Of a stretch of 34,522 nt of DNA, positions 1-34,522 are shown piece by piece. The DNA comes from a virus. A program made the position numbers and the translations under genes. The stretch is taken from the IMG/VR virus record IMGVR_UViG_3300042289_000426, positions 1-34,522 of that record. The stretch is one strand, 5' to 3'. Below the pieces are notes generated by a model, which saw only the letters and a program-made list of their open reading frames with translations, had not been told where the DNA came from and did not search any database. Each line of letters begins with the position of its first letter. The first letter of the stretch is position 1.

Positions 1-1744
1 ACCTCTCATTGAGTACATCGTTAGGAGCTGCTTCAACACGTCCAGCATCATCTGTGTCGAATCCTACCTTACGCTTCTTGATAGCTGAATACTCAGAGAC
101 TGGAAGACCGCGTTCTATTCTCCACTTGCGCTCTTGCGCCGTGATAGGACGTGCAATAAAGTTACGAACAAACTCTCGTTGATTTCCAACTTCAACACCA
201 GCCGCTGCTGCGCGATCTAGTACCTCATCGAACATACCTTCTGTGTGCTCACGCAGTGCTGCAGCCGCATTGAATCCAGCGCGAGCAGATTCAGTTGCGT
301 TAGGATCCAACACCATGTCGTCAGCCATCATGTAGTAGCGATTGAATGCCTCATCAGCCTCTTTTGGATTCGGGGCATTACGAACAATGTTGTCAGCTGC
401 TTGTAGTCCAGCAGACGCTGCGGTGTTACGGAAGAGCTTAGACGAGATACGCGTGTTGTTATCAGCGTACAGTTTTGTAAAGGTAGCATAGTCTACTCCG
501 CCAGTACCCTTGTGGGCGTTGCGGATGAAGTCTGCGTATTCTCCGCCGAACTCCCCATTGAGAAGCTTCGACATGGTACGGAAGAATCCAGTAGATCGAT
601 AATCGTTGTATGTCTTACGGGCGGCCTCTGCCATTCCACGGAATCCAGCCTCATCCAGCACACGGCCACCACCAGGAGTTAGGTCAGCAATACGACGAGT
701 AACAGAGTTACCAGCAGTAGTAATCTTGCCAGCCTCGTCACGTCCGAGGAAAGGAACACGAACACCAATACCACCACGGACTTCTCCAGTAGTTCCAGAT
801 AGGATCTTATCGGCAACCCGTTGTGCTTCTACTGGGTCAAACCGTTCTCCAAGGGTGCGGGATAAGGCGTCACGGACGCCTCTCCCGCCTCCTAGGACCA
901 TACCCTCTCCTGCTGCCTGGGACAACCTGGTAACGAAGTCGTCTTGCGGAGCCGCTGGTGTTACTGTTCTTTCAAAGGTTGGTAGCTCAGGTAGATCCTG
1001 GCGGGCACGGAAGGTAGGCAGGGATGGCTGGACTTCTGGTGCCTGGGTAGCGAAGGTAGGCTCGTCTCCGAAGCGGACGATAGGCTTCTCTCCAGCACGT
1101 ATTCTCTCGGCACGGCTAAGAGCGCTCGTAGATGCCTTTTCTAGGGCCGTAGCAGCCTCTACGGGGGCCGTAGGCAGTACTTCTGGGGTAGGGGCAGCAG
1201 GCAGGACTTTACGGGCTTCACGGGCCACCTGTGCCTCGGCGACGGCACCTGCGCCAGCACCACGAAGGTACCCACCGCGTCCAAATGTTAGGTAGGTAAG
1301 TGGGTCTGTAGCAACGTCAATACCAAAGCCAAGGGCAGATCTTACTCCACGCTGAATCAAGCTAGCATCTTCTGGTGTTTCACCTAGAAGTTGCCCACCA
1401 GTGTAGCGCTCGCGTCCAGTGAGTGCGGCAGCGGCACGCTGCAGCGCACCCTGTTCTTCTCCAGCCTGGGTACGACCAGTCAACCCTGTAAGGAATCCTA
1501 GGGCTGCTGACTGGGGACGTGTTAGATAATCAAGTGACGACTCGAGGAATCCGCGGGTACCGCGTCCACCGCCCTCGATACCAAGAGCCTCGGCCTGGGC
1601 TTGCTGAGCGGCCAATGACTGGTTAGTGCGGTAAAGACGTGCGCCTTCCACACCTAGTAGGGCTTCTAGGGATGGTCCTCGTGAACCCACTTCGTAAGGG
1701 CTAGCCTGCTCATAGGGGCTTCTTCTAGTGTACGGTGATGCCAT
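1..1744 (-). CDS. Large virion protein, N-terminal part (runs off the left edge)
   Basis: A leftward reading frame opens with ATG at 1744-1742 and stays open to the window edge, giving about 581 residues of a longer protein. Its start lies 17 nt after the stop of the upstream gene. The N-terminus is rich in Ser, Pro, Tyr and Arg. Residues about 138-154 contain a GID-VATDPLTYLTFG segment; from memory, DVxxDPLTY-type stretches recur in large internal virion proteins of short-tailed phages. The rest is Ala, Arg and Glu rich and looks helical. Position downstream of capsid and tail genes in the late operon supports a structural, possibly ejected, internal protein. An enzymatic domain could lie in the missing C-terminal part. 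Confidence is high for the gene and low for the role. Confidence 0.85.
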   Translation of the reverse strand, partial: MASPYTRRSPYEQASPYEVGSRGPSLEALLGVEGARLYRTNQSLAAQQAQAEALGIEGGGRGTRGFLESSLDYLTRPQSAALGFLTGLTGRTQAGEEQGALQRAAAALTGRERYTGGQLLGETPEDASLIQRGVRSALGFGIDVATDPLTYLTFGRGGYLRGAGAGAVAEAQVAREARKVLPAAPTPEVLPTAPVEAATALEKASTSALSRAERIRAGEKPIVRFGDEPTFATQAPEVQPSLPTFRARQDLPELPTFERTVTPAAPQDDFVTRLSQAAGEGMVLGGGRGVRDALSRTLGERFDPVEAQRVADKILSGTTGEVRGGIGVRVPFLGRDEAGKITTAGNSVTRRIADLTPGGGRVLDEAGFRGMAEAARKTYNDYRSTGFFRTMSKLLNGEFGGEYADFIRNAHKGTGGVDYATFTKLYADNNTRISSKLFRNTAASAGLQAADNIVRNAPNPKEADEAFNRYYMMADDMVLDPNATESARAGFNAAAALREHTEGMFDEVLDRAAAAGVEVGNQREFVRNFIARPITAQERKWRIERGLPVSEYSAIKKRKVGFDTDDAGRVEAAPNDVLNER

Positions 1745-1761
1745 GATCTACCTCCACTATC

Positions 1762-4029
1762 CTACTTGCTCGGGGTCTTGAATAGTTCCCTGTACATCGC
1801 GCCAGCACTTGTGGGTACACCGCGTGACTGAAGAATCTTTTTCGCATCTGTCGTAAGACCTTCGTAGAATGCCTGCCAGGTAGCAAGGGCTGTGACTGGG
1901 TTGCGTGCGCTTTCGGAACTTAGTTGCGCATCAACCTTGTCGAGTACATCGTTCACTGAGCCAACGGTTGCGGGAAGCTCGGATAGTTCAAGCTTGACGG
2001 CTTTGCCTAGGTCACCCTGAAGTCTCTTACCGTACCATGATGGGGTCTTGTAGTTGGACTTACCAGCAGCGGAACCCTTCCAGCGTGCGTATTGTTCTGC
2101 GGACATTCCTGCCACCATTTGAGCTAGGCTCATCTTGGCTTCAGCTTCATACTGCGCGGCAGCAGCCTTACGGTCTGCCTTAGACTTGGCATCAGCGATT
2201 GCGCGATCTTCTTTGGTCAGTTCGCGTTCGTACTTCAAAGATGCTGCAGCTAGTGCTGCTTCTCTGGCTAGTTCCTGTTGGCGAATACGCTCCTCGGATG
2301 CGCGCTCAGCAGCAGCCTGACGTGAGGTTGAGATTGCTGATAAGCGATCGCGACCCAGGGCTGCCTGTAAGTCTGCTTGTGAGATTCTGCCTTGAGCAAG
2401 CGCAGTACCTAGATCGATAGTAGCACCCATCTGCTCTGCAGCAATGCCTGCCTGTCCAGCCTCTCCGAGTGACCGTGTTAGGGCTGCGCCTGTTATGCCA
2501 GCACCACCGAGGGCTGTGTCTGAAATACCAGCCATTGAAGCATCAAGTCCTGTTAGACCTGTAGGTACTCCGCCCATCTCTAGTCCACCAGCTGCCGCTT
2601 CAAAAGCGGACCGCTGCTGGCTGGCTAAACTATTGTACAGAGAGTTAGCCTGGTCCTGATAACCCTTTACTGTTGCAAGTGCGGATGAGTAGTTGTTCGC
2701 AATCTGTGACATGCCAGCGTTGTAGTCTGCTTCGATAGCTGCTAGTTCTTGCGTAAGGATAGGATCTTGTGCAGCCACACCAGCCTGTACATTTGCCATA
2801 CCGCCATAAAGGTCGATGATCGCCTGCAGTGCAGCATCTGCGCTAGACTCAACTTGCGCCGATCCGATGGCAGCATCGTTCTCTGCTTCGGTAAGCATGG
2901 AGTCGATGACGCCTTGAACACCCTGTAGGTATTCTTCTTCAGGTGACATTCCGCCACCTACTGATGGCACTTCTCCAGGGAATACATCTCCTGGAGAGAC
3001 GGTTTGTTCGACTGGGATTTCTTCAACAGGTGGAGCAGCAGCAACTTGCTGTCCGCCACCAACGAGATCAGCTGCGGCTGGAAGTGCTGAAGCGGCTCCA
3101 ACGCCGCGGATTATCTGACCCAGACGGTTCACGCCACGTATTCCCTTGAGAGCAATACCACTACCGACAACCTGTGCTAGATCGGCAGCATCTTGCATCC
3201 ACTCTGGGGATTCTTCTGGAAGTGCTGCAGAACCAATGGCTCCAGCAGTGGCTAAACCACTACCAATAACGAAGGGCTTCTTTTTCAGTCCAGCAAGACT
3301 TGTGCCAAAACGTGGGAAGCGCGGAGCCTTTACTGACGTATCAATAACCTCTTCGGCTGCTCCTGCAAGTCCTGGCGTTCCAGGAGCGGCGACGTCTGCT
3401 AGACGTGCCGCCTCGTCGGTTGCTTTATCGGCAGCACGGGCTAATGCAAACTCATCGCCTACGAGTTCATCCGCGTATTGGCTTGGTCCACCGATAGGCG
3501 TGGCGACTGTTCCTTCGGGAACCTGTACCTTTGCTGGTGGCAGCGGAGTTTCCTCTTCAGCCTTCTTCTTTGAGGAGGTCTTTTTCGCAGAAGCCTTTGG
3601 CTTTACCTGAGACTTCTTTTGTAAGGCCTTAGCCTTTTCCTTTTCCTTCCTCTTTCTTTCCGTCTCTTTTTTCTTCTCCTTAGCAGCCTTAGCGTCTGCT
3701 TCTTGTTTTTTACGCAAAGCTTTTTGTTCTTCGGACTGACGCTTGAACTCGGCTCTTTCAGCCTTTTGTCTAGCAGCAAACGCTTTATCCGCCTCGGCGC
3801 TAGGCTTTGGGGAAGGGGTAATCGGGCGCTGTACCCTTGGTCTACGGTTAGGCGTGGTAGTGCCTGTTGTTGTAGTTACGGGCTTTTGAGAAGGCGCGGT
3901 TGCCTTAGGCGTAGTTGTCTTGGGAGTGGTTGTCTTTGGCTTGGTCTTAGGCTTTGGTGACTCGACAATACCCTTGATCAACCCACCGACTTCTTGACCA
4001 AGCTTTTTACCAGGATTGACTCTTGCCAT
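1762..4029 (-). CDS. Virion-associated protein with Lys/Pro-rich N-terminus and helical C-terminus
   Basis: This 755-residue frame starts at ATG 4029-4027, sharing one base with the upstream stop (TAATG), so the two are probably translationally coupled. Residues about 20-170 are low-complexity Lys, Pro, Thr, Ala and Glu, including a highly charged coiled-coil-like stretch near 85-150. Residues about 250-335 are Ala/Gly rich and hydrophobic in part. Residues about 365-660 are Ala, Gln and Glu rich and predicted helical. No catalytic motif is seen. The composition and position fit an internal head or ejection protein, but I do not recognise a family. The N-terminal style matches the next gene upstream, suggesting related jobs. 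Confidence 0.85.
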   Translation of the reverse strand: MARVNPGKKLGQEVGGLIKGIVESPKPKTKPKTTTPKTTTPKATAPSQKPVTTTTGTTTPNRRPRVQRPITPSPKPSAEADKAFAARQKAERAEFKRQSEEQKALRKKQEADAKAAKEKKKETERKRKEKEKAKALQKKSQVKPKASAKKTSSKKKAEEETPLPPAKVQVPEGTVATPIGGPSQYADELVGDEFALARAADKATDEAARLADVAAPGTPGLAGAAEEVIDTSVKAPRFPRFGTSLAGLKKKPFVIGSGLATAGAIGSAALPEESPEWMQDAADLAQVVGSGIALKGIRGVNRLGQIIRGVGAASALPAAADLVGGGQQVAAAPPVEEIPVEQTVSPGDVFPGEVPSVGGGMSPEEEYLQGVQGVIDSMLTEAENDAAIGSAQVESSADAALQAIIDLYGGMANVQAGVAAQDPILTQELAAIEADYNAGMSQIANNYSSALATVKGYQDQANSLYNSLASQQRSAFEAAAGGLEMGGVPTGLTGLDASMAGISDTALGGAGITGAALTRSLGEAGQAGIAAEQMGATIDLGTALAQGRISQADLQAALGRDRLSAISTSRQAAAERASEERIRQQELAREAALAAASLKYERELTKEDRAIADAKSKADRKAAAAQYEAEAKMSLAQMVAGMSAEQYARWKGSAAGKSNYKTPSWYGKRLQGDLGKAVKLELSELPATVGSVNDVLDKVDAQLSSESARNPVTALATWQAFYEGLTTDAKKILQSRGVPTSAGAMYRELFKTPSK

Positions 4030-5432
4030 TATCCCATGCTCCTTATCTTTGCTGCTGCTTCTGATCTGCGCTGGGCTAGATCTAGTACTTCTTGTGCGGC
4101 CTGATCATAACCAGCGGCCACCTCACTACCATAAGTACGGGCTAGGGCGTTTTCTCTAGCTATCCGCTCTTGAGCTGCCTGTGCTAGACCAGTCTGGTAA
4201 TCCCTACGAACACCAGTAGTTCCTTGTCCAAGGATGGCGGCTGAACGCCCACCCATGATGTCAGCGGCTGTACCCTTTACACCCATGAGTCCTTGCGAGA
4301 ACAACTCTCTTAGTGCCGCATCTCTGGATCTAAAGTCCGCAGCAATGTTTGCCCTATCTGCTGAATAGCCAGCCGCAGCCTTGGCGACACCGCCTGGCGT
4401 ACCTGGAGATGCTGGTAAACGTCCCATGTCTTCTCCTGTTCCAAACTCTAGCTCCGAGCCAGTATCGATTTCGTCCACGCCGTATCCTTCTTCGCCGCCA
4501 CCTACGTCAATACCCATACCGCCATCCATGTCAGGCGCTTCAAGGACGGGAATCTCTGGCTCAACTCCTGGAGGTGGTGTTGTTCCACCACCGCCGCCAG
4601 TGCCTGGGCCAGTTCCTGCTCCGCCACCAGCACCTGGTGTTCCGCCGCCAGTCTTGGGAACATTGGTTCCCATCAGGGCTGCGGCCAGTTGTGTTTGCTC
4701 CCATGAACGTTGAGCAGCGTCAAAGATGTTTGGTGTTGCTGGTGTTGCTGATGCTGGTGTCATGAGTGATTGCGCTAGACCGTAGCCGAATGGCAATGCG
4801 TTTGCGGCAAGTGCTATCCTACTTGTGGTTAGATCTGATGCGGCTCTACCCGCAACTTGTCCTGGTGTGAGCTTGACCTTGCCAGGCTTGACAACGGGCT
4901 TGTAGATTCCCTGACCATACTTGTCTACCTTGGTGCTTACTTTCTGCGCACCAGAGGAAACTATGTCTCCAACCCTAGATGCGCCAGGAACCCTGCTTAT
5001 GACTGGGGCAACCTTGTTTACCACAGGTGTGGCTTTTGCGGCACCCTTCAAGACGCGTGCAGCTGTTGCTGCTGGCTTACCGATGATTGGGATGTAACCA
5101 AGTGCGGCCATTCCAAAGTTGAATGCAGCCTCGCCCTTGTTTCCAGCCTGCAGCGATTCCATGCCGCGTTCAATGTCGGCTACACCAGTAAGTTCCTTAC
5201 CTATGTTCTTTAGGTTCTGGCCTGCTGCTGCAAAGTTGGCTGGCTGACCACCTGGAAGGAAAGACTTTAGGGTTCCACCAAAGCTCTGGTTCTTGTTCGG
5301 CTTGGGGGCCGTCTTCTTCAGGACAGGCTTCTTTACGGGAGCAGGCTTGGGCCGCGGCGTCGTCTTAGGACGAGCCTGCGGCTTTGGGGTAGGCTTAGCC
5401 GTAGGCTTGCCCTGATTCTGGTTAGTTGCCAC
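4029..5432 (-). CDS. Virion-associated protein with Lys/Pro-rich N-terminus and Gly-rich centre
   Basis: This 467-residue frame starts at GTG 5432-5430, with a GAGG ribosome site six bases upstream. Residues 1-50 are almost entirely Lys, Pro, Thr, Arg and Gln. Residues about 90-135 and 200-230 are Ala/Gly-rich hydrophobic helices. Residues about 265-350 are a Gly, Pro, Asp and Glu-rich linker, and the last about 115 residues are a helical, charged segment. It lies between the tail gene and a second Lys/Pro-tailed protein and shares a TAATG junction with it. The basic N-terminus could bind packaged DNA. No enzyme motif is visible and the function is not recognised; an internal or ejected virion protein is the best inference. 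Confidence 0.85.
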   Translation of the reverse strand: MATNQNQGKPTAKPTPKPQARPKTTPRPKPAPVKKPVLKKTAPKPNKNQSFGGTLKSFLPGGQPANFAAAGQNLKNIGKELTGVADIERGMESLQAGNKGEAAFNFGMAALGYIPIIGKPAATAARVLKGAAKATPVVNKVAPVISRVPGASRVGDIVSSGAQKVSTKVDKYGQGIYKPVVKPGKVKLTPGQVAGRAASDLTTSRIALAANALPFGYGLAQSLMTPASATPATPNIFDAAQRSWEQTQLAAALMGTNVPKTGGGTPGAGGGAGTGPGTGGGGGTTPPPGVEPEIPVLEAPDMDGGMGIDVGGGEEGYGVDEIDTGSELEFGTGEDMGRLPASPGTPGGVAKAAAGYSADRANIAADFRSRDAALRELFSQGLMGVKGTAADIMGGRSAAILGQGTTGVRRDYQTGLAQAAQERIARENALARTYGSEVAAGYDQAAQEVLDLAQRRSEAAAKIRSMG

Positions 5433-5481
5433 CTGATGCCTCGCTCATTCTGTCTCCTGTCATTTGTCCATGGTGGGGCGT

Positions 5482-7032
5482 TTAGAGCCCTGTAAGTTCG
5501 ATTATGCGTGTACCCGTTGGCCAGCCAGAACCAGTTCCTAGGGACGATGTGCTTGTTCCAAAACGTAGTGCCCCAGCGCTTACTTCCACGGGAGTAGTTA
5601 CCGCTACCTGCGGGACACCAGCGGTGTTGTCAGACGGGTAGTACAGGGTGGGATCATACCACACAATCGTTGAAGCAACGTAGTTGAATGCTGCCACGAA
5701 TGGGAAAATGTATGGATCCGCCGTGCCGACAAGGGCTCCGTCGGCCTGACCAGCAACGATAACCAAACCTGACGCGGTGTGAGAGTGGGCTTGACAAGAT
5801 GGTAGATTGGTCAAAGTTCCATTTGCAACTCTGCTGGCTATGTTCATGTCATAGTTGTAGACAATGCCTGTAGCGGACTCGAGGTACCTTAGATGGTATG
5901 TAGATGTACCAACATTCTCGTAAATGTAAGTAACATCGCCATTTGGGTTTACTTCCGCCGCAGCTGTAGTGGCTGACCAAGATGCTACTGCGGAACCGCT
6001 CGTTAGAACAAAGTTGGTTGTATCTCCCGCGGCTTTCATGTACGTACTGATCGTTGTGGAACTGTAGACTTGAGCTATGAGGTAACCAAAGCCAGCAAAA
6101 AGACGCACACCTGGTGAGGCGGTTGGGAAAGCGACGCCAAGGTTACTACCAGTAGAGGACGGCGTAGTATCACCTGGGGCAAACTTGTGGAATGTTAGCA
6201 CCGATCCACTGAAACTACACGACCATGCCCAGCCCGAGTAATCGTCGTAAACCCAACCCCGATCTGTAAGGGCGCCTCCAACGGTTCCACCAACGCTGTA
6301 AGTCGACCACGAACTGGCAGCCTGGTCACGGTAGTAAATGCTGGGGATTCCTGTGCCGCTGGTAACAAGTTGAAGCAGATAACCAGATGGATTGACGAAC
6401 ATGCTAGACTCGGTACTTCCTAGAGCACTCTGCGGGAAGAGCGAAGCATTCACGGATGTCGGGCGGGTAAACGAGTTTATGGCTGTGGTAGAGTTCGTAT
6501 TTTGCCCAATAATGGTATCTGTACCAATACCATAGTAGCCAAACATGTCGAATGCATAGTTACGCCCAGTAAAGGTTCTAGCTGGTTGCTTACCAGTATC
6601 TCTGTTGGCATGAATGGGGAAGGATAGATTATCGGTCCGTAAAGGGAAGTTTGGGCTAATGGCAGCCGCAGCTGGTAGAGGCACTGGAGTAATGTCTCCT
6701 ACGCGATCAGTCACACCAACTACGTAGTACTCGTCATCAATCTCATTTATGATTACTTCATCGCCAATGTCCAACGCCGTGCCCGTGCTATTGGTGAACT
6801 CGTAGTTCACACCATCTGAGGTGGCGGTGCCGCTTCTATCCGAAGGATCATAGGCTGTTACATCACCAAGAAAGCCAGACCTACCGCCAACGCTTATGTC
6901 GGGATTGTTGGTGATCTCCTGGATTGTCGATTCCTGGGTCTCCTGCTTGGCGTCCTCGATCTGCTTACGAATAGCCTTAGGGCTATCGTAGCGAGCTGGG
7001 CCGAATGAGATCTTTACTTGGTCGTTACGCAT
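5482..7032 (-). CDS. Tail-associated protein, probable beta-rich tip or fibre component
   Basis: The frame is open from GTG 7065, but I favour ATG 7032. That start overlaps the upstream stop by eight bases (ATGCGTAA), a junction used repeatedly in this genome, and no ribosome site precedes the GTG. This gives 516 residues. The first about 40 residues after the start are charged and helical (a KQIEDAKQETQ segment), followed by a small beta-rich domain with a GDEVIINEIDDEYYVVGV strand pattern. The remaining about 370 residues are Ser, Thr, Gly and aromatic-rich beta strands, as in propeller or fibre-like tail proteins. It follows the nozzle-type gene, consistent with a distal tail or fibre protein. 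No receptor-binding motif can be identified. Confidence 0.8.
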   Translation of the reverse strand: MRNDQVKISFGPARYDSPKAIRKQIEDAKQETQESTIQEITNNPDISVGGRSGFLGDVTAYDPSDRSGTATSDGVNYEFTNSTGTALDIGDEVIINEIDDEYYVVGVTDRVGDITPVPLPAAAAISPNFPLRTDNLSFPIHANRDTGKQPARTFTGRNYAFDMFGYYGIGTDTIIGQNTNSTTAINSFTRPTSVNASLFPQSALGSTESSMFVNPSGYLLQLVTSGTGIPSIYYRDQAASSWSTYSVGGTVGGALTDRGWVYDDYSGWAWSCSFSGSVLTFHKFAPGDTTPSSTGSNLGVAFPTASPGVRLFAGFGYLIAQVYSSTTISTYMKAAGDTTNFVLTSGSAVASWSATTAAAEVNPNGDVTYIYENVGTSTYHLRYLESATGIVYNYDMNIASRVANGTLTNLPSCQAHSHTASGLVIVAGQADGALVGTADPYIFPFVAAFNYVASTIVWYDPTLYYPSDNTAGVPQVAVTTPVEVSAGALRFGTSTSSLGTGSGWPTGTRIIELTGL

Positions 7033-8998
7033 CGCTACCATCCGCAGGTCGGCTGAACTTACCACCAGTCAACCAGTAAGTCGCCGATTCCAGTTGCAGG
7101 TCTCCACGGAACGTGATCTCGGCAGAGGTCTCGACGGTGGAGCCGATGCCTGCTGGCAGGACGAACTCGTCACGGTCAACCAGTGTACGGTTGAGAGTCT
7201 TTGAGTATGAGAATGTTGATGGATCTAGGGCTGGTCCAGCTTTGACCACGACGGTACGAACCTGTGCTGTATTGGCACGACCGCGAGTACGCATGCCGTA
7301 GCGGAACCAGTTCACCTTCTGGTGCTGGTTTGTATCTGCCAGTGTCCTAGTCGCCACCGTCGCTTCTACCGCGACGTTGTCGAAAGTTAGGCGTTCTGTA
7401 TCTGACGCAGTGTTGCGGCCTACACAGAAGCGATAGACACGATCGTTCATTACAAAGTACATGCTTGCTGCAACTTGGTGGAAACTCTTAGGTGCTCCCG
7501 TGTAAGATGGGAATACCAGCTCTGTCCAGGCTGCTACTGCGTCCTGTCCAGATGTGCCACCCATCATGTTGAGTACTAGATAGCGCCCATCGCGCTTCAT
7601 GAATAGGTAGCGACCAATAGTGGCTACTTCATCTGTTGCCGTTGTTACATCTGGGTTGACTGGACCTACGTGATCTAGTCGGTCGATTGATACTCCATCT
7701 GTGTACCATACTCCGCCCATGCCATCCAGGAATACAACTACGCCAGACTCTGACCAGACGCATGACGCTGTGCGCATGCCACTAGCAGTTAGATCGCGTG
7801 TTGGGCCAATGCCACCACGAAGAACGTTGATGTTGATAGATACTGATCCTTGCTGGAGTGACAGGTAATCCAGGGTTCCCTTGAATGTGCGGAGTCCGTC
7901 AGATTCGATAGCTGGTGAGCTGATGGTGATGAGGTAGTCGTCGAGCACGTGCATGCCAATGATCTGTGATTCACCAGAACCAGCAAACAGGATAGACTGT
8001 TCGTGGAATGAATCTGGATTGTTTTCAGAGTAGAAGAAGCTGTACGGTGATCGCTGGATGTTGTTGGTGGTTTCCCATGATAGAGTCGTATCGCGTCGTG
8101 TATTGATGTCGCCGAGGATAAGACGGTTACGCCACATAGTTGCTACGTTTGCACGAGGCATGATGTTACGACGCTCTAGTGGGTAGCTTCCTAGAAGAAT
8201 ACCGATACGTACCGTGCTTGTTCCAGTGAGTGTGCGGACGAACACGGTCTGACCAGCTGTGAGTTTCACGGTGTGCGTGTAAGAGTCCAGCGGAGCGATT
8301 GTTGTAATCGTGGCACCGCCAGTAGTGATCTTGATTTCTACTGCGTTAGATCCATCGTTTGCTACCGTGAAGAAGTTTGCTGTGTCGGTGAATGTGGAGA
8401 TTGACTGCCAAGATGTGGTGGCTGTGAATGTAGTTGCGGTAGAGGTAGCCTTCACTTCGCCTGGAAGAGGATCAATCAGGTTAGGCTGGTCTACTGGATA
8501 GAAGCGGTCCCATGTCTTGGTTGCGATGCTGCTTGTCAAGTCATTCTCATAGATAGCTACTGCAGGTGCAGTGCCAGAAACAGAATGTAAGAGCAGTGCG
8601 TTTACTTCGCCAAGCCCAGCAACTGGTAGCAATACTTCGGTAAGGAAACGGTAGTCGGTGTTGGCGGTAATGGATGTAAGCTCGGTCCAAGAGACAGCAT
8701 TGGCTGTAGTGTAGTTTGCTGTATCTGACGGAGCGATAGCCCACCAAAGCTTACCATTGTTTGCGATGGCTACAAGATACGAGTTAGATGATCCAGTGAA
8801 ACCACCGATCGCCTTTGCCCCACCAGTTATTGCAGTGGAACCACCGATAGACTGCGCTGCCCACTGCGTGCGCATCGTCAGGTCGGTATCCATGACAAAG
8901 CCCTTGAGCTTCGCCCATTGGCGCTCGCTGAAGTTGTCTGCAGCTAGCTGTTCGTTTATGCCACCAGTGAAGTCGTTGATGTCAACTCTTTGCATCAT
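7025..8998 (-). CDS. Tail hub or nozzle-type structural protein
   Basis: This 657-residue protein starts at tandem ATG codons (8998 and 8995) behind an AGGAG site and overlaps the upstream stop. It opens with a MQRVDINDFTGGINEQ segment. The FxGGIN pattern near the N-terminus is typical, in my knowledge, of long tail hub or nozzle proteins that sit below the adaptor in short-tailed phages. The body is Thr, Val and Gly-rich beta structure with repeated WYTDG-like turns, compatible with a beta-propeller. It is directly downstream of the adaptor gene, which matches the gp11-gp12 order of T7-like tails, although sequence similarity to T7 is not claimed. The role is inferred from position and composition. 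Confidence 0.8.
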   Translation of the reverse strand: MMQRVDINDFTGGINEQLAADNFSERQWAKLKGFVMDTDLTMRTQWAAQSIGGSTAITGGAKAIGGFTGSSNSYLVAIANNGKLWWAIAPSDTANYTTANAVSWTELTSITANTDYRFLTEVLLPVAGLGEVNALLLHSVSGTAPAVAIYENDLTSSIATKTWDRFYPVDQPNLIDPLPGEVKATSTATTFTATTSWQSISTFTDTANFFTVANDGSNAVEIKITTGGATITTIAPLDSYTHTVKLTAGQTVFVRTLTGTSTVRIGILLGSYPLERRNIMPRANVATMWRNRLILGDINTRRDTTLSWETTNNIQRSPYSFFYSENNPDSFHEQSILFAGSGESQIIGMHVLDDYLITISSPAIESDGLRTFKGTLDYLSLQQGSVSININVLRGGIGPTRDLTASGMRTASCVWSESGVVVFLDGMGGVWYTDGVSIDRLDHVGPVNPDVTTATDEVATIGRYLFMKRDGRYLVLNMMGGTSGQDAVAAWTELVFPSYTGAPKSFHQVAASMYFVMNDRVYRFCVGRNTASDTERLTFDNVAVEATVATRTLADTNQHQKVNWFRYGMRTRGRANTAQVRTVVVKAGPALDPSTFSYSKTLNRTLVDRDEFVLPAGIGSTVETSAEITFRGDLQLESATYWLTGGKFSRPADGSDA

Positions 8999-9663
8999 GA
9001 ACTCCTGTATCTAAGATTCACTCTTCCTACGGTACGTCCGTCAACGCGGAGAATCTCTCCACCGATCTGGATAGGACCAAGATCGTCGTCCAAGATTAGC
9101 TGTGTATTCATGTCTTCAAGAATCGTAGCGTACTCTTGTAGGTAGTAGTCAGCGCGATTGCTATCGTCAGCTTGACTCTTGAGAACCTTCACTGCTGTAC
9201 GGTATGCCAGGATTCCTTCGAAGGATGACGGAATCTCCGAGGCTGTTCCTGAAGACTGGAGTACTGGAGCATTCTTTAGGAAGTTGACCTTGTAGGTCAT
9301 ACTTTCTCCGAATGCCTTGGAGATCACAATGTTACCAGAGCTGTCGCAGTCATAGAAGTACTGATCGTCACCCATGACGGTCTGAACTAGTGCGCGTCGA
9401 GATGGCAACTGAATGAGTACGCTGTTAGGATAGGTCAGCGCTACCTCCTTGATACGGCCTGAGCTGTTGGTCAAGGTAATGGTCGTGCCTGTACTGGACA
9501 GGGTACCAGAAGCAATGTCGGTCAGCCAGGGCCAGTCGTTGGCTCGGTTGATCTCCGAGTACGACTCATTGAGCCAGCGGTCCAATAGGGCATCTGGGAG
9601 TAAGTCTGTGCTGTAAACGCCAGTTAGATCTCTGACGTAGGTTCTTAGTTCTGCAAGGGTCAT
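8995..9663 (-). CDS. Head-to-tail adaptor (tail tubular A/gp4-like)
   Basis: This 222-residue protein starts at ATG 9663-9661 behind AGGAAGGTGG. It opens with MTLAELRTYVRDLTGVYSTD, followed by a DALLDRWLNESYSEINRANDW helix. This N-terminal pattern, short helices with LxxWLNxAYxEI and a Trp, is typical of the adaptor ring proteins that sit under the portal in podoviruses. Residues about 55-145 are beta strands and residues about 150-190 are a helical C-terminal arm (RTAVKVLKSQADDSNRADYY). Gene order portal, scaffold, capsid, adaptor, nozzle supports the call. The length is in the usual range for such adaptors. It shares the sequence ATGA with the following nozzle-type gene. Confidence 0.8.
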   Translation of the reverse strand: MTLAELRTYVRDLTGVYSTDLLPDALLDRWLNESYSEINRANDWPWLTDIASGTLSSTGTTITLTNSSGRIKEVALTYPNSVLIQLPSRRALVQTVMGDDQYFYDCDSSGNIVISKAFGESMTYKVNFLKNAPVLQSSGTASEIPSSFEGILAYRTAVKVLKSQADDSNRADYYLQEYATILEDMNTQLILDDDLGPIQIGGEILRVDGRTVGRVNLRYRSS

Positions 9664-9707
9664 TTATCCACCTTCCTATCATTGAAACGGCCTGGGGCGG
9701 GGTGTCC

Positions 9708-9750
9708 AGAAAAGGCGAGGACCCGCCTTCCCCGAAGGGAAGAGCGGGCC
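9708..9750 (-). terminator. Rho-independent terminator after the capsid gene
   Basis: On the minus strand, just past the capsid stop codon, a stem of CTTCCC and GGGAAG closes a TTCG tetraloop. It is extended by GCGGG/CCCGC across a one-base bulge (9722-9748 on the plus strand). It is followed by CCTCGCCTTTTCT, giving a short U-run. This could limit read-through so that the abundant capsid message is separated from the adaptor and tail genes. Confidence 0.75.
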
Positions 9751-9772
9751 TCAACCTGGCTAACCGTGTAGA

Positions 9773-10975
9773 TTACGCTACGCGGATAAGCTTACCGTGT
9801 GCACGGCGTTCTGATGTACCAACTGAGAGAGTTGATGCGATTGGGACAACCTCATCCAGTGTTCCCTGGATACGGTCGGCTGGGTATGTCTTCATGAACT
9901 CGCCAGCAAGGTACGCAAAGCGTAGAGCTGGAGCGTGGATGAAGTATGCTTCTGCTACAGGGCAGTCTGGATCTAGACGGACAGTGATGCCATCGAATGA
10001 GATCTCACGGAAGCGAGTCTCAGCCTTGTTGACATTGCTGAAGTCGTAACGACCCTTGTCCTGTAGGTAAGCTTCGAACTCTTCGTAGACGTCGAACCCA
10101 GCGATGATGTGGGTTGGGCGCTTACGTGAAGCTGCGTAGATTGAGTTCACAACTGAACGGAAAGCCGTCAAGATGTCAACTGTTGCCTTAGACTTGGTCT
10201 GGACTGTTGAGCGCCAGAAGTCCTTGATGTCAGAGCAAACTACAGAACCAGTTGTTGATGTTGTACCAACAGTTGCTGATGTTGCAGTTGTGTAGCTGAT
10301 TGTTGTAGCGGTCACAGCTGTTAGTACGAAAGTACCAGCAACAGCAGGGATTACGCCAGTTACAGTGACGGTGTCACCAACGATGTAGTCGTTTGCACCG
10401 ATTGTTAGAGTAGCAGTTGTACCTGCACGCTCGTAGTCGGTTACGGCTTCTGTGGATACACCACCGCGGATACCACCAACAGTACGGGCTGAAGATGTTG
10501 TAATCTTGTCCGTAGATGCGATGAGTTCGCGAAGTGATAGGATGTCTCCAGAAGAGCTTGAAGCTGACCACAGTTCAGCGACAATGAAGTCCTGATGATC
10601 TGCGGTTGCGCCCTTGACGTATTCCTCAACGAGGTTTACGACCTGCTCTGGTCCAGTGTTCTGGAGGATGTCTGAGTGCTTGACACGGAACGGAGTCAAG
10701 ACGGTCTTTGACCAGTCGTAAACAGCAGCACCGATGGTGTCTGCAGAAACGGCTGTTGAGTATCCGCCTGAGCCTGTAGCTGTGTCGTAAGCGGTCGCGC
10801 CGAGGTTAGCCGCACGAAGTGGGATAACGAGGCCGCGGCCTGTCTGTGACTTCGACTCTTGCTTGAAGAGTTCGAGAGTCGGGTGTGTTAGAAGAACGTT
10901 GTCAGCTAGGACCTTCTCATACTTTTGTAGAGTGGTCGCGAACAGCTGAGTGAACGCTGCATTTCCTAGGGCCAT
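9773..10975 (-). CDS. Major capsid protein with an inserted beta-rich segment
   Basis: This 400-residue protein starts at ATG 10975-10973 behind AAAGGTG. The position after portal and scaffold and before the adaptor, a terminator directly after it, and sequence features such as a helical N-terminus, a central PTHIIAGFDVYEEFEAYLQD segment and a C-terminal GTLDEVVPIASTLSVG strand pair are typical of HK97-fold coat proteins. Residues about 183-246 are a Thr, Val and Ala-rich beta segment (DYIVGDTVTVTGV and repeats). It resembles small Ig-like or carbohydrate-facing insertions and interrupts the otherwise mixed alpha/beta sequence. The identification rests on context plus fold-level patterns rather than a searched match. 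Confidence 0.85.
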   Translation of the reverse strand: MALGNAAFTQLFATTLQKYEKVLADNVLLTHPTLELFKQESKSQTGRGLVIPLRAANLGATAYDTATGSGGYSTAVSADTIGAAVYDWSKTVLTPFRVKHSDILQNTGPEQVVNLVEEYVKGATADHQDFIVAELWSASSSSGDILSLRELIASTDKITTSSARTVGGIRGGVSTEAVTDYERAGTTATLTIGANDYIVGDTVTVTGVIPAVAGTFVLTAVTATTISYTTATSATVGTTSTTGSVVCSDIKDFWRSTVQTKSKATVDILTAFRSVVNSIYAASRKRPTHIIAGFDVYEEFEAYLQDKGRYDFSNVNKAETRFREISFDGITVRLDPDCPVAEAYFIHAPALRFAYLAGEFMKTYPADRIQGTLDEVVPIASTLSVGTSERRAHGKLIRVA

Positions 10976-11018
10976 TAGGGTTCACCTTTCTAGTGAGAGT
11001 AGTTGGCTTGAGAGATTG

Positions 11019-12053
11019 CTAGAACTCGATTTCCTTCATCGTTGATTGGATGAGGGAACGCAAGTCCTTTGGATTGTCTACCGAAGTAACGCCGCTTGCG
11101 CCTGCGCCTCTGCGGGATACAACCCGTGTAGCCTGTTTCTTATCCCGCAACGGTTGGCTACGCTTTGCGGAAGCACGCTGTTCCTTGTTCTGCTCATAGA
11201 TCATGGCAGCATAGGCTTTGCGAAGATCGAGAATGCTATTGTCGCGGGCATAACGTAGAACGTCTGCCTTGAACTCTGCACGGTCTCGGGCCGTTGGAAG
11301 GTCTAGCTCCTCTTCGGAAATGATCTCGGTGATCTGGTTCTCGAAGGCGGCCATTGCTTCCTGAATACGAGCTTCGGTTGAAGCGGCTTCCGCATCTTGG
11401 ATGCGACGTGCTTCAGCTTGCTCACGAGACTCGACCTCACGACGAAGTCGTTCGATCTCAGTATCGGTTGACCAGGCTTTCTTTGTAGTCTCATCAATAC
11501 CGAAGTACTGAAGAGCCTCTGCCGTAAGTAGGTCGTTGGCTGCTGCTTCCTTGATCAACAGGCCTAGCATGTAGCTAGGATTATCCGTTGAACCCAGGAG
11601 GCTTGTGAGGACGGTTACGGGGCTAGATTCCCATGCTTCGTCTAAAGACGAAAGCTGTTGAATCGCTCCTTGATAGTCACCTATCTCGGCCTCTAGTGCT
11701 TCGCGTTCTTCTTTCAGGGCCTGCATAGACCGTGTGAAGTGTGCTTGGCGTTGGTATCCAGCTTTGAGTTCATCGAATGTTACTTCGATCTCTTCACCAT
11801 CAACCACGACGACGAAGGTATCATCATCGTCTGCAATGTCTTCGTCACCTTCCTCATCTTCTTCGATACTAGACTCGTCGTCCTCGTCTTCGTACTCAGC
11901 GTCTTCGGACTCATCATCCTCTAGATCTACTTCGTCTTCAAGATCAAGGTCTACCAGGTCTTCGTCTTCAGCTGTCTCTAGATTGTCGACGTCTGTCGGT
12001 TCTAGTTCTGTGATAGCCTCGTTGATGATGTCTGTTAGGTTTACATCTGACAT
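11019..12053 (-). CDS. Scaffolding protein, strongly acidic
   Basis: I place the start at ATG 12053, where AGGA lies a suitable distance upstream. The frame extends back to 12098, but that extension lacks a ribosome site. The product is 344 residues. Residues about 14-85 are almost entirely Asp and Glu with Ser (for example EDEDLVDLDLEDEVDLED). Residues about 90-280 are helical and charged, with coiled-coil character, and the C-terminus is basic (KRSQPLRDKKQATRVVSRR). An acidic N-terminus, helical middle and basic C-terminal tail immediately before the capsid gene is the classic scaffold arrangement, the basic tail docking to coat protein. Function is assigned by composition and position. Confidence 0.85.
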   Translation of the reverse strand: MSDVNLTDIINEAITELEPTDVDNLETAEDEDLVDLDLEDEVDLEDDESEDAEYEDEDDESSIEEDEEGDEDIADDDDTFVVVVDGEEIEVTFDELKAGYQRQAHFTRSMQALKEEREALEAEIGDYQGAIQQLSSLDEAWESSPVTVLTSLLGSTDNPSYMLGLLIKEAAANDLLTAEALQYFGIDETTKKAWSTDTEIERLRREVESREQAEARRIQDAEAASTEARIQEAMAAFENQITEIISEEELDLPTARDRAEFKADVLRYARDNSILDLRKAYAAMIYEQNKEQRASAKRSQPLRDKKQATRVVSRRGAGASGVTSVDNPKDLRSLIQSTMKEIEF

Positions 12054-12199
12054 GCGTTTCCTGCTTTCTCTCGAGTGACTCTCTGGTGGTTGTCCCAATG
12101 GCGCGGGGTCCAGCGTTGAATCTTGTTCGGTTATGAGGGGCAGGTTACCCCTCTATCATGTACACATTGCGGGGTTTGAAGTTGCCCGCATTATGGACA
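12054..12199 (-). other. Intergenic gap with two hairpins
   Basis: This 146-nt gap separates the small acidic gene from the scaffold gene. It holds two clear inverted repeats: TGCGGG/CCCGCA around an 11-nt loop (12168-12190 region) and GAGGGG/CCCCTC around a 7-nt loop (about 12135-12153). Neither is followed by a U-run on the minus strand. They could be RNA-stability or weak termination structures. No promoter consensus was convincing. Confidence 0.4.
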
Positions 12200-12457
12200 C
12201 TAGTCTTCGTAGTCTTCGTCGTCCTCTTCTTCGTCGCCTTCGCGAGAAGAGAGCTCGGACGATACGGCGTCTGCTAGCTCTTCGAGGTCTTCTACAGACA
12301 TTTTAGAAAGAGGATGCATCTTGAGCATCTTATCCAGCCCACCCTTTTCAGAGTAGTCTTCACCCTCATCTTCCATCTTGCCCTTGCCACCCTTTGGGCC
12401 GCCTAGCACGATCATCAGATCGAGAGCTTTCTTCTTGTCGTTCTTGTCCATTGGCAT
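12200..12457 (-). CDS. Small acidic protein between portal and scaffold
   Basis: An 85-residue product if ATG 12457 is used, which lies eight bases after an AGGAAGG site; upstream in-frame GTG 12466 and ATG 12463 are too close to that site. The N-terminus is Lys-rich (MDKNDKKKALD), followed by a short Gly/Lys stretch, and the C-terminus is Asp/Glu-rich (EGDEEEDDEDYED). It starts 13 bases after the portal stop codon. Small acidic proteins at this position often belong to the head-assembly set, but I do not recognise a family and no function is claimed. Confidence 0.75.
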   Translation of the reverse strand: MPMDKNDKKKALDLMIVLGGPKGGKGKMEDEGEDYSEKGGLDKMLKMHPLSKMSVEDLEELADAVSSELSSREGDEEEDDEDYED

Positions 12458-12470
12458 TGTCATCACCTTC

Positions 12471-14372
12471 CTAAAGTGCCAGTCCGCCTGCGGTTGCTCC
12501 AGGTACGCCTGGGCCTCCGAAGGATTCCATTACCGCTTCTGCTGGTGCAGGCTGTGCTGCCTGCTGTGCAGCCATCATGTCTTCAAGAATAGGCTGCGGT
12601 GCTGCCATCTCTTCTGGTACCATCTCTTCAGGTGCGGCTTCTTCAGGCAGCATCTCTGCTGGAGCTTCTTCGGCCTTCACCATCAAGTAGTTTGGATCGT
12701 ACCCCATGTCGCGTAGTGCCATGCGGATAGCGTTGGTTACGTCGTAGCCAAGCTGTGACAGAGTTGGAACAACTGTCTGCAGGGTTTGGATACCACGCTG
12801 AGCGCGGGTAGCTGGGTTGAGAGCGCGAGTTGATCCGCCTTCTACGCCAACCTTGAACTCTCCGAAGATGTCTGATGCAGATACTCGAAGCCACATGGCT
12901 CCACCTGCTCCAGCAATACGGATTGCACGGTTTTCATCTAGGAACTCCTGGCAGAGGAGAAGGATACGCTGGCCGATACCAGAGATACCGCTTTCTACTG
13001 CTGCAAGCTTATCCTGCGCACGTAGTGTGGCTACACCGTCCACCACGGCTGCGGCCGTCGCTGACATACGGTCAGCGCCTACGCCGCCTGCCTGGAAGTC
13101 GTTGATGCCTAGAACCTTGGTCATTGCATCTTGTAACTTCTCATCCATTGCGTATGCATCTGAAGGTGTGGCTAGACGCTCGAGAGGTCTGATTACATCA
13201 TCCAGGCTTGATGACTCTGGAATGTCCATGACGATAACCTGATCAGCAAGAGGTGATTCCAGTTGCTTCTTGAGTTCAGGAGTAGCGTGACGCTTACGGA
13301 TAGCGTACTTGTTACCAGAACGCTTTAGGTCATCAAGTTGTGCACGTGTTACTTCACCGAGCATGAGCTGGATACCAGCAATGTTCTCTAGGTCACCGAA
13401 TGCCCAGCACTGCATACCACCGTCGTTGTAGTTGCGGAAGTGTACGAATGGTGGGTAACGGTGCTGATAAGGGATCGGGCCTTCATAGAGTGGCTCTGAT
13501 CCATCGATCTGGAATACTGTGAGTTCACGTGTGGTCATGTCGTAGAACTCGTAGATCACTGCGTAGCTTAGTACTTCAGGCAGAGTTGTCTGACCATTGA
13601 GGTACGTTGATACGAGCTGATCTGATGCGATAGCAGCATCTACTGAGATAGGGGCATCTTCACCAAAACGCTCATAGAGTTCATCTAGTGGTAGACGTAG
13701 TCGCTGGCATACCCAACGTGCAGTCTCAATACGACGAGCATCCTTAGGCATGAACATGTCGTAAGGTGATACGTACTCTACGAATGGATCATCTGCTTCA
13801 ACGCGCTCGTAGGTAAACTGTGCTTTGTTATCTTTGCGTAGATCGCTCATTTCTGGAGCAAAACCATCAGCTGTTGCTTCTGCTTGCTCTACAGCAATCA
13901 TAGCCTCGTCCATAAGCATCTGTGGTTCTTCTTCGTACTCGCTGGCTACGTACTCCCATCCTACTTTGACGAATCCGTTACCGAGCTTGAGCATGTCTTC
14001 AGTTGCCGCCTTGACATCGTCAGTGGCGTTAGTGCGCTTCCAGAAGTACGAAAGTACTGCTTGAGCGAATGTTGCATTGTCTTCTGTAATCTCATCTTGA
14101 CCACCGACAGGTGTAACGATCATCTGAGGATCGCGAGATACAATAGAAGTCGCCATCAACGAAATGTGCGGCAAGGTCATGTTGATGGTCTTGAGTAGAT
14201 TACCTGGAATGGGTGTTGGGGTAAGATCTGCGAAGTCGCGAGCATTGAGGTCGCGGCGTAGCCCAGTACGATACAGGCCTTCAAGGATCTTCCAGTGCTG
14301 GTGCAGCGGGTCCATACGACGGACTGCGTCGCGCATAAGCATCTGCTTATCGTTTAGTGTGAACTTCTTCAT
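12471..14372 (-). CDS. Portal protein
   Basis: This 633-residue protein is encoded directly after the large terminase. Its length, the N-terminal helical segment, the central DPFVEYVSPYDMFMPKDARR stretch and the following receptor-like beta strands match podovirus-type portal proteins, in which a V-[SD]P-x-D-[IM]-F-x-D/K-P motif is recurrent. Residues about 330-480 (GDLENIAGIQLMLGEVTRAQ onward) resemble the long helical stem, and the C-terminus is a Pro, Glu, Ala and Met-rich tail. The portal forms the dodecameric ring through which DNA enters and leaves the head. Identification is by pattern and gene order. Confidence 0.9.
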   Translation of the reverse strand: MKKFTLNDKQMLMRDAVRRMDPLHQHWKILEGLYRTGLRRDLNARDFADLTPTPIPGNLLKTINMTLPHISLMATSIVSRDPQMIVTPVGGQDEITEDNATFAQAVLSYFWKRTNATDDVKAATEDMLKLGNGFVKVGWEYVASEYEEEPQMLMDEAMIAVEQAEATADGFAPEMSDLRKDNKAQFTYERVEADDPFVEYVSPYDMFMPKDARRIETARWVCQRLRLPLDELYERFGEDAPISVDAAIASDQLVSTYLNGQTTLPEVLSYAVIYEFYDMTTRELTVFQIDGSEPLYEGPIPYQHRYPPFVHFRNYNDGGMQCWAFGDLENIAGIQLMLGEVTRAQLDDLKRSGNKYAIRKRHATPELKKQLESPLADQVIVMDIPESSSLDDVIRPLERLATPSDAYAMDEKLQDAMTKVLGINDFQAGGVGADRMSATAAAVVDGVATLRAQDKLAAVESGISGIGQRILLLCQEFLDENRAIRIAGAGGAMWLRVSASDIFGEFKVGVEGGSTRALNPATRAQRGIQTLQTVVPTLSQLGYDVTNAIRMALRDMGYDPNYLMVKAEEAPAEMLPEEAAPEEMVPEEMAAPQPILEDMMAAQQAAQPAPAEAVMESFGGPGVPGATAGGLAL

Positions 14373-14404
14373 GTGTACTCCAGGTTTGTGGGTTGTGGGT
14401 TGGT

Positions 14405-16117
14405 TTACTCATAGCCTCCGCCAAAGACAAAGCTGTCCCAGGCTTCTTGCTGAGCCATCTCCGCGTCTGCTATCGTTCTAGCGCGAATCTCGCGCATTCT
14501 TGATAGGTCGACACGAATAGTGCTGCTATCATCATGTTGTACTGGGGCGGAGATCTCCAGGTTCTCGCAGACTACCCAGAGGGCAATCGCTAGGGACATG
14601 ACCAAGTCGTCGTGGCAGCCATAGTCGGCGGCGTATTTTACTCCACCCCCAGGGAGTTCCTGCCTTACAAACTGGTGGAGTTCTTCGAGGAGTAGCGGGT
14701 GCATGCCGCGCAAGCCTGGCTTGTCACTGTTTGCAGTAGCAAGATACTCTGCTAGCTTGTCAACCACCATGCGGCGTCTGTCAGCCGACATTGGGAATGA
14801 GAACAAGCGGTCCGATCTCTGGACCCCTCGGCGCCCAGTAGGGCGAAAAATGTATGGATGCTCGTACCCGAGGTTTCTATGTAGCTCGTTGATAGGCAGC
14901 TGTCCTTGTCCACCCTGATCTTCCACAGCCAGTAGTGCTGGTCTACCCTGGCCTGTGTAGAATCTACCGAATAGGTCAATCTCTGCCGCCCACTCGACTG
15001 GTTCGACTGTATTGGCTCGATAAAAACCAACGATACGCGGAACACCATCCTCGTCAACACTCAACACATGGGCGGTCGAATAGTCGCCGCCACGCCCTTG
15101 GGCGGGGTCGGCACCGATGTAGTAGGCAAAGGATGGATCTGGAAAAATGTCTGCAACCCAGAAGTGACCGTTCTCGTCTTCTTCGAAGCCGATTCCGTTC
15201 TCATCCTGGACCAGGGTTCCCCTGGAGAAGGTGTCTGGGATGTCGTGGGGTAGGTTTACGAAGCGAGGGTTACCTGATTCACGGAATGCTTCCATGTCAT
15301 CTGATGGGTACTCTGAGTAGAACTCCCATGGGTTGGCTGCAAACTCTCGCCGCTTAGCCTCGTATTCTTTTTCAGAGATAAGGCGGGATGCTGACCATGG
15401 TTGAAAGAGTGGGACGAACTGGTTCTGCTTAGCCTTGGCACCCTTGTAGATCTTAGCGAACTCATTGTAGGCACCACGTGCGGTAGAGATAATGATCAAT
15501 CGCCCACCAGCGTCAGTCGTAGGCATGATGGTTCGATACGTGTTGGTGGGATCTGGCATGAGTGCGAACTCGTCGAGAATAACCATGGTTGCAGTTTCAC
15601 CAGCACCAGCAGTCTCTGTACCCGCGAATGACTTTACCTGACACTTCATTCCGTCAGGGAACTCGAACTCCAGCTTGTATTCAGCGGCCTTCTGTAAAGA
15701 AGGTCCGCGTTCTTTCATCCAGTCTGGTAAGAACTGATACATGAACTTGACCATACCAAGGTTTTTGTTGGCTGAGTCTTGGTTCTTTGAGACCAGGAGA
15801 AGGTTCGATCCAGGTTGGAACAGGCAGTGCCAGAGGATGTCGGCCATGGCTAGGGTGGTGAAACCGAGCTGACGGGCCTTGACTATGACCGTAAAACGGT
15901 TGTCATTCCACGTGTCGAGAGCCTCTTCCTGATAATCGAAGAGCTCGAACTTGGTACGACCGCGCTGATCCCACTTAGGCTGTACTTGGATGTAGACGTA
16001 GTTCTTGATGAAGTACCGCTTGTCAGCCGCACATCTACGCCACTCGAGTTCTACCCAAAGCTTCTGCTTCTTGCGGGCGAGCTTTACCTCAGAGGTCTTG
16101 TTCAGGGAAGTCATCAT
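14405..16117 (-). CDS. terL: Terminase large subunit (packaging ATPase and nuclease)
   Basis: A 570-residue protein with both terminase domains visible. The ATPase has a Walker A-type segment VKARQLGFTT at about 79-88, Walker B TMVILDEF at about 177-184 and a STARG coupling motif near 211-215. The RNase H-like nuclease shows acidic residues in YYIGADPAQG (D337), LLAVED (E399, D400) and GCHDDLVMSLA (D503, D504). The VxKARQxGxTT style is that of the classical large terminase family. It starts at tandem ATG codons 16117 and 16114, overlapping the preceding small gene. It drives DNA into the portal and cuts concatemers with the small subunit. Confidence 0.96.
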   Translation of the reverse strand: MMTSLNKTSEVKLARKKQKLWVELEWRRCAADKRYFIKNYVYIQVQPKWDQRGRTKFELFDYQEEALDTWNDNRFTVIVKARQLGFTTLAMADILWHCLFQPGSNLLLVSKNQDSANKNLGMVKFMYQFLPDWMKERGPSLQKAAEYKLEFEFPDGMKCQVKSFAGTETAGAGETATMVILDEFALMPDPTNTYRTIMPTTDAGGRLIIISTARGAYNEFAKIYKGAKAKQNQFVPLFQPWSASRLISEKEYEAKRREFAANPWEFYSEYPSDDMEAFRESGNPRFVNLPHDIPDTFSRGTLVQDENGIGFEEDENGHFWVADIFPDPSFAYYIGADPAQGRGGDYSTAHVLSVDEDGVPRIVGFYRANTVEPVEWAAEIDLFGRFYTGQGRPALLAVEDQGGQGQLPINELHRNLGYEHPYIFRPTGRRGVQRSDRLFSFPMSADRRRMVVDKLAEYLATANSDKPGLRGMHPLLLEELHQFVRQELPGGGVKYAADYGCHDDLVMSLAIALWVVCENLEISAPVQHDDSSTIRVDLSRMREIRARTIADAEMAQQEAWDSFVFGGGYE

Positions 16118-16370
16118 CTAACCCATCGTCGTAATCAAACCCGTGCTTCTTCTCGTGGTAATCCATCACGATTGTTTCCGTGGCATGGACCAGAAGATCC
16201 AGGGTATCCTCTACGTTGTGCCCAGGTGGGCGCAGGACGCTGAAACCCACACGGCCATCTGGTGCTATGAACTCAAATACGATAGCGGCTGAGCCAATGA
16301 TGCAGCCTTCGCCGATAACGTGGGCCGCCTTCTTGTGGATGAACTTCGTGAAAGCGTCGTCATCGAACAT
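16089..16370 (-). CDS. Small acidic protein between the two terminase genes
   Basis: The longest frame here begins at 16613 inside the small terminase gene. ATG 16370, behind GAGG at eight bases, is the credible start and gives 93 residues. The product has a central hydrophobic beta/alpha core (GEGCIIGSAAIVFEFIAPDG and RVGFSVLRPPG) and an acidic tail (DYDDGLDDDFPEQDL). It lies ten bases after the small terminase stop and overlaps the large terminase start by 29 nt, so all three are probably co-translated. I do not recognise a family. A packaging accessory role would be a guess from position. Confidence 0.75.
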   Translation of the reverse strand: MFDDDAFTKFIHKKAAHVIGEGCIIGSAAIVFEFIAPDGRVGFSVLRPPGHNVEDTLDLLVHATETIVMDYHEKKHGFDYDDGLDDDFPEQDL

Positions 16371-16380
16371 AGTCTTTGCC

Positions 16381-16950
16381 TCAGTCACTTTCTCCAGGGC
16401 TAACTGCAGCTCCTGATTGGTCAGGTCCAGATACTCTGTAACCTTGCGACCGCAAATAATCCGCAAGATAGTCTTCTCCAACAACCAGGGCAGTCTCCAA
16501 GAGTAGCTCAGAAAGGTCAAGGCCAGCAAGATCCGACGTTCTCGCAGCCGCCTCTTCAGCGACGAAGTCTTTTCCATAAGTTTTGAAATAAAGGTCGAGA
16601 TACTTTGGGTCACCTGTCATCGCTCCTTTGACTAGGGCAGACTTGATCTGCAGGTATTCTTCATCAGGATTCTCTGGGTTGGAGGCCTCTTCGAGGTCCT
16701 CCTCCAGGACTGCAGGTGTGCCGTCTACCGAGACGGCCTGGATACCCTTCTTACCTTTGGCGCCTTGCTTCTTCTCCAATAGGGCCTGGAATAGGGGGTC
16801 AGTCTGCCAACGGCGGATTGTGCGGTCAGAGATCTTGTGGGCGATCGCGTACTCCGCCTTGTTGCGGGGGAGATTCAAGCGTTCGCGCTGGGCGTCGTCT
16901 AGGGCAAGCCAGTTAGCATAGGCTTCCCATTGTGGGCTGATTGCGCTCAT
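16381..16950 (-). CDS. terS: Terminase small subunit
   Basis: I choose ATG 16950, directly behind GAGGAGGTCGA, rather than the upstream ATG 16995, giving 189 residues. The N-terminal half holds a helix-turn-helix: RNKAEYAIAHKISDRTIRRWQTDP at about 29-52, with the Trp typical of phage small terminases and related DNA-binding domains. Residues about 60-90 are a charged linker and residues about 95-160 are helical, suited to oligomer formation. It is the first confident gene of the leftward late operon and sits one gene before the large terminase. The small subunit recognises the packaging site, which may therefore lie nearby. Confidence 0.85.
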   Translation of the reverse strand: MSAISPQWEAYANWLALDDAQRERLNLPRNKAEYAIAHKISDRTIRRWQTDPLFQALLEKKQGAKGKKGIQAVSVDGTPAVLEEDLEEASNPENPDEEYLQIKSALVKGAMTGDPKYLDLYFKTYGKDFVAEEAAARTSDLAGLDLSELLLETALVVGEDYLADYLRSQGYRVSGPDQSGAAVSPGESD

Positions 16951-17010
16951 TCGACCTCCTCGAAAGTTAGGAGAGGGTGGAGTCCTGCCATCCAAGAGCT
17001 TGGGGTCTGC

Positions 17011-17109
17011 TCACCAGCGGAGGAGGGTTGGGAAGTCTAAGCGCGTCTTGCGGTTGGGTCCGCCCACCACTACCGATGGGGCAACCCTTGTAAGGCGCTC
17101 GTACTTCAT
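17011..17109 (-). CDS. Possible 32-residue basic peptide upstream of the small terminase
   Basis: A short leftward frame runs from ATG 17109 to TGA 17011. It has an AAGGAG ribosome site (17118-17123) exactly eight bases before the start, one of the better sites in the region. The peptide begins MKYERLTRVAPSVVVGGPNR and is basic, with Trp last. It ends 60 bases before the small terminase start. It may be a true micro-gene or a leader peptide for the late operon. The only support is the ribosome site and position. Confidence 0.4.
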   Translation of the reverse strand: MKYERLTRVAPSVVVGGPNRKTRLDFPTLLRW

Positions 17110-17248
17110 TAGATGGTCTCCTTACAGAAACCACCCTCTCACTATTGTTCAACCTTGGGGCTTGGACACCCACATGTATTGGACAAAATACGCTTCGCTG
17201 CGCTCGCGGATCTTTGCTACGTCAATACGAATACAACCAGCACGGTGT

Positions 17249-17333
17249 GGGCAGTCTTCTCCGATTCACGTAAGAGCACCTGGGCTGCGGCGCCCTTGGG
17301 GGCGACCGCGGCCGCGCCTAGCTCTTACTGTCC
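17249..17333 (+). repeat. Imperfect palindromic element, copy A
   Basis: The arms GTAAGAGC (17270-17277) and GCTCTTAC (17321-17328) enclose an ACCTG internal loop and a GC-rich stem, GCGG-CGCCC with GGGCG-A-CCGC, capped by TTGG. GGGCAGT (17249-17255) can also pair with ACTGTCC (17327-17333). The minus strand of 20929-20990 carries a diverged copy in the same order: AGCACCTGG, GCCCTTGG, GGGCG, CCT-GCTT, ACTGTCC. The function is unknown; an origin hairpin, a protein-binding site or a structured RNA are all possible. Confidence 0.55.
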
Positions 17334-18043
17334 TCCCATTTGACCCGCGTTTTGTACAAACAGGCAGAAAAACCACTGTGACCTGCATCACAGGATTAGC
17401 GGACAAACGTGCCCAGCTCCGTCCGCATAAACCAGGGCCTTGTCCTAGCCTGGATGTCCGCTCCCTGGGCCCCTGATCTGCCTGGAATCAGGGCTTGGGT
17501 GGGCCTTCCCTGTCCAGGATACGGGGGTAGGTGTTTCAGGTAAAGACGTATTGAGCTATCCCAGGTGGGAGTCGGACACCGAAAATGGTGATAAAATGGC
17601 TGGTGGGTAGTACATACACACGACCCGACCCGAGCGGGGGATCCCCCAGGGGTCTGGGGCAGGGGCAACCAGGAAACCAGGACCAGGCCTGCCCTGCTCC
17701 CCGTCCTCCTGGCCGTCCCGATGTCCTGGCTGACCTGGCGGTCCTGGTCGGGGGGCAGGTCGGGATGGGCCGAGGCGACCCCACCCACACCTGCAAGCTG
17801 GACTGCCGAGAATCCCACCCAGCATTGGCCCCCTACCCCTGACGGACGGGGACGGCAGGGAACTGGAGACGGCGAGCTACAGCTCGACGGCTGCAGGGCG
17901 CAGGCTCTGGTGTCCCCGACACAGAACCCAGGACACCTGGCCCTTGTATCCTGGACAGGTGCCCCTACAGTCCTGGTTGCCCCAGCTCATCCAGCACCAG
18001 GAGCCTCACGGCTACGGAGCCTACCAGAACCTGTCAAGTATCC

Positions 18044-18096
18044 AAAACAACGGACACACAACAAGGCCTATGGCGCGCCGCCAGGAGGCGCCGCAC
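18044..18096. repeat. Diverged direct repeat, first copy
   Basis: Starting with AAAACAACGGACACACAACA, this stretch recurs exactly 101 bases downstream (18145-18197). The first 31 bases match at 26 positions, sharing CACAACAAGGCC, and the match continues more weakly for about 20 bases. It lies about 200 bases before the first early gene, where operators or promoter-proximal binding sites would be expected. Confidence 0.5.
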
Positions 18097-18144
18097 CGTC
18101 GGCTGTATCGAGCTACAGACCACCAATGCAGGTGGGAATCTCGA

Positions 18145-18197
18145 AAAACAACAAACGCACAACAAGGCCCCTGGCACCCCGCCATGGGACACCACAC
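18145..18197. repeat. Diverged direct repeat, second copy
   Basis: Second copy of the repeat at 18044-18096, starting AAAACAACAAACGCACAACA. Spacing between copies is 101 bases, close to an integral number of DNA helical turns. It lies about 60 bases before the first early gene. No known operator motif is recognised. Confidence 0.5.
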
Positions 18198-18258
18198 GAT
18201 AGGAATCAGCAAGGCCTCGTTGGACAGTCCGACGAGCTCATCACAGAAAGATAGATAG

Positions 18259-18750
18259 ATGACCACTCCCCGCCCCACCACACCAGCCGCCCGCATCAAG
18301 CGAGCCTTCGCTACCATCGAGAAGTACTACGACGAGGAATCAGGGCCCGCGCTGCTCGAGGTCCAGGCCTGCTGCCGCAGCTGCTCAACAAGCAACATCG
18401 ACGACACCGTCCCCACGGTCATCCTGTGGGAGGCCGACGGCAAGCTGAACAGCAAGCGCGGGTGGTACCGCCGACCCGCCGAGGACACGCCGTTCGTCGG
18501 ATACCTTGGGTACCTGAACCTGTCCGAGCACGACATGGACTCCGTGGTCAACGCCCTGGAATCTGTCGGTCTCGAGGTTGTCCGCCCCGCCGATGCGAAC
18601 ACCGCCATCAAGGTCACCATGTACCGCAACACCGAGCTCCGCCAGGCCTACCTGCGTGGCCTACGGGACGCGCTTGAGACCTTCTCCGACCTGGGCGTCG
18701 AGGACGCCTACGCTACCACCATCGCGGTGGAGAACGGAATCAAGGCATAA
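18259..18750 (+). CDS. First early-operon protein, DUF6891-like (tentative)
   Basis: A 163-residue protein. It has an N-terminal helical region (PAARIKRAFATIEKYYDEE), then ALLEVQACCRSCSTSN with a CCxxC cluster at about 38-42. A FVGYLGYLNLSEHDMDSVVNALESVGLEV segment follows, then beta strands (TAIKVTMYRN), then a C-terminal helix. The order cysteine cluster, aromatic beta region, VVxALxxxGLxV, xIxV strand resembles, from memory, bacterial DUF6891 proteins; this is unverified. Its codons are markedly GC-richer than those of the late genes. The ribosome site is weak (AGAAAG before the ATG). The TAA stop is followed after four bases by the hammerhead ribozyme, so the ribozyme defines the 3' end region of this message. 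Confidence 0.8.
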   Translation: MTTPRPTTPAARIKRAFATIEKYYDEESGPALLEVQACCRSCSTSNIDDTVPTVILWEADGKLNSKRGWYRRPAEDTPFVGYLGYLNLSEHDMDSVVNALESVGLEVVRPADANTAIKVTMYRNTELRQAYLRGLRDALETFSDLGVEDAYATTIAVENGIKA

Positions 18751-18754
18751 CACA

Positions 18755-18820
18755 GGCCGAAACCTGAAGGCGGTGATCACCGCCCTCGGGTCCAAGGGTC
18801 CGCCCCTTGCTGATGAGGCC
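18755..18820 (+). ncRNA. Type II hammerhead ribozyme
   Basis: All hammerhead elements are present in the stem-II-open order. Stem II is GGCC (18755-18758) with GGCC (18817-18820). G12-A13-A14 are GAA at 18759-18761. Stem III is ACCTGA (18762-18767) with TCGGGT (18786-18791), then an A/C mismatch, then GGCGGT (18769-18774) with ACCGCC (18779-18784) around a GATC loop. A15.1 pairs with U16.1, and the cleavage triplet is GTC, predicting a cut between 18792 and 18793. Stem I is CAAGGG (18793-18798) with CCCTTG (18804-18809) around a 5-nt loop. The core CTGATGA occupies 18810-18816. Cleavage would leave the next gene with a 65-nt leader bearing a 5' hydroxyl. The element fills the gap between two early genes. 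Confidence 0.9.
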
Positions 18821-18857
18821 CTCTCAACAGTCCCCACCCCAAACGAAAGGCACTACC

Positions 18858-19199
18858 GTGAGTAACAACATCCTCGACCAAATCAACCTGATAGAGCAGA
18901 CCTTCGGAATCAAGGTCGTCTACCACGACGTTCAGTCTGGCACTACCATCAAGTCCCAGTCCCACCGCCCCCTCTACCTGATAGCCCAGGAAATCAAGGC
19001 CGACTGGACCAAGGTCTACTTCGGTGCGGTCCCCTACCTAGACGCACTCTCGACCCTCGACCAAATCACCGACCGCTACTACGAGGACGACGCAGAGGAC
19101 ATCGTCCGCTACTTCCTCAGCAACGCCACAACATGGAAGGGCGACACCGCCCGACGCATCAAGGCCGAGCTGAAGGACATCCTGAAGGGAGCGAACTAA
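18858..19199 (+). CDS. Small early protein of unknown function, actinobacterial mobile-element style
   Basis: A 113-residue product starting at GTG 18858, behind GAAAGG. The open frame extends upstream to 18807 through the ribozyme's 3' part, but that extension is not protein-like. The sequence is mixed alpha/beta: FGIKVVYHDVQSG, then AQEIKADWTKVYFGAVPYLDAL, then AEDIVRYFLSNATTWKGDTARRIKAELKDIL. From memory, the YFGAVPYLxAM and FLxNAxxWxGxxARRIKxEL patterns recur in small proteins of actinobacterial phages and plasmids, with no assigned function. It is the first gene downstream of the ribozyme cut and is followed after one base by the next gene. Confidence 0.8.
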   Translation: MSNNILDQINLIEQTFGIKVVYHDVQSGTTIKSQSHRPLYLIAQEIKADWTKVYFGAVPYLDALSTLDQITDRYYEDDAEDIVRYFLSNATTWKGDTARRIKAELKDILKGAN

Positions 19200-19200
19200 C

Positions 19201-19377
19201 ATGGTACGCAAGTACATCGCAGAGATGAATCTCAAGACCAGCAGCTACGAGGTCTTCGACACTACGAACGGTCGACGCAGAGCGGTCGGAATCCCGACCC
19301 TCCGCGAGGCTCTTCGAATCGCACTCGCCCTGAACGCACAGGTTGCACAAGGAACAGACAAGGAGGAAGCACGATGA
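19201..19377 (+). CDS. Small early protein, 58 residues, unknown
   Basis: A frame starting at ATG 19201, just after the previous TAA and behind GGGAGCGAAC, and ending with TGA in an ATGA overlap with the next gene. The product begins MVRKYIAEMNLKTSSYEVFD, a beta-hairpin-like start. It then has a basic turn (NGRRRAVG) and a helix ending in Lys/Glu. It could be a small DNA- or protein-binding factor. No family is recognised. The tight junctions on both sides and the good codon pattern make it a real gene. Confidence 0.75.
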   Translation: MVRKYIAEMNLKTSSYEVFDTTNGRRRAVGIPTLREALRIALALNAQVAQGTDKEEAR

Positions 19378-19874
19378 ACACGACCCGCACTGAAGGCTCC
19401 AAATACACTGGCTTCCGCTCCGCGGTAGACATTGCCAAGGACATCCGCAAGGACATCAAGGAGGAGGTCGCCGCAGGGCGGCTCCCCAAGGACCTGAAGG
19501 TCTCGGTCCGCTCACGCTACTATGCAGGTGGGCAATCGATCGACATCAACTGGTCGTCATCGGTCGCAACGCATCAGGTCAAGGAAGTCTACGGACGACT
19601 GACACTGACCTACTCGACCCTCGGTGACGCCATCTTCAGAAAGCTGAAGTCTATCGCAGAGGCCTACAACTACGACAACAGCGACGCGACCGTCGACTAC
19701 TTCGACACCCTGTTCTACTGCTCGCCGCAGTGGGACTGGAAGGTGAAACTCAAGGGCACCAACATCTGGGGACTTGAACCACGAGTGGCCGAGACCATGC
19801 TCGTCCTCTTCAATGACGGAACACAACTAGACCAAGCACTGCAAATCGCAAAGAAACTGGAGGCACAATCATGA
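19374..19874 (+). CDS. LPD29-like small protein
   Basis: A 166-residue protein. Residues about 15-60 read FRSAVDIAKDIRKDIKEEV, then DLKVSVRSRYYAGGQSIDINW. From memory this order, an A-x-x-IRxxLK helix followed by FSVRSxxYxGGxSIxVxW, is the signature of the LPD29 domain (large polyvalent protein associated domain 29) found in phages and mobile elements; unverified. The remainder has a YDNSDATVDYFDTLFYCSPQWDW segment and a C-terminal helix. LPD domains travel with proteins delivered or made early in infection, and their biochemical role is unknown. It overlaps both neighbours by ATGA. Confidence 0.8.
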   Translation: MNTTRTEGSKYTGFRSAVDIAKDIRKDIKEEVAAGRLPKDLKVSVRSRYYAGGQSIDINWSSSVATHQVKEVYGRLTLTYSTLGDAIFRKLKSIAEAYNYDNSDATVDYFDTLFYCSPQWDWKVKLKGTNIWGLEPRVAETMLVLFNDGTQLDQALQIAKKLEAQS

Positions 19875-20197
19875 GCACGACCCTCGACACCCGCAAGATA
19901 GGACGCAACGCAAGCGAGCTGCTCTTCCGAGCAGTCGCACTCAAGTGGTACGGCGTAGCCCCAGCAAGGGTACGGCACTGGCAAGACACCCTCGCCCAGG
20001 CTTACCAGGCCCTGGCTGCAGGCCACCCGTCCCGCCTGGTGGACCTTCCAGAAGGTGCAACGTGCGCCGATGGTGGTACACGCGATGAAGCACAAGCAGT
20101 CCTCGATGCTTTCGATGATTACTTGGGACGCGACATCGTGTGGGCGGCCTACGAGATGGCTTCCTCTGGAGAGGCTGACTACGACGAGACTGCGTAG
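19871..20197 (+). CDS. Small helical early protein, unknown
   Basis: A 108-residue frame starting at ATG 19871 in an ATGA overlap with the previous stop. The sequence is mostly helical: ASELLFRAVALKWYGVAPAR, then HWQDTLAQAYQALAAGHPSRL, then a C-terminal DEAQAVLDAFDDYLGRDIVWAAYEMA segment and an acidic end. No motif is recognised. The TAG stop is followed after nine bases by the first tRNA-like structure, so this is the last gene of the first early segment. Confidence 0.75.
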   Translation: MSTTLDTRKIGRNASELLFRAVALKWYGVAPARVRHWQDTLAQAYQALAAGHPSRLVDLPEGATCADGGTRDEAQAVLDAFDDYLGRDIVWAAYEMASSGEADYDETA

Positions 20198-20206
20198 AAA
20201 GTCACA

Positions 20207-20262
20207 GCGTTTCCCCTGGTGGGGAGGTACCAGATCCGCAGGGTTCGATCCCCTGAAACGCA
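20207..20262 (+). ncRNA. Miniature tRNA-like structure 1
   Basis: GCGTTTC (20207-20213) pairs with GAAACGC (20255-20261), followed by an A in the discriminator position. Directly inside lies a T-arm, AGGG/CCCT around the canonical loop TTCGATC (20244-20250). The remaining 25 bases contain one hairpin, CTGGT/ACCAG around 8 nt (20216-20233), with a 2-nt linker before it and 5 nt after, as in a tRNA missing one arm. The loop has no recognisable anticodon and no CCA is encoded. It fits a minimal RNase P/RNase Z substrate. It lies in the 106-nt gap after the 19871 gene and is followed by a small hairpin (ACCCTC/GAGGGT, 20265-20279). Confidence 0.75.
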
Positions 20263-20303
20263 CGACCCTCGTCGAGGGTTCTCATACACCGAAAGGCAAC
20301 ACT

Positions 20304-20519
20304 ATGTCATGGCCAATGACCCATCCACGGTTCGACCGATACGACAATCCGTACGCGTCACCGCCACCCATGTACGACTCATCCGTCTGCGACAACTGCA
20401 GCGGACCCACAGGAGAAGAAGGACCGTCAGGCTGGACAACAGTCTGTCGGAACTGCAGAGAAAGTCTCTGGTCTTCTTCTATCGCCTACCTAGAGGAGGA
20501 CTACAGTGACTATCTCTAA
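20304..20519 (+). CDS. Small zinc-ribbon-type protein
   Basis: I start this gene at ATG 20304, 42 bases after tRNA-like structure 1, behind GAAAGG; the longer upstream frame would run through the RNA structure. The product has 71 residues. The N-terminal 25 residues are rich in Pro, Tyr and Arg. A CDNC (about 31-34) and a CRNC (about 50-53) then form a plausible four-cysteine zinc site around an acidic Gly-rich loop, and the tail is acidic. Small CxxC...CxxC proteins of this sort are common in early phage operons, usually without known function. It overlaps the next gene by 14 nt. Confidence 0.75.
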   Translation: MSWPMTHPRFDRYDNPYASPPPMYDSSVCDNCSGPTGEEGPSGWTTVCRNCRESLWSSSIAYLEEDYSDYL

Positions 20520-20649
20520 AGATGTCTGCCTCAGCTGCAGACTAGAAGCCGTCGATCACGACGACCCCCAGCATGGACTCTGCCATACCTGTTTGTCGGA
20601 GCACTCCCTATCCTGGGCTAAAATGGACAGGTACATCCTGTCAAACTAA
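20506..20649 (+). CDS. 47-residue zinc-knuckle micro-protein
   Basis: A GTG start at 20506 lies behind TAGAGGAGGACTACA, one of the strongest ribosome sites in the operon. The product starts VTISKDVCLSCRLEA and has a second pair in LCHTC, giving a CxxC...CxxC zinc-binding pattern. It ends in a Trp-containing tail. Its last codons lie in a hairpin (GACAGG/CCTGTC, 20626-20642). It is the second small zinc-type gene in a row and the last before the long structured gap. Function unknown. Confidence 0.75.
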   Translation: MTISKDVCLSCRLEAVDHDDPQHGLCHTCLSEHSLSWAKMDRYILSN

Positions 20650-20686
20650 CCGAGGCGAGCCAGGCTTCCCCCTGGCTCCCTCTCTC

Positions 20687-20731
20687 GGAGACACTCGGTG
20701 TCTTGCACAGGTTCGATCCCTGTGGTCTCCA
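20687..20731 (+). ncRNA. Miniature tRNA-like structure 2
   Basis: GGAGAC (20687-20692) pairs with GTCTCC (20725-20730), followed by a discriminator-like A. Inside is a perfect T-arm, CACAGG/CCTGTG around the canonical loop TTCGATC (20712-20718), giving a 12-bp stack as in real tRNAs. Only 13 bases replace the D and anticodon arms. The whole element is 45 nt. There is no anticodon and no encoded CCA (the next bases are CTGG). It is smaller than structure 1 but has the same T-loop and placement, in a gap right after an early gene. It most resembles a minimal RNase P substrate. Confidence 0.75.
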
Positions 20732-20928
20732 CTGGTAGGTCTATTTGTTGCGCGTCTTGCGATGCGCCGCTTGCCACCAACGGTTCTGTCCAGGGCGCAC
20801 GGCCCGACCGTGTGAAACCTGACCAGTACGACCCCCGCCAGCTTGCCGTCTACCCAACGAGCATGCGGTACTGGGTACGTGCAGGTCTGGCAACACAAAT
20901 CACTGTCCTAAACACGGTGCCAATGGAC

Positions 20929-20990
20929 GGACAGTCAAGCAGGGACGGCGTGCCGCCCGCCAAGGGCGGTCGCCACCAGGTGCTTGACTG
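20929..20990 (-). repeat. Imperfect palindromic element, copy B
   Basis: The 10-bp arms CAGTCAAGCA (20932-20941) and TGCTTGACTG (20981-20990) enclose GGCG/CGCC and CCGCCC/GGGCGG (20953-20969) around a 5-nt loop. Read on the minus strand, the order AGCACCTGG, GCCCTTGG, GGGCG, CCTGCTT, ACTGTCCGTCCATT matches the plus strand of copy A at 17249-17333. So the two are inverted copies of one element, about 3.7 kb apart. Confidence 0.55.
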
Positions 20991-21045
20991 CCGAGCTCAC
21001 TGGACAGAAACCACACAACCACTACCACCCCATAGGAGGATCAAA

Positions 21046-21675
21046 ATGCAAGACAACACGGCCCAAGAAGGTGTGCGCAAACTTGTGCATACGCTACTGT
21101 CGGGCTCATCAAGTAACTCACCATTCGATGACGAGAACGACGAACTACAAACGTTCTTATCTGAAGCTGCTCATCTCACCACCGATGATCTCACCGACCT
21201 AGGTGACGGTCTCGTGAGTGGGCCATCGACCCGCCGCAACCGAGCACGCGTCCGCTACCTAGCGGCGTTGCTACCAGGCAAGTCGCTGCACCAACTAGCA
21301 GACACCATCCACTACGTCATGGACAACTCCCACATCAGCATCACCGATGTACGCAACGTGCTTCGGGGAGGCAAGCGAGATGTACCAATCGACAAGATAC
21401 AAACCATAGGTTCCCTGCTAAACCAGGGCGCGTCGCTTCGAGCGACCGCGAAGGCAACAGGTGTCAGCTACGATACTGTCGAGCGCATCGAGTCCTTCAT
21501 CGGTATCGCCGAGGCTCGTCGTCTAAAGCTCGTAGACTTTGCATGCGATGCAGTCAGAGAGAGCTGGTCAGTACGTAACTTTGCAGCCAAGGCTGGCATC
21601 CCGAAGAGCACAGCACACCTGATCATGGGACGTGCCCGTGAGGTACTCGTAGAACTAGGAGAGGTAACAGCATGA
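21046..21675 (+). CDS. DNA-binding protein with two helix-turn-helix motifs
   Basis: ATG 21046 lies behind AGGAGG; the frame is open from 20698, but that extension covers the structured gap and is not protein-like. The product has 209 residues. An acidic N-terminus is followed by a basic stretch (STRRNRARVRYLAALLPGKS). One helix-turn-helix lies at about 124-152 (LLNQGASLRATAKATGVSYD, then TVERIES) and a second at about 172-200 (SWSVRNFAAKAGIPKSTAHL, then IMGRAREVL). Two such motifs in tandem suit a transcription regulator or a replication-initiation protein. It follows the palindrome-bearing gap, which may contain its target. Which role applies cannot be told from sequence alone. Confidence 0.8.
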   Translation: MQDNTAQEGVRKLVHTLLSGSSSNSPFDDENDELQTFLSEAAHLTTDDLTDLGDGLVSGPSTRRNRARVRYLAALLPGKSLHQLADTIHYVMDNSHISITDVRNVLRGGKRDVPIDKIQTIGSLLNQGASLRATAKATGVSYDTVERIESFIGIAEARRLKLVDFACDAVRESWSVRNFAAKAGIPKSTAHLIMGRAREVLVELGEVTA

Positions 21676-21869
21676 GCGAACAACTAGAAGTCCCTATCCA
21701 TGTACTGGTACGCCGTATCCGCCTGGAGATAGGCGACAACATGGATGCCCTGAACCTGTCGATCGGCATGGGCGAACACGCTTCAGCACAAGAGTACGCA
21801 GAGAGAATCAAGGTTCTACTCGGTGTGCTTGACGCACTACTAGCAGACGGAGAGGGGATCTACACATGA
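21672..21869 (+). CDS. 65-residue helical protein, unknown
   Basis: Starts at ATG 21672 (ATGA overlap with the HTH gene stop) behind GAGGTAACAGC. The product begins MSEQLEVPIHVLVRRIRLEI and is predicted to be two or three amphipathic helices, with a hydrophobic heptad pattern in the second half (RIKVLLGVLDALLAD). It may be a small dimeric partner of the upstream HTH protein. No family is recognised. Its stop overlaps the next start by ATGA. Confidence 0.7.
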   Translation: MSEQLEVPIHVLVRRIRLEIGDNMDALNLSIGMGEHASAQEYAERIKVLLGVLDALLADGEGIYT

Positions 21870-21970
21870 AGAAGATCATAGGCTGGGCCAAGTCAACACC
21901 AGAACGTGGCCTGTTCTTCGGACTCGTGGTGGGAATCACCATCGCCGAACTGGTAGGAGCATTACTATGA
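21866..21970 (+). CDS. 34-residue single-span membrane peptide
   Basis: ATG 21866 overlaps the previous TGA. The peptide begins MKKIIGWAKSTPERGLFFGL and continues as a hydrophobic helix (VVGITIAELVGALL), so a single membrane span with a positively charged N-terminus is expected. It is the first of four micro-genes chained by overlaps. Function unknown; small membrane peptides in early operons may modify the host envelope or exclude other phages. Confidence 0.6.
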   Translation: MKKIIGWAKSTPERGLFFGLVVGITIAELVGALL

Positions 21971-22056
21971 GGATCCTTCAGCTCATAGCACGCTACAGAG
22001 TTACGACCCTCGTCCTACTCACCACCATCATGCTTGTGCTTCAGGTCTGGAGGTGA
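21967..22056 (+). CDS. 29-residue single-span membrane peptide
   Basis: ATG 21967 overlaps the previous TGA as ATGA. The peptide starts MRILQLIARYRVTTLVLLTT and continues with a hydrophobic run (IMLVLQVW), ending in Arg. It has a basic N-terminus and one predicted membrane span. The AGGAGGTGA that ends this gene is also the ribosome site of the next micro-gene. Confidence 0.55.
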   Translation: MRILQLIARYRVTTLVLLTTIMLVLQVWR

Positions 22057-22061
22057 TCACA

Positions 22062-22124
22062 GTGTGCTGCGAACAATACCACCCATGCGAATGTAAGCCA
22101 GAGCAAAAGGAAGAGAAGGAATGA
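22062..22124 (+). CDS. 20-residue cysteine-rich micro-peptide
   Basis: GTG 22062 follows GGAGGTGATCACA, a near-perfect match to the 16S anti-Shine-Dalgarno sequence. The peptide is VCCEQYHPCECKPEQKEEKE, with four Cys and a His in the first 11 residues, a possible metal site, then a charged tail. It ends in a four-base overlap with the next ATG. Very short, so confidence rests on the ribosome site and the unbroken chain of overlaps. Confidence 0.45.
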   Translation: MCCEQYHPCECKPEQKEEKE

Positions 22125-22252
22125 TAACCTTCTTCATCCCAATGATCGTCGCCTCAGTATGGAGCCTAGACATCAACGATGTCAGGCAACGTAGGATGGC
22201 CCAAGCCATAATCATCATCGTCTACTCACTACTAGGAGCAGGATACCCATGA
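22121..22252 (+). CDS. 43-residue membrane peptide with two hydrophobic segments
   Basis: ATG 22121 overlaps the previous TGA and its stop overlaps the next gene's ATG at 22249. The peptide begins MITFFIPMIVASVWSLDIND, has a basic loop (VRQRRMAQ), then IIIIVYSLLGAGYP. Two membrane spans joined by a positive loop are expected. It is directly coupled to the RecB-like nuclease gene. Function unknown. Confidence 0.6.
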   Translation: MITFFIPMIVASVWSLDINDVRQRRMAQAIIIIVYSLLGAGYP

Positions 22253-23181
22253 CAGCAGAACGTAGCTTAGCAGTCTCATCTAGGTCTGGTGCCCACCATC
22301 AGTCTTCGATCGAGACCATTCTCGACGGATGCTCGTGGCAGTACTACCTGGCTAACGTCAGGAACATACCCACGAATCCAAAGCCGCATGCCCTCATCGG
22401 TACCAACTTCCACTCAGCCATTGAGATACATGAGGTAGCACGTATGAACGGCAAGACACTTCCCACCCTAGCCGAGATGCTCGAGCTGGCCGAGGAGTCC
22501 ATCCGCAAGGAGGCCGACCTAGTACCAGCAGAGATGATGATCGGTAAGGACGGTGAGACCTGGACTGCAGAAGACCTAGTCTCCATGTGTCACAACGCCA
22601 TCAACAACTGGTACTCAGAACCAGCAAGCGATGGGGAAAGCAACAGGGAGTGGATGCTAAAGCTCCAGCCTCTAGCCATCGAACCCTACTTCAAACTGGA
22701 ACTAGTCGAAGACGCCGATCCTATCGGCGGCTGGATCGACGGTGTCTACCAGGATGAGCAGGGCAAGATCTACCTGGTCGACCAGAAGACAGCAGGAGAC
22801 TTCTCTCGCTGGCCACTGGACGGCAAGGGTCACAGGTTCCAGGCTACCATGTACGGCACTGCGCTCGTCCTCTCTGAGGACTTCCCGCAAGTACAGAATC
22901 TGGACGACATACAGATGCACTATGTGATCAGCCGAACCAAGACTGGCACATCACGCATGGAGAAGGCTCGCCGTGTGGTAGTTCAGCCAGAGCTAGACGA
23001 CGTCGCAATGCTTGGGGATCGTATCCGTCAGGTAGAGGCAGTCATCAAGCACAAACTGTACGCACCTAACCCAACGTGGAATCTATGCAGTCCCAAGTAC
23101 TGTCCATTCTACAATGGATGCCAAGTAACTGGCGAGCTGCGCAAACCAGACGCCGAGTTCATTGCGAGGTATCGTGACTAA
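22249..23181 (+). CDS. RecB/Cas4-like PD-(D/E)XK exonuclease with probable Fe-S cluster
   Basis: A 310-residue nuclease. The core reads LIGTNFHSAIE (H55), PYFKLELV (near 147-153), GGWIDGVYQDEQGKIYLVDQKT (D164, D178, K180) and HRFQATMYG (Q198), the ordered motifs of the RecB/Cas4 superfamily. C28 near the N-terminus and C280, C285 and C291 near the C-terminus are the arrangement that holds a 4Fe-4S cluster in Cas4 and AddB-type proteins. Length and layout are typical of phage Cas4-like nucleases. It likely processes DNA ends during recombination-dependent replication, next to the helicase two genes downstream. It starts at ATG 22249, coupled to the membrane peptide gene. Confidence 0.9.
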   Translation: MTAERSLAVSSRSGAHHQSSIETILDGCSWQYYLANVRNIPTNPKPHALIGTNFHSAIEIHEVARMNGKTLPTLAEMLELAEESIRKEADLVPAEMMIGKDGETWTAEDLVSMCHNAINNWYSEPASDGESNREWMLKLQPLAIEPYFKLELVEDADPIGGWIDGVYQDEQGKIYLVDQKTAGDFSRWPLDGKGHRFQATMYGTALVLSEDFPQVQNLDDIQMHYVISRTKTGTSRMEKARRVVVQPELDDVAMLGDRIRQVEAVIKHKLYAPNPTWNLCSPKYCPFYNGCQVTGELRKPDAEFIARYRD

Positions 23182-23365
23182 CAGATACATCACAGTGACC
23201 GACATCTCCAACGGCCCCCATGGTGGGTATGTCTACGGACGTACTACCTGGAGGGTACCGATGGACTTCGATAACCACGAAGAGAAGTTGTTCGCAGAGA
23301 TCTGCGCCAACGGTACGATGACAGAGATAGAAGCCGCTGAGTGTGTGCGGCTGCTGAGAAAGTGA
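23174..23365 (+). CDS. 63-residue small protein, unknown
   Basis: GTG 23174, behind GCGAGGT and overlapping the nuclease stop by eight bases, is preferred to an upstream TTG. The product starts VTNRYITVTDISNGPHGGYV, a beta-rich half, followed by an acidic helix (EEKLFAEICANGTMTEIEAA). The second half looks like a small helical recognition domain but is not convincing as a helix-turn-helix. It overlaps the next micro-gene by four bases. No function is assigned. Confidence 0.65.
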   Translation: MTNRYITVTDISNGPHGGYVYGRTTWRVPMDFDNHEEKLFAEICANGTMTEIEAAECVRLLRK

Positions 23366-23466
23366 GCACTATCTACAATAGCAAGACGCCCTGTCCAAAG
23401 TGCATGCACAATGGGCGGACAGTAGTAAACAAGTCGACAACCACCCCTAAGAGAGGAACACAATGA
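23362..23466 (+). CDS. 34-residue CPKC micro-protein
   Basis: GTG 23362 overlaps the previous TGA (GTGA) and its stop overlaps the next ATG (ATGA), so it bridges its neighbours without a gap. The peptide begins VSTIYNSKTPCPKCMHNGRT, with one CPKC knuckle, and has a basic Thr/Lys tail. Half a zinc ribbon like this would need a partner or dimer. The frame is supported mainly by the tight overlaps. Confidence 0.5.
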   Translation: MSTIYNSKTPCPKCMHNGRTVVNKSTTTPKRGTQ

Positions 23467-24218
23467 CAAACTTCGACTCAGTAGAGAACGGCGGCGTGCG
23501 CAGCACGACTGTCAAGTTCACAGCATCTGGTAAGCCATTCGGCGCAGATGTGTTCATCACCGTAGAGACCGTGCACGAGTTCGCTAACCTAGCAAACGAC
23601 GAGCAGGTACTCTCACGGCAGGAAGACCTAGCAGCCCAGCTGCAGTCACAGGTACTTGATCTAATCAAGAATGCTGTGGCTACCACACGTGAGGCAGCAG
23701 CCAACACTCCAAAGGGTCAGGTCTCCATTCACCCAGTAGCTTCAGTCCAGGCAGCACCTGCACAAGCAGGCTACCAGGCACCAGCAGGCACAGGTGCACA
23801 GGCCGTCGTCGCCGTTGCAAACGGCGCGACACAGGCACAGGGAGACTGGCGTTCAGTTCCTTCACGTTTTGGTGACGGACAGATTCGCTTCATCTCATCA
23901 ACAGCATACTCGAGCGATCAGCTCAAGGCAGATGTGTCTCGATGGATTGCAGGCCAGGGCATTGACCCTAACCTGTTCGACATCTGGGATGAGCGCACAG
24001 GACCACGTGGTGCTGAGGCTGGTAACCCAATCGGTTCAGTCTTCAACATCAAGGTGAAGAAGGAAGCACAGGACAGAGTACCTGAAGACTTCCACCGCAA
24101 TGCAGCAGGTCGTGGCAAGTTCAACAACGACGGCAGCGTGTATCCCTACTGGTCGAAGGACTTTGATGCCTTCCTCAAGTACGGCGGCAAGTCCCAGCTA
24201 TCCGAAGCTGGTTTCTAA
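23463..24218 (+). CDS. Possible single-strand-binding or replication accessory protein
   Basis: A 251-residue protein between the RecB-like nuclease and the helicase. Residues 1-85 are alpha/beta, with a conserved-looking VRSTTVKFTASGKPFGADVF start and a helical segment. Residues about 95-125 are a Pro, Ala and Gln-rich linker. Residues about 127-245 begin DWRSVPSRFGDGQIRFISST and include WDERTGPRGAEAG and a C-terminal YWSKDFDAFLKYG. The two-domain layout with a flexible linker, and the neighbourhood, fit a DNA-binding replication accessory. I see no OB-fold signature or acidic tip typical of SSB, so this is context only. Confidence 0.75.
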   Translation: MTNFDSVENGGVRSTTVKFTASGKPFGADVFITVETVHEFANLANDEQVLSRQEDLAAQLQSQVLDLIKNAVATTREAAANTPKGQVSIHPVASVQAAPAQAGYQAPAGTGAQAVVAVANGATQAQGDWRSVPSRFGDGQIRFISSTAYSSDQLKADVSRWIAGQGIDPNLFDIWDERTGPRGAEAGNPIGSVFNIKVKKEAQDRVPEDFHRNAAGRGKFNNDGSVYPYWSKDFDAFLKYGGKSQLSEAGF

Positions 24219-24227
24219 GCAGGGCAC

Positions 24228-24263
24228 GCTGGGGGGAGGGCTAACCTTTCACCTCCCTCCAGC
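24228..24263 (+). other. Long hairpin upstream of the helicase gene
   Basis: GCTGGGGGGAGG (24228-24239) pairs with CCTCCCTCCAGC (24252-24263) over 12 bp with one G-U pair and a 12-nt loop. It is not followed by a U-run, so it is probably not a simple terminator. It lies ten bases after a stop codon and about 50 bases before the helicase start, where it could act in mRNA stability, partial termination or processing. Confidence 0.5.
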
Positions 24264-24313
24264 TATCTGCATCCAAACAAACCAACCCACCCCGTGTTCT
24301 TAGGAGGAACCAC

Positions 24314-25405
24314 ATGTCACAGTCTTTCAATAACAAGATCAGCCTTCTCGCGCCTTTCCGCGAGCACTCAGATTCAGATGATCCTTACGCAGCGTATGAG
24401 GCTGCACGTGGACAGTCTGATACAGACCTCCCCAGGGGTGGGGAAGGACCGTCGGACGGGGGGTCTGGTCTCGATCAGGCTCCTCGCCCACGGCGGGCAT
24501 TCGGCTGGACATCCAACGATGGCGTTCGAGGACTCATCAAGTATGCAGCCAACCCAACCAAGCGTATTCCAACTGGCCTATGGCAGATCGATAACATGAT
24601 CGGCGGGGGCGTTGGTCGTGGCGAAGTGTGCGTAATCATCGGTAAGTCTGGCTCAGGTAAGTCTATTGTAGGGCAGAACATTCTCGAGTCTAACCTCGAT
24701 GTCCCCGCAGTATTCTTCTCCTTCGAGATGCCTGGTACCATGCTGCTCACACGCTCACTAGCCATGTGGTCTAACAAGACACATGACATTGTCTTCAACC
24801 AAGTAGAAACCAACACCCTCGATCCTGAGATGCTGGCTGACTGGGAAGACTCACACCAGAAGCATTACTTCGTTACCCGCACAGGGCTAGACCTTGCTGC
24901 CATGAGTTCAACACTCAAGGAAGCAGAGGAGCAACTCGGCGAGCGTCCAGCCATCGTGGTCATTGACTACATGGAACTGGTCGCAGCTGCAGGTGGCGGA
25001 GAAACAATCGACAACGTAACATCGGTAGCTCAAGCCATCAAGGGCTGGGCGAAAGAGGAGGAAGTAGCATGCGTAATGCTGCACCAAACAAACAAGAGTC
25101 TTCGTCACGGGGATGCACCCGACGAGGACGCAGCACGGTACGGGGGATTCACGGAAGCAGACATCGTCATCGGAGTGTGGAGACCACACAAGTGGCAGCC
25201 AAAGAACAAGGGCGACCAACCAATGCCGCAGGCAACCGTTGAGTACCTACGTGGATACTTCGGTATCAACCTAATCAAGAACCGCCCGAAGATCGAGCTC
25301 CAGGAGCAGGGCTACCTAGTACCAGTCACAGCCAGTGGCCGTGTAGCCGCCCCTAAGGGCGGCACCCTGGCCCTGTGCCAGCCAGGTGGAGGAGGTCCGT
25401 TCTAA
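24314..25405 (+). CDS. DnaB/RecA-fold replicative helicase
   Basis: A 363-residue ATPase behind AGGAGGAACCAC. Residues about 86-340 form a RecA-fold core: GLWQIDNMIGGGVGRGE, Walker A IIGKSGSGKS (108-117), FFSFEMP (134-140), Walker B AIVVIDYMEL (213-222), MLHQTNKS (255-262) and a C-terminal NLIKNRPK with a basic loop. The FSFEMP and HQTNK elements are those of DnaB-type helicases and related phage ATPases. The first about 80 residues are disordered and acidic, so the usual DnaB N-terminal primase-interacting domain is missing. It probably unwinds DNA at the phage fork with the host polymerase, as no phage polymerase is visible. Confidence 0.9.
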   Translation: MSQSFNNKISLLAPFREHSDSDDPYAAYEAARGQSDTDLPRGGEGPSDGGSGLDQAPRPRRAFGWTSNDGVRGLIKYAANPTKRIPTGLWQIDNMIGGGVGRGEVCVIIGKSGSGKSIVGQNILESNLDVPAVFFSFEMPGTMLLTRSLAMWSNKTHDIVFNQVETNTLDPEMLADWEDSHQKHYFVTRTGLDLAAMSSTLKEAEEQLGERPAIVVIDYMELVAAAGGGETIDNVTSVAQAIKGWAKEEEVACVMLHQTNKSLRHGDAPDEDAARYGGFTEADIVIGVWRPHKWQPKNKGDQPMPQATVEYLRGYFGINLIKNRPKIELQEQGYLVPVTASGRVAAPKGGTLALCQPGGGGPF

Positions 25406-25935
25406 TGAGTGGCTTCCGATACCTAGATGGTGAGGCAAGATACGGTGAAGGCGCAGCATCGGGAGACCTAGCAGAAGCTAAGACTCTTGACTACTTCGAT
25501 AGTATCGATCGCCCACTCCAGGAGTTCGGACCAAAGCACATCCCTACCGACCGAGCCGTAAACCTAACCTGGCCCGAGAAGATCAGGCACATGCCTGACT
25601 TCCTCGGCTGGGGTAAGTTCATTGAGGCGCAGGGATGTTGGTCTGACAAGGTGGTCTTCAAGCCTAACAAGCTTGCAGCATTACTAGAGTGGGACTCTGA
25701 GATGCCAGTATGGTTCTCAATCTACATACAGAAGACGGACGAGGTTCTCCTCGCACCGCTTCACACAGTTCTCTGGGCATGTGCTGACTCGCGCTCACAG
25801 TGCATAGTGTTAGATGAAGGGACGCATGCTGAAAAGATAGCTTATGAGGTACCACTCGAGGTGTTCTTTGAGGTACGTGTTCACGACGCTAACGCCGTCA
25901 ACAAGATCCTAAAGGAGCGAGCTAAGAGGCGATAA
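25405..25935 (+). CDS. Probable restriction-fold (PD-(D/E)XK-like) nuclease relative
   Basis: The start is ATG 25405 in a TAATG overlap with the helicase stop; an earlier in-frame ATG at 25375 lies inside the helicase gene. The product has 176 residues. RHMPDFLGWGKFIEAQG (about 61-77), then FKPNKLAALLEWDSEMPVWF and SIYIQK, follows the order of small phage restriction-fold proteins: PDFL, a strand with ExK, and a helix followed by PVxF. The usual ExK is ExQ here (E74, Q76), so activity is uncertain. It may be an active variant, with a lysine supplied from elsewhere, or an inactive structural relative. It sits among recombination genes. Recognition is from memory and is moderate. Confidence 0.75.
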   Translation: MSGFRYLDGEARYGEGAASGDLAEAKTLDYFDSIDRPLQEFGPKHIPTDRAVNLTWPEKIRHMPDFLGWGKFIEAQGCWSDKVVFKPNKLAALLEWDSEMPVWFSIYIQKTDEVLLAPLHTVLWACADSRSQCIVLDEGTHAEKIAYEVPLEVFFEVRVHDANAVNKILKERAKRR

Positions 25936-25936
25936 G

Positions 25937-26455
25937 ATGACAGAGAAGAAAAAGGGAGGTCGCGGGCCGAAGCCTAAGATTGTGAACCCACTAGCTGTGG
26001 CTGACGGTAGTGCATACCGCCGACCCATGCGGGTGGACACAACTAGGTACCGCCATAGCGAGGAGATCCTCGATGCTATGTCGACGGTCGACGAATACTT
26101 CGTCAATGAGAAGCAAGAAGATCCGCTAGTGCTAGTCGTAGAGGCACTGCTCGCAACCCTACCAGATGATGAGCGAGCGGTAGTAGAGATGTGCCTTATG
26201 GCACGTATGAGTATGCATGAAACGGCACGTGTTCTCGGGTATGTAAATGCCAATGGTAAGGAAGACCACAAGATGGTAAAGCGTAGGCTTGAGTGGGCTC
26301 TGAAAAAGTTACGTCAGACTCTCAATAGTCCAAGCTTCTCGGTGGCAATAGCAGGACATAGGCTACCCATCGAGCAACCACAAGTGAACATAACCGATAC
26401 AATCTCCAAGATCATAGAAGGTCTAGAGAAGAACATGGAGGATACAGATGAGTAA
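25937..26455 (+). CDS. Sigma-70 region-4-like regulator
   Basis: A 172-residue protein starting one base after the previous stop. The N-terminus is basic (KKKGGRGPKPKIVNPLAVAD). Residues about 66-129 read EALLATLPDDERAVVEMCLM, then MSMHETARVLGYVNANGKED and a basic WALKKLRQTL helix, the layout of sigma region 4: a helix with LPxxERxVV, a turn, and a recognition helix. There is no recognisable region 2. It may be a diverged sigma-like activator or another DNA-binding factor controlling middle or late promoters. The C-terminal about 45 residues have no recognised domain. It overlaps the next gene by eight bases. Confidence 0.8.
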   Translation: MTEKKKGGRGPKPKIVNPLAVADGSAYRRPMRVDTTRYRHSEEILDAMSTVDEYFVNEKQEDPLVLVVEALLATLPDDERAVVEMCLMARMSMHETARVLGYVNANGKEDHKMVKRRLEWALKKLRQTLNSPSFSVAIAGHRLPIEQPQVNITDTISKIIEGLEKNMEDTDE

Positions 26456-26831
26456 GATGCCCAAGAGCAAGATACCTACACGAATAAAGATAGGACCTTA
26501 TGTCTACAAAGTCGAGCTATTCCCAGATTCCACCACGAGTGATCACGGCGCATGCGTGTACAACCATCAAACGATCTTCCTCAATGCTAACCAGCACGCG
26601 GAAAGAGCGGGCGATACGCTGCTCCACGAAGTCTTGCACGCCATCTGGGACCTTGCAGGATTCGACGTCCAGCCAGATCTCCACGAGGAAACAATAGTCC
26701 GTAACTATGCGACATGGCTGTCGCTAATCCTAAGGGACAACCCAAAGCTAGCACAGTTCATCCTAGATCCCAACAAGTTCTGGATACCTGACTACGAGGA
26801 AGAGGCCATCGAGGAGGCAACCGATGACTGA
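26448..26831 (+). CDS. HExxH metallopeptidase-like protein
   Basis: A 127-residue protein with a beta-rich N-terminal half (RIKIGPYVYKVELFPDS, then CVYNHQTIFLNA), then GDTLLHEVLHAIWD with HExxH at H60, E61 and H64. Downstream acidic residues in LHEETIVRN (about 79-86) could be the third ligand. This compact gluzincin-like architecture is common among phage proteins next to recombination genes and resembles ImmA/SprT-type minimal proteases. The substrate is unknown. Zinc binding is inferred from the motif. It overlaps both neighbours by eight bases. Confidence 0.8.
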   Translation: MSKMPKSKIPTRIKIGPYVYKVELFPDSTTSDHGACVYNHQTIFLNANQHAERAGDTLLHEVLHAIWDLAGFDVQPDLHEETIVRNYATWLSLILRDNPKLAQFILDPNKFWIPDYEEEAIEEATDD

Positions 26832-26982
26832 AGACATAGGCAAGATGAGTCTTCACGAATGGAAGCAGCAGCAGAAGTACAAGGAAGAGTACCGCAAGAT
26901 CTGCGCAGCAGAAGACAGGGCTATCAGTGACTGGGCTAAAGGAATAGAACCAGTCAAGAAAAGGAAGAAGACTAATGGGTAA
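26824..26982 (+). CDS. 52-residue charged helical protein
   Basis: ATG 26824 overlaps the metallopeptidase stop by eight bases and its own stop overlaps the next gene by eight bases (ATGGGTAA). The peptide begins MTEDIGKMSLHEWKQQQKYK and ends in a Lys/Arg-rich tail (KPVKKRKKTNG style). It is helical and basic, and could be a nucleic-acid or protein partner of the nuclease that follows. No family is recognised. Confidence 0.65.
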   Translation: MTEDIGKMSLHEWKQQQKYKEEYRKICAAEDRAISDWAKGIEPVKKRKKTNG

Positions 26983-27346
26983 GCCAAAGGCACAGGGCAC
27001 CAGGCATGAGTCCTGGATCGTCAAGGAGCTGGACGCCATAGGCGTCACAGCTAGACGGATAGCCGAGGGCGGGTCAGCCGATGAGGGTGACGTTGAGGCT
27101 AACATCAATGGTGAGAGATGGGTACTGGAAGGCAAAGCCACACAGACCCTGAACGTACAGAAGATTCTTGGCAAGGCACGAAAGAAAGCTGGTGGGGATA
27201 CACCCGTAGCAGTTATCTGGAAGCGTCTAGTCAAGGTGGCGGGAATGGTAAACCGTCAACCCGTTGAGGGCGAACGCACCGTAGTCATCCTATCCTGGGA
27301 AGACTTCATCAACCTACTCAAGGCTAAGGAGAACGACAATGTGTGA
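26975..27346 (+). CDS. Holliday-junction-resolvase-like PD-(D/E)XK nuclease
   Basis: A 123-residue protein. GTRHESWIVKELDAIGVTAR (E12) is followed by GGSADEGDVEANI (D39) and RWVLEGKAT (E52, K54), then a helical NVQKILGKARKKAGG segment and PVAVIWKRL. This E...D...ExK order with a small size is the pattern of Hjc-type and VRR-NUC-like resolvases. It would cut branched recombination intermediates before packaging. It is one of several nucleases in the operon, together with a RecB-like exonuclease and an endonuclease VII-type enzyme. It starts at ATG 26975 in an eight-base overlap. Confidence 0.85.
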   Translation: MGKPKAQGTRHESWIVKELDAIGVTARRIAEGGSADEGDVEANINGERWVLEGKATQTLNVQKILGKARKKAGGDTPVAVIWKRLVKVAGMVNRQPVEGERTVVILSWEDFINLLKAKENDNV

Positions 27347-27428
27347 AGAATGCGATACACAGAACCTAGCACCAATCGACGGCTGCGAGTGTGGCTGTAA
27401 CAATCCCAAGGAGGACGAAGATGAGTGA
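27339..27428 (+). CDS. 29-residue cysteine-rich micro-protein
   Basis: ATG 27339 overlaps the resolvase stop by eight bases (ATGTGTGA) and its stop overlaps the next ATG by eight bases. The peptide MCEECDTQNLAPIDGCECGC, continuing in an acidic tail, has CxxC and CxCxC clusters that could hold zinc. The next gene's ribosome site (AAGGAGG) lies inside it. Supported by chained overlaps and cysteine spacing; function unknown. Confidence 0.5.
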   Translation: MCEECDTQNLAPIDGCECGCNNPKEDEDE

Positions 27429-27816
27429 AGAAACTAAAGAGGCTATGAAGATCGAACCTCTGACAGAACAAGAGATCTCTGACCTAGCGAAGAAGCTAGA
27501 AGAGTCGGGTGACTTTGATTCAGATCTGTCTCGTGCCATCTTCACCATCCTAGTTGTGGGCTATGAGTTCCAGCAGTTGTACACCACACTGCAGGCCTAC
27601 TACGCAGCTGCATCAGCAGCATGCCACGACGTTGCAGGTGCATGTTCAGCTACCATCGGACTGCGTGATCGTAAGAAGATCGAACGCATGTACAAGATAG
27701 CTGCTCACATGGCGGGCAACATCCCAGCAAGAGCACAAGCACTACTCAGCGAACCAGAGATACTGGACGCGATCACTACCGAAGAGGAAGAAACACATGA
27801 AGAAACTGCTAGCTGA
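27421..27816 (+). CDS. 131-residue helical protein, unknown
   Basis: ATG 27421 lies six bases behind AAGGAGG; an earlier in-frame ATG at 27391 is not preceded by a site. The N-terminus is acidic and helical (MSEETKEAMKIEPLTEQEIS). A hydrophobic helical region follows (FTILVVGYEFQQLYTTLQAY), with AACHDVAGAC, and then an amphipathic C-terminal half with an acidic tail. It might be membrane-associated, but the hydrophobic stretch contains polar breaks. No function is recognised. Confidence 0.75.
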   Translation: MSEETKEAMKIEPLTEQEISDLAKKLEESGDFDSDLSRAIFTILVVGYEFQQLYTTLQAYYAAASAACHDVAGACSATIGLRDRKKIERMYKIAAHMAGNIPARAQALLSEPEILDAITTEEEETHEETAS

Positions 27817-28084
27817 AATCAAGTTCCAAACAGGCTACTACTACCGCAACGTAAAGGGCTACGTAGATAACGTACTCAGTGCGCTTATCGGACGTACTGG
27901 TAAGCAGGCCAAGTTCCTCGAGGAAATGTTCGAGACCACCCTATCAACAGTCGCACGTCTCTCGCTAGAGAACGACCGCCTAAAGCGCAAACTTGAACAG
28001 CTAGAGGCAAAGCCTGCTGCACTCAAGAAGATGGCCAAGGACCCTGTGTCCAAGAAAAAGGCAAGCCCCAAGAAGGGACAATAA
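27797..28084 (+). CDS. 95-residue coiled-coil protein with basic tail
   Basis: It overlaps the previous gene by 20 nt and shares a TAATG junction with the next. The sequence has an aromatic-basic N-terminus (MKKLLAEIKFQTGYYYRNVK), a long heptad-rich helix (VARLSLENDRLKRKLEQLEA) and a Lys/Ala/Pro-rich tail. A dimeric coiled coil with a basic, possibly nucleic-acid-binding end is likely. Function unknown. Confidence 0.7.
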   Translation: MKKLLAEIKFQTGYYYRNVKGYVDNVLSALIGRTGKQAKFLEEMFETTLSTVARLSLENDRLKRKLEQLEAKPAALKKMAKDPVSKKKASPKKGQ

Positions 28085-28263
28085 TGAGTAAGCCAGATCT
28101 CGACTGGTTCGAGCGACGGCTCAACGGAAGCGAGGGGTGGGCCATCAGAGACTTGATGATCCACACCCGCACTCACATACTCATTGACTACATCAAGGAG
28201 CTAGAGAAGAGCCATGACCCAGAAGCAATGCACCAAGTGCAACACAAGCAAGGAACTCAGTGA
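28084..28263 (+). CDS. 59-residue small protein overlapping the endonuclease gene
   Basis: ATG 28084 sits in a TAATG overlap with the previous stop, and the frame runs 50 nt into the HNH nuclease gene. The peptide begins MSKPDLDWFERRLNGSEGWA and is predicted helical (AIRDLMIHTRTHILIDYIKE). The last about 17 residues are encoded by sequence shared with the nuclease start and are low in structure. It may serve mainly to bring ribosomes to the nuclease start, whose own ribosome site is weak. Confidence 0.6.
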   Translation: MSKPDLDWFERRLNGSEGWAIRDLMIHTRTHILIDYIKELEKSHDPEAMHQVQHKQGTQ

Positions 28264-28708
28264 GTTCTACACGGACGCTCGGCGCAAGCAGGGCGTAACG
28301 TCCTGGTGCAGAGAATGCTGGAGAGAATACGAGAGGCTCCGTAGGGAGCGGCTCGGATTCAAAGGTCGCAAGAATCGCAAGCTAAAGTATCTCTATGGTA
28401 TGACCTACCAGGAGTACATGGTTATGCTGAAAGCCCAGGGTAGCGTGTGCGCTATCTGCGGCAGCAAGGAAACAACGGTCAACGCCAAGAACGACAAGAT
28501 CCAAAAGCTAAGCGTTGATCACGACCATGCCACTGGTAAGGTGCGCGGTCTACTATGCACAGCATGCAACAAGGCCCTAGGCCTGCTGAGTGATGATCTA
28601 GATAAGATCCTCAAAGCCCACGAATACCTACGACGTCACATGGAGGAGACCAATGACACAGGAACAGATCAACCAGCTGATGGAAGAGATACAGAACCCA
28701 CTAGCTAA
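28214..28708 (+). CDS. HNH recombination endonuclease VII
   Basis: A 164-residue protein in two parts. The N-terminal zinc knuckle has CTKCNTSKELSEFY (C6, C9) and WCREC (C32, C35). The C-terminal endonuclease VII domain has LYGMTYQEYMVMLKAQGSVC, CAIC (C79, C82), LSVDHDHATGKVRGLLCTAC (H103, D104, H105) and CNKALG with the second Cys pair (C115, C118) and N119. These are all landmarks of the T4 endonuclease VII/HNH family. It resolves branched DNA ahead of packaging or acts as a free homing-type nuclease. Position as nearly the last early gene suggests the packaging-related role. Confidence 0.9.
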   Translation: MTQKQCTKCNTSKELSEFYTDARRKQGVTSWCRECWREYERLRRERLGFKGRKNRKLKYLYGMTYQEYMVMLKAQGSVCAICGSKETTVNAKNDKIQKLSVDHDHATGKVRGLLCTACNKALGLLSDDLDKILKAHEYLRRHMEETNDTGTDQPADGRDTEPTS

Positions 28709-28757
28709 ACTCAGGGAACTGAGTAACCAGGCCTTCCAGCAAGCCAAGGAAGACTAG
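28653..28757 (+). CDS. 34-residue helical micro-protein, last early gene
   Basis: ATG 28653 lies behind GGAGGAG, overlapping the endonuclease gene by 56 nt. The peptide MTQEQINQLMEEIQNPLAKL continues as a charged amphipathic helix and ends in KED. Its TAG stop is nine bases before the convergent terminator. The good ribosome site and helical sequence support it; function unknown. Confidence 0.6.
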   Translation: MTQEQINQLMEEIQNPLAKLRELSNQAFQQAKED

Positions 28758-28765
28758 GAACAACA

Positions 28766-28800
28766 GGAAACCCCCCAGGCCACCAGGCTTGGGGGGTTCC
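28766..28800. terminator. Bidirectional terminator between convergent operons
   Basis: GGAAACCCCCCAGGCC and GGCTTGGGGGGTTCC form a long stem (six G-C pairs plus A-T and inner pairs, one A bulged) around an ACCA loop. On the plus strand it is followed by TTCTTTCC; on the minus strand it is followed by TTTCCTGTTG. It closes both the rightward early operon and the leftward late operon. Confidence 0.85.
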
Positions 28801-28812
28801 TTCTTTCCAGGA

Positions 28813-29181
28813 CTACAGGGTTTGCAGGGCAAGAGCCAGTGCTAGGTTCCAGATGGTAACTAGCGTGTAGAAGCCAGTCAATACCCATGGTGCAAACTTG
28901 CGACGGTATGTGAACCAGGCAAGGAAGGCTGCACCTAGAAGCTTGACTGCAAGAAAGCCAGTCCAGCCATAAGAATGCAGGACTTCGGCCATCAGGCCGT
29001 TGCCCTCCTTGGCACCCGAGAACGTGATACCAATGTATGTAGAAGTGAAGTCGGTTAGCTGTGTAGCCACGACTGCGATCGCGCCGTAGGCGGCGCGTCG
29101 CCGTGAGACGGAAAGATCCCGCTTAGGTACGGGACTGATGAAGGCCTTGAGGCCATTGATTGCTTGCTGCTTAGTTAGCAT
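28813..29181 (-). CDS. Three-span membrane protein, DUF5658-like; holin candidate
   Basis: A 122-residue protein behind AGGAGGTATTC. The N-terminus is basic (PVPKRDLSVSRRRAAYGAIA). Hydrophobic segments lie at about 33-53, 74-90 and 97-119. The TDFTSTYIGITF, GAKEGNGLMAE, GWTGFLAVKLLGAAFLAWF layout (polar DxxxT in the first span, ExN-LM before the second, K in the second) resembles DUF5658 membrane proteins, from memory. It is the last gene of the late operon, the right size for a holin, and lies in the same operon as a papain-fold peptidase and a LysM protein, so lysis is possible. A hairpin covers its ribosome site. Confidence 0.75.
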   Translation of the reverse strand: MLTKQQAINGLKAFISPVPKRDLSVSRRRAAYGAIAVVATQLTDFTSTYIGITFSGAKEGNGLMAEVLHSYGWTGFLAVKLLGAAFLAWFTYRRKFAPWVLTGFYTLVTIWNLALALALQTL

Positions 29182-29210
29182 GAATACCTCCTAGTATCGA
29201 GGTACACTGT
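29182..29210 (-). promoter_or_regulatory. Hairpin covering the ribosome site of the membrane protein gene
   Basis: In the leftward message TACCTC pairs with GAGGTA across an 8-nt loop (29185-29204), and GAGGTA is part of the AGGAGG ribosome site located four bases before the ATG. This would hold down translation until ribosomes or a factor open it. The pairing is short, so it could be chance. Confidence 0.35.
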
Positions 29211-29215
29211 TGGGG

Positions 29216-31306
29216 CTACTTTGCTTCCCTAAAGAATGACTTCCATGTAACCCAGTCGATTGCCTGCAGCGCGGCAGGTGGTACACCTAGCGCGTCGGCT
29301 GCTTCCTTCATTACTTCCATGCCGAAATCGTACCTGACCTTCGAACTCATTCCACGATTGATACCTGGCAACTTCACACCAGCGATCGCATCAGAAGCGT
29401 GAATGTCAATGGTGGTTCCTGGACTGGTCACCTGGTCTAGGATGTTGGCCGAGAAGTTTCTAGTCTTTAGGTCACCCAGTACATCGTCGCCAATGCTAGG
29501 ATCATCTAGAATCTTCATTGCTTTTATGGCGTTATTGCTAGTCAAGAAACTGGTGCTCGGGTTGATTCCAGGTAACACCTGCAAGCGTTCCTGCAGAGTA
29601 TCAAGTATCTGCTTCTCAGCTTTCTTCTTGGCTGCACCTGTAAGTGTTTTTGCAGAGAGTCCCTCATCGTACTTACGCACAGCTTGAATAATGTCGTCAA
29701 GCAAGCCCTGCTCTTGCAGAGTCTTGAGTCCTACGGCCGCATCAATGTTAGCTGCCCATGGCATCGACGGGCTCATAGCCGCCATTACATCTGCCATCTG
29801 CTTTGGATTCTCATAGCGTCTAGCTATCTCACCAGCGCGTGGGTACCAGTACAGAGCAGCGATACGCAAGCGACTGTTCGATGTAAGACCTACACGTACA
29901 AGATTCTCGACAGCTTTTGCCTTCAGTATGGTTCTTTGCTCTGGATCCTTGAGTGCTGATAGAGGAATAGCGCTACGAGTCTTACCGTCCAGCTGTGTCA
30001 GATCATCAACGATGAGGCCAAAACTTCCACTCTTATCGATTGACTGATCTACATACGACGGTAGAGAACCAGGGGAGATCTTGGCGTACTCGGCGGCAGG
30101 ATACTCATCGAAACGTACGCCCTTACCCAGGTCAAGTTCTTTCTTTGATGGATTGGTTATGAAGTCCTGACCCTTTACCTTACGGGTAACAGCCGCCCTT
30201 GCCACTGCTCCTGCTCGCATCGCTGACGATGCTTCAGGATTGGCTGGATTCTGAAATAGTCTCAGTGCGTCGGTTGGTGCATTTGGATCTGTAACGAAAT
30301 CAGCGTTACGAACTCCACGTAGCACGCCGAGTTCTGGCGTAGTTAGCCCACCTGGGTTTGCAAGTAAGGCTTCTTCTAGGGTAATGCCAGTACGCCTAGC
30401 GGTTTCTTGCGCTGATTGTAAAAGCGCACTAGCGCTGGCTGGGGCAATAGGCGTACCAGCTTCAGTAAATAGGCTGCCTACGATACCACCCTTTGCAGTT
30501 TCAAACTCTTTGCCGACGCTACCTGTAGAGCCGAGGGCTGTTTTTATCTTACTTAGGGGCCTAGTGGCGATACCAAACGGTAGCACAGAAGCTAGTGCTA
30601 GTGGATCACCGCCGATGTTACGCAGCGTACCACCAACTGACTGGGCAACTCCCATGCCAGTCTCGGTCTCACCACGTAGACCAGCTAGGAAGTCTCTTGC
30701 CTTCTGGACAGCATCCTCTGGCGGTTGTAACGCACCAGTCAATGCGCCTGCCGTCAATCCACCACCAGCGGTGTAAGCACCTCGCTTGATCATTTGATTA
30801 CGTGCAGCTCTCAATGCTTCTGGCGTTACGTCATAACCAATCTGTCGGTAGAGATCAAACCCACCCATCTGTTCAGTCTTCAAGCCAGAACGAATAGCGT
30901 TCAGCCTAGTAACGAATCTCTTGGCTGGGTCAAGGCCCACACCAGCACCCTCTGGATTCCAGGCACCTACATACTCGCCGCGGCGAAAACGTTCTACGTT
31001 TTCAGGACGGCGCAGGGTTTCCAGGAGTTCATCTAGATTCCTAGCCGTACCCATACCTGATGTCTGTCCAGGTAGGTTGGGGACGGTGGCCATCATTGAG
31101 CCAGCCTGCTCGCCAGGTTCTAGAAACCTGTTGCGCCTAGGATCAAACGTGAAGCCAGTATTCTTTTGGGCAGCACGACGCACCATTTCTGGTGCGCTTG
31201 CTTCTAGGTTGGCGAGGATGCGCTCCTTGCCAGCAGGTAGAACACGACTGACAAGCTGTCGTCCTGCGCCAGCACCTAGTCCTAGGAGTCTGGCTGCGAT
31301 AGACAT
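29216..31306 (-). CDS. Large virion protein with DUF7178-like C-terminus (tentative)
   Basis: A 696-residue protein in the late operon. Residues 1-210 are basic and Gly/Ala-rich, with RGEYVGAWNPEGAGVGLDPA and a Gly-rich hydrophobic segment (GAYTAGGGLTAGALTGALQP). Residues about 230-480 are mixed. The last about 120 residues read LKTRNFSANILDQVTSPGTT, then IDIHASDAIAG and AADALGVPPAALQAIDWVTW. From memory, the FxxNI-x(n)-TIDxHA-x(n)-LxAxxWxxW order resembles DUF7178 domains of phage proteins; this is tentative. An internal or ejected virion role is inferred from size and neighbours. It follows the 60-residue basic gene after one base. Confidence 0.8.
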   Translation of the reverse strand: MSIAARLLGLGAGAGRQLVSRVLPAGKERILANLEASAPEMVRRAAQKNTGFTFDPRRNRFLEPGEQAGSMMATVPNLPGQTSGMGTARNLDELLETLRRPENVERFRRGEYVGAWNPEGAGVGLDPAKRFVTRLNAIRSGLKTEQMGGFDLYRQIGYDVTPEALRAARNQMIKRGAYTAGGGLTAGALTGALQPPEDAVQKARDFLAGLRGETETGMGVAQSVGGTLRNIGGDPLALASVLPFGIATRPLSKIKTALGSTGSVGKEFETAKGGIVGSLFTEAGTPIAPASASALLQSAQETARRTGITLEEALLANPGGLTTPELGVLRGVRNADFVTDPNAPTDALRLFQNPANPEASSAMRAGAVARAAVTRKVKGQDFITNPSKKELDLGKGVRFDEYPAAEYAKISPGSLPSYVDQSIDKSGSFGLIVDDLTQLDGKTRSAIPLSALKDPEQRTILKAKAVENLVRVGLTSNSRLRIAALYWYPRAGEIARRYENPKQMADVMAAMSPSMPWAANIDAAVGLKTLQEQGLLDDIIQAVRKYDEGLSAKTLTGAAKKKAEKQILDTLQERLQVLPGINPSTSFLTSNNAIKAMKILDDPSIGDDVLGDLKTRNFSANILDQVTSPGTTIDIHASDAIAGVKLPGINRGMSSKVRYDFGMEVMKEAADALGVPPAALQAIDWVTWKSFFREAK

Positions 31307-31307
31307 G

Positions 31308-31490
31308 TTACTTTCTAAACTTCTCCATAGCGCGTTCGATGCCCTTGGCCATTGCTGCGCCTTGAGTCATCTTACCGCCTGGCTTTGGCTTGGTGATACC
31401 AGGCTTAGCCATTCTGTTTGATGGCTTCGCTGGCTTTAGCACTTTCTTTCCCATGCCCATGCTCTTTGCGATCTTCTTTTGTCCGTACAT
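31308..31490 (-). CDS. 60-residue basic protein
   Basis: The product begins MYGQKKIAKSMGMGKKVLKP and is very rich in Lys, Met, Gly and Pro, with an Ala-rich C-terminal helix (GAAMAKGIERAMEKFRK). It starts behind a weak AAAGG site one base after the DUF6496-like gene. A small virion DNA-binding or head-filling protein is plausible. It resembles its neighbour in charge, and the shared AKGI...K endings suggest possible duplication. Confidence 0.7.
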   Translation of the reverse strand: MYGQKKIAKSMGMGKKVLKPAKPSNRMAKPGITKPKPGGKMTQGAAMAKGIERAMEKFRK

Positions 31491-31491
31491 T

Positions 31492-31689
31492 TTAGTAGCC
31501 TTTCATCTTGTTGGTTGCGTTCTTGATGCCCTTGTCGATTGCCTTGGACATGCCCGCTTCGCTCATAGCGATCGCAACCGCCTGCTTACGGGACTTCACG
31601 ATAGGGCCCTTGCCCTTACCAGGCTTGCCGCTGTGCAGCTTACCCTTCTTGTATTCGCCCATTACCTTGGCAACCTTATCCTTCTTCAT
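31492..31689 (-). CDS. DUF6496-like 65-residue basic protein
   Basis: ATG 31689 shares a base with the LysM gene stop (TGATG); a GTG at 31692 is the only alternative. The sequence KVAKVMGEYKKGKLHSG, then IVKSRKQAVAIAMSEAG, matches from memory the pattern of DUF6496 (KVxKVMxEFKxGxLxSG...VxxRKQAIAIALSEA), a short family frequent in phages and bacteria without known function. The C-terminal part (SKAIDKGIKNATNKMKG) is a basic helix. It is probably a packaged or nucleic-acid-binding protein. Confidence 0.8.
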   Translation of the reverse strand: MKKDKVAKVMGEYKKGKLHSGKPGKGKGPIVKSRKQAVAIAMSEAGMSKAIDKGIKNATNKMKGY

Positions 31690-32423
31690 CACATACCACC
31701 AAGTGGGTTATTCAGAGTGGGTGGAGTTTGCTGCATGCTACGCTCTTCAGCCATACGGAACTGAGCAGGACTTGTCTTCATACGACTAAAAGCGCCTGGT
31801 ACTTTCTTTGGTGTAGGCTTGGCTAGATTCACGGCTGTGTTCTTGAAGATCGTGCGACCACCCTGGTACTTAGCCTGCTGCTTGAACTTTGGGTTCAACT
31901 TCATGAGCTGCGCAAGTGACATGTTATTCTTCTTCGCAATGGAAGACAGCGTATCTCCCCGCTGCACACGATAAGGCTTAGGTTTGGCTGCTTGAGCAAA
32001 TGTGCTAGGTTTTGTCTTCGGCATCTGTGATGCGATAGACGCAGCACCGATTGCCCCTGATTCCTGAGAAGCTAGCTGTGATGGGGCGTAAGTAGGTTGC
32101 TGCAGCGTAGGAGCCTGAATGGTCGGTACTGGTGCTGGTTCTGGTCTAAATACAAGACTCGAAGGGGTCTGTTGCGCTACTGGGGTCTGTTGAGCGGCTG
32201 GGGGATTGTTAGCTTGCAGCCACCTTTGGGCAGCCTGCTCGTAACTTAGACCATTGGACATCCCAAGAAGCTGAGCACTACTCGGCTTGCCCTCAAAATC
32301 AGCCAGAATAGCAGCACGTTGTACGGGATCCTGAATGTTACGAGCAATAGCCCGCTTCTCTTCTTCCCGATCAAAAAAAGAACCCAGACCTAGGTCCACG
32401 TACTCCTTGTAAGTCATTGCCAT
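31689..32423 (-). CDS. LysM-domain virion protein
   Basis: A 244-residue protein behind AAGGAG. The N-terminal 75 residues are helical (YKEYVDLGLGSFFDREEEKR). Residues about 76-145 are a Pro/Gln/Ala-rich linker. Residues about 150-198 are a LysM domain: YRVQRGDTLSSIAKKNNMSL, then AQLMKLNPKF and a final ITVNL-type strand. The C-terminus is disordered. LysM binds peptidoglycan or chitin, so this protein could anchor the particle to the wall or assist lysis. It lacks a catalytic domain. It precedes small basic genes and follows the DUF6321-like gene. Confidence 0.85.
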   Translation of the reverse strand: MAMTYKEYVDLGLGSFFDREEEKRAIARNIQDPVQRAAILADFEGKPSSAQLLGMSNGLSYEQAAQRWLQANNPPAAQQTPVAQQTPSSLVFRPEPAPVPTIQAPTLQQPTYAPSQLASQESGAIGAASIASQMPKTKPSTFAQAAKPKPYRVQRGDTLSSIAKKNNMSLAQLMKLNPKFKQQAKYQGGRTIFKNTAVNLAKPTPKKVPGAFSRMKTSPAQFRMAEERSMQQTPPTLNNPLGGM

Positions 32424-32440
32424 TATCGACTCCTTCTCTA

Positions 32441-32791
32441 CTATCTCTTCGGCTTGGGGCGGTTGATCTTGTTCTTACCAGCCTCATAGGATGCCAGGAG
32501 GCCGCGGCCCTTAGCCGCGAGCCTGGCTGCAGACTGGGCATTCCTAGGCACTGGTTCTCCCCAGGCTGCCGCTGCCAGGGCAAGACGGGTGGGCTTCCCG
32601 TTGGGCTTCTGGAGTGGTCCTGATGGGTTGGTGTAGAATCGCGTGAGGAAGCTACCCTTACGGCGCTTCTTCTCTGGTGTGTCGGCAGCACCCTTGACGC
32701 CTGGCTTCAGGTTAGCGCCCTCTTTGCGCTTGAAGTGCTCTCTACCAGCGGCGGTAAGCCCGCCCTTGGGATCACGGATTGGTTGACTCAT
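32441..32791 (-). CDS. DUF6321-like small basic protein
   Basis: ATG 32791 lies behind GAGGTCACG in an ATGA overlap with the previous stop; the open frame to 32827 has no site. The product is 116 residues. DPKGGLTAAGREHFKRKEGA, NLKPGVKGAADTPEKKRRKG, SFLTRFYTNPSGP and PTRLALAAAAWGEPVP match from memory the pattern of phage DUF6321 proteins (GGLTxAGR...NLKPGV...RRKGSFxxRF). The function of the family is unknown. The protein is basic and compact, and it is part of the late operon next to the peptidase. Confidence 0.8.
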   Translation of the reverse strand: MSQPIRDPKGGLTAAGREHFKRKEGANLKPGVKGAADTPEKKRRKGSFLTRFYTNPSGPLQKPNGKPTRLALAAAAWGEPVPRNAQSAARLAAKGRGLLASYEAGKNKINRPKPKR

Positions 32792-33342
32792 CGTGACCTC
32801 TTCGCATTGAATCTTGCCTCGATCCACTCAACTGCATCGCATGTGGTAGCGAGCTCTCCTGGCCACACCATTGATGGTGGGTAGCGAAATACTTTCGACA
32901 ACTTCGGACGAGCTGCCAATACTGATTGTGTGCAGTGGTTAGAACAGATCGCACGCTTGTTGCTCTCCCAACCGCGGACCTTGATTCCAACGAAACGCAG
33001 AGCAATACGGATTATTTCCCCCCAACCGTATCTGGTTCCCACCATGGACCTAGACTTCTCCAGGATCCTAGCCTGCTCTCCCCTGGTTCTCCAGAGACGG
33101 ACTACCTTGATGGGCGCTTCGGTGCGTGTACGCACACGAACGCCATCCTGGTTCTTCTTCAGGGATGGCCAGGCCTCTACGGTCTCCCATACCTCGATAG
33201 CGTCAGTCTTCTTGATGAGCTTGTGGTAGACAAACGTGTGGGCATAGGCAGAGCCAGTGCCGTGACGAATGATCCAGCCGACAAAGCCACCACCCTTGGT
33301 GAAGCCGATGTCTCCTGGTTGAATGTCTACCCAAGTGTTCAT
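32788..33342 (-). CDS. Papain-fold (NlpC/P60-superfamily, YiiX-type) peptidase or amidase
   Basis: A 184-residue protein. It begins with DIQPGDIGFTKGGGFVGWII, then RHGTGSAYAHTFVYHK (H35) and later MVGTRYGWGEIIRIALRF, then AICSNHCTQSV (C133). This histidine-first, cysteine-last order is the circularly permuted papain fold of YiiX/YebB-type proteins in the NlpC/P60 superfamily. The substrate may be peptidoglycan or another amide or thioester. As a late gene beside a LysM protein it may be the endolysin or a virion-associated wall hydrolase. No signal peptide is present. It shares ATGA with the next gene. Confidence 0.8.
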   Translation of the reverse strand: MNTWVDIQPGDIGFTKGGGFVGWIIRHGTGSAYAHTFVYHKLIKKTDAIEVWETVEAWPSLKKNQDGVRVRTRTEAPIKVVRLWRTRGEQARILEKSRSMVGTRYGWGEIIRIALRFVGIKVRGWESNKRAICSNHCTQSVLAARPKLSKVFRYPPSMVWPGELATTCDAVEWIEARFNAKRSR

Positions 33343-33343
33343 G

Positions 33344-33835
33344 TTATCCTACCTGATGTACTGTTAGAACTACCGATGGGACTACAGGTACTGGTGACTC
33401 AGCGTCCTGGTGGTAGAGGTGGATGTTGGTGTGGTTGGTTTCCCATGCTAGCTCTAGATAATCTCCGACCGCAAAGGTGATGAAGAAGTCTCGTGAGCAT
33501 ACCTGGTATGGTGAGTTAGATGTACATGACTGACGACTACCAGTCTCAGCAACGGTTGACCCGTTCTTCTTCAGCCATAGGTGCGCATGTGCGTCTGTAC
33601 CGCCACCACCGCTGTTATTTAGTTGGACCGCGTATTGCACGTTGTACAAACCAGCGTTCGACACATAGACTTTTGTCCCAGCCGTCAGCACCATGTCGCG
33701 TTCAAAGTCTGTGCTATTGAACGATACGATGTACTCTTGATCGGCTATGGTGGCGAACTGATCCGATAAGGATTGCCAGGAGCCACACGGTGTTTCCGAG
33801 ACGCTCCCGATTACCTGGTTGTACGCTAAAGGCAT
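33344..33835 (-). CDS. Jelly-roll decoration or fibre protein (C1q/TNF-like)
   Basis: A 163-residue beta-rich protein. KVYVSNAGLYNVQYAVQLNN is followed by GGGGTDAHAHLWLKKNGSTV, CSRDFFITFAVGDYLELAWE and a final VVLTVHQVG strand. The GxYNVQxxxQL, LWLKKNGxxV, FxVGDYLELxW order is characteristic of the C1q/TNF-like jelly-roll domain in phage fibres and head decorations. It is probably trimeric. It lies among other small exterior-protein genes at the right edge. The exact location on the particle is not determined. Confidence 0.8.
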   Translation of the reverse strand: MPLAYNQVIGSVSETPCGSWQSLSDQFATIADQEYIVSFNSTDFERDMVLTAGTKVYVSNAGLYNVQYAVQLNNSGGGGTDAHAHLWLKKNGSTVAETGSRQSCTSNSPYQVCSRDFFITFAVGDYLELAWETNHTNIHLYHQDAESPVPVVPSVVLTVHQVG

Positions 33836-33836
33836 G

Positions 33837-34082
33837 TTAGCCTACGTTCATGATACGAACATCACATGAGCCAGCTAGAGCCTGGAGCCAGATAGCTCCT
33901 GGTCCTTCGATGACAACTTGTGGGAACTCGTACACTGCGAATGGCGGAAGGTAGATACCTTCTGTCGTTACGTTTGTGCTCTGGTTGTAGACGTACAGGT
34001 CCCCTGGGCCTAGGTTTTGCACTACTGGGGCAGTGGTTCCTGTGTATCCTGAATCTACAGCAGCTCCGACGTTGATGATCAT
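33837..34082 (-). CDS. Small beta-rich virion protein
   Basis: An 81-residue protein behind GGAGTAAAC. It begins MIINVGAAVDSGYTGTTAPV and continues as beta strands (VQNLGPGDLYVYNQSTNVTT, then VVIEGPGAIWLQALAG). Short sandwich-like proteins such as this often decorate capsids or form fibre bases. It is adjacent to the jelly-roll gene in the same orientation. No family is recognised. Confidence 0.75.
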   Translation of the reverse strand: MIINVGAAVDSGYTGTTAPVVQNLGPGDLYVYNQSTNVTTEGIYLPPFAVYEFPQVVIEGPGAIWLQALAGSCDVRIMNVG

Positions 34083-34091
34083 GTTTACTCC

Positions 34092-34268
34092 TTATGCTCT
34101 CGAGAGGAACAACAGTTCCTCGTAGGTTGCTTCCCGTGTCGAACCGTCTTCGTCGGTTACGACCCAGGCGCCGTCTACCAGTTCAGCTGTGATCTGGGAG
34201 ACAACATTGTTGTTCGGTAGTTCGGGATTGAATCCACCGAGTCCATAGGTTGTTGATAGTACGGTCAT
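34092..34268 (-). CDS. 58-residue small virion-operon protein
   Basis: The frame runs from ATG 34268 to TAA 34092, with AAGGAG about five bases before the start. The product starts MTVLSTTYGLGGFNPELPNN and continues with a beta-rich acidic half (ITAELVDGAWVVTDEDGSTR, then EATYEELLFLSRA). It lies nine bases before the next late gene. Function unknown; position suggests a small structural or assembly protein. Confidence 0.7.
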   Translation of the reverse strand: MTVLSTTYGLGGFNPELPNNNVVSQITAELVDGAWVVTDEDGSTREATYEELLFLSRA

Positions 34269-34278
34269 GTTATTCTCC

Positions 34279-34522
34279 TTATGCCGATCTACGTACTGCT
34301 ACGCGCAGTGCTGTTGGAAGTGATGCGGAGTTTGCTGCGTATGTTACGCTAGCTGGAAGCGTACCAGCATAGCTGCCGAGGGAGTGCGCCCACGCCATAC
34401 CCAATGCGCCAGAGTTCGCAGCAGAAATACCACGCTTACGGAACATTGCGAAGTCACCCTGTAGTTGATACAGATAAGGTGTACGCCCAAGTCCTGTGTC
34501 AGTGGTACCGCTTACGTTGATA
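34279..34522 (-). CDS. Virion protein, C-terminal 80 residues (runs off the right edge)
   Basis: A leftward frame enters at the window edge and ends at TAA 34279. The visible part begins INVSGTTDTGLGRTPYLYQL, then QGDFAMFRKRGISAANSGAL and a GMAWAHSLGSYAGTLPASVT stretch, ending in a basic VAVRRSA. It is rich in Gly, Ala and Ser. The neighbours are decoration or fibre genes, so a structural protein is likely. The N-terminus is outside the window. Confidence 0.7.
   Translation of the reverse strand, partial: INVSGTTDTGLGRTPYLYQLQGDFAMFRKRGISAANSGALGMAWAHSLGSYAGTLPASVTYAANSASLPTALRVAVRRSA

Follow-up and report, generated by a model that had tools for sequence, protein, structure and literature searches.

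Type II hammerhead ribozymes occurring in clusters that flank genes were described in 2011 by Perreault et al. (PMC3088659), who proposed that they divide phage transcripts into units of an operon or of a single gene; of 18 consensus hammerheads, 14 were active in vitro, several clusters cleaved in vitro, and one clustered prophage set cleaved in E. coli. For HHphage, the hammerhead of the haloviruses HF1 and HF2, a transcript 5' end was mapped within three nucleotides of the cleavage site (PMC3088659). What hammerheads do in bacteria and in the viruses of bacteria has been described as an open question (PMC6155905).

The window analysed here, i.e., the whole 34,522-nucleotide stretch of the IMG/VR record IMGVR_UViG_3300042289_000426, contains one such element in the gap between two rightward genes, as shown in Table 1. 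Every conserved base of the core, which includes C3U4G5A6N7G8A9, G12A13A14, the A15.1-U16.1 pair and H17, was read directly from the DNA, in agreement with the preliminary description, and 22 base pairs were counted across the three helices. The inner part of stem III pairs ACCUGA (18762-18767) with UCGGGU (18786-18791), with A15.1-U16.1 as its first pair and one G.U pair; it is followed by an A.C mismatch at 18768/18785 and by the outer part, in which GGCGGU (18769-18774) pairs with ACCGCC (18779-18784) around the loop GAUC, and stem I pairs CAAGGG (18793-18798) with CCCUUG (18804-18809) around the loop UCCGC. The RNAfold minimum of positions 18750-18825 is exactly the active three-way junction (-33.2 kcal/mol, z -2.6), and fold and descriptor both place stems I and III as loop-closed and stem II as open, which is the type II topology and the helix order claimed earlier. 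A strict type II descriptor, with limits of at least 5, 4 and 6 for stems I, II and III in the Markov comparison, matched the window once only and gave no match in any of 60 Markov-generated windows. The start of the motif four bases past the stop codon of the upstream gene and the coordinate of the predicted cut, with C17 located by hammerhead numbering, were likewise correctly given before.

Table 1. Features of the hammerhead locus and its neighbouring genes in the window (all on the strand shown).
Feature	Position	Strand	Basis or remark
Type II hammerhead ribozyme, class B	18755..18820	+	Descriptor, RNAfold, covariance model R1
Stem II strand 1, GGCC	18755..18758	+	Partner 18817-18820; sequence
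Core G12 A13 A14	18759..18761	+	Sequence; invariant in 56 relatives (bases in search pattern)
Stem III hairpin, 6 bp + A.C mismatch + 6 bp + GAUC loop	18762..18791	+	Sequence, fold
Predicted cleavage site, C17 (18792) / position 1.1 (18793)	18792..18793	+	Hammerhead numbering
Stem I hairpin, 6 bp, loop UCCGC	18793..18809	+	Sequence, fold
Core CUGAUGA (C3-A9)	18810..18816	+	Sequence; invariant in relatives except position 7 (bases in search pattern)
Stem II strand 2, GGCC	18817..18820	+	Sequence
Tail CUCAACAG, tentative anti-core or latch hairpin	18823..18830	+	Folds; shuffle p 0.09
Upstream gene, 163 aa	18259..18750	+	ORF; stop TAA 18748-18750
Likely ribosome-binding site GAAAGG of downstream gene	18845..18850	+	7 nt before GTG start
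Downstream gene, 113 aa, phrog_13953	18858..19199	+	ORF; PHROG E 1.9e-25

A covariance model, R1, was built from 56 dereplicated type II hammerheads of phages, the one in the window not being among them; for this purpose IMG/VR viral contigs were scanned with degenerate patterns, and the matches folding as type II were retained and dereplicated. R1 scored 18755-18820 at 52.3 bits (E 5.7e-15), a score that is not built in apart from the choice of class, and by the same model no second ribozyme was found in the window, the next best place reaching 12.9 bits in an alignment that skips most of the model. In the alignment of 56 rows, 97.4% of the cells pair and the covariation score is 0.81 versus 0.18 for shuffled data, values that are partly built in because the rows were picked by a pairing descriptor.

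Pattern scans of IMG/VR exposed more than 370 distinct type II hammerheads across viral contigs, in two architectures. Class A corresponds to the published type II form (PMC3088659): stem II is 3 bp long, the stem I hairpin measures about 22 nt, and loop I pairs with the tail just past stem II. Class B was defined in this analysis by the length of stem II (at least 4 bp), that of the stem I hairpin (17-18 nt) and a fit to R1; its common traits are a UNANG-like loop I, found in the majority of members and not universal, the motif GAAAC...GUC, and an intergenic position directly 3' of a stop codon. Class B ribozymes are also carried by bacterial genomes, with loci in Asticcacaulis and Singulisphaera as examples. 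A pseudoknot of at least 4 pairs between loop I and the tail was observed in 82% of class A, against 24% with swapped tails, and in 13% of class B, against a background of 16%; since Perreault et al. noted many hammerheads without the pseudoknot (PMC3088659), class B may overlap their list. The ribozyme of the window belongs to class B by its 4-bp stem II, its 17-nt stem I hairpin and its fit to R1, and the longest pairing between its loop I and tail is 1 bp, where 4 or more are required for class A, so that this pseudoknot is absent. The type II reading of the preliminary description holds, but the loop I sequence, UCCGC, deviates from the consensus of class B, retaining the first U of UNANG and losing the A and the G, and no replacement pseudoknot makes up for it. 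Among 258 relatives, C at position 11 of the stem I hairpin was observed once and C at position 9 nine times. This departure and the absent pseudoknot leave the speed of cleavage uncertain, and the predicted ribozyme may be slow at cellular Mg2+.

No hammerhead was obtained from Rfam at the gathering cut-off over the whole window or at the locus. The family RF02276 (Hammerhead_II) scored 13.0 bits, where the cut-off is 37, and did so only in a scan restricted to 96 bases, so the above-threshold Rfam match anticipated in the preliminary description did not materialize; weak snoRNA and miRNA matches of Rfam in the window were rejected as chance. When members of the two classes were tested, Rfam recovered 7 of 11 class A hammerheads and 6 of 48 class B hammerheads, missing 42 of the latter. 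The low RF02276 score is thus ascribed to the limited coverage of that model, given the R1 score of the locus and the siblings that Rfam misses. By sequence, secondary structure and the independent covariance model, 18755-18820 is confirmed as a real type II hammerhead.

The neighbouring genes are separated by 107 nt. The upstream protein showed only a sub-threshold Pfam match, DUF6891, and no relatives of it were found among viral contigs; the downstream gene has 126 viral relatives, and the rightward block around the hammerhead also holds matches to an exonuclease and a DnaB-like helicase, i.e., replication genes. Among 80 relatives of the downstream gene, a hammerhead (class B) lies directly upstream only in contigs L061 and L063, indicating that the downstream gene itself is not the common factor. 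A close phage relative was not found, as the DNA matches were short and only to mycobacteriophages, and the best relatives of the large terminase (14405-16117, minus strand) among 50,697 phage records have about 30% identity or less, which points to a phage from a poorly sampled lineage. A 53-nt direct repeat with two copies (18044-18096 and 18145-18197; 77% identical, spacing 101) stands just upstream of the rightward block, and two long-range inverted repeats, namely 17509-17527 with 17941-17959 (19 nt at 89%) and 17659-17674 with 17971-17986 (16 nt at 94%), lie in the stretch that separates the leftward structural genes from the rightward early genes.

The placement relative to the upstream stop codon is a property of both classes. 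When ORFs were called by a simple procedure, the distance between the upstream ORF's stop and the start of the motif was -3 to 20 nt in 235 of the 288 class B and 72 of the 88 class A hammerheads, i.e., 82% of type II hammerheads versus 8% of random places (146 of 1880). In many of them the last base of the stop codon is shared with stem II, and a Shine-Dalgarno sequence and a start codon follow 3' at a median of 27-28 nt, so that the ribozyme fills the intergenic gap. The preliminary description had regarded the element as a gene separator in an early operon with a placement peculiar to this locus; it does lie between two genes of the rightward block, but the placement is not special here, since most of the phage type II hammerheads found sit directly past a stop codon. 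Arrays of hammerheads were also detected, with 10 in viral contig L149 and 8-9 in L190. In L190, L149, L104, L114, L116, L125 and L426, 4 to 10 type II hammerheads occur per few kilobases, and nearly every gene gap in these arrays has one. On the sequence evidence, the motif of the window, its class membership and its genomic placement are established.

It is highly probable that this is a genuine type II hammerhead in an early-gene gap at which the polycistronic RNA cuts itself between genes. In the early transcript, stem III, stem I and the core would fold once the second GGCC strand exits the polymerase, with self-cleavage then expected at 18792/18793. This would leave the upstream mRNA with a 2',3'-cyclic phosphate directly after the stem III hairpin, and the 5' end of the downstream mRNA, a hydroxyl followed by the stem I hairpin, would lie 65 nt ahead of the GTG start. 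Type II is the only permutation in which hairpins seal the two new ends, leaving only the 4-bp stem II open; with this layout the cut would divide the genes into units whose ends are protected and whose lifetimes may differ. We infer cleavage in the cell, protection of the ends and separate mRNA lifetimes, and the end hairpins from the topology. After cleavage, or where the cut comes late, the tail might close over the core strand and serve as a latch or a timer.

In class B, the tail 3' of stem II frequently complements the catalytic strand, with CUGAUG...CAUCAG or CUGACG...CGUCAG. Core-tail pairing of at least 5 bp-equivalents was observed in 57 of 160 distinct class B hammerheads from scans unbiased for the tail, against a mean of 6.1 and a maximum of 16 in shuffled data, and in 4 of 84 class A hammerheads against 3.4 expected, i.e., none beyond chance; one pattern scan biased to RTCAG tails was left out of this frequency and used only for base-to-base covariation and placement counts. 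After dereplication, position 7, which is the only core base free to vary, and the tail base were combined as T-A in 45 cases, C-G in 30, T-G in 6, C-A in 1 and T-T in 1, a covariation with a Fisher p of 2e-15 (7e-7 on the unbiased scans alone). On a tree inferred with both columns masked, which replaced a clustering of the tail-hairpin members that had put most of them in one group, a minimum of 30 changes was counted for position 7 and of 28 for the tail base; of six well-supported independent pairs, an average of 4.6 show the tail changing along with position 7, and none shows the opposite (sign test p 0.06). Near-identical natural ribozymes that differ by a compensatory change were found in the contig pairs L089/L231, L251/L257 and L272/L342. 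Two hammerheads with different core-tail pairs occur within one phage, L320, a compensatory difference inside a single genome, and the Rhodobacteraceae MAG contig L418 carries two class B hammerheads, both with the core-pairing tail ATCAG. The pairing takes core bases 3-8 and excludes the active fold; as the tail is transcribed last, it is read as a timer, with the cut made before the tail emerges, or as a latch that keeps the products apart. The covariation at the population level (CUGAYG...CRUCAG, position 7) appears to be new, although an earlier description of the hairpin or of class B is possible.

The ribozyme of the window might accordingly be a regulated or self-limiting element in which pairing of the tail with the core (CUGAYG with CRUCAG) abolishes the active fold and acts as a kinetic timer or product latch. 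The excess in class B with none in class A, the covariation of position 7, the repeated changes on the tree and the compensatory natural pairs all argue for it. Positions 18823-18830 can pair with 18810-18817 of the core (CUG.UGAG/CUCA.CAG, -6.0 kcal/mol), and folds including the tail go from the active form to the core-tail hairpin (-33.9 versus -33.0 kcal/mol, with tertiary contacts ignored). Against it, the pairing in the window is imperfect, with an A.A mismatch, and lacks significance, being equalled by 9% of shuffled tails (p about 0.09) and by 23% of the real 16-mers of the window; the second pairing register, which the window uses, shows no significant covariation in class B (p 0.13); strong core-tail pairing is missing in more than half of class B; and the sign test on the independent pairs reaches only p 0.06 by itself. 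In view of this weak tail, the regulated element is kept as a possible but clearly minor rival. A decayed or inactive relic that folds but cleaves too slowly to matter is an unlikely reading: loop I lacks the conserved residues of the class, no pseudoknot is formed, and once the tail is included the active form is the less stable one by about 0.9 kcal/mol, tertiary contacts not counted; yet a relic would not be expected to retain a complete core and three intact stems, as this element does, and the spacing from the stop codon is the same as in the siblings.

The gap might also harbour nothing more than a pair of hairpins that stabilize a 3' end or provide an RNase site, with the hammerhead likeness secondary, and two strong hairpins in the gap would indeed protect RNA ends anyway. 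This explanation is very improbable, as it does not account for the unpaired CUGANGA, GAA and UC in 56 relatives with unrelated stems, where the support comes from the number of loci and not from the invariance of these bases, which were part of the search pattern. Chance resemblance, which the Rfam score of only 13 bits and the simplicity of hammerhead motifs could suggest, is refuted statistically and retains a negligible probability, given the E value of the independent model, the lack of matches in the Markov-generated windows and the class-typical placement; the earlier judgement that such an agreement would hardly arise by chance is upheld. The self-cutting type II hammerhead in the early-gene gap stays the preferred reading of 18755-18820.

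The element itself belongs to a known kind, the type II hammerhead, and the class-wide anti-core hairpin is the part worth following. The hammerhead of the window represents a clean case missed by the standard Rfam model, as is most of a large related class, and type II hammerheads are seen here to start almost on top of stop codons. R1 would help to find many more sites and to check phage transcript maps at the predicted cuts. The covarying alternative hairpin provides a direct, testable hypothesis on how cleavage is limited or made irreversible. That a widespread phage hammerhead class possesses a built-in second state, in which base pairing of the following RNA to the catalytic strand eliminates the active fold, is proposed tentatively; if so, cleavage would occur only briefly behind the polymerase, or the products would be latched apart, and phage operons would hold arrays of self-timed RNA scissors at stop codons.

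Compared with its class B siblings (L087, L190, L231, L061 and L063), the window has the same lengths of stem II (4 bp) and of the stem I hairpin (17 nt), the motif GAAAC...GUC and the placement right past a stop codon, and differs from them in the loop I sequence UCCGC, the A.C mismatch of stem III and the imperfect pairing of tail and core. With the published type II hammerheads (PMC3088659; RF02276) it shares the core, the three helices and the open stem II, and it likewise adjoins phage genes, in keeping with the phage and prophage placement for which transcript processing was proposed (PMC3088659); the consensus of that study leans on the pseudoknot between loop I and the 3' tail, whereas the window and class B are without it. 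HHphage of HF1 and HF2 (PMC3088659), like the hammerhead of the window, lies just upstream of an early phage gene, but it represents a core variant of haloarchaeal viruses, whereas the core of the window is standard.
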